DNA of 64,000 nucleotides, from assembly GCF_008000815.1 (NCBI RefSeq), contig NZ_CP042806.1, forward strand, positions 3,534,001 to 3,598,000. Direction: 5' to 3'. The DNA comes from Terriglobus albidus. GTDB taxonomy: Bacteria > Acidobacteriota > Terriglobia > Terriglobales > Acidobacteriaceae. Below the pieces are notes generated by a model. The model made no database searches. It saw nothing but the letters and a program-made list of their open reading frames with translations, and was not told the DNA's origin. The translations under genes were made by a program, and so were the position numbers. Shown piece by piece: positions 1 through 64,000 of this stretch (within the stretch, counting starts at the first letter, position 1; each line of letters begins with the position of its first letter).

Positions 1-399
1 CGCGACCATCTGAAAGCGGTCCAGCGTGTCCGCTACCATCGCCTGCCGCTCGCTACGCGGAATATCTTTGTAGGACAGGGGAAGGTCGATATTCTCGGCG
101 ACGGTCATGTCATCCAGCAGGTGATAGCTCTGGAAGACCATGCCTATCTTCTGCCGGGCGAGATCGGCGCGCTGCTTGCGGTTCAAACGATGCACGGCAA
201 CGCCATCAAAGTCGAACTCGCCCTTCCACTGGTCATCGAGCATAGCGAGCACGTTCAGCAACGAAGATTTGCCCGCGCCCGAAGGGCCCATGATGGTGAC
301 AAACTCCCAGGGTTGAATCGTCAGCGAGACTCGCCGCAGCACCCAGGTCTCGGTACCGCCCGCGCGGTAGCTCCGCTCTACATTTTTCAGTTCAATCAT
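1..399 (-). CDS. ABC transporter ATP-binding protein, MacB/LolD type (partial, C-terminus beyond window)
   Basis: ATPase that should energise the neighbouring FtsX-type permeases at the inner membrane. The visible 133 residues begin MIELKNVERSYRAGG and contain Walker A (GPSGAGKSS, about residues 38-46) and the Q-loop (GMVFQSYHL, about 85-93). The signature motif and Walker B lie beyond the left edge. The ATG follows the stop of the upstream permease by 7 nt, so it is the last visible gene of the operon. The family match (LolD/MacB/FtsE-like, substrate unknown) is clear. It is a second, non-identical ATPase of the operon besides the one at 5934-6644. Confidence 0.93.
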   Translation of the reverse strand, partial: MIELKNVERSYRAGGTETWVLRRVSLTIQPWEFVTIMGPSGAGKSSLLNVLAMLDDQWKGEFDFDGVAVHRLNRKQRADLARQKIGMVFQSYHLLDDMTVAENIDLPLSYKDIPRSERQAMVADTLDRFQMVA

Positions 400-406
400 C
401 GTTTCT

Positions 407-2923
407 TTACTCCGCCCTCAGAATCGTTGTGGGCTCCGTCAAGGCAGCGCGTCGTGCCGGTAGATAACTCGCAGCCAGTGCAGCCATTACCATGCCCGCT
501 CCCGTAACAGCCATGGCCACAGATGTGCTTGACAGCAGTGCCGTGGGGCTCGTGCTATTGGAATACACGAAGTCTTCCATAAGACTGCCGATTAGCTGCG
601 GCAGCGCGAAGCTGGCAGCGATGCCCAAAACCAGTCCAGTTGCCGTCAGGGCCAAGCCGCGTCCGAGAAACAATCTCAGTACCTGACCTCTACTCGCTCC
701 AACAGCCAACCGGACACCGATCTCCCGCAGCCGTAGAGAGACCTGATAGCTCAACAAGCCGAACAGGCCGATTGCCGTCAGCAGCAAAGCAAAACCCGCG
801 AACGCTGCGGCCATCCATGAGAAAAAGCGAGGCGCCTTCATCGTGCTGTCGATCATCGCCTGCATTGTTTTGACCCGCGCCACAGGAATGGTCGGATCGG
901 CCGCCGACACGGCCTGAGCAAGGATCTTTGCAGAATCCTGGTGCGTAGCCATTCGTACTGTGAATGTCGTCGGGAACCATCCATTCACAACTTTTGTCAG
1001 CCCATCGCCTGCTTGTGAAAACGGTACATAGACGACGGGTCGTGGTAGGTCTGCAAGCGAGTTTGTGTGCACGTCCCCCACAATGCCGACGACGGTCCGC
1101 AGGTCGGGCTTCTTTCCACCCATGTTCACTTGTTCGCCAATCGCAGACCTGTTCGGCCACCAGTGCTTTGCAGCCGTGGCGCTGATCAGCACTACCTTTA
1201 CCGCGTTTGCTCCATCCGATTCACTTAGATCGCGACCCATTGCGAGAGGAATGCCCATCGTCGGGATGTATCCAGGCGTGATCAGACGCAATTCGCCGAC
1301 CTTACGCAACTCAGGTCTGTCTGCCGGTCCAACGCCTGCATTGAGACCGCGGTCCAGTGGTAAGCCATTGATTGCCGCTACGCTGGTAACACCTGGATAC
1401 TCGCCCAATCGCCGCATTACCTCTTCAATAAATTGCGTTGTGGGCTCGGTCTTGGCATAGCCGTCGCCCTTCAGTGTGACCTGGGCAATGACGAGCTGTT
1501 GCGGCTTAAATCCTGTATCGGTCGAGCGTAGCTTCAGAAAACTCCCCATCATCAGCGAGGAAACTGCCAGGAGCACGGTGGCGACGGCCACCTGTGCCAC
1601 AACCAGCACCTTTTCCAGAGTGGCTTTTTCCTTCGTTGTTCCTACAACATGTCCGTTCCGTAGGGCATCCATCTTGTCCCCTTGCAGAACACGCATTGCT
1701 GGCAACAGGCTGAAAGCGACAGTCAGGGTTCCGAGGAGCAGGCCTACCAGAAGTGTCAGCAAAGGCAGGTCTGTCTCGATTGTTGGAATTGCGATAGGAG
1801 AGGCCGCTGTAAGTGCCGGCACCATAAGACGCGAGAGCAGCATTCCCAAAGCGATGCCGGCTGTGGCGATTAACACGCTCTCAGAGAGCAGCAGACGCAG
1901 CAGGCCAGTACGCGTCGCGCCGAGGGAGCTGCGTACGGCAAGCTCCCGTCCTCGCCTCAGACCTCGCGCCGTCATCAAACCTGCCAGATTCAGGCAGGCC
2001 GCTAACAGCACTGCCAGTACTGCACCGGTGAGCGCCAGAACGCTGGACTGAAGATGACTGACCTCCACATCCTTCAGTGGCCACAGCTTGAAGTCATGCA
2101 GTAGTTTGCTGCGCGTCGTCCATGCCCGATACTGCGGGTTCTCCTGATAGAACGGTTCTTTCAGTGCATTGAGCTCCTGCTGCGCGGCCGAGAGTGTCAC
2201 TCCCTGCTTGAGTCGCGCCACCATGGTGTAGTTGTCGCCTCCATACCCAGGGTCTTTCGGACTCAACTGCATCGGGAGCCACAGATCGACATTTATGCCT
2301 ACCCCGGGCGCACTATAGCCCTGGTCTTTGGGGGATGGTTGCATCACGCCGGTCACGGTATAGCTTTCGCCATTCACATGTACGACGCGCCCTACTACAT
2401 CAGTGGATCCAGCAAAGGCGCTGCGCCATAATCGTTCGCTCAGAAGTACGACCTTTGGACCGCCCGGACGATCCTCCGCTTCGGAGAAGTTCCTGCCGAG
2501 CTGAGGTTGAACTCCGAGGGCAGGGAAGTAGCCGCGGGTGACCTTCTGGCTGCCTACCTGCACGGCTCGCCCACTGCCTGCCTCGTCGATCCAGAGATTC
2601 GCACCTCCTGCACTATCCTCGGTTAACCCCATGCTTGAGAAACTCTTTGCATGAGCAGAAAGAAAGTCGGCGGCTGATCCGGTCTGCTCGTTGTTCGGGC
2701 GTTCCTGAGGAAAGGTGAATGCAACTCCCACCAGCCGGTCGGATTCGGGGTATGGCAGAGGAGCTAGCAGCGTGCTATTGGCAATCCCCGCCATGGTCAG
2801 TGTGGCCCCCATCGCGAGACCCAGCGTCCCTATCGCGGTCGCGGTAAACCCGGGAGCCCGGCGAAGCTGGCGTAGCGCAAAGCGGAGATCCTGCCCCAGC
2901 GTAATCAGTGGTAAACCCAACAT
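407..2923 (-). CDS. ADOP-type FtsX/MacB-like ABC permease (second of two)
   Basis: 838-residue inner-membrane permease of the acidobacterial duplicated permease kind. The N-terminus has the typical DLRFALRQLRRAPGF amphipathic segment, then a first transmembrane helix, a large periplasmic MacB_PCD-like region, a three-helix FtsX block near residues 290-420, a second periplasmic region, and a final FtsX block near 700-835 ending in LPARRAALTEPTTILRAE. The first helix region (LAMGATLTMAGIANSTLL) departs from the GANTAIF-like form of its neighbour. It lies 26 nt after the first permease and 7 nt before an ATPase gene. Substrate unknown; export of a lipophilic compound or toxin is inferred from MacB homology. 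Confidence 0.9.
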   Translation of the reverse strand: MLGLPLITLGQDLRFALRQLRRAPGFTATAIGTLGLAMGATLTMAGIANSTLLAPLPYPESDRLVGVAFTFPQERPNNEQTGSAADFLSAHAKSFSSMGLTEDSAGGANLWIDEAGSGRAVQVGSQKVTRGYFPALGVQPQLGRNFSEAEDRPGGPKVVLLSERLWRSAFAGSTDVVGRVVHVNGESYTVTGVMQPSPKDQGYSAPGVGINVDLWLPMQLSPKDPGYGGDNYTMVARLKQGVTLSAAQQELNALKEPFYQENPQYRAWTTRSKLLHDFKLWPLKDVEVSHLQSSVLALTGAVLAVLLAACLNLAGLMTARGLRRGRELAVRSSLGATRTGLLRLLLSESVLIATAGIALGMLLSRLMVPALTAASPIAIPTIETDLPLLTLLVGLLLGTLTVAFSLLPAMRVLQGDKMDALRNGHVVGTTKEKATLEKVLVVAQVAVATVLLAVSSLMMGSFLKLRSTDTGFKPQQLVIAQVTLKGDGYAKTEPTTQFIEEVMRRLGEYPGVTSVAAINGLPLDRGLNAGVGPADRPELRKVGELRLITPGYIPTMGIPLAMGRDLSESDGANAVKVVLISATAAKHWWPNRSAIGEQVNMGGKKPDLRTVVGIVGDVHTNSLADLPRPVVYVPFSQAGDGLTKVVNGWFPTTFTVRMATHQDSAKILAQAVSAADPTIPVARVKTMQAMIDSTMKAPRFFSWMAAAFAGFALLLTAIGLFGLLSYQVSLRLREIGVRLAVGASRGQVLRLFLGRGLALTATGLVLGIAASFALPQLIGSLMEDFVYSNSTSPTALLSSTSVAMAVTGAGMVMAALAASYLPARRAALTEPTTILRAE

Positions 2924-2949
2924 TGGACCGTCCTCTCTTCAGCCTTCTG

Positions 2950-5502
2950 TTATTCAGTTCTGAGCGCTTTTACCGGATCGGTTGATGCGGCTCGTTGGGC
3001 GGGGATCAACCCTGCCAGCAGCGCTGCGACCGTCAGCACCAGGACAGAACCGGTCATGACCATCGCATCATGACCGCCGACGTTATAGAGCTGCGATTGC
3101 ACAAGGCGAACGCAGAGCCACGCGGCAGGAATACCGATGGCCAAACCGATGATGGCTTGAAGCATCGCCTCTCGCATCACCATGGCAATCACCTTCCCGC
3201 GTCCTGCGCCCAAAGCCATGCGGACCCCGATCTCTGGTGTGCGCCTCGCGACGGAGTAGGCGGTCACGCCATACAGTCCAACCGCAGCGAGCATCAGCGC
3301 CAGCAGGCTGAACATCAGCGTGAGCCGGGCGATCATCCGTTCCTGGTCAAACTGACCGCGAACCTGTTCTTCGAAGGTGTTGTAGTTCACCACTGTGAGA
3401 TTCGGGTTGATATTGGCCAGAGTCCGGCGAACCTGCGATTCCAGGTTGCCAACGTGACCCTTGGTCGTGAGCATGATGGCTCCGGCATACAGAGAGCGTG
3501 TATCGTCCTGTGGTTTTGTATGCGCTACCTGCAATAGTGGCCGGAAGTACATGGCGCGAGTAGGCTGCCGCAGGTCGTTGTACTTGATATCGGAGACCAC
3601 GCCGACGATCTCCCAGTCACCCACGCTCTCCATGCCTGAGATACCAAAGTGTGCCCCAAGGGGATTTTCCCCATTGGAGAAGAATTTCTTCACGAAAGCT
3701 TCATTCACGACGACTACCGGAAGGGAAGTCGCTGTATCCTGCGCTGTAATTCCGCGGCCACGCAACACACGATGACCGACGATGTCGAAGTACTCCGATC
3801 CTACGCGCAACCATGAGGCGCCGTTCTTCGCCTGAGCGCCGGGCTCGGGGCGGCCCTGGATATAGACACCCTCTCCCCAATTGTTGCCTTCGAGCGGTGT
3901 ATAGAGGGAGAGAGCAGCTTTGTCGACGCCGGGTAACGCATGCAGATCATTGGTGATCTTGTCGTAGAGGCCCTGAAGCTGCTCCTGCCTATATCCAGAA
4001 CTCTCAGGACTGAAATGCGCCACGACGCGATTCTCGGTGACGATACCGAAGTCCTGGTTTTCCAGTTTGCTCAGGCTCTTCGCCATCAACCCGGCGCCGA
4101 CCAGCAGAATCAGGGAGAGCGCGGCCTGCAGGATCACCAGCGACCGCTGCAGCAAGCCCGACCGGTCGGACGTGGTGCGGTTCGATCCGCGCAACGCATC
4201 GGCGGGCTGCGAATGTGACGTTACCCATGCGGGGGCCACACCGAAGATCAGACCGGTAAGCAGGGAGAGCGCGAAGGCGAACCCGAGAACGGCCAAAGAC
4301 GGCGTTACTTCGATTGGGAGGCTCTGCGCATGAGGAAACGCCATCGCCAGCAGGACCTTGGTCCCGGCATAGGCGACGAGAAGCCCGGCAAAGCCGCCGA
4401 GACAGGAGAGCACAACGCTCTCTGTAAGCATCTGTCGGATAAGCCTTGTGCGCTGTGCTCCCAGTGCCATACGGATGGAGGTTTCAGCCCTGCGCGCCAT
4501 GCCGCGTACCAGCATCAGGTTGGCGATATTGGCACAGGCAATCAGCAGTACCAGTGCTGATACTGTGATCAGCATCTTCAGGCCGACGCCATACTCCTGC
4601 TGCATGTTTTCGATGCCGGCGCCACCCGGTGTGAGGACCACATGCGCACCCGCCAGATCCGGCTGCGTGTCCTGGCGCTGATAGAGCGGCAAGGTTGCGA
4701 GATAGTTACGAAGCGAGGCGCTCATCTTTGCCTCGAGCTGCTTCAGATCTGTGCCCGGCTTGATCTTCCCCAGCAGATAGAGCCAGTTTGCATCTCTACG
4801 GTGCAGCAGGCTCGTTGGATTTCCAGGGCCGAAGTTCGGCTCCATGACCATCGGAATATAGAAGTCTGGCGGCGTGTCCGTCATCCGTTCGCCGTAAAAG
4901 GATGGAGGCGTAATGCCGAGAATCGTGACCGGATAGGTGTTCAGTACGAAGGTGCTTCCTACTACGGATGGGTCGCTGGCATAGTCGCGCTGCCATGCCT
5001 GGTAGCTCATCACAACACCCATCGGCGCCCCCTGTACATCGTCCGAGGGAATGATGAGTCGCCCTGCATAGGGCTGCAAGCCCAGTACCTGAAAGTAGTT
5101 GCCTGTTACTACTTCGCCGCGCGCAGCATGTGGAAGATCGCCGGGCTTGCTGCTTCTTGCGGTTACGCCCGCGTAGCCAACACCCGCCTGCATCGCTGCC
5201 AGGTTTTCAAACTCAGGTGTGTTCTCACGCAGGTGTTGGTAAAGCTCAAAGGCGAAGATCGAATAGTCGCGGTGGTCGGGAACGCCGCCGTTGACGCAGC
5301 AATCACCGGTATCGCCGACACGCACCAGCAGCTTGGGATCGGAGACGGGAAGATTTTTGAGCAGCACGGCGTGCACCAGCGTGAAGATCGCCGCATTGGC
5401 GCCGATACCCAGCGCCAGGGTCACAATGGCCGTAATAGTAAATCCGGGCGACTTTCTGAGCTGCCGCAGCGCGAACTTGATGTCCTGCACCAGTCGATTC
5501 AT
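2950..5502 (-). CDS. ADOP-type FtsX/MacB-like ABC permease (first of two)
   Basis: 850-residue permease with the same architecture as its downstream neighbour: amphipathic N-terminus (IKFALRQLRKSPGF), helix with GIGANAAIFTLVHAVLL, periplasmic domain, central FtsX three-helix block (LKMLITVSALVLLIACANIANLMLVRG), second periplasmic domain and C-terminal FtsX block ending in PAQRAASTDPVKALRTE. An unusual CC pair occurs early in the periplasmic part (TGDCCVNGG, about residues 70-78). ADOP proteins were named because ATPase genes are normally not adjacent. Here ATPases flank the permease pair, so a dedicated transporter is likely. The start is the ATG before NRLVQDIKF, with a GGAGAGG-like ribosome site upstream. 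Confidence 0.92.
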   Translation of the reverse strand: MNRLVQDIKFALRQLRKSPGFTITAIVTLALGIGANAAIFTLVHAVLLKNLPVSDPKLLVRVGDTGDCCVNGGVPDHRDYSIFAFELYQHLRENTPEFENLAAMQAGVGYAGVTARSSKPGDLPHAARGEVVTGNYFQVLGLQPYAGRLIIPSDDVQGAPMGVVMSYQAWQRDYASDPSVVGSTFVLNTYPVTILGITPPSFYGERMTDTPPDFYIPMVMEPNFGPGNPTSLLHRRDANWLYLLGKIKPGTDLKQLEAKMSASLRNYLATLPLYQRQDTQPDLAGAHVVLTPGGAGIENMQQEYGVGLKMLITVSALVLLIACANIANLMLVRGMARRAETSIRMALGAQRTRLIRQMLTESVVLSCLGGFAGLLVAYAGTKVLLAMAFPHAQSLPIEVTPSLAVLGFAFALSLLTGLIFGVAPAWVTSHSQPADALRGSNRTTSDRSGLLQRSLVILQAALSLILLVGAGLMAKSLSKLENQDFGIVTENRVVAHFSPESSGYRQEQLQGLYDKITNDLHALPGVDKAALSLYTPLEGNNWGEGVYIQGRPEPGAQAKNGASWLRVGSEYFDIVGHRVLRGRGITAQDTATSLPVVVVNEAFVKKFFSNGENPLGAHFGISGMESVGDWEIVGVVSDIKYNDLRQPTRAMYFRPLLQVAHTKPQDDTRSLYAGAIMLTTKGHVGNLESQVRRTLANINPNLTVVNYNTFEEQVRGQFDQERMIARLTLMFSLLALMLAAVGLYGVTAYSVARRTPEIGVRMALGAGRGKVIAMVMREAMLQAIIGLAIGIPAAWLCVRLVQSQLYNVGGHDAMVMTGSVLVLTVAALLAGLIPAQRAASTDPVKALRTE

Positions 5503-5563
5503 TGTGCACCTCTCCTTCGCCGGCTGCGAATCCGGTCAACGTACGTCAGGTAACCGTTCAGTC

Positions 5564-5929
5564 TTAAGCAACGCTCTTCGTCATGGGACACTGGTTCTCC
5601 GCCGGCACTCCGGGGAGTTCCTTGAGCAACGGAAGCGTGGACACTGACGGCAAGCTCAGCCGAAGAGACAAGCTTCCGAGCCTGGCATCGAAGGAAAGGC
5701 GCGATAGCGTCGCTTTGGGCGATTGCGTGTGGTTCCGGTCGTGGGCTTCCGCCTGAAGTACAGTGTCATCGCCGTACGTGACGACCAGGCTGACCCGGTC
5801 TGCCTCGGTATTGCTGATGGTCGTTGCATGGATAGAAAGGCTGGACAGCAGCGCGATTAACACAAGCGCCGCTGCTGTCCAGGGTGTGAGATACAGAGAG
5901 TCGCCTGCATCTTTCAACAGATTGCGCAT
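5564..5929 (-). CDS. Small single-pass membrane protein of the ABC operon, unknown function
   Basis: 121 residues, not recognised. A short basic N-terminus is followed by one hydrophobic segment (TAAALVLIALLSSLSI, about residues 18-33), then about 85 residues predicted to be extracytoplasmic, rich in Ser, Thr and Leu and ending NQCPMTKSVA with a single Cys. It starts 4 nt after the stop of the ATPase gene and ends 61 nt before the first permease, so it is almost certainly co-transcribed and translationally coupled. An accessory or regulatory subunit of the transporter is an inference from position only. Confidence 0.65.
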   Translation of the reverse strand: MRNLLKDAGDSLYLTPWTAAALVLIALLSSLSIHATTISNTEADRVSLVVTYGDDTVLQAEAHDRNHTQSPKATLSRLSFDARLGSLSLRLSLPSVSTLPLLKELPGVPAENQCPMTKSVA

Positions 5930-5933
5930 GGCA

Positions 5934-6644
<711 letters not shown>

Positions 6645-6665
6645 TTAATCTCTCCTTGTCGCTGC

Positions 6666-7925
6666 CTATTCCAGGCGAATTCTGTCTGTGTTCTCCCATC
6701 GGCTCATATCCGACAGGATCACGGTGTCTCCGGACTGCAATCCTTCAATAACCTGGATTGCATTCACCGATGCTTTGCCAACCTTTACCGGAACCCGTAC
6801 CGCGGTCTTTCCATCAGAGCCCAGGCGGAAAAGGCTGATCGTGCTGTTCTCGTTGCCGAATGCGGGACGGCCCACAAACAGTACGTTGGATAGCCGGTCG
6901 AGATCAATTTCGCCATCGACGCTGAGGTCCGGACGCGCTCCCTGCGGAAGAGCGCCAGCTAGTTCTACGTCAACGGTCACGGTTCCGTTCACTACGGCGG
7001 GGTCAATACGCATCACTTTGCCGGGGATGACGCCGTTGTGGGTGTCAATCTCAGAGGGCTGGCCGATCTGGATATCGCGCGCCTGCGTCTCGGCGATCTT
7101 CAGACTTGCCTTGAGCTGGTCCGGCTGGACGACTTTCGCCAGGGTTGTGCCCGGCGCCACATGTTCGCCCACCTGGTGAGGAAGATCAACGAGGACGCCG
7201 CTAATACCAGCCCGGACGCTCAGGGCCTCCTGCTGCCGCTGTTTCAGGGCAAGCAGAGCGCGCGCCTGGTCGACTTTGGTCTGCTGTACGGCAATCTGGG
7301 TCTCGATCGCCTTCTCGTTGACGGTGATCCGCTTCTTCTCAATCTCATCCCGGGTTGTCAGCTCGTCGGCCTTACCCTTGGAGGCGCTGTAGGTCAAGCC
7401 GCTGATGACGCCCAGGTCATAGAGCGATTTGTCCGTTTGGGCCTGCAGCTTCGCCTGTTTGTAGTCGGCGCTGACGGTTGCGGCTCCGGCCTGCTGGGTC
7501 ATGAGGTCGCTGTCAAGCTTTGCCTTCACGTTCATCAGGTCGGTCTGCGCGGCCTTCAACTGTAGCTCGGCATCCAGAAGCTCCTGCTGCACGGTCGGAT
7601 CGACCAGGTCCATCACGATGGTGTCCGGCTCGACCTTCGCGCCGGGAAGAACCCGAATACGGACTACGGTCGCTTCCGTTTCGGAGGGGATAAGGCGAAT
7701 GCGATCTTCGCGCGGAACCAGCGTGCCCGGCCCGCGAACCTGGCGCAGCAGCGGTCCCTGCTTTACGGTGTCGGTCCACACGGTCGCACGATCAACGGTC
7801 GGTGCGGCAGGCTTCAGGCGAGAGACAGCCCATCCCACTACCGACAGCACCAGCACCAGAACGCCACCTAAGATCCACTGCCGCCGCTGCTTCTTCAGCC
7901 TGATATCAGGTCTTTGGATGTCCAT
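6666..7925 (-). CDS. HlyD/MacA-family periplasmic adaptor (membrane fusion protein)
   Basis: 419 residues. An N-terminal membrane anchor (WILGGVLVLVLSVVGWAVS, about 17-35) is followed by a barrel-sandwich lipoyl-like half (GTLVPREDRIRLIPSE), a long alpha-helical hairpin rich in Gln, Lys and Ala (about 115-215), the second lipoyl half (VRAGISGVLVDLPHQVGE) and beta-barrel domains (VTVDVELAGALPQGARPDLSVDGEI). Such proteins link an inner-membrane ABC transporter to an outer-membrane channel. It is the first gene of the minus-strand efflux operon. No convincing Shine-Dalgarno sequence precedes the ATG at 7925. Confidence 0.92.
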   Translation of the reverse strand: MDIQRPDIRLKKQRRQWILGGVLVLVLSVVGWAVSRLKPAAPTVDRATVWTDTVKQGPLLRQVRGPGTLVPREDRIRLIPSETEATVVRIRVLPGAKVEPDTIVMDLVDPTVQQELLDAELQLKAAQTDLMNVKAKLDSDLMTQQAGAATVSADYKQAKLQAQTDKSLYDLGVISGLTYSASKGKADELTTRDEIEKKRITVNEKAIETQIAVQQTKVDQARALLALKQRQQEALSVRAGISGVLVDLPHQVGEHVAPGTTLAKVVQPDQLKASLKIAETQARDIQIGQPSEIDTHNGVIPGKVMRIDPAVVNGTVTVDVELAGALPQGARPDLSVDGEIDLDRLSNVLFVGRPAFGNENSTISLFRLGSDGKTAVRVPVKVGKASVNAIQVIEGLQSGDTVILSDMSRWENTDRIRLE

Positions 7926-7940
7926 ACGTAGAAATACTGG

Positions 7941-7956
7941 AGCACCTTTTGGGCCA
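7941..7956 (-). promoter_or_regulatory. Possible sigma-54-like -24/-12 promoter of the efflux operon
   Basis: Read on the minus strand the sequence is TGGCCCAAAAGGTGCT. It fits the GG-N10-GC core of sigma-54 promoters (TGGCAC-N5-TTGC), with two departures from consensus. The predicted transcription start would fall only a few bases before the HlyD ATG, which weakens the case or implies a nearly leaderless message. Confidence 0.25.
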
Positions 7957-8025
7957 AATTAAGCCTAGCAATATCAATTAGTTACATGCCGTACTTCAAT
8001 GGCCTGGTGTCCGCAATCGTGTTCA

Positions 8026-8045
8026 TCTGTCCGGAAATGGACAGA
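8026..8045. promoter_or_regulatory. 20-bp dyad TCTGTCC-N6-GGACAGA, candidate operator or enhancer
   Basis: Perfect 7-bp arms separated by GGAAAT, located between the divergently transcribed efflux operon and the beta-propeller gene. It lies about 80-100 bp upstream of the possible sigma-54 promoter, the usual distance for an enhancer-binding response regulator. No regulator gene is adjacent, so the binding protein is unknown. Confidence 0.4.
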
Positions 8046-8139
8046 CGATGGAATTGGATTTCCCGCCCGCTTGAAGGATGTGTCCTGGTGAAGGAGAATG
8101 GCTGACGTTCGACCATTCCATCTATTTCCGTGAGAACAG

Positions 8140-9132
8140 ATGTTTCTATCCCGATCTCTCAGCGTGATCTTTGTCGTTTTGTGTGCGCCTGGAATGCGGG
8201 CCCAGGTCCCTGCGCCGCCTTCGTCCTCTATATCGCTTCCGGGACAGGGCCTCGCCGGTCACGACTTTCTCTATGCAGGTGAAGCTCATGACCGAAAGGT
8301 CTTTGTCGTCCGTCACGGCAAAATCGACTGGAGCTACGATGACCCGCAAGGGAAGGGGGAGATCAGCGATGCCGTGCTGCTTTCGAACGGCAACCTTCTC
8401 ATCGCTCATCAGTACGGCGTTAAGCTGATCTCGCCTGAGAAGAAGATTCTCTGGAGCTATGATCCGCCCGCGGGCCATGAAGTTCACACTGCTGTTCCCA
8501 TCGGCGCCTCGCATGTGCTCTACATCCAGAACGGCGATCCCTCAGCTTTGCTGCGCGTGGTCAATATCGGTACCGGCGCGGTCGAAAAGGAGCTGACGCT
8601 CGCCGTCAAGCATCCGGTCCGTGTTCATACGCAGTTCCGGCATGCCCGGCTTACACCCGAGGGAACGCTGCTGGTCGCTCACATGGATCTCAATAAGGTC
8701 GTGGAGTACGACGCAGACGGCAACGAGCTCTGGTCGTTTCCAGCCACAAGTCCCTGGGGTGTTTCGCCGCTGGAGAACGGCAACGTCCTGATCACCGATC
8801 GGATCGGTGTCCGCGAAGTCAACCGGCGCGGAGATACGGTCTGGTCTTTTACTCCGGCCGAAGTGCCTGAGTATCACTTCACCAGCTTGCAGCAGGCGTG
8901 GCGATTGCCGAACGGCAATACCGTCATCAACAACTGGGTGAATGAATGGAGCAAGAACTACGCGGCGAATGGGCCGCATACCATTCAGGCGATCGAAGTT
9001 ACGCCGGAGAAGAAGGTAGTGTGGGCGCTGCGGGAGTGGGATCCTCCCACCAACCTAGGGCCATCGACAACACTCCAGTTTCTGGATCAGCCCTCCGCTC
9101 CGGAGGCGGTTCAATTCGGAGATATCCGGTAA
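8140..9132 (+). CDS. Secreted PQQ-like beta-propeller protein
   Basis: 330 residues. A signal peptide (FLSRSLSVIFVVLCAPGMRAQ, cleavage near residue 22) precedes repeated propeller blades with the pattern NGN-(L/V)LI followed by a (I/L)-W-S(Y/F) strand: SNGNLLIAHQYG, LWSYDPPAGHE, ENGNVLITDR, VWSFTPAE, PNGNTVINNW. This fits a periplasmic PQQ-like or arylsulfotransferase-like propeller. No catalytic residues can be assigned with confidence. It is transcribed divergently from the efflux operon and convergently with the SnoaL-like gene. The ribosome site (TGAGAA) is weak. Confidence 0.75.
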   Translation: MFLSRSLSVIFVVLCAPGMRAQVPAPPSSSISLPGQGLAGHDFLYAGEAHDRKVFVVRHGKIDWSYDDPQGKGEISDAVLLSNGNLLIAHQYGVKLISPEKKILWSYDPPAGHEVHTAVPIGASHVLYIQNGDPSALLRVVNIGTGAVEKELTLAVKHPVRVHTQFRHARLTPEGTLLVAHMDLNKVVEYDADGNELWSFPATSPWGVSPLENGNVLITDRIGVREVNRRGDTVWSFTPAEVPEYHFTSLQQAWRLPNGNTVINNWVNEWSKNYAANGPHTIQAIEVTPEKKVVWALREWDPPTNLGPSTTLQFLDQPSAPEAVQFGDIR

Positions 9133-9157
9133 ATCGGCGGCTTGCTCAGCCGCCGAT
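9133..9157. terminator. Hairpin between convergent genes (possible bidirectional terminator)
   Basis: Perfect 9-bp stem ATCGGCGGC/GCCGCCGAT with loop TTGCTCA. It starts one base after the stop of the beta-propeller gene, and its loop contains the stop codon of the convergent SnoaL-like gene, whose last codons form one arm. No strong T-run follows on either strand, so termination efficiency is uncertain. Confidence 0.45.
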
Positions 9158-9553
9158 CTGTCGCATCAATCCCATCAGATCCGGTTGCCCATGTTCCTCG
9201 ATGATCCTGCCCTCGGCAAACCGATAGAAGTTGATGGCCTGTACCGCAATCTCATTGCCGGTGGGTGGAATTCCGAAGAAAGCCCCCGTGTGTCGTCCCC
9301 GCATGGTGAACCGTGCCGCGAGCCGGTCTCCCTCTGCAACGATCTCTTCGATCGTCCACTGAATATCGGGGAAGCCGCTTCGCATCATGGACAGAATTGC
9401 CATGTAACCGTCGATGCCGCGCATTGGTTCAGGGCTGTTGGGGGCGTGGAATATCGCACCCTCCGCGATCAAGTCCTCCCCCAGTACCTTGTCCGCGGTG
9501 TTAATGAAGGTGAGAAACCGTTCAAACTGAGCCTTATTCGCTTGTACCGACAT
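9146..9553 (-). CDS. SnoaL-like / ester cyclase-family protein
   Basis: 135 residues of the NTF2-like fold: an opening helix (KAQFERFLTFINT), the segment GAIFHAPNSPEPMRGIDGYMAIL, then FPDIQWTIEEIVAEGDRLAARFTMRGRHTGAF, a hallmark of the SnoaL-like polyketide cyclase and ester cyclase families, and a terminal YRFAEGRIIEEHGQPD. The start chosen is the ATG at 9553, preceded by AGAGGAG at 6-nt spacing. A longer frame reaching 9580 has no ribosome site. The substrate is unknown; many members are small detoxifying or cyclising enzymes. It is downstream of a LysR gene that probably controls it. Confidence 0.8.
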   Translation of the reverse strand: MSVQANKAQFERFLTFINTADKVLGEDLIAEGAIFHAPNSPEPMRGIDGYMAILSMMRSGFPDIQWTIEEIVAEGDRLAARFTMRGRHTGAFFGIPPTGNEIAVQAINFYRFAEGRIIEEHGQPDLMGLMRQIGG

Positions 9554-9687
9554 CGTCTGCTCCTCTGGATGGGAAGCCATGAAGGGCTTCGTTAGAATCC
9601 ATCACTCAGACGTGCCAGCAATGCCCTTTGATCTGCGATATATCTATATATAAATTTCGGATAGCCTCTCAACAATGAGGTAGGGAA

Positions 9688-10581
9688 TCAGTTCTCAGGG
9701 GCATTCCAGTCCGGATGAGCCCGGATCCGCTCCCGGGCAATCCGGATAAAGGTCTCCGCCTCGGGAGTGGTTCTGCGGGGATAGAGGAAATACCCCCTGG
9801 CCTCTCCTTCGAAGTCGCGAAACTCCGAGAATTGCAGCATCTTTGACGCGGAGGGCACGATGCTGGGCAGAATGGTGACGGCCACGCCTGCCTTCACCAC
9901 GCTCAGGATAGTGGCAACGTCATCGACCTCCATCACCACTTGGGCCTTCACCTTCCCGCGCCGCAATGCATCGTCGATCAGCGTGCGGGTTCCGCAGGTG
10001 CGGGGAGGCAGAACCAGCGGATGACGGCAGAACTCTTCCAGAGTGAGACTCTCAGGTACGGCCGTTTCCCGTGAGGAGAAGCCCACCATGCGGGTTCGAA
10101 AGACATCTTCGCGGACAAAGAGAGGGGACTCGGGAAGCTCCAGTCCCAGGCAGAGGTCGAAGCGCTCATTCTCAAGGCCACGTACGAGGTGCTTGGGCAG
10201 GCTGCGGGTCACGCTGACCTGTACGTCCGGATGCTCCCGATGAAAAGCAAGAAGATCCGCGGGTACAAACTGCATGGAAGCGGTAATGCTGATTCCCAGC
10301 CGAAGCGTCTTGCCGGCGCCCTCGCCGAGCCGGCGGACTGCAGCATGCCCGGCGTCATACATCGCGCTGATTCGCTTGGCATAGACAAGGAAGGCACGGC
10401 CTGATTCGGAAAGCTCCAGGCCTCGCGGGGATCGGTGGAAGAGCGTGGTTCCGAGCTCGCGCTCGACCTGCTGAAGCTGCTGGGTCAACCGGGGCTGCGA
10501 GGTTGCCAGTTCCTCCGCCGCTGCTGAGATGGAGCCGGCCTGCTCCAATACTTGCAGCATTTTCAGATGGTTAAGGTTCAT
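9688..10581 (-). CDS. LysR-family transcriptional regulator
   Basis: 297 residues. The N-terminal winged HTH (HLKMLQVLEQAGSISAAAEELATSQPRLTQQLQQVERELGTTLFHRSPRGLELSESG, stated here only as family hallmark) occupies about residues 4-60. It is followed by a LysR substrate-binding domain (LRLGISITASMQFVP onward). The start at 10581 is preferred because GAGGGG lies just upstream; an upstream GTG/TTG-type extension to 10623 lacks a ribosome site. A dyad directly upstream (10586-10632) is a likely autoregulatory site, and a related sequence precedes the SnoaL-like gene. Effector unknown. Confidence 0.9.
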   Translation of the reverse strand: MNLNHLKMLQVLEQAGSISAAAEELATSQPRLTQQLQQVERELGTTLFHRSPRGLELSESGRAFLVYAKRISAMYDAGHAAVRRLGEGAGKTLRLGISITASMQFVPADLLAFHREHPDVQVSVTRSLPKHLVRGLENERFDLCLGLELPESPLFVREDVFRTRMVGFSSRETAVPESLTLEEFCRHPLVLPPRTCGTRTLIDDALRRGKVKAQVVMEVDDVATILSVVKAGVAVTILPSIVPSASKMLQFSEFRDFEGEARGYFLYPRRTTPEAETFIRIARERIRAHPDWNAPEN

Positions 10582-10585
10582 CGTC

Positions 10586-10632
10586 CCCTCGGATAGTCTC
10601 TCTTTATATCGGTATAAAAGCATATCCGAGGG
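10586..10632. promoter_or_regulatory. Nested inverted repeats upstream of the LysR gene
   Basis: Outer perfect 10-bp arms CCCTCGGATA/TATCCGAGGG are separated by 27 bp. The spacer carries an inner dyad, TTTATA-TCGG-TATAAA (10603-10618). The position between the TonB receptor stop and the LysR start fits a LysR-type autoregulatory site. No T-run is present, so a terminator is less likely. Confidence 0.45.
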
Positions 10633-10667
10633 TGAGATGGTATCGGTTGGAAAATTTGAAACAGGGC

Positions 10668-13235
10668 TCAGAAGGTATACCGGAGGGCTACCGTCGTCGC
10701 ACGGGGAGTCAGGAAGTGCGTTCCGGAAAACGTCGAGAGGTAGTTGTACAGCGCACTGGTGTTGTTCAGATTCACAATATCGAGCCGTATGCCCAGGCTC
10801 TGCTTTTCGTGAGAGATCAGGTCGTCTTTGCCGATGGAGAGGTCGACCGTGTTGCGCACGGCAACGCGTGAGGGATTGCGATCGGCGTCATACGTCCCTG
10901 GAGCCGGAATGCGGATGCGGGTTGCGCGGGTCGCTCCGTCGCAGGAACGGATCGGCATTGAGACAGTGGCGAAGACGTCACCACAGTGCAGGCCCATCTG
11001 TTGCTGTTCATCTCCGCTGAGTTTGAGCACCGTGGGAATGTCGGGCGTCGCCACCGAAACCAACCCGCCGTCATAACGGTAGGAAGCGTTGATCCACGGG
11101 CCGCGCCGACCAAACTGATAGCGTGCGTTGAGATTCATTGCCAGGCCCTCGTCATGGTCTGGCCGGACGACATTGCTGTATGGAGCACTGAAGCTGACGC
11201 CTCCCAATTGGGGACCAAAGAGGCGGGATCGCGTATGGCTTACGGTGACGAAGCCGGCGAATCCGCGATAGGGATGAAGACTTACCCGCACCAGCCCGCC
11301 GTCGATCTTGGATTTCGCAAACTGTGTGGGGAAGGTCAGCGGACTATTAAGGAGCACATCGAAGTCGTAGGCTCCGTATGTGAACTTCCAGAGATACTCC
11401 GCGCTGAAGGAGACGCGTTTCAAGTCCGTCGTGAAGCCGATATTGAACTGGTTTCTGGTTGCCGTGCTGAGAACGTGTGAACCCGAGGCTCGGAGGGACG
11501 CAGAAGGAGATCCCGGACCATCCGAACTCGCGACGATGAGGTTCTCGTTGTACGGTGTCAGGAAGACACGTGAGTAGTCTCCGCGGAAGGTTGTGCGGAT
11601 ACGCAGGACTCCATAGGTCATGCCCAGGCGCGGTTGTACTCCGTTCGTGCTCACCATGCCGTTGTACTTGTCGTACCGCAGGCCAAGCTTGAGCTGAAGC
11701 TGTCCCATGCGAATAAAATCCTGTCCGAAGAGGGCGAGCTGCTTGATATCGGTTCTGCCACGGAACGAGTAGACGGAGCCTCCGCGGGTGAGATCGAGCG
11801 GGAGCAGACCCGGAAGATAATCGGCGTTGGCTGTAAGTCCAGCGGAGGCGCATAGCGAGGGATCGCGCACCGTGGTGTTGGAGGACGGAGCGCCATCCGG
11901 CCCCAGGCACGGACTGTTATAGGTGGCGTCGGTCAGCCCTGTCGCGAACTGCTCGGTCAGAAACGTGTGCTTATATTCGCCGCCGGCCACCAGGTTGTGC
12001 CGTCCATGGGTATAGGTGAATTCCGTACGTGTTCCCGCATTGGTCAGGCGGCGGGCCTGCGCAAGATAGGCCGGGGAGTCAGAGAAGATATCGCCGGACG
12101 GACGATAGCGAACCTTATCCTGTCGCACCCAGAAGTTGATGCGATGGAAGGCGTGATCGTTGAAGGTATGGATCAGTTGCGGTGCGGCATTGAAGCTCAC
12201 GATGGTCTGGCGTTGGTTCTGCCTGAGCGTCTGCTGGTCAAACGTGTTCGGCGTCTGGAACCACGAGTGACTCAGGCTGGTACTGAGTTGGAGGATCGTC
12301 TTATCGGTCAGGCGATAGTCAAACCGCTGGAAGGCGTTCTCTGCGTTGCCGTTCGCGTGCAGGTTTACGGCTTCCGGGGTATCGAGGAAACGTGCGCTGT
12401 TCACCGCATCCGCCGCGGTGAAGGAGCCAAAGCGTTCCGTTCCGAATCCAAGGCTGGCGCCAGCATTGGTCGTAGAGAAGGATCCGCGGCCAAATTGAAG
12501 CGTCCCTGAGGGTCTGCGCTGATCCAGCCCGGATCGTGTCTGGGCCGCGATGATCATGCTGGTCTTGTCACCCACATCCGCACCCGGGGCGCCCTCGCGT
12601 ACATCTACCGACTGCAGTGTGTTGAGCGATACCTGCGTCGAGAAGGTGCGGCTTTGCTGATCTGTGATCGGTTGGCCATCGACGAAGAAGGATGCTTCCG
12701 CGTGATCGCCGAGCGGATGGAAGGATCCGTTGGAGTCGGCGGAGACGCCGGGCGTCGTCATGGTGATCAGGGAACTGAAGGGAGCACTCACGCTCTGCGA
12801 CGGCATGCGATCGATCTCCTCCGGCGTGATGAGCACATGCGCCGGCGCTGTCGGCTCCTCGACGATATCCGTCGCTGAGACCGTGACCTCCGTACTGGCG
12901 GCGGCTCCGAGCGGCACCATCAGATGAATGGGAGCTCCCTGGTACGAAACAGCCTGTTGCGCCGATCCAAAGCCTACGGCCTCAACTCCCAGGCGGTAGT
13001 CGCCTGTGGTGAGTTGAATAAAGGCGAATCCACCGTCAGGACCGGCAAGCTGCTTTCGTTCCGCCCCGCTTCTCACAAAGGTGAGAGTCAGCTTTGCCCC
13101 AGGGAGCGCGGCTCCGGTGGTATCGGTAACCACTCCCGACAGAGCAGCGGAAATGCCGCTTTGTGCGCGTAAAGAAGCGTCGGACAAGAGCAGAAGTGCG
13201 AGCGCCAGGGCGGAAGTGAGTCTAAGCCAAATCAT
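10668..13235 (-). CDS. TonB-dependent outer-membrane receptor with carboxypeptidase-regulatory-like domain
   Basis: 855 residues. A signal peptide (LRLTSALALALLLLSDASLRAQ) is followed by a carboxypeptidase-regulatory-like beta-sandwich (SGVVTDTTGAALPGAKLTLT, about 33-110), a plug domain (about 125-240) and a 22-strand-type barrel ending in aromatic VALRYTF, the usual outer-membrane sorting end. Two palindromes matching DtxR/IdeR iron boxes overlap its upstream region, so it is probably an iron-repressed importer of a siderophore or metal complex. No clear Shine-Dalgarno sequence is seen; the base after the proximal box is the start-codon triplet itself. Confidence 0.9.
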   Translation of the reverse strand: MIWLRLTSALALALLLLSDASLRAQSGISAALSGVVTDTTGAALPGAKLTLTFVRSGAERKQLAGPDGGFAFIQLTTGDYRLGVEAVGFGSAQQAVSYQGAPIHLMVPLGAAASTEVTVSATDIVEEPTAPAHVLITPEEIDRMPSQSVSAPFSSLITMTTPGVSADSNGSFHPLGDHAEASFFVDGQPITDQQSRTFSTQVSLNTLQSVDVREGAPGADVGDKTSMIIAAQTRSGLDQRRPSGTLQFGRGSFSTTNAGASLGFGTERFGSFTAADAVNSARFLDTPEAVNLHANGNAENAFQRFDYRLTDKTILQLSTSLSHSWFQTPNTFDQQTLRQNQRQTIVSFNAAPQLIHTFNDHAFHRINFWVRQDKVRYRPSGDIFSDSPAYLAQARRLTNAGTRTEFTYTHGRHNLVAGGEYKHTFLTEQFATGLTDATYNSPCLGPDGAPSSNTTVRDPSLCASAGLTANADYLPGLLPLDLTRGGSVYSFRGRTDIKQLALFGQDFIRMGQLQLKLGLRYDKYNGMVSTNGVQPRLGMTYGVLRIRTTFRGDYSRVFLTPYNENLIVASSDGPGSPSASLRASGSHVLSTATRNQFNIGFTTDLKRVSFSAEYLWKFTYGAYDFDVLLNSPLTFPTQFAKSKIDGGLVRVSLHPYRGFAGFVTVSHTRSRLFGPQLGGVSFSAPYSNVVRPDHDEGLAMNLNARYQFGRRGPWINASYRYDGGLVSVATPDIPTVLKLSGDEQQQMGLHCGDVFATVSMPIRSCDGATRATRIRIPAPGTYDADRNPSRVAVRNTVDLSIGKDDLISHEKQSLGIRLDIVNLNNTSALYNYLSTFSGTHFLTPRATTVALRYTF

Positions 13236-13249
13236 TTAGGTGTGCCTAA
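13236..13249. promoter_or_regulatory. Proximal DtxR/IdeR-like iron box
   Basis: Dyad TTAGG-TGTG-CCTAA immediately upstream of the receptor start codon. The half-site matches the DtxR/IdeR consensus half TTAGG. Its centre is 22 bp (about two helical turns) from that of the distal box, which suits cooperative dimer binding. Confidence 0.55.
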
Positions 13250-13254
13250 TTCAA

Positions 13255-13274
13255 TATTTAGGCTAACCTAAATA
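13255..13274. promoter_or_regulatory. Distal DtxR/IdeR-like iron box
   Basis: Perfect dyad TATTTAGGCTAACCTAAATA with 8-bp arms. Fourteen contiguous bases (TTAGGCTAACCTAA) match one side of the 19-bp DtxR/IdeR consensus. It is placed where the minus-strand promoter of the TonB receptor should lie, so metal-loaded repressor would block transcription. An MntR-type regulator is an alternative. No regulator gene is in the window. Confidence 0.65.
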
Positions 13275-13453
13275 TGGGAGAAAGGGAACACCCCGGAATG
13301 GAAAATCACTATCCGTTCACTGAGACGGGAACACGGGACGGTCCGCGGTCGCAAGTTGTGACTGTTTTATGGAGGAGGCGATGGACGCAACAGAGGGCCA
13401 GTAGTATGTGTGGAGCAGCGTCGTTTGTAGAAGATACGCTCTGGTGACGTCGA

Positions 13454-15001
13454 ATGACCTTCTTTGAAAGTCTGCTTCTTCTGATGTTTGCCGCCATTGT
13501 GTTGCTGCAGTTGGCACGGCGGCTCTCGCTGCCTTACCCGGCCCTGCTGGCGGCGGCGGGTGTACTGATCGCTCTTCTTCCTGGCTCGCCAAAGATCGAG
13601 ATTGATCCTGAAACCTATCTCGCCCTGCTCATTGCGCCTGTCCTCGTCGACGCTGCCTACGACTTTCCCCTGGGCGCGGCTCGCCGTCTCTTCCTGCCCC
13701 TCTTTGTCTATGCAGTAGTCGCCGTAGTCATTACAGCCTTCGTGGTCGCGTGGATCGGGAAGCTATATCTTGGCCTGTCGTTCTCTGCCGCCCTTGTAAT
13801 GGGCGCCATTGTCGCCCCGCCTGACGCGGCCGCGGCTACGGCAGTGCTGAGGCGCTTTTCGATTCCTCGTGAGGTCGATAGCATCCTGCAGGGCGAGAGC
13901 CTCTTCAACGATGCGACGGCCTTGCTGCTCTTCAGCGCCGGGCTCGCCTTCGCCACTCATCACATGGATGCGGGAAGGGTTACTGCTCTCATATTCGCTG
14001 CGCCGGGAGGAATTCTATTCGGCATGGTGAGCGCGTATCTCATCATGCGTGTGAATCCGCTGGTGCGGGGCACACTGGGAGGAAACCTGCTCCAGTTTGT
14101 CTTCTCGTACGCCATCTGGATCATCGCCTCTCATCTCGGACTCTCCGCGGTTCTTGCGACTGTTGCCTTTGCCATGACATTAGCTCATCGAACCGCGCCC
14201 GCTGAAGGCACCCTTGATGCACGTATGCGCATTCAGTCCTACGCCGTATGGAGTGCGGTTGTCTTCACGTTGAATGTCTTTGCGTTCCTGTTGATGGGGA
14301 TGCAGGCGCGCGTCATTCTGGGGAGAATGGAGCGGTCGCAGCTCCATAATGCTCTTATCTTCGCGGCCATTGTCGTCGCCGTGGTGATTGCTGTTCGTCC
14401 ATGTATCGTTCTCATATTTCGCGCCGTCCGGTGCCTTCAGGCGCGAATGGGGCAGAGGTGCCAGCCGGCGCCATTGGGTGAGAGCCTCTTTATCGGCTGG
14501 TGCGGCATGAGAGGATTCGTCACCATGGCGACGGCGCTGGCGTTGCCGCACGAATTTCCTCATCGCGACACGCTGGTGCTTGCCGCATTTGCGGTTGTGC
14601 TTACGACCCTGGTCGTGCAGGGCGTGACACTCGCTCCGTTGATCCAGGTGCTGTGCCTCAGCTCAAGAGAGGCCAAAGAGGCAGAGGGCTTAGCACTCAG
14701 AGTGAAGCTCGCGGACGCGGCTCTCAACGCGCTTGCCGACAAGTCCGGCAGCGAAGCCGATAATCTCCGGTTCCGCCTCCGATTGGTGCGAGACACCTGT
14801 ATGCAGCGGCAGGACTCCGTTGGGTTGCAGCGCCTGCGCGAGCTTGGACTGGTGTCGGTGCTTTCGCAACGTCAGGAGCTGGAACGTCTGCGAGACGAGG
14901 ATGCGATCAGCACCGAGGCCTATCTCGAGTCGCAGGAGCAGATCGATTGGCTGGAACTTACGTTCCTCCGCGGGGAAGAGCGCCGTATCGAAGAGATTTG
15001 A
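13454..15001 (+). CDS. Na+/H+ antiporter, CPA1 family
   Basis: 515-residue inner-membrane cation/proton antiporter. About 12 hydrophobic segments occupy residues 1-400. The conserved CPA1 core is visible as VAPPDAAAATAVLRR and GESLFNDATALLLF (ND motif, near residues 115-160). A soluble helical C-terminal tail (about 410-515, rich in charged residues and ending EERRIEEI) is typical of the bacterial CPA1 (YjcE/NhaP-like) group. It exports Na+ or K+ in exchange for H+; ion preference cannot be read. It is divergent from the TonB receptor, and GGTGA lies 6 nt before its ATG. Confidence 0.92.
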   Translation: MTFFESLLLLMFAAIVLLQLARRLSLPYPALLAAAGVLIALLPGSPKIEIDPETYLALLIAPVLVDAAYDFPLGAARRLFLPLFVYAVVAVVITAFVVAWIGKLYLGLSFSAALVMGAIVAPPDAAAATAVLRRFSIPREVDSILQGESLFNDATALLLFSAGLAFATHHMDAGRVTALIFAAPGGILFGMVSAYLIMRVNPLVRGTLGGNLLQFVFSYAIWIIASHLGLSAVLATVAFAMTLAHRTAPAEGTLDARMRIQSYAVWSAVVFTLNVFAFLLMGMQARVILGRMERSQLHNALIFAAIVVAVVIAVRPCIVLIFRAVRCLQARMGQRCQPAPLGESLFIGWCGMRGFVTMATALALPHEFPHRDTLVLAAFAVVLTTLVVQGVTLAPLIQVLCLSSREAKEAEGLALRVKLADAALNALADKSGSEADNLRFRLRLVRDTCMQRQDSVGLQRLRELGLVSVLSQRQELERLRDEDAISTEAYLESQEQIDWLELTFLRGEERRIEEI

Positions 15002-15143
15002 GGCCGTTTATCGGTCAATCGCCCACACCGTGAAGATTCAGGACTGTTTCTGTCGTATATTGGTATTGATATTGGACTGTTTTGATCCTTGTTTTGGCGA
15101 GACAGCTCCTTTCATTCCAAAAACCAGGGCAGATCGACATCGC

Positions 15144-16286
15144 ATGAACCTTCGACGGCTACTCTTTTGGTTTCACCTTGTCATCGGCCTTGTCGTTGGG
15201 CTGACGATTTGCTTTTTTGCCGTTACTGGCAGCCTGATGGCATTTCAGCCGCAGATCATCACGTTTGCTGAACGGAAGATCTCTGTCCCGGAGCATCGAC
15301 CGGAGGTTCCGTGTCTTGCTCCGAGCGAGTCCGTCAGAAAGCTGCAGCCACAGATCGGCGCTCCTCCGACCTCGTTCGAGGTATTTGCGAATCCTCGGAC
15401 ACCGGCCCAGGTGATGACCGCTCCGGACCGGATTTTCTTGGCGGATGCTTGCACAGGCGAGCTGCTTGGGAACGGGCCGAGCCGGGTACGCGCGTTCTTT
15501 GCGCACGTGAGAGATCTGCATCGCTATGCAGCCTACGGCGGAACCCGCTATGAGGCGCTACATTCAATTACCATTGCCGGCAACCTGGGATTTCCGATCC
15601 TTATTCTCAGCGGATTGATCCTCTGGATCCCTCGTCAGTGGAAGAAGGTACATCTGCGGAAGGCGTTAACCATTCGTGGGGATCTGAAGGCTCGCGCCCG
15701 CGACTGGAACCTGCACACGGTCGGTGGTTTCTGGTTAGCTCTTCCGCTGTTGGTAATCTCGCTCTCCGGATCGGTGATGGCCTACGACTGGGTTAATGCG
15801 CTGCTCTACCGCGTGGCGGGAACTCCTTCGCCGCAGGGTAAGGAAGAGAGACCGAAGACGGTTGACCTCGGGAACGTCGAACTGTTGGACAAGCTTCTTC
15901 CTCTTGCAAGAGAGACGGACCCGCGATGGAACAGCTTGACTGTACGTTTTCCCATTGCTGCCAACAGCGTTCCGTTCGCGCTGGATGAAGGCTCAGGCTC
16001 GAGGCCGCAGCAGAAGACACAGCTTGTACTTTCCAAAAACGGCAAGCTGACGAAATTCGATACCTTCGACAAACTTCCGCGTGGCAGACAGTGGAGGCTT
16101 TACGGACGCTTTCTCCACACGGGCGAGATCTTCGGATGGGTGGGGCAGAGCGTCGCCTTTCTCGCCGCACTTACCGCCGTATTACTTGTCTGGACTGGAT
16201 TCGCACTTAGTCTTCGCCGGTTCGTGGCGTGGAGAACCCGCAAGGCTCGTGCGCGAGAGCGGGCTCCAGTTTTAGAGGCCGTTTAA
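15144..16286 (+). CDS. PepSY-associated transmembrane protein
   Basis: 380 residues with the PepSY_TM layout: N-terminal helix (FHLVIGLVVGLTICFFAVTGSLMAF), a periplasmic part, a second helix (GNLGFPILILSGLILWIPR), the conserved ARDWNLHTVGGFWLALPLLVISLSGSVMAYDW-type helix block (quoted as landmark positions about 190-225), a second periplasmic part and a last helix (VAFLAALTAVLLVWTGFAL). Such proteins are frequent partners of TonB receptors and act in reduction or handling of ferric siderophores (PiuB-like). The start ATG at 15144 follows a stretch without a good ribosome site. Its TonB-receptor neighbour is 53 nt downstream. Confidence 0.85.
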   Translation: MNLRRLLFWFHLVIGLVVGLTICFFAVTGSLMAFQPQIITFAERKISVPEHRPEVPCLAPSESVRKLQPQIGAPPTSFEVFANPRTPAQVMTAPDRIFLADACTGELLGNGPSRVRAFFAHVRDLHRYAAYGGTRYEALHSITIAGNLGFPILILSGLILWIPRQWKKVHLRKALTIRGDLKARARDWNLHTVGGFWLALPLLVISLSGSVMAYDWVNALLYRVAGTPSPQGKEERPKTVDLGNVELLDKLLPLARETDPRWNSLTVRFPIAANSVPFALDEGSGSRPQQKTQLVLSKNGKLTKFDTFDKLPRGRQWRLYGRFLHTGEIFGWVGQSVAFLAALTAVLLVWTGFALSLRRFVAWRTRKARARERAPVLEAV

Positions 16287-16339
16287 ATATCGCTCCGGCG
16301 ACTTAATCAGTAACAGCGTTTCAACTGAAAGGACCTCCC

Positions 16340-19066
16340 GTGCCTAAATATTTTGGGCTTACCCTCGCTTTGTTTTTTTTAATGTCTTCGGGCACATTGC
16401 CAGTCACTGCAGAGGTGGATGCGCTGGCTCAAGTGGAGGGGCGGTCCTCAGTTCATGGCAGGCTCAAGGCCAAGGATGGAGCGGTGATATCCGGCGCTCT
16501 CGTGAAGCTCACGGACAGCAGCGGCCGCAGGTTCACCGTGTCCTCGTCGGCGGATGGAAGTTTTGCTATCTCCGGATTGCCGGCGGATGCCGCTTACACA
16601 TTGGTCGTGGAAGCGCTCGGGTTTGAGACGATGCGCCGTAGTGATGTTCTGCCTGCGGAGACCGATCTCGACCTGGCGCTCAACGTCGATCCGCTGCAAC
16701 AGGAGATTACGGTCTTTGCGCAGGAAGAGTTACTGAAGACGACTCCGGAGATCTCGTCTACGCTATCGTCACAGGAAGTGACGCAACTGCCATCTGTAAG
16801 CCGTAGCCTGGCGCAGTTCGCGCTTCTCGATGTCAGGGCAAAGAACACCGCCGGCTCTGGATCAGACGGCCGCACAGGGACACGGCTCTCGCTGAACAAC
16901 CAGTCTTTCCGGTTCACGCAGTATCTGCTGGATGGCAGTACGAACTTTGACTTCGTCCTCTCCAATGGCCCGCAACAGAATGTATCGCTCTCGTCGGTGG
17001 GTGAGTTCACGGTACAGACCAATACTTTTCCCGCCCAGTACGGCCGCGCCAGCGGCGGTGTTGTTCTGGTTGCTACCAAGTCGGGAACAGATCAAATGCA
17101 CGGAGAGGCGTTTGCGTTTGTGAGGCCATCCGGAATCCAGGCGGCCCCGCCTGTCTCAACCTTTCATGTTCCGAACCAGAAGCTTCAGTGGGGCTCAACC
17201 ATCGGTGGACCGATACGCCGTGGGCGAACCAACTTCCTGACCTCGTATGAACAGCTCCATCAGGAGCGCGGTGCCTTTATTCAGTCTCCGACGGCAGGTT
17301 TCTTCACAGGAAAGCTGGACTCCTATATCGGATTGGCGCGTATCGATCACAAGTGGAACGAGCATCAATTCACCACCTTGCGGTTCAACGGCGACTATCT
17401 CACGACGAATAACCTGAATGACGCTGTCGGTGGATTTGTTCAATCGAGCGCCGCCCGTACGGATGTCCAGCAAAGTGTCGCGGGGCAGCTTACCCAGCGA
17501 AGCCTGTTTGCTACGTGGCTGAACGATTTCAGAATCTCCTATGCCAGTGCGCTTCCGCTCTGGTATACGCCGATTACTCCGAGCATCTCGATCGTTCGGC
17601 CAAGCTACGCAACAAGTGGTGGATCGTCCATCGAGCATCTGCGTACAGGCGCGTTTCAGGTGATGGATACCATGAGCAAGACCTGGAAGCAGCATCAGTT
17701 CACCTTCGGTGGCGACTACCTCCACGAAAAGGCCGGGTACAACCTCATTTCGACTCCGCTGGGAACGTATACGTTTGCGGCGGGTGCTCCTACGTCGGGT
17801 CAGATGCCATTGCGTTACAACGTCACGATCGGAAACTCTGATCTGAGCTACGGGCAGGAATTGATGTCTGCTCATTTCCAGGACGACTGGAAGCTGACCC
17901 CGCGATTCACAGCAAACCTCGGTCTGAGATATGACTATCAATCGAACGCTTCCGGCAGGACAAACCTCCAGCCGCGTCTCGGTCTGGCATGGAATCCATT
18001 TGGCGATGGCAATACTGTGATTCGCGCCGGAGCAGGTTTGTTTTATGACCAGCTTTACGGACAGCTTCAGCGGAACGCCCTTAACCTTGGTCCGGATGCC
18101 ACGACCGCGAGTTACACGATTTCAAATCCCTCGTATCCAACGCCGCCTACGGTCAGTGGCACGCAGGATCGCCGTGATATCTATCTTCTTAGCCCTACGT
18201 TGAATAATCCGTATACGATGCAGCTTTCCGCTGGGATTGAGCAGCGGCTTCCGCATGGCTTTGTGCTGGAGATGGATGCGGCGTTTCTGGCATCACGCCA
18301 TCAGTTGATTTTGATCAATCAAAATGCGCCGACGCCGTTTACACGTACTGCCGCTGGACAGACGCGGACCGCGGCTGCAGCCAACGCAACGCGTTCGTAT
18401 CTCAACTACCGGCGCAGCGACGGCACCACGATTCCGGTCGCAAATGTGCAGCAGGTAAGCAATGCAGGCAACTCACGTAATCCTTCAGGAGAGATCCGTA
18501 TCCGGAGAAACTTCGCGAACCACTTCGAGTTCCAGGCTTCCTATCTCTACAGTTCGAACATCACGAACGTCTTCTTTACAGGAGGCAACAACACCGGCAC
18601 CTCGAGCGTATCGGGAATTACAACGGGAGAGAACGGGCCTTCGGACTTCTTCCAGCGCCATCGCCTGGTGGCGTATGGAGTCGTGGAACTTCCGTATGCT
18701 TTCCGGTGGAGCGGAACTACAACTGCTGCGAGTGGTTTGCCGGTGAACCCGCTTACCGGTGTAGACAACGACGGAGATGGCATCGCAAGCGATCGTCCGG
18801 TAGGGCTTTCTCGTAATTCGTTTCATGGGCCACTGCAGGCCCAGACCGACGTGGCACTGACAAGGACTTTTTCTTTCTTCGAGAAGGTAAGAGTCGAAAC
18901 ACGGGCTGAGTTTGCCAATGTCTTCAACCACAATAACTTTGTGAAGCTGACGACGACGTATGGAAACACGGCAACTCCAGGCAGCAGCTTCCTGTTGCCA
19001 CAGGCGGGCATTCAGAACAGCGATCCATCCCGTCAGATTCAATTTGCGACGAGGATTCTGTTCTAG
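16340..19066 (+). CDS. TonB-dependent receptor with carboxypeptidase-regulatory-like domain
   Basis: 908 residues, starting at GTG with GAAAGGA 6 nt upstream. Signal peptide, then a carboxypeptidase-regulatory-like domain (GRLKAKDGAVISGALVKLTD, about 40-120), plug (about 135-250, with NGPQQNVSLSSVGEFTV) and barrel ending IQFATRILF. The sequence YGRASGGVVLVATKSGTD is characteristic of the large acidobacterial TonB/Oar-like receptors. It follows the PepSY gene and probably shares its transcript. No iron box is visible here, unlike the receptor at 10668-13235, so its substrate may differ. An Oar-like or SusC-like role is also possible. Confidence 0.9.
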   Translation: MPKYFGLTLALFFLMSSGTLPVTAEVDALAQVEGRSSVHGRLKAKDGAVISGALVKLTDSSGRRFTVSSSADGSFAISGLPADAAYTLVVEALGFETMRRSDVLPAETDLDLALNVDPLQQEITVFAQEELLKTTPEISSTLSSQEVTQLPSVSRSLAQFALLDVRAKNTAGSGSDGRTGTRLSLNNQSFRFTQYLLDGSTNFDFVLSNGPQQNVSLSSVGEFTVQTNTFPAQYGRASGGVVLVATKSGTDQMHGEAFAFVRPSGIQAAPPVSTFHVPNQKLQWGSTIGGPIRRGRTNFLTSYEQLHQERGAFIQSPTAGFFTGKLDSYIGLARIDHKWNEHQFTTLRFNGDYLTTNNLNDAVGGFVQSSAARTDVQQSVAGQLTQRSLFATWLNDFRISYASALPLWYTPITPSISIVRPSYATSGGSSIEHLRTGAFQVMDTMSKTWKQHQFTFGGDYLHEKAGYNLISTPLGTYTFAAGAPTSGQMPLRYNVTIGNSDLSYGQELMSAHFQDDWKLTPRFTANLGLRYDYQSNASGRTNLQPRLGLAWNPFGDGNTVIRAGAGLFYDQLYGQLQRNALNLGPDATTASYTISNPSYPTPPTVSGTQDRRDIYLLSPTLNNPYTMQLSAGIEQRLPHGFVLEMDAAFLASRHQLILINQNAPTPFTRTAAGQTRTAAAANATRSYLNYRRSDGTTIPVANVQQVSNAGNSRNPSGEIRIRRNFANHFEFQASYLYSSNITNVFFTGGNNTGTSSVSGITTGENGPSDFFQRHRLVAYGVVELPYAFRWSGTTTAASGLPVNPLTGVDNDGDGIASDRPVGLSRNSFHGPLQAQTDVALTRTFSFFEKVRVETRAEFANVFNHNNFVKLTTTYGNTATPGSSFLLPQAGIQNSDPSRQIQFATRILF

Positions 19067-19076
19067 ACTGAGCCTG

Positions 19077-19583
19077 ATGACCTACGATGATCTCCACCTG
19101 CTCATCGACTACAACTATTGGGCGCGCGACCGAGTGCTCGACGCGATAGGCGCGATCACGCCCGAGCAGTTCATACGCCCCGTGGGGAACAGCTTCGGCT
19201 CGGTGCGCGATACCGTTGCGCATATCTGCGCTGCCGAGCGCATTTGGCTTACCCGATTGAAGGGCGAAAAGCTGCAGGGAATTCAGAAATCGGACCGCCT
19301 TCCCGATGTTGATGCAGCCCGCAAGGAGTGGGCCGAACTGGAAAGCGAGATGCGCGAACAACTCACAAGATTAGGGCCGGAAGCTGTAGAGCGCGCGATC
19401 GAGTACCAGGACCTTCGCGGTAACGACCAATCGGACGTACTTTGGCAGATGCTGCAGCACATGGTCAATCACGGCACCTATCATCGTGGACAGATCACCA
19501 CGATGCTGCGACAGCTGGGCGCGGCGCCTCCGAAGTCGATGGACCTGATCTCTTTTTATCGCGAGCAAGACCGGAAGCCTTAA
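19077..19583 (+). CDS. DinB-family metal-binding four-helix protein
   Basis: 168 residues starting MTYDDLHLLIDYNYWARDR, 10 nt after the TonB receptor stop. The DinB/YfiT-like metal site is visible: His in TVAHICAAERIW (about residue 47) and the pair in the hallmark NHGTYHRGQITTML near residues 130-143. The first helix NYWARDRVLDAI is also typical. These proteins are thiol-dependent enzymes or damage-induced proteins; the specific reaction is not predictable. A longer frame running back into the receptor gene was rejected because it lacks family similarity before MTYDD. Confidence 0.9.
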   Translation: MTYDDLHLLIDYNYWARDRVLDAIGAITPEQFIRPVGNSFGSVRDTVAHICAAERIWLTRLKGEKLQGIQKSDRLPDVDAARKEWAELESEMREQLTRLGPEAVERAIEYQDLRGNDQSDVLWQMLQHMVNHGTYHRGQITTMLRQLGAAPPKSMDLISFYREQDRKP

Positions 19584-19604
19584 CCTGGTGAGCACAGGAC
19601 ATTT

Positions 19605-20642
19605 CTAAACGCCGGCGTCGTTCAAGGGCTGATAATTGAGAGAGCAAACACAGCGTCTGCAGATCTCGTTCTCATCGACCTTCAGGCCGGACCGGAACTC
19701 AGAGGCGCTATCGCCGTGCAAGATGTCTTCCAGCGTCCCGTGTGCCAGGTTGCCGATGGGCTGGTGGAAGAAACAGGGTTTCACGGTTCCGTCGACCTCC
19801 CACACCGCCGAGACCCAGGGAGCATTGCATACCGGAGCTCGATGTGGAACCAGGCCAGCTTCTGCCGCAAAGTGGTCTGTAATGCGTTGGAGTTTCTTCC
19901 GGTTCTCTGCGATCGAAAATGCCGGGGCAAGCCGCTCCCGCGCTTCCGCGATGAGGTCGAATTGCCGGTTGAGGGTCTCGAGCTCGGTAGCATCTACCTG
20001 AACCGCACTGCGTCGTTCGATGGGCCACACCAGCTCCCGGTTGAAGGCGGTGGACGAAAGATCCGCGGCGAGGAAAGAGATGCCATCCAGCCCGGCATCG
20101 AGCGCGGCGTCTACGGTGGCGGCTAGATGAGCGAAGTTAGCGTGTTGTACGGTGCACCGTGCTCTGACCGGAAGCGCGCTTTGCCGCTTGAGTGCATGGA
20201 CGCCGCGAGAGAGCAGTGCAAAGGCTCCTTTGACACCGCGGATCTGATCGTGAACCTCGGGAGGTCCATCGAGAGAGACGATAACTTCGTGGAATTCCGC
20301 GGTGACTAGAGCAGCATGCTTCTCCAGCAGAAGCCCGCTGGTCAGCAGGGTCAGGGTTGCTCCTATCTCACGGAAGAAGTGCGTGAGTTCCGGCAGCTTT
20401 CGATGCATCAGCGCTTCACCACCGGTGAAGACGACCTGCTCCACACCCAGCGAGAGCAGCGACTCACGCTGACGTTCCAGAACAGAGATATCGAGCTCCT
20501 GGTTCTCCTCGCGTTTCCAGATGTCGCACATCGCGCAGCGGCAGTTGCACCGGCTGTGCACGTGCAGCAGAAGGATCGGCATCCGCGTGATGCGATGCTC
20601 CTGGAGTTGCGTTGTCTCCGCGATGGCTGTTGTGTCAGGCAA
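19605..20642 (-). CDS. Radical SAM protein with SPASM-type C-terminal cluster domain
   Basis: 345 residues, last gene of the eight-gene minus operon. The radical SAM [4Fe-4S] motif is CNCRCAMC with C32, C36 and C39; the SAM-binding GGE follows (FTGGEALMH). Auxiliary-cluster cysteines appear late: PVCNAPW, VKPCFFHQPIGN and ICRRCVCSLNY. This twitch/SPASM arrangement is found in peptide-modifying, dehydrogenating and MoaA-like enzymes. The TTG start overlaps the end of the preceding gene by 8 nt, with AAGGA 9 nt upstream; ATG at 20582 is the alternative. No precursor-peptide gene was seen nearby, so the substrate is open. Confidence 0.88.
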   Translation of the reverse strand: MPDTTAIAETTQLQEHRITRMPILLLHVHSRCNCRCAMCDIWKREENQELDISVLERQRESLLSLGVEQVVFTGGEALMHRKLPELTHFFREIGATLTLLTSGLLLEKHAALVTAEFHEVIVSLDGPPEVHDQIRGVKGAFALLSRGVHALKRQSALPVRARCTVQHANFAHLAATVDAALDAGLDGISFLAADLSSTAFNRELVWPIERRSAVQVDATELETLNRQFDLIAEARERLAPAFSIAENRKKLQRITDHFAAEAGLVPHRAPVCNAPWVSAVWEVDGTVKPCFFHQPIGNLAHGTLEDILHGDSASEFRSGLKVDENEICRRCVCSLNYQPLNDAGV

Positions 20643-22524
20643 GAGCCACCGTCCTTTCTCCCAGGCGGATCACGCCGTGCTGCTGCAGCACGGCGGCTGC
20701 TTCAAATGTCGCTCGAAGATCTCCGCGGATCCAGCGTCGCCGGCCATCGACCTGTATCTCCGTGAAGCCGACAAGCTCCTGTGGTTGAAGCATTTGTGCG
20801 AGTTCTTCCGCAACAAGCTGGACGATGCCATTTCGCATCACGAAGTGGACGTCCTGCCATGTCACGCGCCGAAGCGTTTCCGCCGGTGAAAGGCCACGGT
20901 CGGGTACCGCGATCAGATCGGCTCGGCCGTCAATCCTAATCTTCCCCTGACCGTCTGTCAGTCGCAACATGGTTGCCGGATTCTCCGTGAGCATGGAGTA
21001 GAGTCGCGCCGCCGGGAGATCGTAACGCGACATAACGAAGGCACCTTCATCCAGCAAATCACCACAAGCGGTAAGCGGAGAATCGCTTCCAAGTGCAGCA
21101 TTCTCAAAGTGCTCCAGAAGTGCAGCGGCTGGAATCGTTCCGAAGAGAAACTCATTGGAACTGGGGCAGAAGATTAAACTGACACCCGCTTCGTTGAGCC
21201 TTGTGATCATCTGTGGCGTAACAGCAAGTGCATGAACAAGAATGGTGGAAGGACGCAACAGACCTAACGCCTGCAACATTTCAATCTCTTGTTTTGCGCG
21301 CGCGCTAACTCCCTCCGCCGCGTGTACGATCAGAATCTCTCCAGAATCGATCGATGATTCTTCCTGAAGTCCCTCGAAATCGAATGCTGCGGAGTGTACC
21401 CAGCGCATCTCTTCCACGACGCTGACTGGAAATTCAGGATCTCGCATGATGTCTGTGATCGGATTGTGATGACAGGCTGTTGTCACACCGCACAGCAGAT
21501 TCCTCAGCGCTCCCCAGCGAACACGGATCTCTCGCGGAACACTGCGGTGTAGTGCAATGGTCTCGGCATAACGCGCGTGAATTGCGGTGGCCCATTCCTG
21601 AGCATCGGTATAGCTACCGTCTCCCAAACGCGGAAAGAGGCCAAACTCCAGATGGTCATGCGCATTAATCAGACCGGGGAGAACGAGATATCCGCCCAGG
21701 GAAATCTGCGTCATCGCCTCGGGCGAGCTATCCAGGATGGAGCGTATCCGTCCTCCCTCGACGGTAAGTGTGCGTGGCAACGCATCATATGCCGATAGCG
21801 CACACTGCGCTCCAGTGATTGCGAATTCCGTCTGGGGTGCCTCTCGAACAAGCTGAAGCAGATACATCACTGGTTCTTCGGGAAGCTCTTCGAAGGAATG
21901 AGCCCGACCTTGCTGTACAAAGATTTCTCGCTCCGCTTCGGAAAATCCAGGTTCCAGGTGGCATACGCAATGGAACCCTTCGGATGTAAAGATTGCCCTC
22001 AGCTTTTCTAAACCAATCTGGTTCCAGGCAATCGCTATCTCTTCATTCTGCTGATGGAAAGAACGATTCCAGCCGCGTCGCTGTGCCGTGTTGGGATGAA
22101 TGTCTGCCAGGATGATCTGGCCTCCCGGCCGGAGTAACCGCCGCATCTCGCTGCAGAAGGACGCAAGATCGCTCACATATCCCAGAACAAGGGAACAAAG
22201 AACAACATCGACGGACTGTGCGGAGATAGGAGTTGCAATGCAGTCTGCATGGTAAAGCGTCGCGTTGCTTGGGAGCCGTTGTCTCGCCAGCTCCAGCATC
22301 TGGGCGGAGTAATCTACAGCGTGAATCCACTCCGGTTGCAGAGTACTTAAAAGGGAAAAGTGTCTCCCAGTCCCGCAGCCGGCATCGAGAATGGTCTTTC
22401 CCCGCAATGTAGGCAGAAGCTGACGAAGCAGCCTTGCCTCCAGCGAGCAGAAGGGATTGCAGGTCTCGTCATAGACCGGCGCCCACTCATCAAACACTTC
22501 GGGAGTTGCCGGAGCCGCGATCAT
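20635..22524 (-). CDS. Fusion of class I SAM methyltransferase and amidohydrolase (cytosine deaminase-like)
   Basis: 629 residues with two enzymatic halves. Residues 1-230 are a UbiE-like methyltransferase with motif I LDAGCGTG (46-53) and a post-motif LRPGGQIILADIHP (131-144). Residues 235-629 are a COG0402-type metal-dependent amidohydrolase: HDH at 289-291, His401 in LIVHAAEG, His431 in ILVHALAV and the catalytic-type Asp481 in ALGSDSPLTACGD. This looks like a deaminase or hydrolase of an N-heterocycle or amidine, joined to a methyltransferase. The ATG overlaps the upstream stop (ATGA). Fusion is seen directly; the substrate is unknown. Confidence 0.88.
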   Translation of the reverse strand: MIAAPATPEVFDEWAPVYDETCNPFCSLEARLLRQLLPTLRGKTILDAGCGTGRHFSLLSTLQPEWIHAVDYSAQMLELARQRLPSNATLYHADCIATPISAQSVDVVLCSLVLGYVSDLASFCSEMRRLLRPGGQIILADIHPNTAQRRGWNRSFHQQNEEIAIAWNQIGLEKLRAIFTSEGFHCVCHLEPGFSEAEREIFVQQGRAHSFEELPEEPVMYLLQLVREAPQTEFAITGAQCALSAYDALPRTLTVEGGRIRSILDSSPEAMTQISLGGYLVLPGLINAHDHLEFGLFPRLGDGSYTDAQEWATAIHARYAETIALHRSVPREIRVRWGALRNLLCGVTTACHHNPITDIMRDPEFPVSVVEEMRWVHSAAFDFEGLQEESSIDSGEILIVHAAEGVSARAKQEIEMLQALGLLRPSTILVHALAVTPQMITRLNEAGVSLIFCPSSNEFLFGTIPAAALLEHFENAALGSDSPLTACGDLLDEGAFVMSRYDLPAARLYSMLTENPATMLRLTDGQGKIRIDGRADLIAVPDRGLSPAETLRRVTWQDVHFVMRNGIVQLVAEELAQMLQPQELVGFTEIQVDGRRRWIRGDLRATFEAAAVLQQHGVIRLGERTVALA

Positions 22525-23984
22525 AGGCTTTCACGCTTGGGTTTCCTGAGATCAATGAACCGCTGCGCCAGTACCAGTTCGTGAGGGGCAGTATAGAAAC
22601 GGAAGGTATAACGCCATGCGCTAAGTGTTTGGAGCAGGTAACGTCCCCACCGTGGGGCGCGGATGTCCTGCACCGTGGGCCAGCGTGAAGCGACAACGAT
22701 CTCGAAATTGTCGATCAGTCGTTTGGTCTTGTCTTTCATCCACGGAGCGCGGGTATCGATGCGGAGGGTGAAGTCCATCCATTTCTTCTCGGCCCATTCT
22801 CCCGGGCTGGTCGGGAAGCTGATCTTGTCGTCAACGTCGCCATACATCGAACCGCGCTGCGGAGTCGGCGTGTAGTGCTGGATGATGATCTCCGAATCTG
22901 GGTTGATGCGCTTGATCTTGCGGATGAACGCCAGCGTCTCGCGGGTATCGCGCTCGGGATCCTTTGGGTTGCCGACAACGAAAGAGAACTCAGGAATGAT
23001 GCCGGCCTCGCGTGTCCGGCGCGCCATGATCAGCGTCTGCTCAGTGGTGATGCCTTTCTGCATCTCTTTCAGAGCCCAGTCTGAACCGGACTCGGCGCCG
23101 AAGAAGATCATCGTGCATCCGGCACGCCGGATGGCCTGCATGGTCTCGTCGCTGTAGCGGGACATGATATCGACGCGCGCCTCGCACCACCAGCGCAGCT
23201 TCAATGGGGCAATACGGTCCATGAGTTCCCGGGCGTGGTCTTCGCTCAGGAAGAAGTTCATGTCGTAGAACTGCACGGAGTCGGCGTTATAGCGTTCGAC
23301 CAGATGACGCAGAATCGCTTCAGTACGCTCCGGAGATTCGAACTTTTCGGTTCTACCGTATGCTGCATGCACGCCACAGAAGCTGCAGTTAAAGGGGCAG
23401 CCAATGCTGGCGTGGTGCACTGCGGTGCGTTTGCCAAAGAACGACGGGCGAAGATATTTCTCGACGGGAAGCCGGTGGAAGGGAGACCACGGAAAGGCGT
23501 CCGGTCCCTTCATCGGGCGTTCCGCGTTATTGCGATGGAAGCCGAACTGGTCCTTGTACGAGAGCCCAAGGATGCTTTCGAAGGTGCGCTCTCCGCGAAG
23601 CGCTTCCAGCAGTTCGAGCAACGTGTCCTCTCCCTGTCCGCGAACCGCGAAGTCGATGTACTTCGCATTGAGCGTCGCTTCCGGATAAATAGAAGGGAAG
23701 TAGCCTCCCCAGACGATCGGAACGTGAGGACGAAGTTTACGGATCTCGCGGCAGACCTCCATGCCGGCAGCCATCTGCGGCCCGGGCATCACTGAGACGC
23801 CGAGCAGTTCCACGCGATGCTTGTCGATCAAGCCGAGGAGTGTGCCCAATGGGTCATCATCGACATTGCCGTCGACGATCTCATACTCCTCACGGTCTTC
23901 CAGCACGGCTGCCAGAGCAAGCACGGCGAGAGGGAGCCGTCGGCTTCGAGGTTTTACGGCACGGGGATGAAAGAGGAGAATCAC
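22521..23984 (-). CDS. B12-binding-domain radical SAM protein (paralogue f)
   Basis: 487 residues from a GTG start at 23984 that overlaps the previous stop (GTGA) and is preceded by GGGGAGG. An N-terminal Rossmann-like cobalamin-binding domain (ILLFHPRAV, LAVLALAAVLED, IVWGGYFPSIYP, VRGQGEDTLLELL) precedes the radical SAM core with IGCPFNCSFC. The C-terminal third (IIIQHYTPTPQRGSMYG) is the family extension. It is most like the paralogues at 27681-29243 and 29237-30751. The canonical DxHxxG cobalamin-ligand motif is absent. Expected chemistry for COG1032 enzymes is C-methylation or radical rearrangement; the substrate is unknown. Confidence 0.88.
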   Translation of the reverse strand: MILLFHPRAVKPRSRRLPLAVLALAAVLEDREEYEIVDGNVDDDPLGTLLGLIDKHRVELLGVSVMPGPQMAAGMEVCREIRKLRPHVPIVWGGYFPSIYPEATLNAKYIDFAVRGQGEDTLLELLEALRGERTFESILGLSYKDQFGFHRNNAERPMKGPDAFPWSPFHRLPVEKYLRPSFFGKRTAVHHASIGCPFNCSFCGVHAAYGRTEKFESPERTEAILRHLVERYNADSVQFYDMNFFLSEDHARELMDRIAPLKLRWWCEARVDIMSRYSDETMQAIRRAGCTMIFFGAESGSDWALKEMQKGITTEQTLIMARRTREAGIIPEFSFVVGNPKDPERDTRETLAFIRKIKRINPDSEIIIQHYTPTPQRGSMYGDVDDKISFPTSPGEWAEKKWMDFTLRIDTRAPWMKDKTKRLIDNFEIVVASRWPTVQDIRAPRWGRYLLQTLSAWRYTFRFYTAPHELVLAQRFIDLRKPKRESL

Positions 23985-24787
23985 ACAGCCTCCCCGCTCT
24001 TCTCGAAGTGCAACAGCATGTGATCTCCAAGGACGCGCAGCAGTGGCAACCGGGAAAACACGGCATCGAGCCGGACAAACATCCGTAGCAGAAGTGGATG
24101 TTTCTGTATCCAAGCTTCCGCGTATGACGGTGGCACAAAAAGGCCGATCGCCCGCACCCGCCGGAGCCTGAAGTGTGGCAGGAATGCTGTACGAAGCGTG
24201 TTCAGGGTGGGGTAATAGACATCCACCGGCATCCCCTGCAGCATCGCCTCATGTCTCCCGCTCCAACGGCGGAAGGCCTTTGCGGGATTGCCATGCAGCA
24301 AATACCAGGCGGTCTCCCAGAGACAGATACGTGTCGACAAGCAGAGAAGCAGCGGAGAGTCCGGTGAGGTTTTCTCCGCCAGTATGCGAGCTACCGGAGC
24401 GAGATCGCGGACGCAATTGAGACCTGAGAAGTTCGAGAATACCCCGTCGAACTCACCAGCAATCTCTCTCAGGTCTTCTGTGGCTACTTGCCGGAACTGC
24501 GGGTTCTCCTTCGTTCCTGCGGTCTCCCGCCTTACCCGGGCGCAGGCAATCATCCGCTCCGATGCGTCCAGAGCTAACACTTTCCAGCCATTTTCTGCAA
24601 AACGCAGAGCGTCTTCGCCAGTACCGCAGTTCAGTTCCAGAAGCCTCCTGCGGCCATGCAAGATGCGGAACGCATCTTGCATGACGACAGACCGCTGCGC
24701 CCGCCCGATGTGGCTTTGCGTGAAGTCATCGTCATACGTGTCGGCCATCGCATCGAAAGCCTGTCCCGCTGGGTGCGTCGCAATCAT
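23981..24787 (-). CDS. Class I SAM-dependent methyltransferase
   Basis: 268 residues. The start at 24787 overlaps the upstream stop (ATGA). The N-terminal AFDAMADTYDDDFTQSHIGRAQR resembles the cap of UbiE/BioC-type methyltransferases. Motif I is LLELNCGTGEDALRFA; motif II region KVLALDASERMI; then VATEDLREIAGEFDGVFSNFSGLNC. The C-terminal part (about 175-268) is long, with an extended hydrophobic/basic segment (RMFVRLDAVFSRLPLLRVLGDHMLLHF), which could suit a lipophilic substrate or membrane contact. It sits between two B12-type radical SAM genes. O-, N- or C-methylation cannot be told apart from sequence. Confidence 0.88.
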   Translation of the reverse strand: MIATHPAGQAFDAMADTYDDDFTQSHIGRAQRSVVMQDAFRILHGRRRLLELNCGTGEDALRFAENGWKVLALDASERMIACARVRRETAGTKENPQFRQVATEDLREIAGEFDGVFSNFSGLNCVRDLAPVARILAEKTSPDSPLLLCLSTRICLWETAWYLLHGNPAKAFRRWSGRHEAMLQGMPVDVYYPTLNTLRTAFLPHFRLRRVRAIGLFVPPSYAEAWIQKHPLLLRMFVRLDAVFSRLPLLRVLGDHMLLHFEKSGEAV

Positions 24788-26181
24788 GCCTCTACCTCTG
24801 CGGCCGCATCCATCAGGCCGGTGCGGGCATTGCGTATCTCTTCCGCCAGGCGGCTGACCTCCTGTTCGTCCGGTACATTGACGCCACGCATCCGGGCGAG
24901 AGCGACCTCGCTGCGCAGCAGCTTGTCGGCGAAGCTGTAGTAGCGGCGCGAATGGCGGCCGCGAATCTTGATCTCCCGGTCGGAGCTCGTGCCCCACGGT
25001 GCAAGCTGAATCAGGTCGTTCTGGATCTTCTTGTAGTACGGCGTTCCTTTGATCGGATAGGACACGGTTGTAAAGAAGATGTCCGGCTGAGTCCGGCTGA
25101 CGTGCTGGATGGTGGCTTCGATATCTTCAAGTTCTTCGCCGTCGTAGCCCCACATCAGGAACATTCCGCTCTCGATGCCGCGGGTCTTGCTCAGCTCCAC
25201 GGCGCGCTGCACCTGGTCCAGCTTTACGCCGCGCTGCATGGAATCAAGAATGCGCTGTGACCCGCTCTCTGATCCGATCCAGACGCGGAAGCAGCCCAAC
25301 TCCGCGAGCAGGTCCATCGCCTCTTCGTTCAAACGGTCGGCCCGTGAGATGCACTCAAATGGAATGCGAAGACCACGACGCTTCATCTCGGCTGCGTAGG
25401 TACGCAACCAGGTGTGGTTGATGGTGAAGACGTCGTCCGAGACCCACACCATGTCAGGCTGGTACTCCGAGAGCAGCCACTCCACCTCATCTACCACTAG
25501 CAGCGGATCGCGACGGCGATGGGTGTTGCCATAGACCTGATGGCTGCACCACTGGCAGCGATAGGCGCATCCGCGTGCGGTGATGAAGTTGACGGAGCCT
25601 TTGCCGTGGTGTGTACGCCATGTATCGACGTACTTCTGGATGTTCACCATCTTGCGCGCAGGCCATGGCTGGTCGTCCAGGCATTTGATCTGTGCCCGCG
25701 GCGCGGTCTGACGAAGCTCTCCGTCTTCGAGGTAGGCCAAGCCATCGATCTTGCCGACCTGATCGAGCCCGCCTGAGCGGATGGCAGTCATCAGCTCTTC
25801 CAGCGTCAGTTCGCCTTCGCCCAGGACGACAAACTCCGCACCCGCATCCAGATACTCTTTGGCGTATGCCCCAGGCTCCGGACCTCCGACGATCGTCCGC
25901 CATCCAGCCTCGCGTGCGATTCGAAGCAGCTCCACGATGTTGCTGCGAGTCATCAGATTGGCATAGAGGCCCAGCGTTGATGGTGTTCCGGTCTGCAGGC
26001 GCTCGATCAGGGCTGCCTTGGACGAAAAAGTCGTATCGAAGACCTCGACGTCGAAGCCCTTTGCCTGCAGATGCGAACACAGATAAAGAATGCCCAGCGG
26101 GGCATAGGGCTTCATAATCTGCAGCTCTTTCGGGTCCTCGTAAAGGAAGTAGCCGTGGGCCAGCAACAGGTCAGGAGTCAT
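24784..26181 (-). CDS. B12-binding-domain radical SAM protein (paralogue d)
   Basis: 465 residues. The cobalamin-binding-like domain starts PDLLLAHGYFLYEDPKEL and PYAPLGILYLCSHLQAKGFDVEVFDTT; radical SAM cysteines are in ARGCAYRCQWC (about residues 195-205). Later landmarks are VWVSDDVFTIN, IGSESGSQRILD and SYPIKGTPYYKK. It is a close paralogue of the gene upstream (26178-27665), with matching openings ending in PYAPLG and a shared VFDTT strand. The start overlaps the upstream stop by 4 nt. DxHxxG is absent. Substrate unknown. Confidence 0.88.
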   Translation of the reverse strand: MTPDLLLAHGYFLYEDPKELQIMKPYAPLGILYLCSHLQAKGFDVEVFDTTFSSKAALIERLQTGTPSTLGLYANLMTRSNIVELLRIAREAGWRTIVGGPEPGAYAKEYLDAGAEFVVLGEGELTLEELMTAIRSGGLDQVGKIDGLAYLEDGELRQTAPRAQIKCLDDQPWPARKMVNIQKYVDTWRTHHGKGSVNFITARGCAYRCQWCSHQVYGNTHRRRDPLLVVDEVEWLLSEYQPDMVWVSDDVFTINHTWLRTYAAEMKRRGLRIPFECISRADRLNEEAMDLLAELGCFRVWIGSESGSQRILDSMQRGVKLDQVQRAVELSKTRGIESGMFLMWGYDGEELEDIEATIQHVSRTQPDIFFTTVSYPIKGTPYYKKIQNDLIQLAPWGTSSDREIKIRGRHSRRYYSFADKLLRSEVALARMRGVNVPDEQEVSRLAEEIRNARTGLMDAAAEVEA

Positions 26182-27665
26182 ACGGCGCCTCCAGCAGGTG
26201 TAAGTGCATGCAGCGGTAGAAAACTCGCTGAATCCTTACCGGAGCGTGGCTGCAGCACATGTTCCACGTCTCTCCGCTCCCGTGGCTCAAGAGTGGCAAT
26301 CTCTTCCCACATGGCATGTACCTCCCGCTCATTGGCCGAACCGCTCTTCCATCCATTGACTTCCAAATGCAGCGCATCGCGAATCGTGCGATAGAAGTTG
26401 TCGGAATACGCTCCGGAGAACATAACGCAGAGATCGTCGCTGTCCTTCCAGTTACGCTTTGCCGCGAGCTCGGCCTGAACGCGCTCATAGAAGACCGTTC
26501 CGGGCAGGGGATATGAGATGCTGACACCGATGTCATCCGGGCGCGTCGCCCGAACCAGTGCAAGTGTTTCCAGCAGCTCCTGCCATCCCTCCCCGGGATA
26601 TCCCAGCTGCAGGAAGAAACATGCCTTGATGCCCGCAGCGCCCAGATGGGTCCTTGCCGCGACTACATCCGAGACATGAAGACGTTTGTCCATCGCATCG
26701 AGAACTTTCTGCGATCCCGACTCGACGCCCATCCAGACCTCGTCACATCCGCTTTCAGCCAGCAGGGCGACAACGTCCTCCCGCAGGAGGTCGGCTCTTG
26801 CCTGAATCTTGTAAGGAATGACGGCATCGTAGGTGCGTACCCACTGGGCGAAGTCTTGCAGCCAGTGCCGGTTGAGGGCAAAGATATCGTCGCTGAACCA
26901 GATGTGTTCGGCACCATGATGCTGCTTCAAATCACGCAGCTCCCGTGCGACATCAGAGGCGGGACGAAGCTGATACTTGTTGCCGGAGATTGGCTTCGCG
27001 CACCAGTTGCAGGAGTAGGGGCAACCCCGGCTGGCGACGACATTCGCAGAGAAGCGCCCATGAGCGTCGGTCCAGGCATTGCGGTAGAGGCTCATGTCGA
27101 TGAGGTCACGCGCCGGCGGCGGCATCTTCGACCAGTCGGTGTTACGAACTGGGTTGCTACCGCTGCGATGAAGCGAACCCGCCGTATCCTTCCAGATCAA
27201 GCCTGGGATTTCAGATGGATCCTGGCCTGCAAGGATGGCCCGGCACAACTCCGTGAGCGTGTTCTCTGCCTCTCCCGTCAGGATGTAATCCACGCCGGCC
27301 TTCAGGTACTCTTCCGCGAAGTCAGTCTCGTCGGAACCATGTGCGACGACGACCGCTCCTGCAGCCTTACCCAATCGTGCGATCTGCTGTGCTGTCTGGC
27401 GCATCGAGAGTAGGCACATCTTAGAGAGAAAGTTGAAGTCATCCTCGTAAATAACTACAACTTTTGGAGTTTCCCGCCGAAGCGTAGCCTTCATGCCGTG
27501 GAGCGGATCCTGCAATGTCGTGTCGAAGACCTTGACCGAGACGCTGGACTCTCGCAGCGCCGCGGCAGCGTAGAGGGTGCCCAGCGGGGCATAGGGCTGC
27601 ATCTTCCGTAGTTGCTTCGGATCGTTCGCCAGGTGATAGGAGTGAGTAAGAAGGATGTCTGTCAT
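26178..27665 (-). CDS. B12-binding-domain radical SAM protein (paralogue c)
   Basis: 495 residues. The N-terminal domain (DILLTHSYHLANDPKQL, MQPYAPLGTLYAAAAL, VKVFDTTLQDP) is followed by the radical SAM core with ASRGCPYSCNWC (about 215-226), WFSDDIFALN, VWMGVESGSQKVLD and SISYPLPGTVFYERV. It starts 15 nt after the end of the preceding gene and overlaps the next by 4 nt. It pairs with paralogue d as a tandem duplication. The DxHxxG cobalamin-ligand motif is not found; several COG1032 enzymes are known without it. No substrate can be assigned. Confidence 0.88.
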   Translation of the reverse strand: MTDILLTHSYHLANDPKQLRKMQPYAPLGTLYAAAALRESSVSVKVFDTTLQDPLHGMKATLRRETPKVVVIYEDDFNFLSKMCLLSMRQTAQQIARLGKAAGAVVVAHGSDETDFAEEYLKAGVDYILTGEAENTLTELCRAILAGQDPSEIPGLIWKDTAGSLHRSGSNPVRNTDWSKMPPPARDLIDMSLYRNAWTDAHGRFSANVVASRGCPYSCNWCAKPISGNKYQLRPASDVARELRDLKQHHGAEHIWFSDDIFALNRHWLQDFAQWVRTYDAVIPYKIQARADLLREDVVALLAESGCDEVWMGVESGSQKVLDAMDKRLHVSDVVAARTHLGAAGIKACFFLQLGYPGEGWQELLETLALVRATRPDDIGVSISYPLPGTVFYERVQAELAAKRNWKDSDDLCVMFSGAYSDNFYRTIRDALHLEVNGWKSGSANEREVHAMWEEIATLEPRERRDVEHVLQPRSGKDSASFLPLHALTPAGGAV

Positions 27666-27680
27666 CGTGGGGACTCCGTG

Positions 27681-29243
27681 CTAACACGCGGCTGCCTGGT
27701 CAGGAAGTTCCTGACCGGTCACCAACGATCTGCGGGATGCAAGTGGTCCAGAAAGTCTGGAGGCCCAGAGCTCCCAGGGAAAGCCGTAGTGGCTGGAGCG
27801 GACACGCCAGCTTACGGTGTGTTTGAACAACTGGCGAAGAACAGCTGTCTTCAGAGGCTCCTTTTCGTGCCGGCGGTGAACCTGGCCGTTCAGCAGGAAG
27901 TACTCCGTCATCCGTTTCAGGCGTTCCAGCTCCTCTCCCCGTAGCCATGGCAGGGCATTGACGCTGAGCGGCAGCTTGATCCACTCCTCCAGCGTCTGAG
28001 GTTCTTGCACTCCTAGCTCGCGAAGCTGTGGCCAGATGGGAATGCCGGGGTAGGGAGTAAACAGATTTGGGGAAAACTGGACGTTGTTATACCGTTCCAC
28101 GATGTCGCTCATTGTCTGGAAAGTAAGTACCCTGTCTTCTTCGGTTTCCCCGGGATATCCGAAGATGAGGTTGAAGTTGATCTTGATGCCGGAGACGTGT
28201 GCTTTGCGTGCCGTCTCGTACATCTCGTCCACGCGCTGGTGGCGCTTGTTCATCAGCTTCAGCACGCGCTGCGAGGTTGACTCAGTACCGAAGCCCATCA
28301 CCTTTACGCCGCTGTCGGCAAGAAGTTGTACTTCGTCCTGGGTCATTCGGCAGAGGAAATCGGTTGAAGCCTGGAAGGTCCACTGGAAGCGAACTCCGGA
28401 GTTGACGATCCCGCGTGCGATCGCGAGAGCTCGTTTTACGTCCACGGGAAAGTTCGAGTCGAGCAGAGCGACCTCGTCGATCCGGTACATGCGAACCAGA
28501 TCGACGAGTTCGCCCACCACCCGGTCCGCATCGTAGGCGTTGAAGCGTCGCCGGTACACCACCATGTCAGTGCAGTAGTTGCATGCGTAAGGACATCCCA
28601 CGCTGGTGGCGTAGGCCAGCTTGCGATGTCCATTGAGCGGCTCATAGGCGTCGAAGTCCGCCAGGTCGTAGGCGGGGGGCGCGAAGGTGCCGATGGGAGC
28701 GACGGTGCGCTCGGGATTCTCGATGATCTCGCCGTCTTGCTTCCAGTGGATGCCAGCGATGGGGCCAACCGAATTGCCTTGGGAGAAAGCTTGGGCGAGC
28801 TCCAGCATGGTCAGCTCTCCCTGTCCGCGCACCACTACATCGATGTAGGGTTCGCGAACCGTCTGTGCCGGCTCCAGTGAGGGATGCCACCCGCCAAAGA
28901 CCACCGGAAGCTCGGGGCGAGATGCCTTCAGCGCCTTTGCTGCTGCGATAGCCCCACGGATCATTGGTCCGGTCAGAACAGAGATCCCAACGCAGACGGC
29001 GTCGGCGCTCTCCGCCACGATGCGCTGCAGGTAGTCCTTGTGAATGCAGGCGTCGATGATGCTGACCCTGAAGCCCGCGTCACGCAGAACTCCGGCGAGC
29101 GCCAGAAGGCAGAGCGGGGCCCCGAGCGGCGGACCGTCATAGGGCGGATAGAACAACACCACCTTGTTTCGGCCGGGCGATGGCCGTGGTGAACCGTGCG
29201 CCGGAGCCGGCCGGATGGCGCTGGCTGGCAGCACGTTCAGCAT
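27681..29243 (-). CDS. B12-binding-domain radical SAM protein (paralogue b)
   Basis: 520 residues. After a Pro/Ala-rich leader of about 25 residues the cobalamin-binding-like domain begins (NKVVLFYPPYDGPPLGAPL, VSIIDACIHKD, ISVLTGPMIRGA, VVFGGWHPSLEP, VVRGQGELTMLEL). The radical SAM cluster motif is TSVGCPYACNYC, followed by IDEVALLDSNF, MGFGTESTSQRVL and NLIFGYPGETEEDR. It is strongly similar to the neighbouring upstream paralogue, and both end with the residues AAAC. The ATG overlaps the upstream gene by 7 nt. DxHxxG is absent. Substrate unknown. Confidence 0.88.
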   Translation of the reverse strand: MLNVLPASAIRPAPAHGSPRPSPGRNKVVLFYPPYDGPPLGAPLCLLALAGVLRDAGFRVSIIDACIHKDYLQRIVAESADAVCVGISVLTGPMIRGAIAAAKALKASRPELPVVFGGWHPSLEPAQTVREPYIDVVVRGQGELTMLELAQAFSQGNSVGPIAGIHWKQDGEIIENPERTVAPIGTFAPPAYDLADFDAYEPLNGHRKLAYATSVGCPYACNYCTDMVVYRRRFNAYDADRVVGELVDLVRMYRIDEVALLDSNFPVDVKRALAIARGIVNSGVRFQWTFQASTDFLCRMTQDEVQLLADSGVKVMGFGTESTSQRVLKLMNKRHQRVDEMYETARKAHVSGIKINFNLIFGYPGETEEDRVLTFQTMSDIVERYNNVQFSPNLFTPYPGIPIWPQLRELGVQEPQTLEEWIKLPLSVNALPWLRGEELERLKRMTEYFLLNGQVHRRHEKEPLKTAVLRQLFKHTVSWRVRSSHYGFPWELWASRLSGPLASRRSLVTGQELPDQAAAC

Positions 29244-30751
29244 GCCGCTGCCTCCGCTGGGGTGCGCGCAAGCCGCTTGGCATCCACAGCCGGTTTTCCT
29301 TTGGGAATCCGCTTCTTCAGCTTGTTGTTCAGCCAGATGTCGACCGGGAAGCGATACGCATCGTGATCCAAACGCCAGCGGGCTGGGAAGGAGATGGCCT
29401 TCTGGGCGAGCCGGATGATCGGCGGACGTGTGTCGGCGGCGATGGGGATGCGATTGAAGGCCAGTCGCAGGTACTCACGGGTATCTTGAAGCCGCTTATG
29501 GTCCTCACCCTTCAGCCAGGGAAGTTCAGTGTAACGGGGGAAGAAGTCCGCCCAGCCTTCCAGCGTGGTCGGCGGCTCAATGCCAATCTCAGCGGTGCGC
29601 TTGAAGATCGGCGAGCCTGGGTAAGGCGTAAAAATGTTCGTCCAGAACTCTGCGCCTGGAAACTTGCGGCAGACATCGAGCATGAACTCGACGGTCTCGC
29701 GTCGCTCCTTTGGTCCTTCGCCGGGGAAGGCGAAGATGATATTGAAGGAGGGGCGAATGCCGGCCTCCAGGCAACGCGCTGCGCTCTCGTAGATGGATTC
29801 GAAGTCCTGGAAGTCTTTATTCATCGCCTTCAGGATCGTCGGCGATCCTGAATCGACACCCTGGCATACCTGCCTCAATCCAGCCCGGCGCAGCAAACGC
29901 ATATCTTCCAACGACAGCCTTGCCACAAGATTCGTCGTTGCCTGGATGCTCCAGGTGTAGTGCGAGTTCTCGCGAACCAGGCCCTCGGCGATTCCCCGTG
30001 CCCGGTCAAGATCGACGAGGAAGTTGTCGTCGACTACCCAAAGCATCTCCAGCTCATAGCGCCGGCTTAGATCGACGGTCTCCTCGACAAACTGTTCAGG
30101 GGGGAGGGCATTCCATTTCCTTCCGTAGACGCCGCCATTGGTGCAGTAGGCGCAGTTGAAGGGGCAGGCAAGGCTGGAGGTGTACATTGCCCATCTCCGG
30201 CCACAGGAGCGTTCGTAGGCATCGAAGTCGGCCAGGTGATAGGCCTTCGGCGGCATCTCTACGAGGGGGCGCAGCGGCCTCTCCGGCGTAAAGATGATGC
30301 GGCCGTCGCGCTTGAACCCAATGCCTGCGATGAGGTCGGGAGCCGATCCGCTGCTGAGGTGCTGCACGAGCTCAAGCATCGCGTCCTCGCCCTGCCCACG
30401 GACGACGTAGTCCACGCACGCAGCCTCGAGCGTTTGCTGCGGCAGCAGTGACGGATGCCATCCGCCCAGGACGATGGGGAAGTCAGGCTTCCACTCTTTC
30501 ACAGCCCTGGCAATCGCAACTGTCTCCCGGATCATCGGTCCGGTGACGAGGGAAACAGCCAGGCAGAGGGCGTCCTTTACCTCTTCGAGAACCCGTTTCT
30601 GGAAGTCCGGCGTGATGGTCGAATCGACCAGACATATCTGATAGCCGGCTCGTTCCAGCGGTGTCGAAACGGCAAGAATACCTAACGGCGCCGTCGCTTC
30701 CGTACTGGCGAACGACGGGAAGAAGAAGACGATTTTGCGTGAGCGTGCCAG
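29237..30751 (-). CDS. B12-binding-domain radical SAM protein (paralogue a), first gene of operon, probable CTG start
   Basis: 504 residues if started at CTG 30751, which lies 9 nt after ACGAGG. The first in-frame ATG (30535) would remove most of the cobalamin-binding domain. The extra 72 codons read ARSRKIVFFFPSFASTE, then APLGILAVSTPLERAGY, then CLVDSTITPDF, aligning well with paralogue b. Landmarks: SLVTGPMIRET, IVLGGWHPSLLP, VVRGQGEDAMLEL, cluster motif SSLACPFNCAYC, LWVVDDNFLVD, IIFAFPGEGPKER. An in-frame TGA at 30776-30778 bounds the extension. The protein ends in AAAC like its neighbour. A palindrome upstream (30791-30803) is a likely operator. Confidence 0.85.
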   Translation of the reverse strand: MARSRKIVFFFPSFASTEATAPLGILAVSTPLERAGYQICLVDSTITPDFQKRVLEEVKDALCLAVSLVTGPMIRETVAIARAVKEWKPDFPIVLGGWHPSLLPQQTLEAACVDYVVRGQGEDAMLELVQHLSSGSAPDLIAGIGFKRDGRIIFTPERPLRPLVEMPPKAYHLADFDAYERSCGRRWAMYTSSLACPFNCAYCTNGGVYGRKWNALPPEQFVEETVDLSRRYELEMLWVVDDNFLVDLDRARGIAEGLVRENSHYTWSIQATTNLVARLSLEDMRLLRRAGLRQVCQGVDSGSPTILKAMNKDFQDFESIYESAARCLEAGIRPSFNIIFAFPGEGPKERRETVEFMLDVCRKFPGAEFWTNIFTPYPGSPIFKRTAEIGIEPPTTLEGWADFFPRYTELPWLKGEDHKRLQDTREYLRLAFNRIPIAADTRPPIIRLAQKAISFPARWRLDHDAYRFPVDIWLNNKLKKRIPKGKPAVDAKRLARTPAEAAAC

Positions 30752-30790
30752 TTTCGGATACCTCGTTTTGCTCGTTCAAGAAAAACGATA

Positions 30791-30803
30791 GAGACCCGGT
30801 CTC
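30791..30803. promoter_or_regulatory. 13-bp palindrome GAGACC-C-GGTCTC, candidate operator of the radical SAM operon
   Basis: Perfect 6-bp arms around a single base, 40 bp upstream of the inferred first codon of the operon and within the divergent intergenic region shared with the GH42 gene. The size and GGTCT/AGACC half-sites resemble operators of TetR-family repressors. No regulator gene is adjacent. The -10/-35 boxes of the operon could not be defined with confidence. Confidence 0.45.
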
Positions 30804-30978
30804 ATGGCAATGTCACCTGCATGTCAGCGATTTGTAACTGTGTGGGCGACTTGTTTTTGTTTTGTCATCGCATGGGGAAAGCGAGCCCGATGGCGCTGAT
30901 TTCAAAAGGCTTGCAATATCTGCCATTCATTTGGTGTGATGGTAGGGCGGCAATAGCAACGGGAAAGTGGAGACACAG

Positions 30979-33087
30979 ATGATCGCAAGTAAACGTTTTC
31001 TTTATGTGATTGGCAAGATCGCTCTTTTGGTATTGATTGGCTTGCATGTCTCCAGGGCAATAGCGCAGCTGCCCGACACGATCCTCTTTGGCGTTGCCTA
31101 TTACGACGAATACACCCCGGTTGACCGCGTCGAAGAAGATGCGCGGATGATGAAAGCGGCCGGCATTACGGTCGTCCGTATCGCCGAGTCCACCTGGGGG
31201 ACGCTCGAGCCTCAGCCCGGCGTATTTGACTTTTCGCACATCGATCGCATGCTTGCCGCCATGCAACGAAACGGAATCAAGGTCATCGTCGGAACGCCGA
31301 CCTACGCGATTCCGACGTGGCTGGCTCGCCAGCACCCGGAGATCCTGGTCGTCCGTCGTGAGGGGCAGGCCCGTTATGGCCCTCGTCAGAATATGGACAT
31401 CACCAATCCCGAATTCCGGCGTGCGGCCGAGCAGGTGATTGTCGCTCTCGTGGACCACGTCAAGGACAACCCGGCCGTTATCGGATACCAGGTCGACAAC
31501 GAGACGAAGGCGTACGGCAATACCGGAGCGAATGTGCAGGCAGCGTTCGTCAAGGAGATGCAGCACAAGTTCCCAAGTCTGGACGGGCTCAACCATGCCT
31601 TCGGTCTCGATTACTGGAGCAACCGGATCAATCGCTGGGAGGACTTTCCGTCGGTGGATGCCTCCATCAACGCCAGCCTCTCGAATGCCTTCTCAGAATT
31701 TCAGCGGGGTCTGGTGACCGAGTATCTCGCCTGGCAGGCCGGGTTGGTTCGCGCACACTATCGGCCTGGTCAGTTCATCACCCAGAACTTCGATCTAAGC
31801 TGGCAGGGCTATTCCTATGGAGTCCAGCCCGAAGTAAACCATTGGGAGGCGGCCAAGGCGCTGGATGTTGCCGGGATCGACATCTACTACCCAAGCCAGG
31901 ACAAGCTCACCGGCGCGGGGATCGCCTTTGGTGGCGACGTCGCTCGCTCCATGAAGAATGGGAAGAACTTCCTTCTGATGGAGACTGAGGCGCAGGGGTT
32001 TCCGAATTGGACACCGTATCCCGGCCAGCTTCGCCTGCAGGCTTTCAGCCACATCGCCTCCGGCGCCAACATGGTGGAGTACTGGCACTGGGCCACAACC
32101 GCCAATGGGATCGAAACCTATTGGAGAGGAGTGCTCACACAGGACTACCAGCCCAACCCGACCTACGACGAAGCAAAGACTATCGGTGCCGATCTGCAGC
32201 GGCTAGGAAGCAAGCTCGTCAATATGAAGAAACACAATCAGGTTGCGATGTATGTGAGTAACACAGCGCTCGATGGCTTCGACGCATTTCGCATCAATAC
32301 GGACGGCGGCATCGGCTACAACCAGGTGCTCCGCTCGCTCTATGATGCCCTCTACCGGATGAACGTAGAGGTGGATCTCATCTCTCCATCGTCGACGGTT
32401 TCGTTGAGCGACTACAAGTTGATCCTTGTACCTGCGCTGTACTCAGCCAGTGATGCGGAGATCGCGAAGTTGAATGCCTACGCCAAAGCCGGAGGCCACC
32501 TCGTCTACACCTTCAAGAGCGGCTTCTCCGACGAGAACACGAAGGTGCGCTATGCTGCACAACCCGGCGGCATCTCCGAAGCTGCGGGCGTGAAGTACAG
32601 CGAGTTCGCGATTCCGGAGGGTGTCACACTGGATGGTGATCCCTTCGGTGTGGGCGAGCAGGACAACAAGGTCCGCTGGTGGATGGAGTTCCTGAATCCT
32701 ACGACCGCAACAGTGCTGGCGCGCTACAAGCATTCTTCGTGGCCGGCGTATGCAGCAGTGACACGGAACAGCTACGGCAAGGGGGAAGTCACCTATCTGG
32801 GCTTTATGCCGACGGATGCGATGGCGGAAAAGATCCTGGGAGATGCTGTGAAGCGAGCCGGTGTCGGGGCGCTACCTGACGTCCGCTTTCCCTTGATCGT
32901 CCGTAGCGGAACGCTACAGAACGGACATCCTGTTCATTACTTCCTGAACTACTCGAAGGATAAGCAACAGCTGAGTTATTCCTATGAAAAGGGAAGTGAG
33001 CTTCTCTTAGGAAAGCAGATCAATCGCGGACAGATGTTGGACCTGGCTCCGTGGGGAGTAGCGATTGTGGAGGAGAGCGGGCAATAA
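30979..33087 (+). CDS. Secreted GH42 beta-galactosidase
   Basis: 702 residues. The ATG at 30979 is preferred because GGAG lies 6 nt upstream; a GTG four codons earlier would occupy that site. A signal peptide or membrane anchor (FLYVIGKIALLVLIGLHVSRAIAQ) precedes a GH42 TIM barrel (ILFGVAYYDEYTP, IRIAEST-like WGTLEP). Probable acid/base is Glu175 in QVDNET and nucleophile Glu335 in LLMETEAQG. The trimerisation-like middle domain (VPALYSASDAEI) and small C-terminal domain (HYFLNYSKDKQQL) are complete. It should release terminal beta-galactosyl units in the periplasm or outside. It is divergent from the radical SAM operon. Confidence 0.92.
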   Translation: MIASKRFLYVIGKIALLVLIGLHVSRAIAQLPDTILFGVAYYDEYTPVDRVEEDARMMKAAGITVVRIAESTWGTLEPQPGVFDFSHIDRMLAAMQRNGIKVIVGTPTYAIPTWLARQHPEILVVRREGQARYGPRQNMDITNPEFRRAAEQVIVALVDHVKDNPAVIGYQVDNETKAYGNTGANVQAAFVKEMQHKFPSLDGLNHAFGLDYWSNRINRWEDFPSVDASINASLSNAFSEFQRGLVTEYLAWQAGLVRAHYRPGQFITQNFDLSWQGYSYGVQPEVNHWEAAKALDVAGIDIYYPSQDKLTGAGIAFGGDVARSMKNGKNFLLMETEAQGFPNWTPYPGQLRLQAFSHIASGANMVEYWHWATTANGIETYWRGVLTQDYQPNPTYDEAKTIGADLQRLGSKLVNMKKHNQVAMYVSNTALDGFDAFRINTDGGIGYNQVLRSLYDALYRMNVEVDLISPSSTVSLSDYKLILVPALYSASDAEIAKLNAYAKAGGHLVYTFKSGFSDENTKVRYAAQPGGISEAAGVKYSEFAIPEGVTLDGDPFGVGEQDNKVRWWMEFLNPTTATVLARYKHSSWPAYAAVTRNSYGKGEVTYLGFMPTDAMAEKILGDAVKRAGVGALPDVRFPLIVRSGTLQNGHPVHYFLNYSKDKQQLSYSYEKGSELLLGKQINRGQMLDLAPWGVAIVEESGQ

Positions 33088-33138
33088 CCCAGATTGTGTC
33101 GTCCTCCTATATTCTCTCCGTCGGGGTAGACTACGCTC

Positions 33139-34656
33139 GTGGCATCAAAGGCGGTTCTTCTTCAGAGCATCATCGCCGGGATTCTTGTTTCCTGCGTTCT
33201 CGCAGTTTGTGTTGATACGCTCCATTGGCCGATTGTTGGAGACGCATCTCTCATGAAGTACGTGATCTTTCTCATCGATCACGGCATGACCCCGTACAAG
33301 GACATCTGGGACATCAACCTTCCGGGCACGTACATCCTTCAGGCGCTAGCAATACATAGTATTGGAGCGAGTGCAGTCGCATGGCGTCTCTTTGACTTTG
33401 CACTCTGCTTCGTCATCGTCGTCAGCATGATCTACATTAGCGTCCCGGTTCATTGGCTCGCCGGTTTTGCTGCCGGCTCTGTGTTCTTCCTGCTCCACGT
33501 CAGGGATGGCCTCATGCAAAGTGGGCAGCGGGATCTCATGATGACCTCTCTGCTCTTTGCGGGGACCGCGCTAAGCTTCCGCTGCCTGAGAACCGGCACG
33601 ATCCGCTACGGAACTTTCGCAGGGATCTGCTTCGGTCTGGCGGCTATCGTGAAGCCGACCGCGGTCCCCATAGCGCTTCTCTTCGGTGCTGTAACAGGCT
33701 GGCGCCTTCGCAGAACGGGCAAAAGCGTTGCTTATACCGTTCTGAGCGCCGTCGGCTTTTTTCTGCCAGCTGCAGCGTCGGCGATCTATCTTTGGCGTCA
33801 TGCAGCGCTCAGGGCTTTTATCAACCTTTGGCCGCTCATCGAGTATCACAATGCTCTCGGACGGTTGCCGTTCAAAGAGCTGTTGTTTACCCCTGTAGCA
33901 TCCATTCTTTATGTAGCTTGTTTATTGGCCCTACCGTCCATAGTCACAAGTTCATGGCTCAGGACATCTGAAGGTAAGGTGATTTCGGGATCACTGCTGC
34001 TCTCCTGCGGGTCGTATTGGTGGCAGGGTAAGGGCTTCCTCTATCATCGCTATCCCGCCGCTGCATTTCTGTTGCTTCTCATTGGTATTGCAGTTGCGGA
34101 GTCGTTGACGACACTCAAGCCTCGGTGGGTACGTATTACTTCGTGGCTAGCCGTTGCGGATCTTGTTCTTTTTGTAGCGCCGGTGTCCGTCGTAGCTGTT
34201 TCGAAGTACGAGTGGCGAAACAATGATTTTCAGGTTTCGTTAACCCGGGAGCTACGTAGTCTTGGAGCTGCGGACGGCGATACGCAATGCCTTGATACCT
34301 TTGCGGGATGTTTAGCGGCTCTGGATGAGATTGGAATCAGGCAGAGTTCGGGCCTCTTGTACGATTGTTACCTTTTTTCTGAACCACAAAGGCCCGCCAC
34401 ACTTCTTTACCGGGAACATTTCTGGAGCGGTTTTCGTGCCTCTCCTCCACGGCTGCTCGTTATGACTGACAACGACTGCTTCAGTCATGAACTGTCCTTC
34501 GATCGTTTGAAGCGGTGGGGCCTTTTCGCCGACTATGTCGATCATAACTACATTGAGATTCTGCAGTACACTCCTTCGCGACCAATCGTATGGTGGCGTC
34601 ATCCCCAGCAGCCCTATAGCTATCGCATTTATCTGCGAAGAACAGAGGAACGCTAA
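33139..34656 (+). CDS. Multi-spanning membrane glycosyltransferase-like protein (GT39/ArnT-like)
   Basis: 505 residues beginning at GTG. About 11 hydrophobic segments occupy residues 5-360, followed by a soluble C-terminal region of about 140 residues. The first loop carries an acidic stretch, VGDASLMKYVIF and YKDIWDINLPGTYI, resembling the Asp-containing first extracytoplasmic loop of PMT/ArnT-type enzymes that use polyprenyl-phosphate sugars. HVRDGLMQSGQRDLMMTS is a second conserved-looking loop. The exact family is uncertain (GT39, GT83 or DUF2029-like). It lies 51 nt after the GH42 gene and may be co-transcribed. Confidence 0.7.
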   Translation: MASKAVLLQSIIAGILVSCVLAVCVDTLHWPIVGDASLMKYVIFLIDHGMTPYKDIWDINLPGTYILQALAIHSIGASAVAWRLFDFALCFVIVVSMIYISVPVHWLAGFAAGSVFFLLHVRDGLMQSGQRDLMMTSLLFAGTALSFRCLRTGTIRYGTFAGICFGLAAIVKPTAVPIALLFGAVTGWRLRRTGKSVAYTVLSAVGFFLPAAASAIYLWRHAALRAFINLWPLIEYHNALGRLPFKELLFTPVASILYVACLLALPSIVTSSWLRTSEGKVISGSLLLSCGSYWWQGKGFLYHRYPAAAFLLLLIGIAVAESLTTLKPRWVRITSWLAVADLVLFVAPVSVVAVSKYEWRNNDFQVSLTRELRSLGAADGDTQCLDTFAGCLAALDEIGIRQSSGLLYDCYLFSEPQRPATLLYREHFWSGFRASPPRLLVMTDNDCFSHELSFDRLKRWGLFADYVDHNYIEILQYTPSRPIVWWRHPQQPYSYRIYLRRTEER

Positions 34657-34706
34657 ACGCACCGATGTTCCAGGATGCAGATGCTTTGAGTGCGAGTCAG
34701 GTCTGT

Positions 34707-35513
34707 TCAGTTTGCCGATGGCTTATTAATGCGCGTAACGATCACGGCGTCGACATCTGCCTTGGTGGCTTCCATCTTTAGTCCGAGCTCATCCTGTAGC
34801 GCCGTAAAGATGGACGTTCTAGAAGAAAGGGCGTTCTCTCCCGCGTCAGGAGTACTCAATACTTTGTCATCGGGCGTCCACACCAGCGAGATATCGTACC
34901 GTCCCGCCAATCCTGTTCGATCAATGATCTGCCGTTCGAGTCCAACTTTACTGAGCGCATAAATAAGAGCCTCCATTGGAACGGCCCGGCCATCAACCCT
35001 GCCCGCACTCTGCGTCATATCCCATCCTCGCTGCGTAGCGTCGGTACGAGTGGGAGAAACTTCTTTTATCTTTGTTCCAGATTTGGAAACGACGAGAGCG
35101 TAAACCGGAACTTCTTTTTTCCCGGTATGCGCGATCAATTCGCACCGCTCTTTCAATACCTGCTGCAGTACTTCCTTTTGCTGCTCGAAGGACATCTGTC
35201 TGAAGGCGGCCACACTCTCTTCCGCGATCGTCACTTCGATATCCCATCGCAGATCTCGAGCCCAGCCAGGCAAACCTTCGATGAGATCATTCCGCTGTCT
35301 ATTGAATGCAAAACCGATGACTCGAAACATCGGAGAATTCGTGGCGACGATCTTGTTGCCGCCAGGCGGGATGCTAAGATAGCCCGGTTCTACGCCAGAC
35401 CGATTTTCTTTAATGGAAACTACGTCGAGATGAATAGCTCCCTGGGCAGAGAACTGTGCCCATCCTACCGCCGTCAGGAGAAGAAGAGAGAAGGGGAGTA
35501 ATCTCTTCAGCAT
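34707..35513 (-). CDS. TIGR03435-type secreted protein of Acidobacteria
   Basis: 268 residues from ATG 35513, giving a clean signal peptide (LKRLLPFSLLLLTAVGWAQ). A GTG-initiated frame back to 35594 would place 27 non-signal-like residues in front. Hallmarks: LDVVSIKENRSG, LSIPPGGNKIVATNSPMFRVIGFAFN, VYALVVSKSGTKI, SAGRVDGRAVPMEALIYALSKVGLERQIIDRTGLAGRYDISLVWTPD, then GLKMEATKADVDAVIV, each quoted as the known order of the family. TIGR03435 proteins form large paralogous sets in Acidobacteria and have no assigned function. The gene is divergent from the GH59 gene with 66 bp between the starts. Confidence 0.88.
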   Translation of the reverse strand: MLKRLLPFSLLLLTAVGWAQFSAQGAIHLDVVSIKENRSGVEPGYLSIPPGGNKIVATNSPMFRVIGFAFNRQRNDLIEGLPGWARDLRWDIEVTIAEESVAAFRQMSFEQQKEVLQQVLKERCELIAHTGKKEVPVYALVVSKSGTKIKEVSPTRTDATQRGWDMTQSAGRVDGRAVPMEALIYALSKVGLERQIIDRTGLAGRYDISLVWTPDDKVLSTPDAGENALSSRTSIFTALQDELGLKMEATKADVDAVIVTRINKPSAN

Positions 35514-35579
35514 AGGATGAGTATATCCAGCTCTGGTTCTTCCAGGTGCGTTGAAATATGTCTTCTGATGAGGGGCACG

Positions 35580-37550
35580 ATGAATTCCATGCACCGCCGT
35601 CTTTTTGTCCTAACCGCTGTGGCCGGACTTCTATCCGGGATGTATTGCGCGGCACAGACGACGATCCACTTGGATACAACCAGCTCCGGTAAGGTGTTTG
35701 AAGGACTAGGTGCAGTGAGTGCTGGCGCCAGTTCCCGCCTGCTCATTGACTATCCAGAACCGCAGAGGTCAGAGATCCTGGACTTCCTGTTCAAGCCGAA
35801 GTTCGGGGCTTCGCTGCAGCATCTGAAAGTTGAAATAGGGTCGGACGTCAATTCCACGGATGGGTCCGAGCCAAGCCACATGCGATCAGCAACAGACCAT
35901 GACTATTCTCGCGGGTATGAATGGTGGTTGATGAAGGAAGCGCGGAAGCGCAACCCGGCTATTGTGTTGGACACGCTCGCATGGGGGACTCCTGGCTGGG
36001 TGGGGCACGGCAAGTTTTTCAGTAAAGACATGGCGGAATACGTCGCCGATTTCCTGAAGGGTGCGCAGAAACAAGGTTTGAATATTGAATACACCGGGGC
36101 GTGGAATGAGCGTCGTCCTGACTATGAATGGGTAAAGTTGCTGCGCACGGTGCTTGACCAGCATGGCCTGAAGACGAAGATCGTTTGCTGTGACATGACG
36201 CCGAATTCTGGCATGTACACGGTACTGGATAAAGTGAACTCGGATCCGATGCTGGATAAAGCGGTCGACGTGATTGGTGTGCATTATCCTGCCGAGGTTC
36301 CAGGAATCGCACCGGCGGCGATTCAGGACACTCAACGCCGCGTCTGGTCCAGCGAAGATCAACCAAACCCTGGAAGCGGCCCCTTTATCGCGCGAGATTG
36401 GGCTCACGGAGGACGTATCCTGGCCCGGCGCTACAACGAGAATTACGTCAAGGGACGCTTTACCAAAACCGAGATCTGGAGCCCAATCACTTCGTACTAC
36501 GATCTCCTCGCCGCGCCGAACTCCGGTCTGATGTATGCCAATACGCCGTGGTCAGGAAACTACGATGTGCAGTCCACGATCTGGGTAACGGCGCATACGA
36601 CACAATTTGTTGAGCCGGGATGGAAGTACATGGACACTGCGACAGGTTATTTGCCAGACGATAGCGGCACCTATGTCGCTATGCACGCTCCTCTGTCGGG
36701 GAGCAAGCCCGTTGATTGGAGCGTCGTCCTGGAAACCACATCCGCGAATCGCGTGCAGCATGTCACCCTGCAATTGGGTAAGGGGCTGAGCATCGGAACC
36801 GCGTTTGTCTGGCAGACGAATGCAACAAAGACGTTTGAACAGATTGCTGCTATTCCTGTGAAAGATGGCCGAGTGACGTATGACTTTGAACCGGGTTCCA
36901 TCTATACCATCACGACAACTACTGGCCAAACGCGCGGCACAAGGCATCCGCCCGCGGCCGCGGCATTTCCTTTCCCGTATTCCGACGATTTTGAAGCAGT
37001 GGAGACCGGTCGAACCGCGAAATATCTGAGCGATCAGGACGGCGCATTTGAAGCGTCTGCATGTGACGGACGCACCGGCCGATGCCTGCAACAGGAGATC
37101 ACGGAAAAGCCAACTCCCTGGTCTCCGCGTCCGGATCCGTTCACCATCGCAGGTGACATCAAGTGGAGCGACTACAAAGTTGGCATCGATGTGATGCTGC
37201 CTAAGGATGGTGTCGCAACAGTACTGGGACGGATAGATTCCGCGGATGTCTTCCAGGACCACAAGGCTATGTACCCAAGCGCTTACGTCTTCAAGATTGA
37301 AGCGAGTGGAAAGTGGTCGCTGCTTTCAACGCGATTCAAGAACGCTCCGATGGCACTTGCTCAGGGCCATGTCGATATCGGACAAGAGTGGCACAGGATG
37401 GAGCTGCAGTTTCAGGGGGCCTCCATCACCGCGCTCTTAGACGGGAAGCAACTTTCGGTGGTTCAAGATACCGCGCATTCTTCAGGGATGGCCGGTTTCG
37501 GGAGCGATTGGTCGAAAGTGCAATTCGACAACCTCAGAATAGGCAAGTAG
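35580..37550 (+). CDS. GH59 galactocerebrosidase-like beta-galactosidase
   Basis: 656 residues with a signal peptide (LFVLTAVAGLLSGMYCAAQ). The match to GH59, the family of animal galactosylceramidase (GALC), is striking: FEGLGAVSAGASSRLL, LFKPKFGASLQHLKVEIG, GSEPSHM, RGYEWWLMKEARKRNP, IGVHYP, HTTQFVEPGWKYM. The probable acid/base is Glu177 in AWNER and the nucleophile Glu259 in WSSED, as in GALC. The C-terminal lectin-like domain (YSDDFEAVE to FDNLRIGK) is also present. It should hydrolyse beta-galactosides, possibly glycolipids, in the periplasm. Start at 35580 has GAGGGG 4 nt upstream. Confidence 0.93.
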   Translation: MNSMHRRLFVLTAVAGLLSGMYCAAQTTIHLDTTSSGKVFEGLGAVSAGASSRLLIDYPEPQRSEILDFLFKPKFGASLQHLKVEIGSDVNSTDGSEPSHMRSATDHDYSRGYEWWLMKEARKRNPAIVLDTLAWGTPGWVGHGKFFSKDMAEYVADFLKGAQKQGLNIEYTGAWNERRPDYEWVKLLRTVLDQHGLKTKIVCCDMTPNSGMYTVLDKVNSDPMLDKAVDVIGVHYPAEVPGIAPAAIQDTQRRVWSSEDQPNPGSGPFIARDWAHGGRILARRYNENYVKGRFTKTEIWSPITSYYDLLAAPNSGLMYANTPWSGNYDVQSTIWVTAHTTQFVEPGWKYMDTATGYLPDDSGTYVAMHAPLSGSKPVDWSVVLETTSANRVQHVTLQLGKGLSIGTAFVWQTNATKTFEQIAAIPVKDGRVTYDFEPGSIYTITTTTGQTRGTRHPPAAAAFPFPYSDDFEAVETGRTAKYLSDQDGAFEASACDGRTGRCLQQEITEKPTPWSPRPDPFTIAGDIKWSDYKVGIDVMLPKDGVATVLGRIDSADVFQDHKAMYPSAYVFKIEASGKWSLLSTRFKNAPMALAQGHVDIGQEWHRMELQFQGASITALLDGKQLSVVQDTAHSSGMAGFGSDWSKVQFDNLRIGK

Positions 37551-37721
37551 GACAAAGAAGCTATGTAGATGGGCGGGGCACGGTTCCGCCGAGGCATCCT
37601 GCAACGTGCGCGATCAGGCGACTGGATGGAAGGTTATCCAGCGGATGTACGAGGAATTTTCCTGTGGGACGCTTAGCGTTGGATGGAGGATTTTCGTAAG
37701 TCGCTAAGTTGTTGGGGAGTT

Positions 37722-37796
37722 TGGAGGCGCGGGTCGGAATCGAACCGACGCATAAAGGTTTTGCAGACCTCTCCCTTACCACTTGGGTACCGCGCC
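37722..37796 (-). tRNA. tRNA-Cys (GCA)
   Basis: Reads as a full cloverleaf on the minus strand: acceptor GGCGCGG/CCGCGCC, D-arm, anticodon stem GAGGT/ACCTT with loop CTGCAAA (anticodon GCA), T-arm GTCGG-TTCGATT-CCGAC, discriminator T and an encoded CCA. Discriminator U73 is normal for Cys. It lies 38 nt downstream of tRNA-Gly and shares its promoter. Confidence 0.97.
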
Positions 37797-37833
37797 GAAT
37801 GCTGTAGGGATTGACAGCAGTGGAGGGACTTTA

Positions 37834-37909
<76 letters not shown>

Positions 37910-37923
37910 CCGTTCCAAGAACA

Positions 37924-37952
37924 ACTATATCGATTGGGGCGAAATCAATCAA
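37924..37952 (-). promoter_or_regulatory. Sigma-70-type promoter of the tRNA-Gly/tRNA-Cys transcript
   Basis: On the minus strand TTGATT (37952-37947) is followed after exactly 17 bp by TATAGT (37929-37924). The expected start falls a few bases before the 5' end of tRNA-Gly at 37909, so the leader is very short, as is usual for tRNA genes. Confidence 0.75.
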
Positions 37953-37965
37953 GTCCGCCCATAAC

Positions 37966-39819
37966 TTAGTTGTTGGAAACGGTGATCGGAACCAGGGGGC
38001 CGGTATTTCCTTTGCGGCGGCTGCGAACAATGTGGGGCGTCAGCAGGATGACCAGATCGCTCTTGCTGCGTGAGCTCTGCTTGTTCGTTGTGCTGCCAAA
38101 GCCAGGTAGCTCGCTCAGCCCCGGCAGGCCGCTGACCGCGTACGCCTCCTGCTCTGACATGGCCGAGACCAGCATGATAGTGTCTCCGTCATGTGTCGTG
38201 ACATCTGATGCGTACTGGCGGCTTGCGAGTACAGGGATGCCGTTCAGCGAGCTTCCAGCCAGTGCCTCGATCTTGAAGTCCATCTTGACGTGAATGTCCC
38301 CGGTCTTCTGGATGGTTGGCTCGGCCTTGAAAGTCAGCCCCAGGTCCTCATATTGAATCTGCGGAATGGCATTGCTCAGCAGATTGGACGAAGAGGAATT
38401 GGTTCCCAGATACTGCGCCAGCAGGGATGAAGCTGACGATGATGCTGTCGAAGTGAGGTCCGAATAGAGAGACGTGGCGATCGGATACCGCGTTCCCGCG
38501 CGGAAGGTTGACTGCTCTCGGTCTCGGACACGCAGCATCACGTCATCCAGTGCACGCGAGTCGGATGACGTGAAACCCAGGTTCAGTATCGGTGTGAGTC
38601 CGGCAGAAAGAACAGTGGTTGTCAGGCCTCCGCCAACGGCGAGGAACGAATTCGACAACAGGCTGGAGCTCACAACGCCCGAAGCCAACAGGTACAGCGC
38701 AATCTGCGTCGGTGTTGTCGACGAAGTGAAGATGCCGGCAGCGTAAAGCTGATTGATCAGGCTCTGGTTGGACGAGATGATGCTCTGCGCCTGTGATGCA
38801 AGGTTGTAGGCGCTAAGCTGCGTCGGAAGAATTATGCCTACATTCCGCGTACGCGAGGTGTCCAGGGAATAGACCTTCAGGTCAAAGACAACTTCGCTTC
38901 CGCCATCCAGAAGGTCGCTGAGCACGGCATTCATGGCGTTGATGGACTGCTGCGGCGCTCGTACCACTAGGTTTCCTGAATTTACCTGGACTGTCGCCAG
39001 CTTGATATCGAAGACCTGACGCACAACATTACCCAGCTCGGTCATCTGAGTGTTATTCAGGCCCGCAAGGTACACCGTTTCCTGAAAGAGATGCTCGTAC
39101 TGGTCGTGATTCTCCAGGGTGTCGCCGGCGACGATGATGGTGTGTTCGTCAATGGGAACGGCGAAGGCGTGGAAGAGCTGGCCGAGGATATCGAGACAAC
39201 GCTGATAGGTCAGGCCGTCGAGATCAATCTTCGTCTGCTCGCCGCTGAGGCCGTTGCCAAAGATAACGCGCAGGCCGGCCTGGTTGGCGGCTGCCATATA
39301 GGCCTCGCGCGCCCCTCCCCGCAGATGCAGGCTGATCGGAGTGTTTTTGAGGGCCAGGGAGATCGGACCGGCAAGCTGTGGCGCCGCATCGGCAGGTAAG
39401 GTGGGCACGGCCTCAACGCGCGGCGTGGTATCGAGGTTGGCGAAATGCTGCGTCACGATCGGATTGTCCGGAGCGAGGGCACGTGCCTGTTCCAGAAGAC
39501 GGGATGAGTCCGTCAGGTTCCCCGAGAGCCCGGCATTGGCTGATTGTTGTACTAGCTTCGTGACACGGTGTTCCCGGGCGGTTAGCGCGGCGGCGGCATA
39601 TTCAGCCTTGGAGGGATCCAGTTTGAAAGCCTTGGCGAAGGCTTTTTCGGCGGCAACCAGATCGTTCCGGTCCAGTGCCCGCGCACCTTCCAGGTAAGCA
39701 TCGGCAGCCTTCCTGGCCTGTTTTGCCGAGACTGGTTTGGCAGGAGTCTGCGCACCGACGTACGACCACGCGGCACCCGCAAGCAAGACTGCGGCCACGG
39801 CGATGCGAAGATGCTTCAT
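37966..39819 (-). CDS. Secretin-domain protein with TPR-like N-terminus
   Basis: 617 residues. After a signal peptide (HLRIAVAAVLLAGAAWSYVGAQ) comes an alpha-helical TPR-like region (YLEGARALDRNDLVAAEKAFAKAFKLDPSKAEYA), an STN-like short domain (about 165-240: LALKNTPISLHLRGGAREAY), a secretin N1-like domain (LVVRAPQQSINAMNAVLSDLL) and the C-terminal secretin beta-domain (GLTFKAEPTIQ, VPVLAS-like GIPVLASRQYASDV, LPGLSELPGFGS, LVILLTPHIVR). Such proteins form outer-membrane rings for type II/IV pilus systems. No other secretion genes are adjacent; a Fis-type gene precedes it. A long Ser/Thr-rich segment (about 330-480) is atypical. Confidence 0.85.
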   Translation of the reverse strand: MKHLRIAVAAVLLAGAAWSYVGAQTPAKPVSAKQARKAADAYLEGARALDRNDLVAAEKAFAKAFKLDPSKAEYAAAALTAREHRVTKLVQQSANAGLSGNLTDSSRLLEQARALAPDNPIVTQHFANLDTTPRVEAVPTLPADAAPQLAGPISLALKNTPISLHLRGGAREAYMAAANQAGLRVIFGNGLSGEQTKIDLDGLTYQRCLDILGQLFHAFAVPIDEHTIIVAGDTLENHDQYEHLFQETVYLAGLNNTQMTELGNVVRQVFDIKLATVQVNSGNLVVRAPQQSINAMNAVLSDLLDGGSEVVFDLKVYSLDTSRTRNVGIILPTQLSAYNLASQAQSIISSNQSLINQLYAAGIFTSSTTPTQIALYLLASGVVSSSLLSNSFLAVGGGLTTTVLSAGLTPILNLGFTSSDSRALDDVMLRVRDREQSTFRAGTRYPIATSLYSDLTSTASSSASSLLAQYLGTNSSSSNLLSNAIPQIQYEDLGLTFKAEPTIQKTGDIHVKMDFKIEALAGSSLNGIPVLASRQYASDVTTHDGDTIMLVSAMSEQEAYAVSGLPGLSELPGFGSTTNKQSSRSKSDLVILLTPHIVRSRRKGNTGPLVPITVSNN

Positions 39820-39847
39820 CGAAGAGTTAGACGCGAAAGAATGGGAT

Positions 39848-39963
39848 TAGAGCATTTTTCCTGTCGCTCGGTATCCCGGTAAAGGAGTGTCGCGGCGTTT
39901 TCATTGCGGAAAACGCCCATGAATGCAGAAGCCCTACGCTAGACCTACAGGAAAAACGCTCTA
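39848..39963. repeat. Palindromic MITE/REP-like element with 17-bp terminal inverted repeats
   Basis: The ends are TAGAGCATTTTTCCTGT (39848-39864) and ACAGGAAAAACGCTCTA (39947-39963), inverted copies with one mismatch. The centre holds a perfect hairpin GGCGTTTTC-ATTGCG-GAAAACGCC (39894-39917). The right end supplies the TAG stop codon of the Fis-type gene. Total 116 bp without coding capacity. This arrangement resembles non-autonomous palindromic elements; no second copy is present in the window, so the mobile nature is inferred. Confidence 0.55.
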
Positions 39964-40251
39964 GCGTGCGCCGACAACAACATTGAATGCCGGCCGCTCC
40001 ACGTTGCGCTCACTGCGCACGGGACGGCGGAGGCCATTGCGGATGGCGTTCGAGTCCATGTTCAGCTCGGCCAGCGTACGGGAGAGCGTATTGCGGTGCA
40101 TGCCCAGCTCTTCCGCAGCCTTGCACTGGTTGCCGCGATGATGCGCGAGCACTTCGAGGATGTAGCGCTTCTTGAACTCGCGCACAGCGTCGGTATAGCT
40201 GATTCCTGCATTGTGCATCTGTGCGACTAGAGTCTCAAGTTCTCGCTTCAT
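39961..40251 (-). CDS. Fis-type helix-turn-helix protein
   Basis: 96 residues. A short N-terminal helix (ETLVAQMHNAGISYTDAVREFKKRYI) is followed by a Fis/HTH_8 DNA-binding helix pair, VLAHHRGNQCKAAEELGMHRNTLSRTLAEL (about 33-62), the same fold as the C-terminus of NtrC and Fis. It has a basic tail (RNGLRRPVRSERNVERPAF). AGAGGA lies 4-5 nt before the ATG. It is 30 nt downstream of cvpA and upstream of the secretin-like gene. Its stop codon lies in the right end of a palindromic repeat. It probably acts as a small nucleoid or regulatory protein; targets are unknown. Confidence 0.88.
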   Translation of the reverse strand: MKRELETLVAQMHNAGISYTDAVREFKKRYILEVLAHHRGNQCKAAEELGMHRNTLSRTLAELNMDSNAIRNGLRRPVRSERNVERPAFNVVVGAR

Positions 40252-40281
40252 TTCTTCCTCTTCGAAGTTACAGTCGTTCTC

Positions 40282-40815
40282 TTACCGATGTCGGGAGACC
40301 GTAGCGGCCTCTTTTTTGAGTTGCGAGACACCGTTCATCACGCGCTGCTGAAAATCAGTTGGCACGATGAAGGATACCCCATGCGATGCGGTTAGGAAAT
40401 AGGGAGCTAGGTACGACTGGCGAAACAGGGTCGATTTGGGCAAAAAAGCCGCAACGGACATGACAATTGCCGTAACGGCCAGACAACCCCGCAGAAATCC
40501 AAAACAAGCTCCTCCCAGGCGATCAGCCATGCCAAGTCCAACGGCCTCACAGCTTTTGCGGATGGCAAAGCCGGCCAGTGTTGCCAGCAGCATGACCGCA
40601 AAGGCGATGATCAGAAATGCCGCTGTCTCAGCGGCTGGCCGTGCCGTGATCCATCGGGCCAGAAGAGCCGCGACCTGCGGATAGTACATCCCCGCCAGCA
40701 CGATGCCGAGTGCGATGCCTGCCAACGAAAACAATGACCGGATGAGGCCACGCAGAAAGGCGGCAATCACCGACCAGGCAAGCAGAGCGACGATGGCATA
40801 GTCCACCGGGGTCAT
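40282..40815 (-). CDS. CvpA-family inner-membrane protein
   Basis: 177 residues with four hydrophobic segments: VDYAIVALLAWSVIAAFLRGL, SLAGIALGIVLAGMY, ETAAFLIIAFAVMLLATLAGF and FGFLRGCLAVTAIVMSVAAFL. The loop ADRLGGACFGFLRG matches the CvpA consensus (DR-x-LG-x-x-FG-x-x-RG). CvpA proteins are linked to envelope stress resistance and colicin V export. ATG at 40815 is preferred over the adjoining GTG. The gene lies 66 nt after purC, a classic association of cvpA with purine genes. Confidence 0.88.
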   Translation of the reverse strand: MTPVDYAIVALLAWSVIAAFLRGLIRSLFSLAGIALGIVLAGMYYPQVAALLARWITARPAAETAAFLIIAFAVMLLATLAGFAIRKSCEAVGLGMADRLGGACFGFLRGCLAVTAIVMSVAAFLPKSTLFRQSYLAPYFLTASHGVSFIVPTDFQQRVMNGVSQLKKEAATVSRHR

Positions 40816-40881
40816 CACTCTTTATTTTGAGTGATACCCGGCGGATTTAGCTGTTGACTCTTTGGCTACACCTCAATTTGG

Positions 40882-41775
40882 CTACGCCTCAAGAGGGTTG
40901 CCGGTGATGCGTTGATACGCCTCGAGGTACTTGGCGCGGGTATTAACGATGACCTCCTCCGGCAGAGCGGGCGCGGGAGCCTGTTTGTTCCAGTGGATTG
41001 ATTCCAGATAATCGCGCACGTACTGCTTATCGAAGGAGGGCTGCGCTCCGCCGGGAGAGTACAGATCGGCCGGCCAGTAACGGGAGGAGTCCGGTGTCAA
41101 CACCTCGTCCGCCAGCGTGATGGCTCCGTCGATTACGCCAAATTCGAACTTGGTATCCGCCAGGATTAGCCCCTTCGATTCGGCATGAGCGGAGGCTTTG
41201 GCATAGATGGCCAAGGTCAGGTCACGCAGTTGGTTGGCAGTGTCTCGCCCGACAACCTGGATCACGTCTTCGAAAGAGATGTTTTCGTCGTGCCCCACGT
41301 TGTTCTTAGCTGCGGGAGTGAAGATCGGTTCCGGCAGCCGGTCAGACTCGCGTAGACCTTTGGGCAGTGGAATGCCGCAGATCATGCCGGTCTTCTGGTA
41401 GTCCTTCCATCCGGAACCGGAGATGTATCCGCGAACGACACACTCAACAGGGAACATCTCCGCCCGCTTTACCAGCATCGAGCGCCCCTGGAGTTGCTTG
41501 GCATATTCCGGTAATGGAGACGGATACCTGGCAACATCGGAGGTAATCAGATGGTTAGGGACGATCTCCCTCAGGTGTTCAAACCAGAAGAGAGAGAGCT
41601 GCGTCAGCACCTTCCCCTTGTCCGGAATGCCTGAGCCGAGTACATGATCGAATGCCGAGATGCGGTCGGTTGCAACGAACAGAAGTTCGCGGTCGCTGAC
41701 CGCCAGAATATCGCGCACCTTACCGCGAGCAGTGAGCGGCAGAGGCAGGTCGGTTTGAAGAAGTGCTTGATGCAT
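40882..41775 (-). CDS. purC: Phosphoribosylaminoimidazole-succinocarboxamide synthase (SAICAR synthetase)
   Basis: 297 residues catalysing ATP-dependent condensation of CAIR with aspartate in purine synthesis (cytosol). Family landmarks: GKVRDILAV near the N-terminus, TDRISAFDHVLGSGIPDKGKVLTQLS, VPNHLITSD, PVECVVRGYISGSGWKDYQ, LPEPIFTPAAKN, GLILADTKFEFG and LADEVLTPDSSRYWPA, all in the expected order. Length fits the single-domain 290-300 residue type. ATG at 41775 is chosen because an upstream extension to 41910 carries no family sequence. No strong ribosome site is visible. Confidence 0.97.
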   Translation of the reverse strand: MHQALLQTDLPLPLTARGKVRDILAVSDRELLFVATDRISAFDHVLGSGIPDKGKVLTQLSLFWFEHLREIVPNHLITSDVARYPSPLPEYAKQLQGRSMLVKRAEMFPVECVVRGYISGSGWKDYQKTGMICGIPLPKGLRESDRLPEPIFTPAAKNNVGHDENISFEDVIQVVGRDTANQLRDLTLAIYAKASAHAESKGLILADTKFEFGVIDGAITLADEVLTPDSSRYWPADLYSPGGAQPSFDKQYVRDYLESIHWNKQAPAPALPEEVIVNTRAKYLEAYQRITGNPLEA

Positions 41776-41842
41776 ATGGGGAAAACATGAGTGTATCAAG
41801 TGGTTACTTCGATGCGGGAAGATACAGCTGCGTCGATCTGTC

Positions 41843-42835
41843 CTAGGCGGCCTCATTCCTCGGCTTAGGCGGATGGGAGAGCTGTTCCTGCGCCAGCTTG
41901 CGTTCGGCAATGGCTGCTTCCAGCTCTGAATTGAACTCCGCTCCCAGCAGGATTGTGAAGGCTGTCAGGTAAAACCACGTCAGCAGGATGATGACAGCTC
42001 CCAGAGAACCGTAGGTCACCGAGTAGTTGTTGAAGAACTGCAGATAGGTTCTCAACCCAATGGAGGCTGTCAACCAGCAGGTAATGCCGAGTGCCCCTCC
42101 GGGTGTAAGCCATCGCCAGGCCCGAGCCTTGAAGTTTGGCGCGAAGTAGTAGAGCAAGGCGATCGTCAATGCCAGAAAGGAACCGCCAGCAGCATATCCG
42201 AGAACGCGCGCCATCCAGCCCACCACAGCGTGAAGGCCAATCGTTGCGGTAAGCCAGTGACCGAGCAGGTCGCCTCCCAGCATCGATGACAAAGAGAAAG
42301 TCAGCATGATGGAGATAACGACGGTCAGCACCATGGCGGAGAGACGAGCCCGCAAATAAGATCGCGATTCCCGGATGTTGTAGACCGAATTCAAAGCGTC
42401 CTGCATGGCTGAAACACCAACGGATGCGGACCACAGTGCTGCCAGCAAGCCAACGGTGACCTTTCCGGTGGTGGAATGTGCCGTCGTCTGATCGAAGGTG
42501 TGCAGCACCAGGTCGAATGCCTCCGGCGGAATCACCTTGGCGAGATATTGCAGGATCTCCATGTAAAACCCTGTTGCGGATTTGGCCGCAATGCCGAGCA
42601 GGGAACTGGTTGCGATGAGCGCGGGGAAGACTGCAAACAGGAAGTAATACGCGAGCTGTGCCGAACGGCCTAATAAGTCATCTTTCAGGAACGATCGCGC
42701 GGTTCGTCGCAGCACAACACGCAGGCTGATGCCTTCCAGGTTCCATAGAGATCGCAGCGGAGACCGGTTGACCATGTCCCATACGTACTGCGGCGCCGAA
42801 GGACTCCTCGGCTCGGGTTGGGCATCCAGCAACAT
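41843..42835 (-). CDS. YihY/BrkB-family inner-membrane protein
   Basis: About 330 residues with six hydrophobic segments. Family landmarks: LLGRSAQLAYYFLFAVFPALIATSSLLG, LLAALWSASVGVSAMQDALNSVYNIRESRSYLRARL and VTYGSLGAVIILLTWFYLTAFTILLGAEFNSELE. YihY proteins (formerly misnamed RNase BN) have no settled function; some have been proposed to export. The start is uncertain: ATG 42835 is taken because the longer TTG frame (42898) begins inside the terminator hairpin of smc, while ATG 42775 is a third option. Confidence 0.85.
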   Translation of the reverse strand: MLLDAQPEPRSPSAPQYVWDMVNRSPLRSLWNLEGISLRVVLRRTARSFLKDDLLGRSAQLAYYFLFAVFPALIATSSLLGIAAKSATGFYMEILQYLAKVIPPEAFDLVLHTFDQTTAHSTTGKVTVGLLAALWSASVGVSAMQDALNSVYNIRESRSYLRARLSAMVLTVVISIMLTFSLSSMLGGDLLGHWLTATIGLHAVVGWMARVLGYAAGGSFLALTIALLYYFAPNFKARAWRWLTPGGALGITCWLTASIGLRTYLQFFNNYSVTYGSLGAVIILLTWFYLTAFTILLGAEFNSELEAAIAERKLAQEQLSHPPKPRNEAA

Positions 42836-42895
42836 GCATCTACGTTGGATGACTGGATCGCGGCAGGGTTTGGATGGGTATTCGACCGTGCAAAA

Positions 42896-42923
42896 CAAAG
42901 GGCCTCGTGATGGAGGCCCTTTG
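42896..42923 (-). terminator. Rho-independent terminator of smc
   Basis: Perfect 11-bp stem CAAAGGGCCTC/GAGGCCCTTTG with a 6-nt loop. On the minus strand it is followed by TTTTG. It begins 18 nt after the smc stop codon and separates smc from the YihY gene. Confidence 0.85.
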
Positions 42924-42941
42924 TCATTCTATTGATTGTAT

Positions 42942-45900
42942 TTAGGCTGCGTTCGTCGTCCGATCCGCCCGGTTCAGGTTCACACTGACGATGCGCGAGA
43001 CGCCCGGCTCCTGCATGGTAACGCCGTAGATCACGTCGGCTTCTGACATTGTGCGCTTATGGTGCGTAATCACCACAAACTGTGTATTTGCCGACATCTC
43101 GCTTACCAGCTTGGCGAAGCGGCCAACGTTGGTTTCGTCCAGAGGCGCATCGACTTCGTCCAGGATACAGAACGGCGCCGGAGCGTAGAGGAAGATGCCG
43201 ACCAGCAGGGAGAACGCGGTAAGGGCCTTTTCTCCACCGGAGAGCAGCAGAATGTTCTGCAGCTTCTTGCCCGGAGGCGAAGCGATGATGTCGATACCGC
43301 TCTCGGAGATGTTGTCCGGATCGGTCAGCTTCATCATGGCCTGGCCGCCATTGAATAGTTTGGTGAACGTCGTTGAGAAGTTCTCGTTGATCTGAGCAAA
43401 GGCCTCTTCGAACTTGGTGCGCGAGACCTCGTCGATTTCCTTAATTGACTGCTGGGTGTTCTCGATCGAATCCAACAGGTCCTTACGCTGGCTTTCGAGG
43501 AAGCCGTGGCGCTGCTCGGTCTCGGCGAACTCTTCCAGGGCCATCATGTTGACCGGTCCCATGTTCTCGAGCCTCTGCTTCAGGTTGCCTGTCTCTTCAC
43601 CGGCGGCGGCAAGCTCATCGCCGCCAATACGCAGCGTCAGTTCATCAGCACGCAGCTCCGCTGCTTCAACGCCGAGGTCCGCCATCGTCTGCGCTTCGAG
43701 ATGTTCAATGTCAGAGCTCAGACGTGCTGCCTGTGCGGTGAGTGCACTGCGCTTTTCCCGCAGAGCATCGGTTTCGACACGCAGCGTCTTTAGCTTTTGT
43801 TCAAGCTCAGTCAGCGATGCGCGTAGCGCTGTTGCTTCGGAGGTGAGTGTCTGCTGTTCGGAGATTGCCTGCTCCCGCTGCGCTGCCAGCACGGTCTGCT
43901 GCTCGGCCAGTTGCAGATTCTCTTCTTCACGGCGCTGCTTCTCCGTGGCTCCGGAGGCAAGCTGCTGCTCCATCTGGATGAGCCGCTGCTGCTGACCGTT
44001 GAACATGCGCTGGTTCTGCTCGAAGGCCGCTGTTGCATTTCGACGGCGTTCTTCCAGGCCGGCAAGTTGTGCCGAGGCTGCGGCGGCCTCAGACTGCAAC
44101 ACCTCGCGGCTTAGACGCAGCTCGTCCATGCGTGCTGTGAACTCGGCGATACGGCCTTCGGCAGTGGTGCGTTCTGCCTCATACTTTGACGCCTCTTCCT
44201 GCTTGCGGCTGATCAGATCCTGCTTGGCATTGCGGGCTTCGCGATTGCGCTCGACAGAGAGCTGCCAATCCGCCAGGCGACGCTCAATACGGGCAGCTTC
44301 TGACTCCATCTGGCGCAGCGCGGCGCCTTGATTCGCAGACTCACGCTCGGCTTCGCGCCGCTCAGCCTGCTTGTGCTCCAGAAGCTGTGTCAGCTCAGTG
44401 ATCTGACGGGCGAGGGTAGCCGCGTGGATCTCGGTCTGTGACAGCTCCGCCTCAAGCGCTTCCAGCTTGGTCTGAATCTCGCGCAACTCACGCTTCAGAG
44501 CCAGAGGTCCTTCGCCGCGTGGACGTCCGCCTGTGACCGTAACGTTATGGAAGGTCTCGCCGGATGGCGACAGGAAGAAGGCATCCGGATTCTGCAGCGC
44601 AAGGTCACGCGCGCTGGAAGAGTCCGGAGTGACATATCCTTCACGCAGCTTCGGCAGAACTACTTCGAGCGATTTGCCGAAACCATTCAATACGCGGATG
44701 CAGTTCTTCAACGGCACAATGCCGGAGTGTCCGGTCGTGTTCGCCGTGGACTCCATGCCCGCGGTGAAAGGGAACCGAGCCTGTGAGTCCGGCGGGTGCA
44801 CCAGGAAGGTCGCACGGCCTTCAACATCCGACCGCAGCATCTGCATGCCCTGGTCGGCTGCGTCCCAGCTCTTGACGACGATATAGTTCAACTCGTCACG
44901 CAGGAACTCGTCGACGACCTGCTCATACTGGCCTTCTACTTCCAGAAAGTCCGCAAGGGTTCCGATGGGTGCAACCGCGCCGGCCGCTGCATTGTGGCGG
45001 AAGATGTTGCGGACCGTGTCCGTCGAGTAGCTGTGCTCGCGGATCAGAGCTTCCAGTGAGTTACGGCGGCCCAAAAGGGTAGCGACCTCGGCGCGGAGCT
45101 GGTCGCCGCGGCGCTTGGTCTCAGATTCTTCCGACCGCTTGCTCTCAAGCTGAATGCGTAGATCGGCGATCTCGGCTTCAAGGCGCTGCAGACGATCAGT
45201 GGCCGACTCGAACTCGATCGAGACCTGTCCGCGGCGCTGCCCCAGCGCCTCAAGCTCCTGACGGGCTGTCTCCGATTCGGCCGTCAGGCGTTCGGCCTCG
45301 CGTTCCAGGCCGGCCAGCGATTCGGCGGCTTGCGCTTCTTCGCGGTGAGCCTGAGAAGTGCGCTGCATCCACTGGATGGCCTGCTGACGGTGCGCCTCGG
45401 CTTCACGCTCCGAGGAACCTACGGCGCGCACCGCTTCCTGCGCCTCAGCTTGCTTCTGCTGCGCCAGCTCGCGGGCCCCAGCGGCCTCAGCCGTTGCAGA
45501 CTCCAGGAATGACTGTGTCTCGGCACGTTCGGCGGCCAGAATCTCCATCTGCTGGCGGATTTGAGCCAGCTCCGCATTACCTGTTTCCAAGCGGGTTTCC
45601 AATTCGGAGATGCGGTCGGCGTTCGAGGAGGTGCGAGCCACCACGCGCTCCAACTCGACAGAAGTCTGGTTGGAACGGACACCCGCTTCGCGAATGGCAG
45701 CATCCAGCTCGTAGCCGCGGGCGCGGCCGGTGCTGGCTTCGGCGTCCAGGGTCTCGACTTCCGTGGCCTGGCTATCGATCGTTTCCGTCAGAGATGCGAT
45801 CTGCTGCGCCGTATTCGCCTGTTCCGCGTCCATCTGCGCCAGCTTGCTTGCCAGCACAACCCGCAGCTTGGTGCGCAGTTCATCGCGCAGGGCCACATAG

Positions 45901-46820
45901 CGTTCTGCCTTGGCCGCCTGGCGCTTCAGGCTGGCCATCTGGCGTGTGACTTCGTCAAAGATGTCGTTGACGCGGGCAAGGTTCTGCTTGGCGGCCTCAA
46001 GGCGGAGCTCAGCCAGCCGCTTCTTGGTCTTGAAGCGGGTAACGCCGGCGGCCTCTTCGAGAATGGCGCGGCGGTCCAGCGGCTTCGAGCTCAGCAGTTG
46101 GCCGATGCGCTCCTGACCGATGATCGCGTAGTTCTCGCCGGAGAGACCGGTTCCGAGGAAGACGTCCTGGATATCTCGCAGGCGGCAGATCTTGCCGTTC
46201 ATCAGGTACTCGGACTCGCCGGAGCGGAACAAACGGCGGGTGACGGTAATCTCGCCGGCGCGTACCGGAGCACGATTGAACTTACGGCGGCGGATCTTCA
46301 GAACGACATTGTTGGCCGCATCACCCTCTGGAATGCCCTCGAGCTGCTGTTGCGGATGCGCTTCACCATCGATGACCTGACCGGGCTGCGCTTCCAGCAC
46401 CGCGGCTTCGGTGTCGGCGGCACGCTCCGCGCGCAGCGCAGCTTCGTCCCAGTCGCCGTTGGGCTTGATCGCCGTGCTGTCTTCCGGGTGCTCGTCTTCG
46501 ATCTCGATCTCGGGCGTCTCGCCCGGCGCCAGCAAATGGCCGTCATAGACCTCGGGGTCTACCAGCGTGAGAGAGACTTCGGCCATGCCTGTCGGCTTGC
46601 GGTCGCGGGTTCCAGCGAAGATGACATCTTCCATCTTCGTTCCGCGCAGGCTCTTGGCCGACTGTTCACCCAGCACCCACGTAATGGCGTCTGAAATATT
46701 CGACTTGCCGCAACCGTTCGGGCCTACGATGGCCGCAATGCCGTTGCCGGCGAGTTGAACCTCGGTACGATCACAGAAGGACTTGAAGCCGAGGATCTGA
46801 ATGCGCTTCAACTTGAGCAT
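42942..46820 (-). CDS. smc: Chromosome segregation ATPase SMC, with an acidic insertion in the N-terminal head
   Basis: 1292 residues, longer than the usual 1150-1200. Walker A GPNGCGKSN is at 33-41, and the head continues to EVSLTLVD (81-88). About 100 residues rich in Glu, Asp, Gln and Pro then separate this from GEITVTRRLFRSGESEY (189-205), where other SMC proteins have only 10-15. Two coiled coils flank a hinge (about 540-690: IGTLADFLEVEGQYEQVVDEFL, VTVTGGRPRGEGPLA). The C-terminal head has LLSGGEKALTAFSLL (signature) and CILDEVDAPLD (Walker B). It compacts and separates chromosomes with ScpA/ScpB. A terminator follows the gene. Confidence 0.97.
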   Translation of the reverse strand: MLKLKRIQILGFKSFCDRTEVQLAGNGIAAIVGPNGCGKSNISDAITWVLGEQSAKSLRGTKMEDVIFAGTRDRKPTGMAEVSLTLVDPEVYDGHLLAPGETPEIEIEDEHPEDSTAIKPNGDWDEAALRAERAADTEAAVLEAQPGQVIDGEAHPQQQLEGIPEGDAANNVVLKIRRRKFNRAPVRAGEITVTRRLFRSGESEYLMNGKICRLRDIQDVFLGTGLSGENYAIIGQERIGQLLSSKPLDRRAILEEAAGVTRFKTKKRLAELRLEAAKQNLARVNDIFDEVTRQMASLKRQAAKAERYVALRDELRTKLRVVLASKLAQMDAEQANTAQQIASLTETIDSQATEVETLDAEASTGRARGYELDAAIREAGVRSNQTSVELERVVARTSSNADRISELETRLETGNAELAQIRQQMEILAAERAETQSFLESATAEAAGARELAQQKQAEAQEAVRAVGSSEREAEAHRQQAIQWMQRTSQAHREEAQAAESLAGLEREAERLTAESETARQELEALGQRRGQVSIEFESATDRLQRLEAEIADLRIQLESKRSEESETKRRGDQLRAEVATLLGRRNSLEALIREHSYSTDTVRNIFRHNAAAGAVAPIGTLADFLEVEGQYEQVVDEFLRDELNYIVVKSWDAADQGMQMLRSDVEGRATFLVHPPDSQARFPFTAGMESTANTTGHSGIVPLKNCIRVLNGFGKSLEVVLPKLREGYVTPDSSSARDLALQNPDAFFLSPSGETFHNVTVTGGRPRGEGPLALKRELREIQTKLEALEAELSQTEIHAATLARQITELTQLLEHKQAERREAERESANQGAALRQMESEAARIERRLADWQLSVERNREARNAKQDLISRKQEEASKYEAERTTAEGRIAEFTARMDELRLSREVLQSEAAAASAQLAGLEERRRNATAAFEQNQRMFNGQQQRLIQMEQQLASGATEKQRREEENLQLAEQQTVLAAQREQAISEQQTLTSEATALRASLTELEQKLKTLRVETDALREKRSALTAQAARLSSDIEHLEAQTMADLGVEAAELRADELTLRIGGDELAAAGEETGNLKQRLENMGPVNMMALEEFAETEQRHGFLESQRKDLLDSIENTQQSIKEIDEVSRTKFEEAFAQINENFSTTFTKLFNGGQAMMKLTDPDNISESGIDIIASPPGKKLQNILLLSGGEKALTAFSLLVGIFLYAPAPFCILDEVDAPLDETNVGRFAKLVSEMSANTQFVVITHHKRTMSEADVIYGVTMQEPGVSRIVSVNLNRADRTTNAA

Positions 46821-47177
46821 GGAATGGGTGCCTCCAACCGAAACAGGCCGTGAGCTTCCTTGAACATTGGACGCTCCAAAGCCTCATATCAATTGTGTGC
46901 ATGCCGGGCGGCCTGAATCAACAAGGGCAACCCAAGATTTTGTGGATAAAGCGCCCGTAACCCTACAAATGGGCGTGGGGTGCAGTCAAAAGGTCCTGTT
47001 GAGGGATGAGATGGGCCGGTTCGGCGGTTTCGCCGGCCCACTTGACGCAGTTTCAGTGACAGTTTGCCGACGAGAGCCGTCTATAGGTTGTCATGGTCCC
47101 GTTACAAGGTGGTCAAACCACTGTGACGGTGCAGGATATGCTGCAGTTCTTCGCTACGTCCGGCTCTTCTCGACCTC
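46821..47177. other. Intergenic region upstream of smc and before the promoter at 47178
   Basis: No gene could be supported. It should hold the minus-strand smc promoter, which I could not define. A bulged hairpin at 47012-47040 (TGGGC/GCCCA outer arms, CGGCG-GTTT-CGCCG inner stem) is not followed by a T-run. Open frames across this stretch have no signal, domain or ribosome site. Confidence 0.5.
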
Positions 47178-47206
47178 TTGCAAGAGAGCAACGGGCTTCT
47201 TATAAT
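47178..47206 (+). promoter_or_regulatory. Strong sigma-70-type promoter
   Basis: TTGCAA (47178-47183), a 17-bp spacer and a perfect TATAAT (47201-47206). The predicted start near 47213 leaves a leader of about 140 nt before the ATG of the secreted repeat protein at 47355. Confidence 0.85.
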
Positions 47207-47354
47207 CCGCATCAACCCCCTATGGCAGGGCGAAGCGGCGCAGCGCGCAATCGCTGTCGTGCAGTGAACCTCTGGTCCATCGGGAAATTCTCCCTGCTGT
47301 ACCTTCATAGACATCGCACAGTAGATTTTGAGAGTACTTAGGAGCCTTATCAAA

Positions 47355-48680
47355 ATGAAGAAGGTTTTGTTCGCCTCGTTCCTGGCGGCCGCCGCAGTCG
47401 CGGTCTCCCCTATCGCCCTGGTGGCAGCAACGGCCAACGTGGGCCAAGCCCAGGGTGGCGGCGTGCAGATGTCGCAGGAAGAGTACAACGCTTACGATGC
47501 GGCTACGAAGACTGCCGATCCGAAAGCCAAGATTGCCGCGCTGCAGGCATACCTCGACAAGTATCCGCAGAGCAGCGTGAAGGAGGGCGTACTGGAGCTC
47601 ATCATGGGCGCCTACGGTCAGCTTAACGACGCTGCCGGAATGCTCTCTGCTGCCGACAAGCTACTGCAGGTCAATCCGCAGAGCCTTCGCGCCCTTACCA
47701 CCGAGATGAGCCTGCACAAGACCATGGCCGATTCGAAGACTGCTCCGGACGAAAAGCAGGCGGAGCTCGACAAGGCCGCTGACGCCGCCAAGAAGGCTCT
47801 GACCGCGACCAAGGGCAAGGACATCGACCAGGCAAACTGGGATGCGATGATCAAGCAGGCTACCCCGTACCTGTACAGCGCGATCGCCTCAGCCGCCCTT
47901 AACAAGAAGGACACCGCTACCGCGATCGACAACTACAAGAAGGAACTGGCTGCCGTTCCGGTCGAGCAGACCGCGACGCCCGGACCCTTCCTGCAGGACA
48001 CCTTCTTCCTCGGCCTGGCTTATCTGCAATCCACCCCGCCTGATTACGTGAACTGCACCTGGTACACCACTCGTTTCGTCGAGATCGCTCCGGAGCCTTA
48101 CAAGAGCCAGTACGCTCCTACCGCCAAGTACTGCTACACCAAGTACCACGGCAAGGCTGATGGTTATGAAACCGTGCAGGCTGCCGTGAAGTCCAGCCTG
48201 ATTCCTCCGGCTGATTTCAAGATCGATCCGGCTCCTTCGCCGGCTGATATCGTTGCCCAGACCATTGCGGGAACCCCGGACCTCTCGACGCTGGCTCTCA
48301 GCGACCGCGAGTTCATCCTGGCTTACGGTAAGAAGGAAGATGCCGATAAGATGTGGGCTGTGCTGCAAGGTAAGGACGTAAAGATTCCTGATGTGGTGGT
48401 TGTTGAAGCGACGGAGTCGGTCATCAAGGGTTCTGTCTCCGATGACGCTGTCCAGTCGAAGGCTGCCGACTTCACCTTCAATCTGAAGGAGCCCCTGACG
48501 AAGGTCCCTGCTGTCGGCGACAAGGTCGTCGTCGCCGGTACCTATGACTCCTACACTCAGAGCCCCGGTCAGGCCGTTCCGGTCATGATCACGATGAAGG
48601 ACGCTATGGTGGACGCGCCGAAGAAGACTCCTGCGAAGCCTAAGGCTCCGGTACATCACGCCCCTGCCCGCAAGAAGTAA
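47355..48680 (+). CDS. Secreted TPR-like protein with Lys/Pro-rich tail, unknown function
   Basis: 441 residues. Signal peptide KKVLFASFLAAAAVAVSPIALVAATA, then an Ala/Lys-rich helical region of TPR character (about 45-230: KIAALQAYLDKYPQSSVKEGVLELIMGAYG; AADKLLQVNPQSLRAL; IDNYKKELAAVP). A later region (about 330-420) looks beta-rich, and the end is a basic Pro/Lys/His tail (PKKTPAKPKAPVHHAPARKK). ATG 47355 follows AGGAG at about 11 nt. A textbook promoter and a strong terminator suggest high expression as a single-gene unit. I do not recognise a specific family; a structural or scaffolding periplasmic role is a guess. Confidence 0.8.
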   Translation: MKKVLFASFLAAAAVAVSPIALVAATANVGQAQGGGVQMSQEEYNAYDAATKTADPKAKIAALQAYLDKYPQSSVKEGVLELIMGAYGQLNDAAGMLSAADKLLQVNPQSLRALTTEMSLHKTMADSKTAPDEKQAELDKAADAAKKALTATKGKDIDQANWDAMIKQATPYLYSAIASAALNKKDTATAIDNYKKELAAVPVEQTATPGPFLQDTFFLGLAYLQSTPPDYVNCTWYTTRFVEIAPEPYKSQYAPTAKYCYTKYHGKADGYETVQAAVKSSLIPPADFKIDPAPSPADIVAQTIAGTPDLSTLALSDREFILAYGKKEDADKMWAVLQGKDVKIPDVVVVEATESVIKGSVSDDAVQSKAADFTFNLKEPLTKVPAVGDKVVVAGTYDSYTQSPGQAVPVMITMKDAMVDAPKKTPAKPKAPVHHAPARKK

Positions 48681-48697
48681 TTGCGGTTCAGAGAAAC

Positions 48698-48727
48698 AGA
48701 AGGGCAGCCCCTCGGGGCTGCCCTTCT
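48698..48727. terminator. Bidirectional Rho-independent terminator
   Basis: Perfect 13-bp stem AGAAGGGCAGCCC/GGGCTGCCCTTCT with loop CTCG, 17 nt after the TPR-like gene stop and 32 nt after the convergent proC stop. T-rich sequence (CTTGTTTGTTT) follows on the plus strand and TGTTTCTC on the minus strand. Confidence 0.88.
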
Positions 48728-48759
48728 CTTGTTTGTTTGAAGATGTACCTAGGCTAGAT

Positions 48760-49623
48760 CTATCCGGCAGCGAGTTGCTTAGCGCGCTCTGTGGCCCGTT
48801 TTACGGCCTTGATGAGGGTGACCCGGAGTCCGCCCTCTTCCAGCTCCAGAATGCCGTCCACGGTGCAGCCTGCGGGGGTTGTGACCTGGTCTTTGAGCAG
48901 GGCAGGGTGGTATCCCGTCTCCAGGACCATGCGCGCAGAGCCAAAGACCGTCTGCGCGGCCAGCAGTGTGGCAACGTCACGGGGCAGGCCGACGTTTACA
49001 CCGGCCTCAGCCAGCGCCTCGATGATGATGTAGACATACGCCGGGCCGGAGCCGGAGAGGCCCGTCACTGCATCCATATGCTTTTCGTCGACGATGACGG
49101 AACGACCGACAGTGTTGAAGATCTTTTGTGCCGTCACCAGTTGATCGCCGGAGACGAAGCGCCCCGGGCAAAGTGCCGTAACACCTGCAGCCAGCATGGA
49201 AGGGGTGTTGGGCATCGCACGGATAACCGGAATATGCATTCCCGCAGCCTCTTCAATTGCGCTGGTCTTTACTGAGGCAGCAAACGAGACGATCAGTTTC
49301 TGCGGCGTCAGCACGGTTTTGATCTCTTCGATCAATGTCGGAACCTGAGTCGGCTTTACGCCGAGCAGGATGATGTCGGCTGCCTTGGCGGCAGCCAGGT
49401 TGTCGGTCGTGACCTCGACCTGGAACTGGACGGAGAGCGCTTGTGCACGCTCCGCGTGTGCCACCGTGGCAATAATCTGTTCGGGGTGCAGCAGGTTGTT
49501 CTTCAGGAAGGCCTGCAGCAGAATGCCGCCCATCTTGCCGGCGCCAAGGACAGCGACCTTGATGCCGGGCAAGGATGCGGGCCCGAGTGTAGGTATTTCG
49601 ATTTTCAGATCGTCGTTGAACAT
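48760..49623 (-). CDS. proC: Pyrroline-5-carboxylate reductase
   Basis: 287 residues. NAD(P)H-dependent reduction of pyrroline-5-carboxylate, last step of proline synthesis in the cytosol. Dinucleotide-binding VAVLGAGKMGGILLQ is near residues 24-38; then LLGVKPTQV, VSFAASV, IPVIRAMPNTPSMLAAGVTALCPG and the C-terminal dimerisation signature DAVTGLSGSGPAYVYIIIEALAEAGVNVGLPRD. PAGCTVDGILELEEGGLR completes it. Length is slightly above the usual 265-280, with about 20 extra N-terminal residues. It starts 12 nt after the mqnD stop and is the last gene of the minus-strand unit. Confidence 0.97.
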   Translation of the reverse strand: MFNDDLKIEIPTLGPASLPGIKVAVLGAGKMGGILLQAFLKNNLLHPEQIIATVAHAERAQALSVQFQVEVTTDNLAAAKAADIILLGVKPTQVPTLIEEIKTVLTPQKLIVSFAASVKTSAIEEAAGMHIPVIRAMPNTPSMLAAGVTALCPGRFVSGDQLVTAQKIFNTVGRSVIVDEKHMDAVTGLSGSGPAYVYIIIEALAEAGVNVGLPRDVATLLAAQTVFGSARMVLETGYHPALLKDQVTTPAGCTVDGILELEEGGLRVTLIKAVKRATERAKQLAAG

Positions 49624-49635
49624 AGGTATGTCGTG

Positions 49636-50487
49636 CTAGTCGATGAAATCAACCTTGGCTTGGTGCGGAATAATGCCGCGCTCGTAGCCGAGTTCGAGCA
49701 GCTTCTTGATCGCTTCCCGTCCATCGTCTCCGTAGTTGAGGGTGCGCTCGTTCACATACATGCCAACGAAGCGGTTCGCCAGGCTGGTATCCAGATCGCG
49801 TGCAAACTGCATGGCGTACTGCAGCGCCTCTTCGCGGTTGTCGAGGGCATGCTGAATGCTGTCGCGCAGCGCCTGGGTCGTGGTCTTCATGACATCCGAA
49901 CCGAGCGAGCGGCGGATCGCGTTGCCGCCAAGAGGCAACGGCAGACCGTTGGTCTCTTCACGCCACCACTGGCCGAGATCCAGAATCTTATGCAGGCCGC
50001 TGTTTCCATAGGTGAGCTGTCCTTCGTGAATAATGAGGCCCGCTTCGAATTCGCCTGCGGCTACGCGGGGAATGATCTCATCGAAGGGAATCGTTGCAGT
50101 CTCAACTTCGGGAGCGAAGAGTTTGAGTGCCAGGTAGGCAGTCGTCAGCGTGCCCGGAACGGCGATCTTCACTTTCTTGACCTCATCGGTGGTCAGCTTT
50201 TTAGGCGCCACGATCATCGGCCCGTAGCCGTCACCAACAGAGCCGCCGCAGGCCATCAGCGCATAGTTGTCCTGCAGATAGGGATAGGCGTGGAAGCTGA
50301 TGGCGGTCACATCGTAAAAGGCCTCGTTCATGGCCTTCCGGTTCAGGGTCTCGATGTCCGTCAGCGTATGGCTGAACTTGTAGCCCGGCACACGAATCTT
50401 GTTCGTCGCCAGGCCATAGAACATAAATGCGTCGTCGGAATCAGGAGAGTGCGCGATGGTGATCTCGCGAATGGCGGAACTACTCAT
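49636..50487 (-). CDS. mqnD: 1,4-dihydroxy-6-naphthoate synthase (futalosine menaquinone pathway)
   Basis: 283 residues of the periplasmic-binding-protein-like fold used by MqnA/MqnD enzymes. Landmarks: IAHSPDSDDAFMFYGLA at the N-terminus, MNEAFYDVTAISFHAYPYL, LMACGGSVGDGYGPMIVAPK, VAVPG-like KIAVPGTLTTAYLAL, IPFDEIIPRVAAGEFEAGLIIHEGQLTY and NGLPLPLGGNAIRR. It converts cyclic dehypoxanthinylfutalosine to 1,4-dihydroxy-6-naphthoate, so the organism should make menaquinone by the futalosine route. Other mqn genes are not in the window. It lies 61 nt after a small membrane protein gene. Confidence 0.95.
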   Translation of the reverse strand: MSSSAIREITIAHSPDSDDAFMFYGLATNKIRVPGYKFSHTLTDIETLNRKAMNEAFYDVTAISFHAYPYLQDNYALMACGGSVGDGYGPMIVAPKKLTTDEVKKVKIAVPGTLTTAYLALKLFAPEVETATIPFDEIIPRVAAGEFEAGLIIHEGQLTYGNSGLHKILDLGQWWREETNGLPLPLGGNAIRRSLGSDVMKTTTQALRDSIQHALDNREEALQYAMQFARDLDTSLANRFVGMYVNERTLNYGDDGREAIKKLLELGYERGIIPHQAKVDFID

Positions 50488-50548
50488 ACAATCGGATGAC
50501 CTCTGGAAAGGATACAGCGGTTAGTGTCTGTGGACTTGCGGATGTCGT

Positions 50549-50839
50549 TCAGTGTGCGGCGCGACGCTGCACGGAGCGCGGTCGCTGGTACGGATCGCTC
50601 AGGTCGCCCGCGTCATTCGATGACCACGGTCGTCCGTGCGGCTGGCGGCGCATCGGTATAACACTCTCTTTGTGTTCGATGTTCGACACGTCGTGGTGCT
50701 GTCCAAAAATATTTTCTGCGGTCAGATTCCCAGGCTTTTGACCCGCCGAAGCGGCCTTGCGGACGTGACGCGCAATAGCCCAGGACGCCCCTAGAAGAGC
50801 GCAGACGGAAAGCACGGCGACTGCAAAAAGAATCTGCAT
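50549..50839 (-). CDS. Small membrane-anchored protein, unknown function
   Basis: 96 residues starting MQILFAVAVLSVCALLGASWAIARHVRKAAS, a single N-terminal helix followed by a polar region with many Arg and His residues and no recognisable domain. It is sandwiched in the same direction between cutA (29 nt upstream) and mqnD. A longer frame from 50899 overlaps cutA and lacks a ribosome site; even the chosen ATG has none. Existence is supported mainly by the clean hydrophobic N-terminus and position. Confidence 0.5.
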   Translation of the reverse strand: MQILFAVAVLSVCALLGASWAIARHVRKAASAGQKPGNLTAENIFGQHHDVSNIEHKESVIPMRRQPHGRPWSSNDAGDLSDPYQRPRSVQRRAAH

Positions 50840-50868
50840 CGGACAAAGGAAAGGATACCAAAGCGCGG

Positions 50869-51237
50869 CTAGCCGGGCTGTGCGTTCTCCCGTAACCACG
50901 CAAGATACGCCGCACTGCCTCCCGACAGTGGCACGACCAGTAACTCCGGCAAGGAATATCCATCCGGGCGTTCGGCATGGAAGCTGGTGATTCTCTCGTC
51001 GATCCGGCTGAGATTCGTGCTGAGCGATTTGATTGTGAGTTGATACTCTTCGCCGCGTTCAATGGCGCCCTGCCAGCGATAGACCGACCGTACCGGTCCA
51101 GTGATGCTGACGCATGCAGCCAGGTTTTCGTTCACCAGGGCGTCCGCCAGCGCCTCCGCGGTCTCCCGCGTGCCGACGGTTGTCAGAACTAGAACAGGCG
51201 AAACCGGAACAGGCGAAAACAGGACAGGCTCTGTCAT
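50869..51237 (-). CDS. cutA: Divalent-cation tolerance protein CutA
   Basis: 122 residues. The CutA1 trimeric ferredoxin-like fold is recognised from VLTTVGTRETAEALADALVNENLAACVSITGPVRSVYRWQGAIERGEEYQLTIKS, read in the family order (strand, helix, AACV, YRW, EE), followed by HAERPDGYSLPELLVVPLSGGSAAYLAWL. The N-terminus (EPVLFSPVPVSPV) contains a short internal repeat. CutA proteins bind copper in vitro; the physiological role is debated. It is the first gene of the minus-strand cutA-small ORF-mqnD-proC unit and is divergent from ftsB. Confidence 0.93.
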   Translation of the reverse strand: MTEPVLFSPVPVSPVLVLTTVGTRETAEALADALVNENLAACVSITGPVRSVYRWQGAIERGEEYQLTIKSLSTNLSRIDERITSFHAERPDGYSLPELLVVPLSGGSAAYLAWLRENAQPG

Positions 51238-51330
51238 GCATAGGAGTATTCCACGCCCCTGTATCTACCCGGGTTCCAGGGAGAGAGTTTTGCTTGACCA
51301 CAGCGATGGCCACCGATACTTCTGGAACGT

Positions 51331-51681
51331 ATGCGGAACTCTTCCAGCCTCTGGAGCAGATTGATTGGCGCTGGCGAGCGGCTCTATAGCGGCCGCCGCA
51401 AACTTGCGACCGTCGCTGCCGTGGGATTGGCAATTTCGCTCGGGTATCACGTTATCTTCGGTCAGAATGGTCTGACCATGTACGAGCAGAAGAAGCGTGA
51501 AGCCAGGGAGCTGGATGTAGAGCTGAAGCGTCTGCAAAAGGAGAACGAGCAGATGTCTGGCCACATTGGGCGTCTGCAGAACGATCCCAGTGCAATTGAA
51601 CATCAGGCAAGGGAAGAACTGCACTACACCCGACCCGGGGAAGTCATCTACACGCTGCCTGCCGCGCCTGCCAAAAAATAG
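51331..51681 (+). CDS. ftsB: FtsB/DivIC-family cell division protein
   Basis: 116 residues. A basic cytoplasmic N-terminus (SRLIGAGERLYSGRRK) is followed by one membrane helix (LATVAAVGLAISLGYHVIFG, about 26-45) and a periplasmic leucine-zipper-like coiled coil (YEQKKREARELDVELKRLQKENEQMSGHIGRLQNDP, about 51-86). It ends with the septum-formation-initiator signature IEHQAREELHYTRPGEVIYTLP. It should act with FtsL and FtsQ at the divisome. Plus strand, divergent from cutA, 124 nt before lutA. Confidence 0.92.
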   Translation: MRNSSSLWSRLIGAGERLYSGRRKLATVAAVGLAISLGYHVIFGQNGLTMYEQKKREARELDVELKRLQKENEQMSGHIGRLQNDPSAIEHQAREELHYTRPGEVIYTLPAAPAKK

Positions 51682-51694
51682 TTGCTGCAAGTAA

Positions 51695-51722
51695 GATTGA
51701 CTCGTTCCGATTGACTGGTTCC
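51695..51722 (+). repeat. Tandem 14-bp direct repeat upstream of lutA
   Basis: GATTGACTCGTTCC is followed immediately by GATTGACTGGTTCC (13 of 14 identical). The position, about 85-110 bp before the lutA start and upstream of its possible promoter, suits an activator site. The second copy also contains CTGGTTCCAG. Confidence 0.4.
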
Positions 51723-51753
51723 AGGACAAGACAGTGTTGGCCATCGGTGTCAT

Positions 51754-51782
51754 TTGCACTGCATGAACCCTTGGGGCATATA
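51754..51782 (+). promoter_or_regulatory. Possible promoter of lutABC
   Basis: TTGCAC (51754-51759), 17-bp spacer, CATATA (51777-51782). The -10 is weak (3 of 6). The start would fall near 51789, leaving a short leader that holds AAGGAG at 51793-51798. Confidence 0.3.
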
Positions 51783-51805
51783 CCGTTGGAACAAGGAGAG
51801 GCGTT

Positions 51806-52543
51806 CTGCGGGTCTCACTCTTTATCACTTGTTATAACGACACGCTCTTCCCGGGAACAGGGAAGGCGGTCGTACGCGTGCTCGAGCGATTGGGGCATAC
51901 GGTCGAGTTTCCTGCCGGCCAGACATGCTGCGGGCAGATGCATTGGAATACGGGCTACCAGAAGGAAGCTCTTCCACTGGTGCAGCGTTTTGTCGATCAG
52001 TTTCGTGATGCGGAAGCTGTCGTGGTGCCTTCGAGCAGTTGCGTCGCGATGATGAAAGATCACTATCCGCTGATGGCGGAGCAGATGAAGGATGAGACGC
52101 TGAAGGCAGAGCTGAAGCGGTTACTGCCGAAGGTGTGGGAGTTCTCACAGTTCCTTACGGAGTGTCTCGGTCTAAAAGATGTGGGGGCCTACTATCCGCA
52201 CAAGGTCACCTATCACGCAAGCTGCCATGGTCTCCGTAATCTCGGAATCAAGGACGGTCCGATGGACCTGCTTCGCAACGTGAAGGGCCTCGAGCTTGTC
52301 GAGATCGAGAATCTTGATCGCTGCTGCGGCTTTGGAGGGACCTTCGCCATAAAAAACCCGGAGACCTCCGCCGCCATGCTGGAAGAGAAGATCAGTTCCG
52401 TGCTGGAGACGGGCGCCGAGGTCTGCACCGCATGCGACAACTCCTGCCTGATGCACATGGAGGGCTCGCTGCATCGCAAAGATGTCGGCGTGCACACCAT
52501 TCATCTGGCGGAGATTCTTGCCGGCGAGGAGGCAGGACAATGA
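51806..52543 (+). CDS. lutA: L-lactate utilisation protein LutA, (Fe-S) oxidoreductase subunit, CTG start
   Basis: 245 residues if started at CTG 51806, which stands 7 nt after a perfect AAGGAG. The opening RVSLFITCYNDTLFPGTG is the conserved LutA N-terminus and would be lost with the GTG at 51878. Two CCG cysteine motifs are seen: FPAGQTCCGQMHWN with partner VVPSSSCVAMM, and YHASCHGLRNLG with LDRCCGFGGTFA and CTACDNSCLMH. LutA works with LutB and LutC in cytosolic oxidation of L-lactate to pyruvate. The stop overlaps lutB (ATGA). Confidence 0.93.
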   Translation: MRVSLFITCYNDTLFPGTGKAVVRVLERLGHTVEFPAGQTCCGQMHWNTGYQKEALPLVQRFVDQFRDAEAVVVPSSSCVAMMKDHYPLMAEQMKDETLKAELKRLLPKVWEFSQFLTECLGLKDVGAYYPHKVTYHASCHGLRNLGIKDGPMDLLRNVKGLELVEIENLDRCCGFGGTFAIKNPETSAAMLEEKISSVLETGAEVCTACDNSCLMHMEGSLHRKDVGVHTIHLAEILAGEEAGQ

Positions 52544-53991
52544 GCCGTATCCCGCTCGATCCGGCAACGTCGCCGGCCTTCCCGAAAGCGGCAAAGAAGT
52601 CTCTTGGCGACCAGCAGTTGCGCCGTAATGTTCGTCACGCTACCGATGTAATCCAGGCGAAGCGCAAGCGGATGGTGGAAGAGCGCGATGACTGGCAGGA
52701 CCTACGCGAGAGCGGGAGCCAGATTCGGCAGCACACGCTTCGCTATCTGGATCAGTATCTGGAAGAGTTTGAGCGAAACTGCACCAAAGCGGGCGGTCAC
52801 GTGCATTGGGCGCGCGACGGCAAAGAGGCCTGCGAGATCGTAACCCGTCTTGCGCGGGAGGCCGGTGCGAAGGAGGTCATCAAGATCAAGACGATGACCT
52901 CGGAGGAGATTCACCTCAACAATGCGCTGGAAACCGCAGGCGTTATGGCAGTTGAGACCGATCTCGCCGAACTGATTATTCAACTCGGCGAAGATCAGCC
53001 GTCGCATATTGTTGTTCCGGCACTGCATAAAAACCGGCACCAGGTCCGCGAGATCTTCAAGCAGAAGATGGGACTCAAAGACCTCGGCGATACTCCTGCC
53101 GATCTTGCTGAGGCCGCACGCTCCTATCTGCGCCATAAGTTCCTTACGGTGCCCACAGCAGTGAGCGGAGCGAACTATCTCATCGCTGAAACCGGTGGTG
53201 TCTGCATCGTCGAGAGTGAAGGCAACGGCCGCATGTGCCTTACGCTGCCGAAGACGCTGATTACCATTGCCGGCATCGACAAGGTGATTCCGCGCTTCCA
53301 GGACCTCGAGGTCTTTCTGCAGACACTCCCGCGTTCCGCCACGGGCGAGCGTATGAACCCGTACAACTCGATCTGGACAGGTGTACATGCGGGCGATGGA
53401 CCGAAGAACTTCCACGTCGTCATCATGGACAACGCGCGTACCGAAGTGCTTGCCGACGAAGAGGGACGCCAGACGCTGCATTGCATCCGCTGCGGAGCAT
53501 GCCAGAATGCGTGCCCGGTCTATCGTCAGACCGGCGGCCACGCCTACGGCAGTGTGTATGCAGGTCCGATCGGCGCCATCCTGACTCCTCAGTTGCAGGA
53601 ATTGCACCATGCCGAGAGCCTGCCTTATGCGTCGACTCTCTGCGGCGCCTGCTATGAGGTCTGCCCGGTCAAGATCAACATTCCCGAGGTGCTGATCCAC
53701 CTGCGCCACAAGGTGGTGGAGAAGCAGACCAAAGGTCTTGGCAAGCTCAATCCTGAAGCGGTTGCGATGCGTGTAATGGCCAACATCTTCCGTAGCGAAG
53801 CCCGGTTCCGCGCGGCACAGAAGTTCGGCCGTACCGCCGAGAAGCCGCTGGTGAATCGAGAAGGCTGGATCGGTTGGCTGCCCGGCATGCTGGGTGGATG
53901 GACACAGGCGCGCGACCTGCAGGCCATGCCCGAGGAGACCTTCCGCGAGTGGTGGGAGAAGCGCGACAAGAAGGAGGTCCGCAATGGCTGA
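52540..53991 (+). CDS. lutB: L-lactate utilisation protein LutB, iron-sulfur subunit
   Basis: 483 residues. The DUF162/LUD domain (about 60-300) contains HVHWARDGKEACEIV, IKTMTSEEIHLN and SGANYLIAETGGVCIVESEGNGRM. Two [4Fe-4S] motifs follow: IRCGACQNACPVYRQTGGHAYG (first cluster, near 320) and TLCGACYEVCPVKINIPE (second, near 370). The C-terminus FREWWEKRDKKE is typical. It is the Fe-S core of the LutABC lactate oxidase. The ATG overlaps the lutA stop, and GAGGAGG lies 7 nt upstream. Confidence 0.96.
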   Translation: MSRIPLDPATSPAFPKAAKKSLGDQQLRRNVRHATDVIQAKRKRMVEERDDWQDLRESGSQIRQHTLRYLDQYLEEFERNCTKAGGHVHWARDGKEACEIVTRLAREAGAKEVIKIKTMTSEEIHLNNALETAGVMAVETDLAELIIQLGEDQPSHIVVPALHKNRHQVREIFKQKMGLKDLGDTPADLAEAARSYLRHKFLTVPTAVSGANYLIAETGGVCIVESEGNGRMCLTLPKTLITIAGIDKVIPRFQDLEVFLQTLPRSATGERMNPYNSIWTGVHAGDGPKNFHVVIMDNARTEVLADEEGRQTLHCIRCGACQNACPVYRQTGGHAYGSVYAGPIGAILTPQLQELHHAESLPYASTLCGACYEVCPVKINIPEVLIHLRHKVVEKQTKGLGKLNPEAVAMRVMANIFRSEARFRAAQKFGRTAEKPLVNREGWIGWLPGMLGGWTQARDLQAMPEETFREWWEKRDKKEVRNG

Positions 53992-54628
53992 TGCCCGCTC
54001 TGCAATTCTTGAGAAGATCCGTGCCGTGAAACCCGCGGGCTTCGGAGACAAGGCGACTGCCTGGCAGCAGATTCCGCGCAGCTTCCTTACAGGTTCAGCG
54101 CTGGGCCGTGAGGAGATTCTGCATCTTCTGGAAGATCGCCTGCTGGACTACGAGGCAACCGTTGAGCGCTGTACTCCCGGTGAGATCGCTAGTGTTGTCA
54201 AAGCTCTCCTCGAAAAGCGCGGTAAGTCGAGGATGGCGATTCCTGACGGGATGGAGCCAGCCTGGCTGCCTGCCGAGGGCGTTGACTTCGTTGTCGATCG
54301 CGAATTGCCCTACAGCGAACTGGATCTCGTAGACGGTGTGATGACCGGCTGTACTGTCGCCGTTGCCGATACCGGCAGCATCGTTGTCCGCAACACAGCA
54401 GGGCAGGGGCGTCGCGCCATCACGCTGGTGCCGGACTATCACCTTTGCGTTGTCTTCGCGAGCTCTGTCGTGAAGACCGTGCCTGAGGCGATGCGTCTGC
54501 TGCAGACCTGGAATACTGCTCCCATTACGTTCTTTTCCGGTCCATCTGCTACAGCAGACATCGAGATGACCCGCATCAAGGGGGTCCACGGCCCTCGCTT
54601 CCTGGATGTCGTCCTGGTGCTCGACTAA
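53984..54628 (+). CDS. lutC: L-lactate utilisation protein LutC (LUD domain)
   Basis: 214 residues. ATG 53984 overlaps the end of lutB by 8 nt, with AAGGAGG 6 nt upstream. The N-terminus ADARSAILEKIRAVK is typical of YkgG/LutC; the LUD domain (about 75-214) has TGCTVAVADTGSIVVRNTAGQGRRAITLVPDYHLCVV and FFSGPSATADIEMTRIKGVHGPRFLDVVLV, the hallmark family end (quoted as landmarks). Its exact role within the Lut complex is unresolved. A terminator follows 20 nt after the stop. Confidence 0.95.
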   Translation: MADARSAILEKIRAVKPAGFGDKATAWQQIPRSFLTGSALGREEILHLLEDRLLDYEATVERCTPGEIASVVKALLEKRGKSRMAIPDGMEPAWLPAEGVDFVVDRELPYSELDLVDGVMTGCTVAVADTGSIVVRNTAGQGRRAITLVPDYHLCVVFASSVVKTVPEAMRLLQTWNTAPITFFSGPSATADIEMTRIKGVHGPRFLDVVLVLD

Positions 54629-54648
54629 CGCTATCGAATAAGTAGCCG

Positions 54649-54680
54649 ATGCCCGCTCATGCACCAGCGTGAGCGGGCAT
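54649..54680 (+). terminator. Rho-independent terminator of lutABC
   Basis: Perfect 11-bp stem ATGCCCGCTCA/TGAGCGGGCAT with a 10-nt loop, followed by TCAAGTTTTTG. It lies 20 nt after the lutC stop, so rhaD is expected to have its own promoter. Confidence 0.8.
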
Positions 54681-54762
54681 TCAAGTTTTTGCGGATTTCT
54701 GCCGCGAAGACCGGATCACAGCGTCGCTTCGAGAATTTTTTCGAAAAATCTTTTCCTCACCA

Positions 54763-54774
54763 CTGGTTGACCAG
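54763..54774. promoter_or_regulatory. Upstream GntR-like dyad
   Basis: CTGGT-TG-ACCAG, a perfect 12-bp palindrome. The half-sites equal those of FadR-subfamily GntR regulators, but the spacer is 2 rather than 3 bp. Confidence 0.35.
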
Positions 54775-54917
54775 CCGCAGGCTCGCCTCAACAGTCCATC
54801 CGGGATTTCAGGAACAATTCCTCTGTCGAAGAAATCTGCGCGTTTATCGGTCTCCGCAGCACGGATACAGAACAAACCGAAAAATACCACCGCAGCCACA
54901 CTGTCACATCTCTCCGT

Positions 54918-54934
54918 CAGTGGTTGGACCAATT
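54918..54934. promoter_or_regulatory. Downstream GntR (FadR/PdhR/LldR-subfamily) operator-like site
   Basis: CAGTGGTTGGACCAATT contains TGGT-N3-ACCA, the core shared by PdhR, LldR and LutR-type GntR regulators. The right half ACCAATT is perfect against the PdhR consensus and the left half matches 5 of 7 bases. It lies about 170 bp before the rhaD start. Confidence 0.5.
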
Positions 54935-55105
54935 TGGGGCATTTTCCAGGCGAGGGTCCGGCGATTGCAAACCACTGGCATGACATGCTGTCGGGGATGG
55001 GTGTAGAGTGGCCCATCGCAAGGATTTACCTGTATTTTCGCGTGTAGAATCACCGTGTCGCGCCAGGCGCGCAATCCACAAAAGCGAATCGAAACAGAGG
55101 GAAAG

Positions 55106-57304
55106 ATGTCAGGTCTAAAGTTCTTGGAAGATCGTTGGGACGACTCAATCGCGTCGAAATTGGATGAACCGGAGCTGCTCCGTTACCGCTCCAACCTGTT
55201 GGGCTCGGACCTGCGCATCACCAACTTTGGCGGTGGCAATACCAGCTCGAAAATCGACCAGGTAGACCCGCTGACCGGCCAGACGGTTAAGGTGCTGTGG
55301 GTGAAGGGATCGGGCGGTGACCTGGGCAGCATCAAACGTGCCGGCTTCGCCACGCTCTACATGGATCGCCTGCTCAGTATGGAGAAGATCTATCCCGGCG
55401 TCGCGCGCGAAGACGAGATGGTTGCAATGTACCCGCTGATCACCTTTGGCAACAATCCTGTCGCGGCCTCCATCGACACCCCGTTGCATGGTTATCTGCC
55501 TTTCCCCCACGTCGACCACCTTCATCCCGACTGGGGAATTGCTCTTGCTGCCTCGTCCAACGGCAAGGAGAAGATGGAGCAGTTCAATAAGGAGTTCGGT
55601 CACAAGCTGGCGTGGGTGCCATGGCAGCGTCCTGGCTTTGAGCTGGCCATGATGCTGAAGCGCGCGGTGGAAGCAAATCCCGGCTGCGACGGCATCATCC
55701 TTGGCGGTCACGGCCTGTTCACCTGGGGCAACACGCAGCGTGAGAGCTACCTCAACACCATCACGATCATCGATCAGATCGGCCAGTTCATCGAGAAGCA
55801 CGCTGCTGCGAAGAACGTTCCGGCCTTCGGCGGAGCAACGTTCCAGACCCGTGATGATCGCGCTGACATCGCGAAGAAGATCTTCCCGGTGATCCGCGGC
55901 GCCGTTTCGCGCAAGCAGCGCTGGATCGGGACTTACTTCGACGGCACGGATGTGCTGGAGTTTGTGAACTCCTCGCAAGCCAAGAAGCTGGCTCATCTGG
56001 GTACGAGCTGCCCCGACCACTTCATCCGTACCAAGATCCGTCCCATGTATCTTGAGTGGAACCCGGCAGGCGATCCGAAAGAACTGGAAGCCCTGGTCGA
56101 CTCCACGCTCGCGACCTATCGCGATGAGTATGCCGAGTACTACAAGAAGCATGCTCTGCCTGACTCGCCTGCCATGCGCGACGCCAGCCCCACGGTGGTG
56201 CTGGTTCCCGGCGTCGGTATGTTTACCTTCGGCAAGAACAAGACCGAATCCCGCCTGACCGGTGAGTTCTATACCAATGCCATCCACGTGATGCAGGGTG
56301 CGGGAGCTCTCGGTTCGGGTGTCGACTGCATCGATGTTCCGCAGGCTGGCCCAGCTGCTGGCGCCGGCGAGTTCACGGTCTATGAAAACTACGTAGCTCT
56401 GCCGCCCAGTGAGGCCTTCCGCATCGAGTACTGGGCCTTGGAAGAAGCGAAGATTCGCCGCATGCCTCCTGAGAAGGAGCTCAGCCGCCGTGTTGCTCTG
56501 GTGGTCGGTGGCGGTTCGGGTATCGGCCGCGAGGTTGCCCTGCTGGCTGCCGAGCGTGGAGCACACATCGTCGTCGCGGACCGCGATGTCGTCGGAGCCG
56601 AGAAGGTCGCTGAAGAGTGCAAGGCCATCGCCGGTAAGGAAGTCGTCACCTTCGCTTCGATCGACATTCGCGACCGCAACGCCATTCGCGCAGCTCTCGA
56701 TGCCACCATCGAGAAGTTCGGTGGACTCGATATCCTGATCAACACTGCGGCGATCTTCCCGTCTTCGCCCGATGGTGTCGTCAGCGACGCACAGTGGGCT
56801 CTGACGCTGGAGATCAACGTCACAGCGAACTATCTGCTCACCGATGAGGCGCAGAAGGTCCTGGCGAAGCAGGGACTGGACGGCAGCATGGTGCTGACCA
56901 GCTCTGCCAATGCGGTTGTTGCCAAGAAGGGAACGGAAGCGTACGACGTCTCCAAGGCGGCCCTGAGCCACCTGGTGCGTGAACTTGCTGTTACCTACTC
57001 GCCGAAGATCCGAGTCAACGGCATCAGCCCCGCAACGGTAGTGAAGGGATCGACCATGTTCCCGCGTGATCGCGTGAAGGCGTCGCTCGCCAAGTACAAC
57101 ATCGCTTTCGAAGAGAACGAGACGGATGACGGCCTGCGCAACAAGTTGGCCGGCTTCTATGCGAAGCGCACTCTGACTCACGTGCCGATCGATCCGAAGG
57201 ACTGCGCCGAGGCGATCCTCTTCCTGGCCGGTCCAAAGACCCCGGTAACCACCGGGCATCTGATCCCGGTGGATGGCGGTCTGGTGGAGGCTTATCTCCG
57301 TTGA
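55106..57304 (+). CDS. Bifunctional rhamnulose-1-phosphate aldolase / short-chain (L-lactaldehyde) dehydrogenase
   Basis: 732 residues. The N-terminal half (about 1-420) is a class II aldolase-type domain: RITNFGGGNTSSKI, VKGSGGDLGSI, TPLHGYLPFPHVDHLHPD (zinc-type histidines) and GGHGLFTWG. The C-terminal half (about 465-732) is a Rossmann dehydrogenase: ALVVGGGSGIGREVALLAAERGA, INTAAIFPSS and YDVSKAALSHL with the catalytic Tyr/Lys. It splits rhamnulose-1-phosphate into DHAP and L-lactaldehyde and should oxidise the latter to L-lactate. ATG 55106 follows AGAGG by about 6 nt. The stop overlaps rhaB. Confidence 0.93.
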   Translation: MSGLKFLEDRWDDSIASKLDEPELLRYRSNLLGSDLRITNFGGGNTSSKIDQVDPLTGQTVKVLWVKGSGGDLGSIKRAGFATLYMDRLLSMEKIYPGVAREDEMVAMYPLITFGNNPVAASIDTPLHGYLPFPHVDHLHPDWGIALAASSNGKEKMEQFNKEFGHKLAWVPWQRPGFELAMMLKRAVEANPGCDGIILGGHGLFTWGNTQRESYLNTITIIDQIGQFIEKHAAAKNVPAFGGATFQTRDDRADIAKKIFPVIRGAVSRKQRWIGTYFDGTDVLEFVNSSQAKKLAHLGTSCPDHFIRTKIRPMYLEWNPAGDPKELEALVDSTLATYRDEYAEYYKKHALPDSPAMRDASPTVVLVPGVGMFTFGKNKTESRLTGEFYTNAIHVMQGAGALGSGVDCIDVPQAGPAAGAGEFTVYENYVALPPSEAFRIEYWALEEAKIRRMPPEKELSRRVALVVGGGSGIGREVALLAAERGAHIVVADRDVVGAEKVAEECKAIAGKEVVTFASIDIRDRNAIRAALDATIEKFGGLDILINTAAIFPSSPDGVVSDAQWALTLEINVTANYLLTDEAQKVLAKQGLDGSMVLTSSANAVVAKKGTEAYDVSKAALSHLVRELAVTYSPKIRVNGISPATVVKGSTMFPRDRVKASLAKYNIAFEENETDDGLRNKLAGFYAKRTLTHVPIDPKDCAEAILFLAGPKTPVTTGHLIPVDGGLVEAYLR

Positions 57305-58770
57305 GACGCACCGCACCTAAAACCCTTCGCCCTTCAGATACCCGCGCCCTGGTCGCCGTTGACCTTGGCGCGGGTAGCTGCAGGGTTTCTTTGCTTCGGT
57401 GGGTTGAGAACAAGCCGCAGATCTTCCTGGTGCATCGCTTTGCCAACGCGCCACGTGAGGTTAACGGCGGCCTGTTCTGGGACCTGACGATGATCGCCGA
57501 GGGGCTTGAGACCGGTCTACGCAAGGCGGCCGAGATCGCGACCGAGGGCGTCCGCGCTATTGCCGTGGACGGCTGGGCCGTCGACTACGTGCGCGTAGAC
57601 ACGTCGGGTAATCCCCTTGGAGATCCATACTGCTATCGCGATGAGCGGACGATCAAGTCTGAGAAGTCTGTGCATCGCCGCTGCAGTCCCGACCGCATGC
57701 GGGAGCTGACGGGCATCCAGCTCATCCGCATCAACACTCTTTACCAGCTTCATGCCGATCAACTGGCCGGCCTTCCCGAAGGCGATCAGTGGATGAATCT
57801 GCCGGAGTACTTCCTCTCGCGATGGGGTGGAGCTCGCGTTGCCGAGCTGACCAACGCCACGCACACACAACTGGTGGAGCTATACCGTCCGCAGTGGTGT
57901 CATGAGATCTTTACCGCTGTTGGTCTCGATCTTGCTTCCGCACCGAAGATCGTTCCTCCGGGATCGGACCTCGGTGAAGTACGCGGCCCGCTCGCAGAGC
58001 TACCGGCTTTCAAGGGAACCAGGCTCATAGCTCCCGGCTGCCACGACACTGCTTCGGCGATCGCGGGCATTCCTGCCTCCGGCCGTGACTGGGCCTATAT
58101 CAGCTCGGGTACATGGTCACTGGTTGGTACTCTGCTGGAGCAGCCGAGGAACAGCGACGCTGTTAAGACTGATAACTTCACTAACCTCGGAGCCGTGGGA
58201 AGCCGTATCTGCTTCCATAAGAACGTCAATGGTATGTGGCTTATCGAGCAATCCATGGCGTACTGGGCAGCAGAGGGTAAGCCATGGAGTATTGCGGACC
58301 TGGTGAAGGCTGCCGAGCAGATTGGCAAGCCGGACACTTTGCTAGACGTGGATGATGAAGATCTCCTTCTGCCTGAGCGGATGCCTGAGCGTATTAATGC
58401 ACAGCGTGCGAAGAAGGGATTGGCGCCTCTCGATACTTCGTCAGCAGGGGCGCCGGTCATCGCGAATCTGATCTTCTACTCGCTCGCCGCGCGATATGCC
58501 AAGGTTCTGGACCGTATCTCGCTGCACAGCGGCAAGAAGTTCAAGCGGCTGTATATTGTCGGCGGCGCAAGCCAGAATGAGTTTCTTAACCGTCTCACCG
58601 CCGAGGCTACTGGCCTCGACGTGCATCGCGGTGCGGTCGAAAGCTCAACGATCGGTAACTTCGCTGTGCAAATGGCGTGCCTGGAAGGCATGGGAGACAA
58701 GGTCACTGGTGTGTTTGCCGAGAGCGTAGTCGACTGGGCCGGCATCTTCTGTAACGCAGTGATGAAATAA
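57301..58770 (+). CDS. rhaB: Rhamnulokinase
   Basis: 489 residues of the FGGY kinase family. The TTG start overlaps the preceding stop (TTGA). Landmarks: VAVDLGAGSCRVSLL (phosphate-1 motif), AIAVDGWAVDYV, CYRDERT, LTGIQLIRINTLYQL, NLPEYFLSRWGG, GCHDTASAIAGIP, WAYISSGTWSLVG, and the C-terminal FGGY region YIVGGASQNEFLNRLTAEATGLDV. It phosphorylates L-rhamnulose at O1 in the cytosol, feeding the upstream aldolase. No rhaA isomerase or transporter is visible nearby. A terminator follows at 58791. Confidence 0.96.
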   Translation: MRRTAPKTLRPSDTRALVAVDLGAGSCRVSLLRWVENKPQIFLVHRFANAPREVNGGLFWDLTMIAEGLETGLRKAAEIATEGVRAIAVDGWAVDYVRVDTSGNPLGDPYCYRDERTIKSEKSVHRRCSPDRMRELTGIQLIRINTLYQLHADQLAGLPEGDQWMNLPEYFLSRWGGARVAELTNATHTQLVELYRPQWCHEIFTAVGLDLASAPKIVPPGSDLGEVRGPLAELPAFKGTRLIAPGCHDTASAIAGIPASGRDWAYISSGTWSLVGTLLEQPRNSDAVKTDNFTNLGAVGSRICFHKNVNGMWLIEQSMAYWAAEGKPWSIADLVKAAEQIGKPDTLLDVDDEDLLLPERMPERINAQRAKKGLAPLDTSSAGAPVIANLIFYSLAARYAKVLDRISLHSGKKFKRLYIVGGASQNEFLNRLTAEATGLDVHRGAVESSTIGNFAVQMACLEGMGDKVTGVFAESVVDWAGIFCNAVMK

Positions 58771-58790
58771 CCATTTCCTTCAGTGAAGCG

Positions 58791-58813
58791 AAGGCTGCCG
58801 CGATGGCAGCCTT
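58791..58813 (+). terminator. Rho-independent terminator after rhaB
   Basis: Perfect 9-bp stem AAGGCTGCC/GGCAGCCTT with loop GCGAT, continuing into TTTCTTT. It starts 20 nt after the rhaB stop. Confidence 0.88.
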
Positions 58814-58925
58814 TTTCTTTACATGACATCTCGCAAGATGAGATAGCTCTCAACCGCACCAACCTTTCCAGTTGCAAGACATGCATCCAAACGGGCATGG
58901 TGTAGGCGAGAGGTGATCTTCGTCG

Positions 58926-59855
58926 ATGCTCCGTTCCGCCCTTGTGAGTTTTGTCCTGTCTGCAGCGGCCGTCTCCATACATGCTCAAACCCCTCCTCCG
59001 GCGGTTGCCTATCCTCCGGGTGGACCCGCAACTTCCACAACGGCTCCTGCCCCGATGTTGCTTTGGCCGAATGGCGCTCCTGGAGCGCAGGGAGACGCCG
59101 ATGATGACAAGCCGACGCTCACGGCCTTTATTCCGGCACAGAACCCGACTAAGGCCGCGGTCGTCGTTGCTCCCGGCGGGGGGTATACGCACCTGGCGAC
59201 TGAAAAAGAGGGAACCATGTTTGCGCAGTGGCTCAATGCGCAGGGGGTAGCCGCATTTGTACTGAAGTACCGCCTGGGGCCGAAGTATCACCATCCCATT
59301 GAGATTGGTGATGCGCAGCGTGCGATCCGTACCGTGCGTGCGCGTGCGACAGAATGGGGCATCGACAAAGGAAAGGTCGGCATGATGGGATCGTCCGCCG
59401 GAGGCCACCTGGCAGCCTCTACCGGAGTCTTGTTTGACGATGGCCTTGCAACCGATGACGCGATTGACCACGAGAGCAGCCGTCCCGACTTCGTCATTCT
59501 GTGCTATCCCGTTATTCGTCTGGACGCGCCCTATATGCACTCAGGTTCACGCAAGATGCTTCTTGGAGAGACTCCTGACGATGCGCTGGTCGAGAAGATG
59601 TCGTTGACCGGTCTGGTGAACTCGAAGACGCCGCCAACCTTCCTTTACACCACGACTGACGATAAGACCGTGCCGGTCATGAATAGTGTCCTGTGGTACG
59701 AGGCACTGGTAAAGGCCGGGATTCCGGTAGAGATGCATGCCTTCCAGCACGGCTCGCATGGCAGCGGCCTTGCCCAGGCAGATCCGGCACTTCGGGAGTG
59801 GCCAAACCTGTTGCTGCACTGGCTCCAGGCCAATGGATGGGCGGCTAAGCCATGA
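58926..59855 (+). CDS. Secreted alpha/beta hydrolase, probable carbohydrate esterase-like
   Basis: 309 residues. A signal peptide (LRSALVSFVLSAAAVSIHAQ) is followed by an alpha/beta-hydrolase fold: VVVAPGGGYTHLATEKEG (oxyanion HGGG-like region), FVLKYRLGPKYHHPIEIGDAQRAIRTVR, nucleophile elbow GSSAGG (Ser about 154), acid Asp in TTTDDKTVPV and His in FQHGSHGSGL. This resembles BD-FAE/acetylxylan-esterase-type lipases and esterases often linked to plant polysaccharide use. The stop overlaps the next gene (ATGA). It could deacetylate rhamnose-containing polymers given its position, which is inference. Confidence 0.85.
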   Translation: MLRSALVSFVLSAAAVSIHAQTPPPAVAYPPGGPATSTTAPAPMLLWPNGAPGAQGDADDDKPTLTAFIPAQNPTKAAVVVAPGGGYTHLATEKEGTMFAQWLNAQGVAAFVLKYRLGPKYHHPIEIGDAQRAIRTVRARATEWGIDKGKVGMMGSSAGGHLAASTGVLFDDGLATDDAIDHESSRPDFVILCYPVIRLDAPYMHSGSRKMLLGETPDDALVEKMSLTGLVNSKTPPTFLYTTTDDKTVPVMNSVLWYEALVKAGIPVEMHAFQHGSHGSGLAQADPALREWPNLLLHWLQANGWAAKP

Positions 59856-60124
59856 CTGTTGACGAGATGATGGCCGGCCGGCCTGAGGGCCTGCCGCGAG
59901 CTCTACGTGCCTTGTGGCACGACGCTCACGGCGACTGGAATGCGGCTCATGAGGCGGCCCAGGTGGAGGAGTTTGGTGACTGCGCCTGGGTCCACGCCTA
60001 TCTGCACCGCAAGGAAGGCGACGTGGGGAACGCCGGTTACTGGTATGGCCGGGCAGGGAAGCCCGTCTTTCGGGGTTCCCTTGAGGACGAATGGCGGTTT
60101 ATTGCCGAGTCTCTGCTCTCGTAA
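59852..60124 (+). CDS. Small cytoplasmic protein coupled to the esterase gene, unknown function
   Basis: 90 residues, no signal peptide or membrane helix. The sequence ALWHDAHGDWNAAHEAAQVEE followed by DCAWVHAYLHRKEGDVGNAGYWYGRAG looks like a conserved compact helical protein with many Trp and His residues. I do not recognise a function. The ATG overlaps the esterase stop by 4 nt, so translation is coupled. Trp and His density might suit metal or sugar binding, but no such motif is proven. Confidence 0.75.
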   Translation: MTVDEMMAGRPEGLPRALRALWHDAHGDWNAAHEAAQVEEFGDCAWVHAYLHRKEGDVGNAGYWYGRAGKPVFRGSLEDEWRFIAESLLS

Positions 60125-60148
60125 CCGAGAAAGCTTTTGTGGCGTCTT

Positions 60149-60158
60149 CACAATTGTG
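60149..60158. promoter_or_regulatory. CACAATTGTG palindrome upstream of amtB
   Basis: Perfect 10-bp palindrome about 105 bp before the amtB start, directly followed by TAAAGT, a possible -10 (with a poor -35 TTGTGG 16 bp upstream). No NtrC or sigma-54 site was found here. Candidate operator only. Confidence 0.3.
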
Positions 60159-60262
60159 TAAAGTAGAGCCATCCACGGAACATCTGCATGCTTTCGGTGG
60201 GCGTCAGCCTTCGTTTGCAGAGCTTTCGGTAGCCTTCGGGCCTTAGTAGAAGAACAGGTGAT

Positions 60263-62000
<1,738 letters not shown>

Positions 62001-62026
62001 CTCCTTCCACAACATTCCCCTCTCTT

Positions 62027-62062
62027 CGCTGTATGCTGGAGCTTCATACACTGCATACAGCG
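62027..62062 (+). promoter_or_regulatory. 10-bp inverted repeat directly before the glnD start codon
   Basis: Perfect arms CGCTGTATGC (62027-62036) and GCATACAGCG (62053-62062) with a 16-nt loop containing GGAG. The ATG of glnD begins one base after the repeat. It could be an operator, an attenuating RNA hairpin or a translation control element. No T-run follows. Confidence 0.55.
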
Positions 62063-62063
62063 A

Positions 62064-64000
62064 ATGTCTTTAAAGTCACAGCCCGCAAGTAAGGTCACAT
62101 CTCCGGTGCGCGAGATTTACGGCCACCAGATGGAGATGATCCGGCAGGTCTTTGAAAAGCTGCCTGACGGATCGCGGATGGTTGCCGCCCGGTCGATTGC
62201 CGTCGACGAAGTGGTACACGCGTTATGGCAATCCACCGGCCTGGGAGATGCTGCCGCGCTGATTGCGATTGGTGGCTATGGCCGGCAGGAGCTCTATCCA
62301 TGTTCAGATGTGGATCTGCTGGTGCTGCTGAATGATGCCAGGCCAACCAAGGCCCTGACCGATGGCGTACGGACGCTCTCACAGCAGATGTGGGACTGCG
62401 GTATTCGCCTGGCCCCGGTGACGCGGTCTCTGCTGGAATGCGAACGGTTCGACCCGAATAATGTCGAGTTTGCCATTTCCATGCTCGATCATCGTTTTCT
62501 TGCGGGCAGCCAGGAACTCTACGCAGCGCTCAGTGAGAGGTTATTGCCGCGTCTTCTGGCAAAGGAAAGCGGGGTGCTTCTGGCCCAACTGCAGCATATG
62601 ACCGCAGAGCGCCATACTCGTTATGGCAACACGCTCTTTCATCTGGAACCCAATATCAAGGAATGTCCGGGCGGCCTTCGTGATGCGCACGTCTGCGGCT
62701 GGCTGCCACAGATTCTCAAGCTGGCGGCGGACGGCAAAGGAAAGCCCGTTCCGGAGTTTCCCATCGCGGACGATGCCGAGTTTTCTGAAGCGGTCGACTT
62801 TCTGAAGACCGTGCGGGCGTTCCTGCACTACCGTCATGACCGGGATGACAACGTTTTGGATTGGCAGGCTCAGGATGGAGCCGCGTCCGCCCGCATCGGT
62901 CTCAGCGGACGAGGGAAGGCAGATGCTGCGTACTGGATGCGGAACTATTTCCGTCATGCGCGCAGTATTGAGCGCCGTACCTTGCAACTGCTCGATGAGA
63001 TTCCGCAGAAGAAGAGCCTCGCTGCGCTCGCATTGGGTCTGAAGCCCGGCGGGAGGCAGACACCCAACGGTTTTCGTGTGGAGCGGGGAATTGTCCTCAT
63101 CGAGAAGGCGGAAAAGGGGATGGATCCCGCTCATGAGATGGAGACGGTGCTTGCTATCTTTGAAGCGATCGCCGCCCAGGGGCTGCGCCTCAGCCGCAAT
63201 GCGGAGATGCGCCTTGCGGATGCGCTTCCGATGCTCTCTGCCAGTCTTGAAGATGGGCCCGCGTTGTGGAGGCATCTAAGCGCCATCCTGACCGGGCCAT
63301 TTGCAGGCCAGGCTCTGCGCACCATGCATGCCCTGGGCATCCTGGAGCTGATGTTGCCGGAGTTTCATGGCATCGACGCTCTGGTGATTCGTGACGCCTA
63401 CCATCGGTACACCGTGGATGAGCACACCTTCCTGCTGATTGATACGCTGCACGGTCTGCCGCGGGTTGTGGAAGGCCCCCTTGCGGACTGGGCGAAGAAG
63501 TTCGGGATCATTCGCGATGAAATCGAGCACACCGCACTGCTGTACCTGGCAGCACTACTGCACGATACAGGCAAAGGACGCAGCGGCGACGACCATGCGG
63601 TCGAGAGTGCGCGCATGGCGCAAAGCGTCTGCTCGCGCCTGGAGTTCGATTTGCACGAGACCGGCCTGGTCCTATCGCTCATCCAGAATCACCTGGAGAT
63701 GTCGAATGCACTCCGTCGCGACATTTTTGACCAGGAGACGGTACGCATCTTTGCCTCCAAGGTGCAGACACATGAGCAGCTTCGCATGTTGATGGTCTTC
63801 ACCTACGCTGACATCAATGCCGTCCATCCTGATGCCTTGACTCCATGGAAGGCCGAGAACCTATGGCGGTTGTATATGGCAACCTCCAACTATTTGGATC
63901 GCAGCGTAGATGAAGACCGCGTGGACACGAAGATGGAGCGCGAGCTCGTCCGCCGTGTTACCGCACTGCAGCCCGCTAAGGCCGAATCTATCCGCGAGTT
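62064..64000 (+). CDS. glnD: [Protein-PII] uridylyltransferase / UMP-removing enzyme (partial, C-terminus beyond window)
   Basis: The 645 visible residues start MSLKSQPASKVTSPVREIY. The nucleotidyltransferase motif is GGYGRQELYPCSDVDLLVL (about 73-91). The linker domain (LEPNIKECPGGLRDAHVCGWL) and the HD phosphohydrolase domain (YTVDEHTFLLID, then ALLYLAALLHDTGKG and DDHAVESA, near 455-515) are in place. The C-terminal ACT domains should lie beyond the right edge. It uridylylates PII under nitrogen limitation and removes UMP in excess. It follows the PII gene by 63 nt; no clear Shine-Dalgarno sequence is positioned except GGAG inside the hairpin loop. Confidence 0.95.
   Translation, partial: MSLKSQPASKVTSPVREIYGHQMEMIRQVFEKLPDGSRMVAARSIAVDEVVHALWQSTGLGDAAALIAIGGYGRQELYPCSDVDLLVLLNDARPTKALTDGVRTLSQQMWDCGIRLAPVTRSLLECERFDPNNVEFAISMLDHRFLAGSQELYAALSERLLPRLLAKESGVLLAQLQHMTAERHTRYGNTLFHLEPNIKECPGGLRDAHVCGWLPQILKLAADGKGKPVPEFPIADDAEFSEAVDFLKTVRAFLHYRHDRDDNVLDWQAQDGAASARIGLSGRGKADAAYWMRNYFRHARSIERRTLQLLDEIPQKKSLAALALGLKPGGRQTPNGFRVERGIVLIEKAEKGMDPAHEMETVLAIFEAIAAQGLRLSRNAEMRLADALPMLSASLEDGPALWRHLSAILTGPFAGQALRTMHALGILELMLPEFHGIDALVIRDAYHRYTVDEHTFLLIDTLHGLPRVVEGPLADWAKKFGIIRDEIEHTALLYLAALLHDTGKGRSGDDHAVESARMAQSVCSRLEFDLHETGLVLSLIQNHLEMSNALRRDIFDQETVRIFASKVQTHEQLRMLMVFTYADINAVHPDALTPWKAENLWRLYMATSNYLDRSVDEDRVDTKMERELVRRVTALQPAKAESIRE

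Follow-up and report, generated by a model that had tools for sequence, protein, structure and literature searches.

A conserved and apparently undescribed cassette of radical SAM enzymes linked to exopolysaccharide genes in Acidobacteriota

An eight-gene operon of Terriglobus albidus brings together up to six radical SAM enzymes, whose chemistry is hard to predict, and there is strong support for regarding it as a conserved biosynthetic unit and not a chance run of genes. We found that this cassette is linked to exopolysaccharide genes, with a PF14907 nucleotidyltransferase (NTase) as the marker, a link that is new here. Each of the enzymes comes from a known superfamily; their combination is conserved across families of Acidobacteriota, and the curated radical SAM cut-offs are not reached in any of the matches shown. 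The gene set is apparently undescribed: a search of the open-access literature found no paper on such a cluster, in line with the original prediction, which had recognised no described cluster with this set. Because the set is conserved and often has exopolysaccharide-export genes as neighbours, it may serve to build an unusual component of the cell surface, either a modified small molecule or part of a glycan. Our best explanation, to which we give about an even chance, is that the cassette carries out radical tailoring of a surface-polysaccharide-linked, probably nitrogen-containing, polar unit.

The operon occupies positions 19605-30751 of the window (the whole 64,000-nucleotide stretch that was analysed), in a genome, G000, that consists of one contig of 6.4 Mb. 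Its eight co-directional genes, A to H, lie on the minus strand, and A is transcribed first:

30751-29237, minus strand: gene A, B12-binding and radical SAM protein, 504 aa, predicted CTG start
29243-27681, minus strand: gene B, B12-binding and radical SAM protein, 520 aa, paralogue of A (~39%)
27665-26178, minus strand: gene C, radical SAM protein with a weak B12-like domain and an AprD4-like fold, 495 aa
26181-24784, minus strand: gene D, B12-binding and radical SAM protein, 465 aa, paralogue of C (~33%)
24787-23981, minus strand: gene E, class I SAM-dependent methyltransferase, 268 aa
23984-22521, minus strand: gene F, B12-binding and radical SAM protein, 487 aa, GTG start
22524-20635, minus strand: gene G, methyltransferase (Gmt) fused to a COG0402-type amidohydrolase (Gah)
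20642-19605, minus strand: gene H, SPASM radical SAM protein, 345 aa, TTG start

The ORF coordinates reproduce the shared direction and every junction as originally described: a 7-nt overlap between A and B, a 15-nt gap between B and C, 4-nt overlaps at C/D, D/E, E/F and F/G, and an 8-nt overlap between G and H. The CTG start of gene A is predicted because the ATG, GTG and TTG starts all miss part of the B12 domain, the frame is open from the CTG at 30751, and the orthologue in genome G033 starts within one residue of there. A search for a cobalamin riboswitch with Rfam at gathering scores returned only two tRNAs in the window and zero matches in seven relatives, and promoter and terminator scans gave counts close to the shuffled background. 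Plasmid homologues were set aside, the matches being remote only (<60% identity), and the partial viperin/mad2 matches that PADLOC gave for four of the eight proteins (G, H, F and E) were taken to reflect general radical SAM and methyltransferase similarity.

In the window's genome and 60 relatives, 61 genomes in all, we found convincing homologues of G in six: G000, G008, G012, G015, G033 and, for the amidohydrolase half only, G006. The whole gene order is seen in G008, G012 (where gene A, at a contig edge, is split over two frames) and G033, and the short contig of G015 shows its end only. A contig scan with an amidohydrolase alignment gave 386 relatives, of which 80 were kept for analysis; loci outside the window's family were sought through the amidohydrolase only. 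With the window, G033 and G006 added, and with L027, L028 and L029 (whose contigs equal those of G012, G015 and G008 in length) counted once, these make 83 loci. We call full type any locus without a UGT-like gene (66 loci, including three, L039, L086 and L099, in which no Gmt was found) and RibA type the other 17. In 35 of the 66 full-type loci A, C, D, E, F, Gmt, Gah and H are all present on one strand. The neighbourhood check that had been proposed for this operon thus finds its genes kept together in relatives, and this synteny supports the candidate biosynthetic system as a co-conserved unit. F is carried by 61 of the 66 loci, H by 55, C by 44 and B by 26; L086 and L099 lack both F and H. 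Because clusters are often cut off by the end of their contig, these counts, like that of the 35 loci above and that of ZnMT below, are lower bounds. A further methyltransferase gene, ZnMT, usually located between E and F, is missing from the window and from its closest relatives. Its presence in 43 of the 66 full-type loci, the exopolysaccharide link and the reduced RibA-type variant all go beyond what had been seen in the window.

The gene set is conserved across families of Acidobacteriota, and a few relatives come from draft genomes of Planctomycetota and Pseudomonadota. Among 396 Acidobacteriota genomes, Gah has matches in 27, one match each (E <= 1e-40). The Gah family is rare outside this phylum: 3 of 246 genomes have it in the phylum to which L105 belongs, and 1 of 321 in the class that includes L106 (both counts include the centre genome). 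L115 retains H, C, A, D, E, F, Gmt and Gah, and L114 retains Gah, H, D and C together with a Gmt-like gene. In L113 only Gah and one radical SAM gene lie in the fetched stretch, L111 has a Gah homologue alone, and L112 has zero genes matching the references; this thinning of the set far from the window counts against our best explanation. Several of the distant loci are from metagenome-assembled genomes, in which binning errors are possible.

Six proteins (A, B, C, D, F and H) exceed the Pfam gathering score for Radical_SAM. The B12-binding domain (gathering score 32.1) reaches 81.1 bits in B, 66.7 in F, 51.7 in D and 38.9 in A, the last obtained without the first 72 residues, and these four proteins combine it with a CxxxCxxC core. 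The earlier description of five B12-type proteins therefore holds for A, B, D and F, whereas C is divergent and AprD4-like, with a B12-binding domain below the gathering score (28.9 versus 32.1). CxxxCxxC is kept in 272 of 273 orthologues of the six radical SAM proteins, length-filtered at 400 aa (300 for H), and the exception is A in L094. Orthologues of A are 60-99% identical, with 32% in L104. Large negative gaps between orthologue genes stem from longest-ORF starts and are not true overlaps.

A, B, D and F share their domain order and CxxxCxxC motif with the BchE/HpnJ/PhpK/TsrM/OxsB group, but in all matches shown they miss the curated cut-offs by a wide margin, and among these matches no operon protein reaches any curated radical SAM family. 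For BchE (TIGR02026, cut-off 481.35) the scores are 151.3 for D, 128.2 for B, 108.7 for A (with the protein read from 30535), 103.3 for F and 78.1 for C. The fold nearest to C is that of AprD4, a diol dehydratase of aminoglycoside biosynthesis, but C scores only 110.7 against the AprD4 family (NF033070, cut-off 500) and we noticed no AprD3-type partner in the operon.

The same comparisons bear on a membrane lipid (hopanoid, ether or tetraether) modified by serial radical C-methylation, which the original prediction had named as the main alternative and which we consider improbable. There are weak matches to HpnJ, HpnR and a ladderane-type family of lipid B12 radical SAM proteins, and, according to PMC8941075, Edaphobacter aggregans, which bears the cluster (L056), makes brGDGTs under oxygen limitation. 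However, the best scores are far under the cut-offs: 112.3 of 360 for the ladderane-type family TIGR04072 (D), 105.6 of 577.6 for HpnJ (TIGR03471; F) and 93.7 of 650 for HpnR (TIGR04367; B). With these cut-offs missed, a hopanoid or ladderane function was rejected. Furthermore, PMC5462960 describes hpnP and hpnR as absent from the acidobacterial genomes it examined except Koribacter. The table of that paper includes E. aggregans, KBS 89, TAA166 and Silvibacterium bohemicum, all cluster-bearing here. The deaminase, and the kinase and NTase of the linked locus described below, are not obviously suited to a lipid either. Hopanoids are thus disfavoured, and what is left of this alternative concerns other lipids.

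The Pfam domains of G (Methyltransf_11, 74.1 bits; Amidohydro_1, 65.1 bits) and H (SPASM, 40.8 bits) agree with the methyltransferase-amidohydrolase fusion and SPASM protein that had been read from the sequence. Gmt and Gah are fused in 23 of the 66 full-type loci and separate in 40. The COG0402 metal and active-site residues of Gah (H73, H75, H185, E188, H215 and D265) are invariant in 71 of 71 sequences, and its HxH, H and D regions align with 4dyk, 4gbd, 3lnp and 4f0r. Its nearest folds are TM0936, which we take to be an SAH deaminase, and other MTA/SAH/adenosine deaminases of COG0402 (such as 4gbd and 4f0r), with which it shares the HxH/HxxE/H/D site, but from which it differs in being fused to a methyltransferase in many loci and in having only 17-23% sequence identity (at most 23% in the leading matches), so its substrate cannot be read from them. 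The invariant residues of Gah were not taken to set it apart from known deaminases, the CPxSN asparagine being common to both.

These features suit a second role for G, which we hold to be a possibility of some weight: Gah may clear by-products (5'-deoxyadenosine and S-adenosylhomocysteine), preventing self-inhibition of the pathway, instead of tailoring its product. The nearest folds and the invariant HxH, HxxE, H and D residues fit such a role, and radical SAM enzymes are inhibited by 5'-deoxyadenosine, whose disposal is needed, as stated in PMC6079011. Against it, Gah is retained in the reduced type of cluster, where C is the sole radical SAM gene found, and its identity to known deaminases is too low for the substrate to be read from it. 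By-product clearing competes with our best explanation on the role of G only, and fits any product. The hint of a nitrogen heterocycle that had been taken from the deaminase-like half therefore fits the intact COG0402 site and folds, but a by-product deaminase fits them equally.

The link to exopolysaccharide genes is seen in the distribution of the NTase, which occurs in 19 of 27 Gah-positive Acidobacteriota genomes versus 11 of 369 Gah-negative ones (Fisher test, P = 8e-19; the Gah and NTase scans are taken as covering the same 396 genomes). Within the window's family it is present in all 17 Gah-positive genomes versus 8 of the 27 others (P = 1.6e-6; the 44 genomes are those listed under the family, a list taken as complete), and in the 61-genome set in 6 of 6 versus 3 of 55. 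These tests ignore kinship beyond the split into family and non-family. Of the 17 Gah-positive genomes in the family, 14 have the starts of NTase and Gah no more than 25 kb apart. In the exceptions they are 273 kb apart (the window's genome, whose operon is thus not adjacent to the exopolysaccharide locus), 3.16 Mb apart (G394) or on different contigs (G008). These separations weigh against a polysaccharide-linked unit, as do eight Gah-positive genomes, all outside the family, with no NTase at threshold, and 11 genomes with an NTase but no Gah. In two of those eight, the genomes of L114 and L115, an NTase-like frame was seen by eye beside the cluster. Within the fetched flanks, an HprK-like kinase and the NTase are found in 17/17 and 15/17 RibA-type loci, versus only 14/66 and 5/66 full-type loci, low counts that also go against our best explanation; full-type flanks mostly end near gene A, and flank lengths vary among loci. 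No scanned copy of the HprK-like kinase reaches the Pfam cut-off (29.8 versus 33.3 at the partner locus of the window's genome).

In the loci inspected, the NTase is accompanied by Wza-type export genes. At the partner locus in the window's genome, the NTase and HprK-like kinase are located at 3.819-3.828 Mb and are followed by Wza-, Wzz- and Wzx-type proteins to 3.834 Mb. Pfam backs the NTase, Poly_export/SLBB (60.7 bits, cut-off 28), Wzz (36.6, cut-off 25.5) and the flippase (Polysacc_synt_3; 41.4, cut-off 23). By eye, the neighbours at 3.819-3.828 Mb include a response regulator, a histidine kinase and porin-, cupredoxin- and cytochrome c-like proteins; in Pfam the cytochrome is sub-cut-off and the cupredoxin has no match, and one porin has no match and the other only a sub-cut-off one. 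The cupredoxin of G413, in contrast, passes its Pfam cut-off. In genome G413 the HprK-like gene directly follows the full cluster, with the NTase and Wza next. The cluster of G151 is separated by about 11 kb of other genes (a GT87-like gene, RibA and an ABC transporter) from the HprK, NTase and export genes, the last being Wza, Wzz, Wzx and a Wzy_C ligase. The cluster of ZG23-2 converges on WecG-, GT4-, Wzx-, Wzz- and Wza-like genes. By visual inspection, G033 has more polysaccharide genes about 13 kb past H, and the clusters of L104, L105, L106 and L115, outside Acidobacteriaceae, have neighbours of the flippase, glycosyltransferase, ABC, GNAT or PIG-L kind. The labels WecG, WcaJ, GT4 and two-component come from inspection and BLAST, not Pfam. 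The Poly_export/SLBB, Wzz and flippase domains of G000 and the Wzy_C of G151 are shared with Wzx/Wzy exopolysaccharide loci; to our knowledge, such loci do not usually contain B12 radical SAM, deaminase or putative periplasmic redox genes.

The same kinds of kinase and nucleotidyltransferase also accompany phosphoglycosylated lasso peptides of the pseudomycoidin type, where the nucleotidyltransferase is presumably also PF14907. Here, in contrast, they sit among polysaccharide-export genes, no precursor was found in the screen of short frames described below, and the kinase stays under its Pfam cut-off. In the lasso-peptide system the kinase phosphorylates and the nucleotidyltransferase adds hexose, as PMC8498205 describes. 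This precedent for enzymes acting on a peptide, and the fact that SPASM and B12 radical SAM proteins, HprK-like kinases and nucleotidyltransferases are all RiPP tailoring types, would be in keeping with a ribosomal peptide as the product, as would a match of F to TIGR03975 (103.2, below the cut-off of 281.85). We nevertheless regard a RiPP as very unlikely: RiPP family cut-offs are unreached in all matches shown, and when 6749 short frames around the clusters were grouped, the 14 largest groups held no precursor-like family, in a mechanical screen that short or divergent precursors can escape.

All 17 RibA-type loci have C, E, ZnMT, Gah and a UGT-like glycosyltransferase gene, 15 of them have a dedicated gene for GTP cyclohydrolase II (that of L026 satisfies TIGR00505), and the stretches fetched for them show no A, B, D, F or H. 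In a tree from a quick search, midpoint-rooted and with SH-aLRT support only, the RibA-type sequences (16 of the 17 loci), together with L039 (C, ZnMT, Gah and H), fall inside a clade of fused full-type sequences, and from this placement the reduced RibA type is apparently derived from the full type. RibA was rejected as a genome-wide marker because all 14 genomes tested, some of them Gah-negative, have a RibA homologue outside any cluster, a distribution that also counts against our best explanation. The RibA gene raises the alternative of a secreted nucleoside- or pterin-like small molecule, with the exopolysaccharide locus merely a frequent neighbour. RibA or a housekeeping GTP cyclohydrolase II would provide a 2-aminopyrimidinone, Gah would deaminate it, and the radical SAM enzymes and methyltransferases would decorate it. 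We think this rather unlikely: the window's operon has no RibA gene, Gah is nearest in fold to MTA/SAH/adenosine deaminases and not to Vcz, and the NTase is linked to the cluster in 14 of the 17 Gah-positive genomes of the family.

Returning to tailoring of a polysaccharide-linked unit, we infer that all the enzymes modify one scaffold stepwise, and likewise infer the nature of this scaffold and the individual reactions. A-D, F, H and the methyltransferases would act in turn on a small polar scaffold through steps of C-methylation, dehydration or rearrangement, and O- or N-methylation, and the amidohydrolase half of G would remove an amino group from the scaffold or from a by-product. A nitrogen heterocycle or nucleoside-like sugar is favoured as the scaffold on account of the deaminase half, the RibA of the reduced type, and the nearest solved relatives of C (AprD4, which acts on an aminoglycoside) and H (BlsE, which acts on a sugar nucleoside). 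The partner locus would supply a GT87 transferase, as well as the HprK-like kinase and PF14907 nucleotidyltransferase that may act on the unit; by analogy with the lasso-peptide enzymes (PMC8498205), these two hint at a phosphodiester attachment to the polysaccharide. The finished unit would then join the surface polysaccharide and be exported through the Wzx/Wzy/Wzz/Wza-type proteins of the same locus. The product should be findable, with culturable relatives (among them Terriglobus albidus DSM 26559, L029, whose operon has the same eight genes), a contrast between full and reduced clusters, and exopolysaccharide as the predicted site of action.

The putative redox genes of the partner locus would be superfluous for a plain glycan role, a point against our best explanation. 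They lead to a further reading, which we consider a long shot: a GTP-derived, multiply C-methylated and possibly redox-active heterocycle, tethered through a phosphodiester by the kinase and nucleotidyltransferase, could be a polysaccharide-bound redox cofactor, whose partners would be the putative cytochrome c, cupredoxin and porin of the same locus.

In many relatives the cassette, the conserved gene set of the window's operon (genes A to H), has an additional gene between those for the class I methyltransferase E and the B12-binding radical SAM protein F:

L024:13469-14440, class I methyltransferase with a zinc-ribbon-like N-terminus (cysteine pattern by eye)

It occurs in locus L024 and 42 further full-type loci (those without a UGT-like gene), but the window lacks it, as do its nearest relatives. 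At gene A, GAGG lies nine bases upstream of the apparent start:

window 29237-30751, minus strand, gene A, apparent CTG start codon

Another gene adjoins gene A, in divergent orientation, in G151 and strain ZG23-2, and its product has homologues in 7 of the 9 cassette genomes tested versus none of 5 other genomes:

L026:6515-8626 and G000:C1:5824419-5826476, GT87 membrane protein, 700 aa (PD40 part seen in the L026 copy)

The exopolysaccharide/export locus marked by the PF14907 nucleotidyltransferase (NTase) keeps odd company, a putative redox module:

L128 (G000:C1:3814500-3834000), NTase/export locus of the window's genome

Small genes that we read as cytochrome c-, cupredoxin- and porin-like recur with a putative two-component system here and in L133, L134, L135 and L025. 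Among the redox-like copies scanned, only the L134 cupredoxin passed the Pfam cut-off; none of the three kinds reached it in the window's genome. Inside the exopolysaccharide module of G394, a genome with 3.16 Mb between the NTase and the cassette, is one further gene:

L135:10208-11614, transposase/integrase-like (by eye)

Three cassette-free genomes have NTase homologues within frames of 1378–1386 aa, possibly a fused relative:

G002:C1:2590140, NTase homologue in long frame
G013:C1:1232662, likewise
G011:C1:1372342, likewise

In ZG23-2 a polyketide synthase gene, accompanied by methyltransferase and FAD oxidoreductase genes (both by eye), separates the cassette from the exopolysaccharide genes:

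L030:12685-15879, type III polyketide synthase (chalcone/stilbene synthase by Pfam) and neighbours
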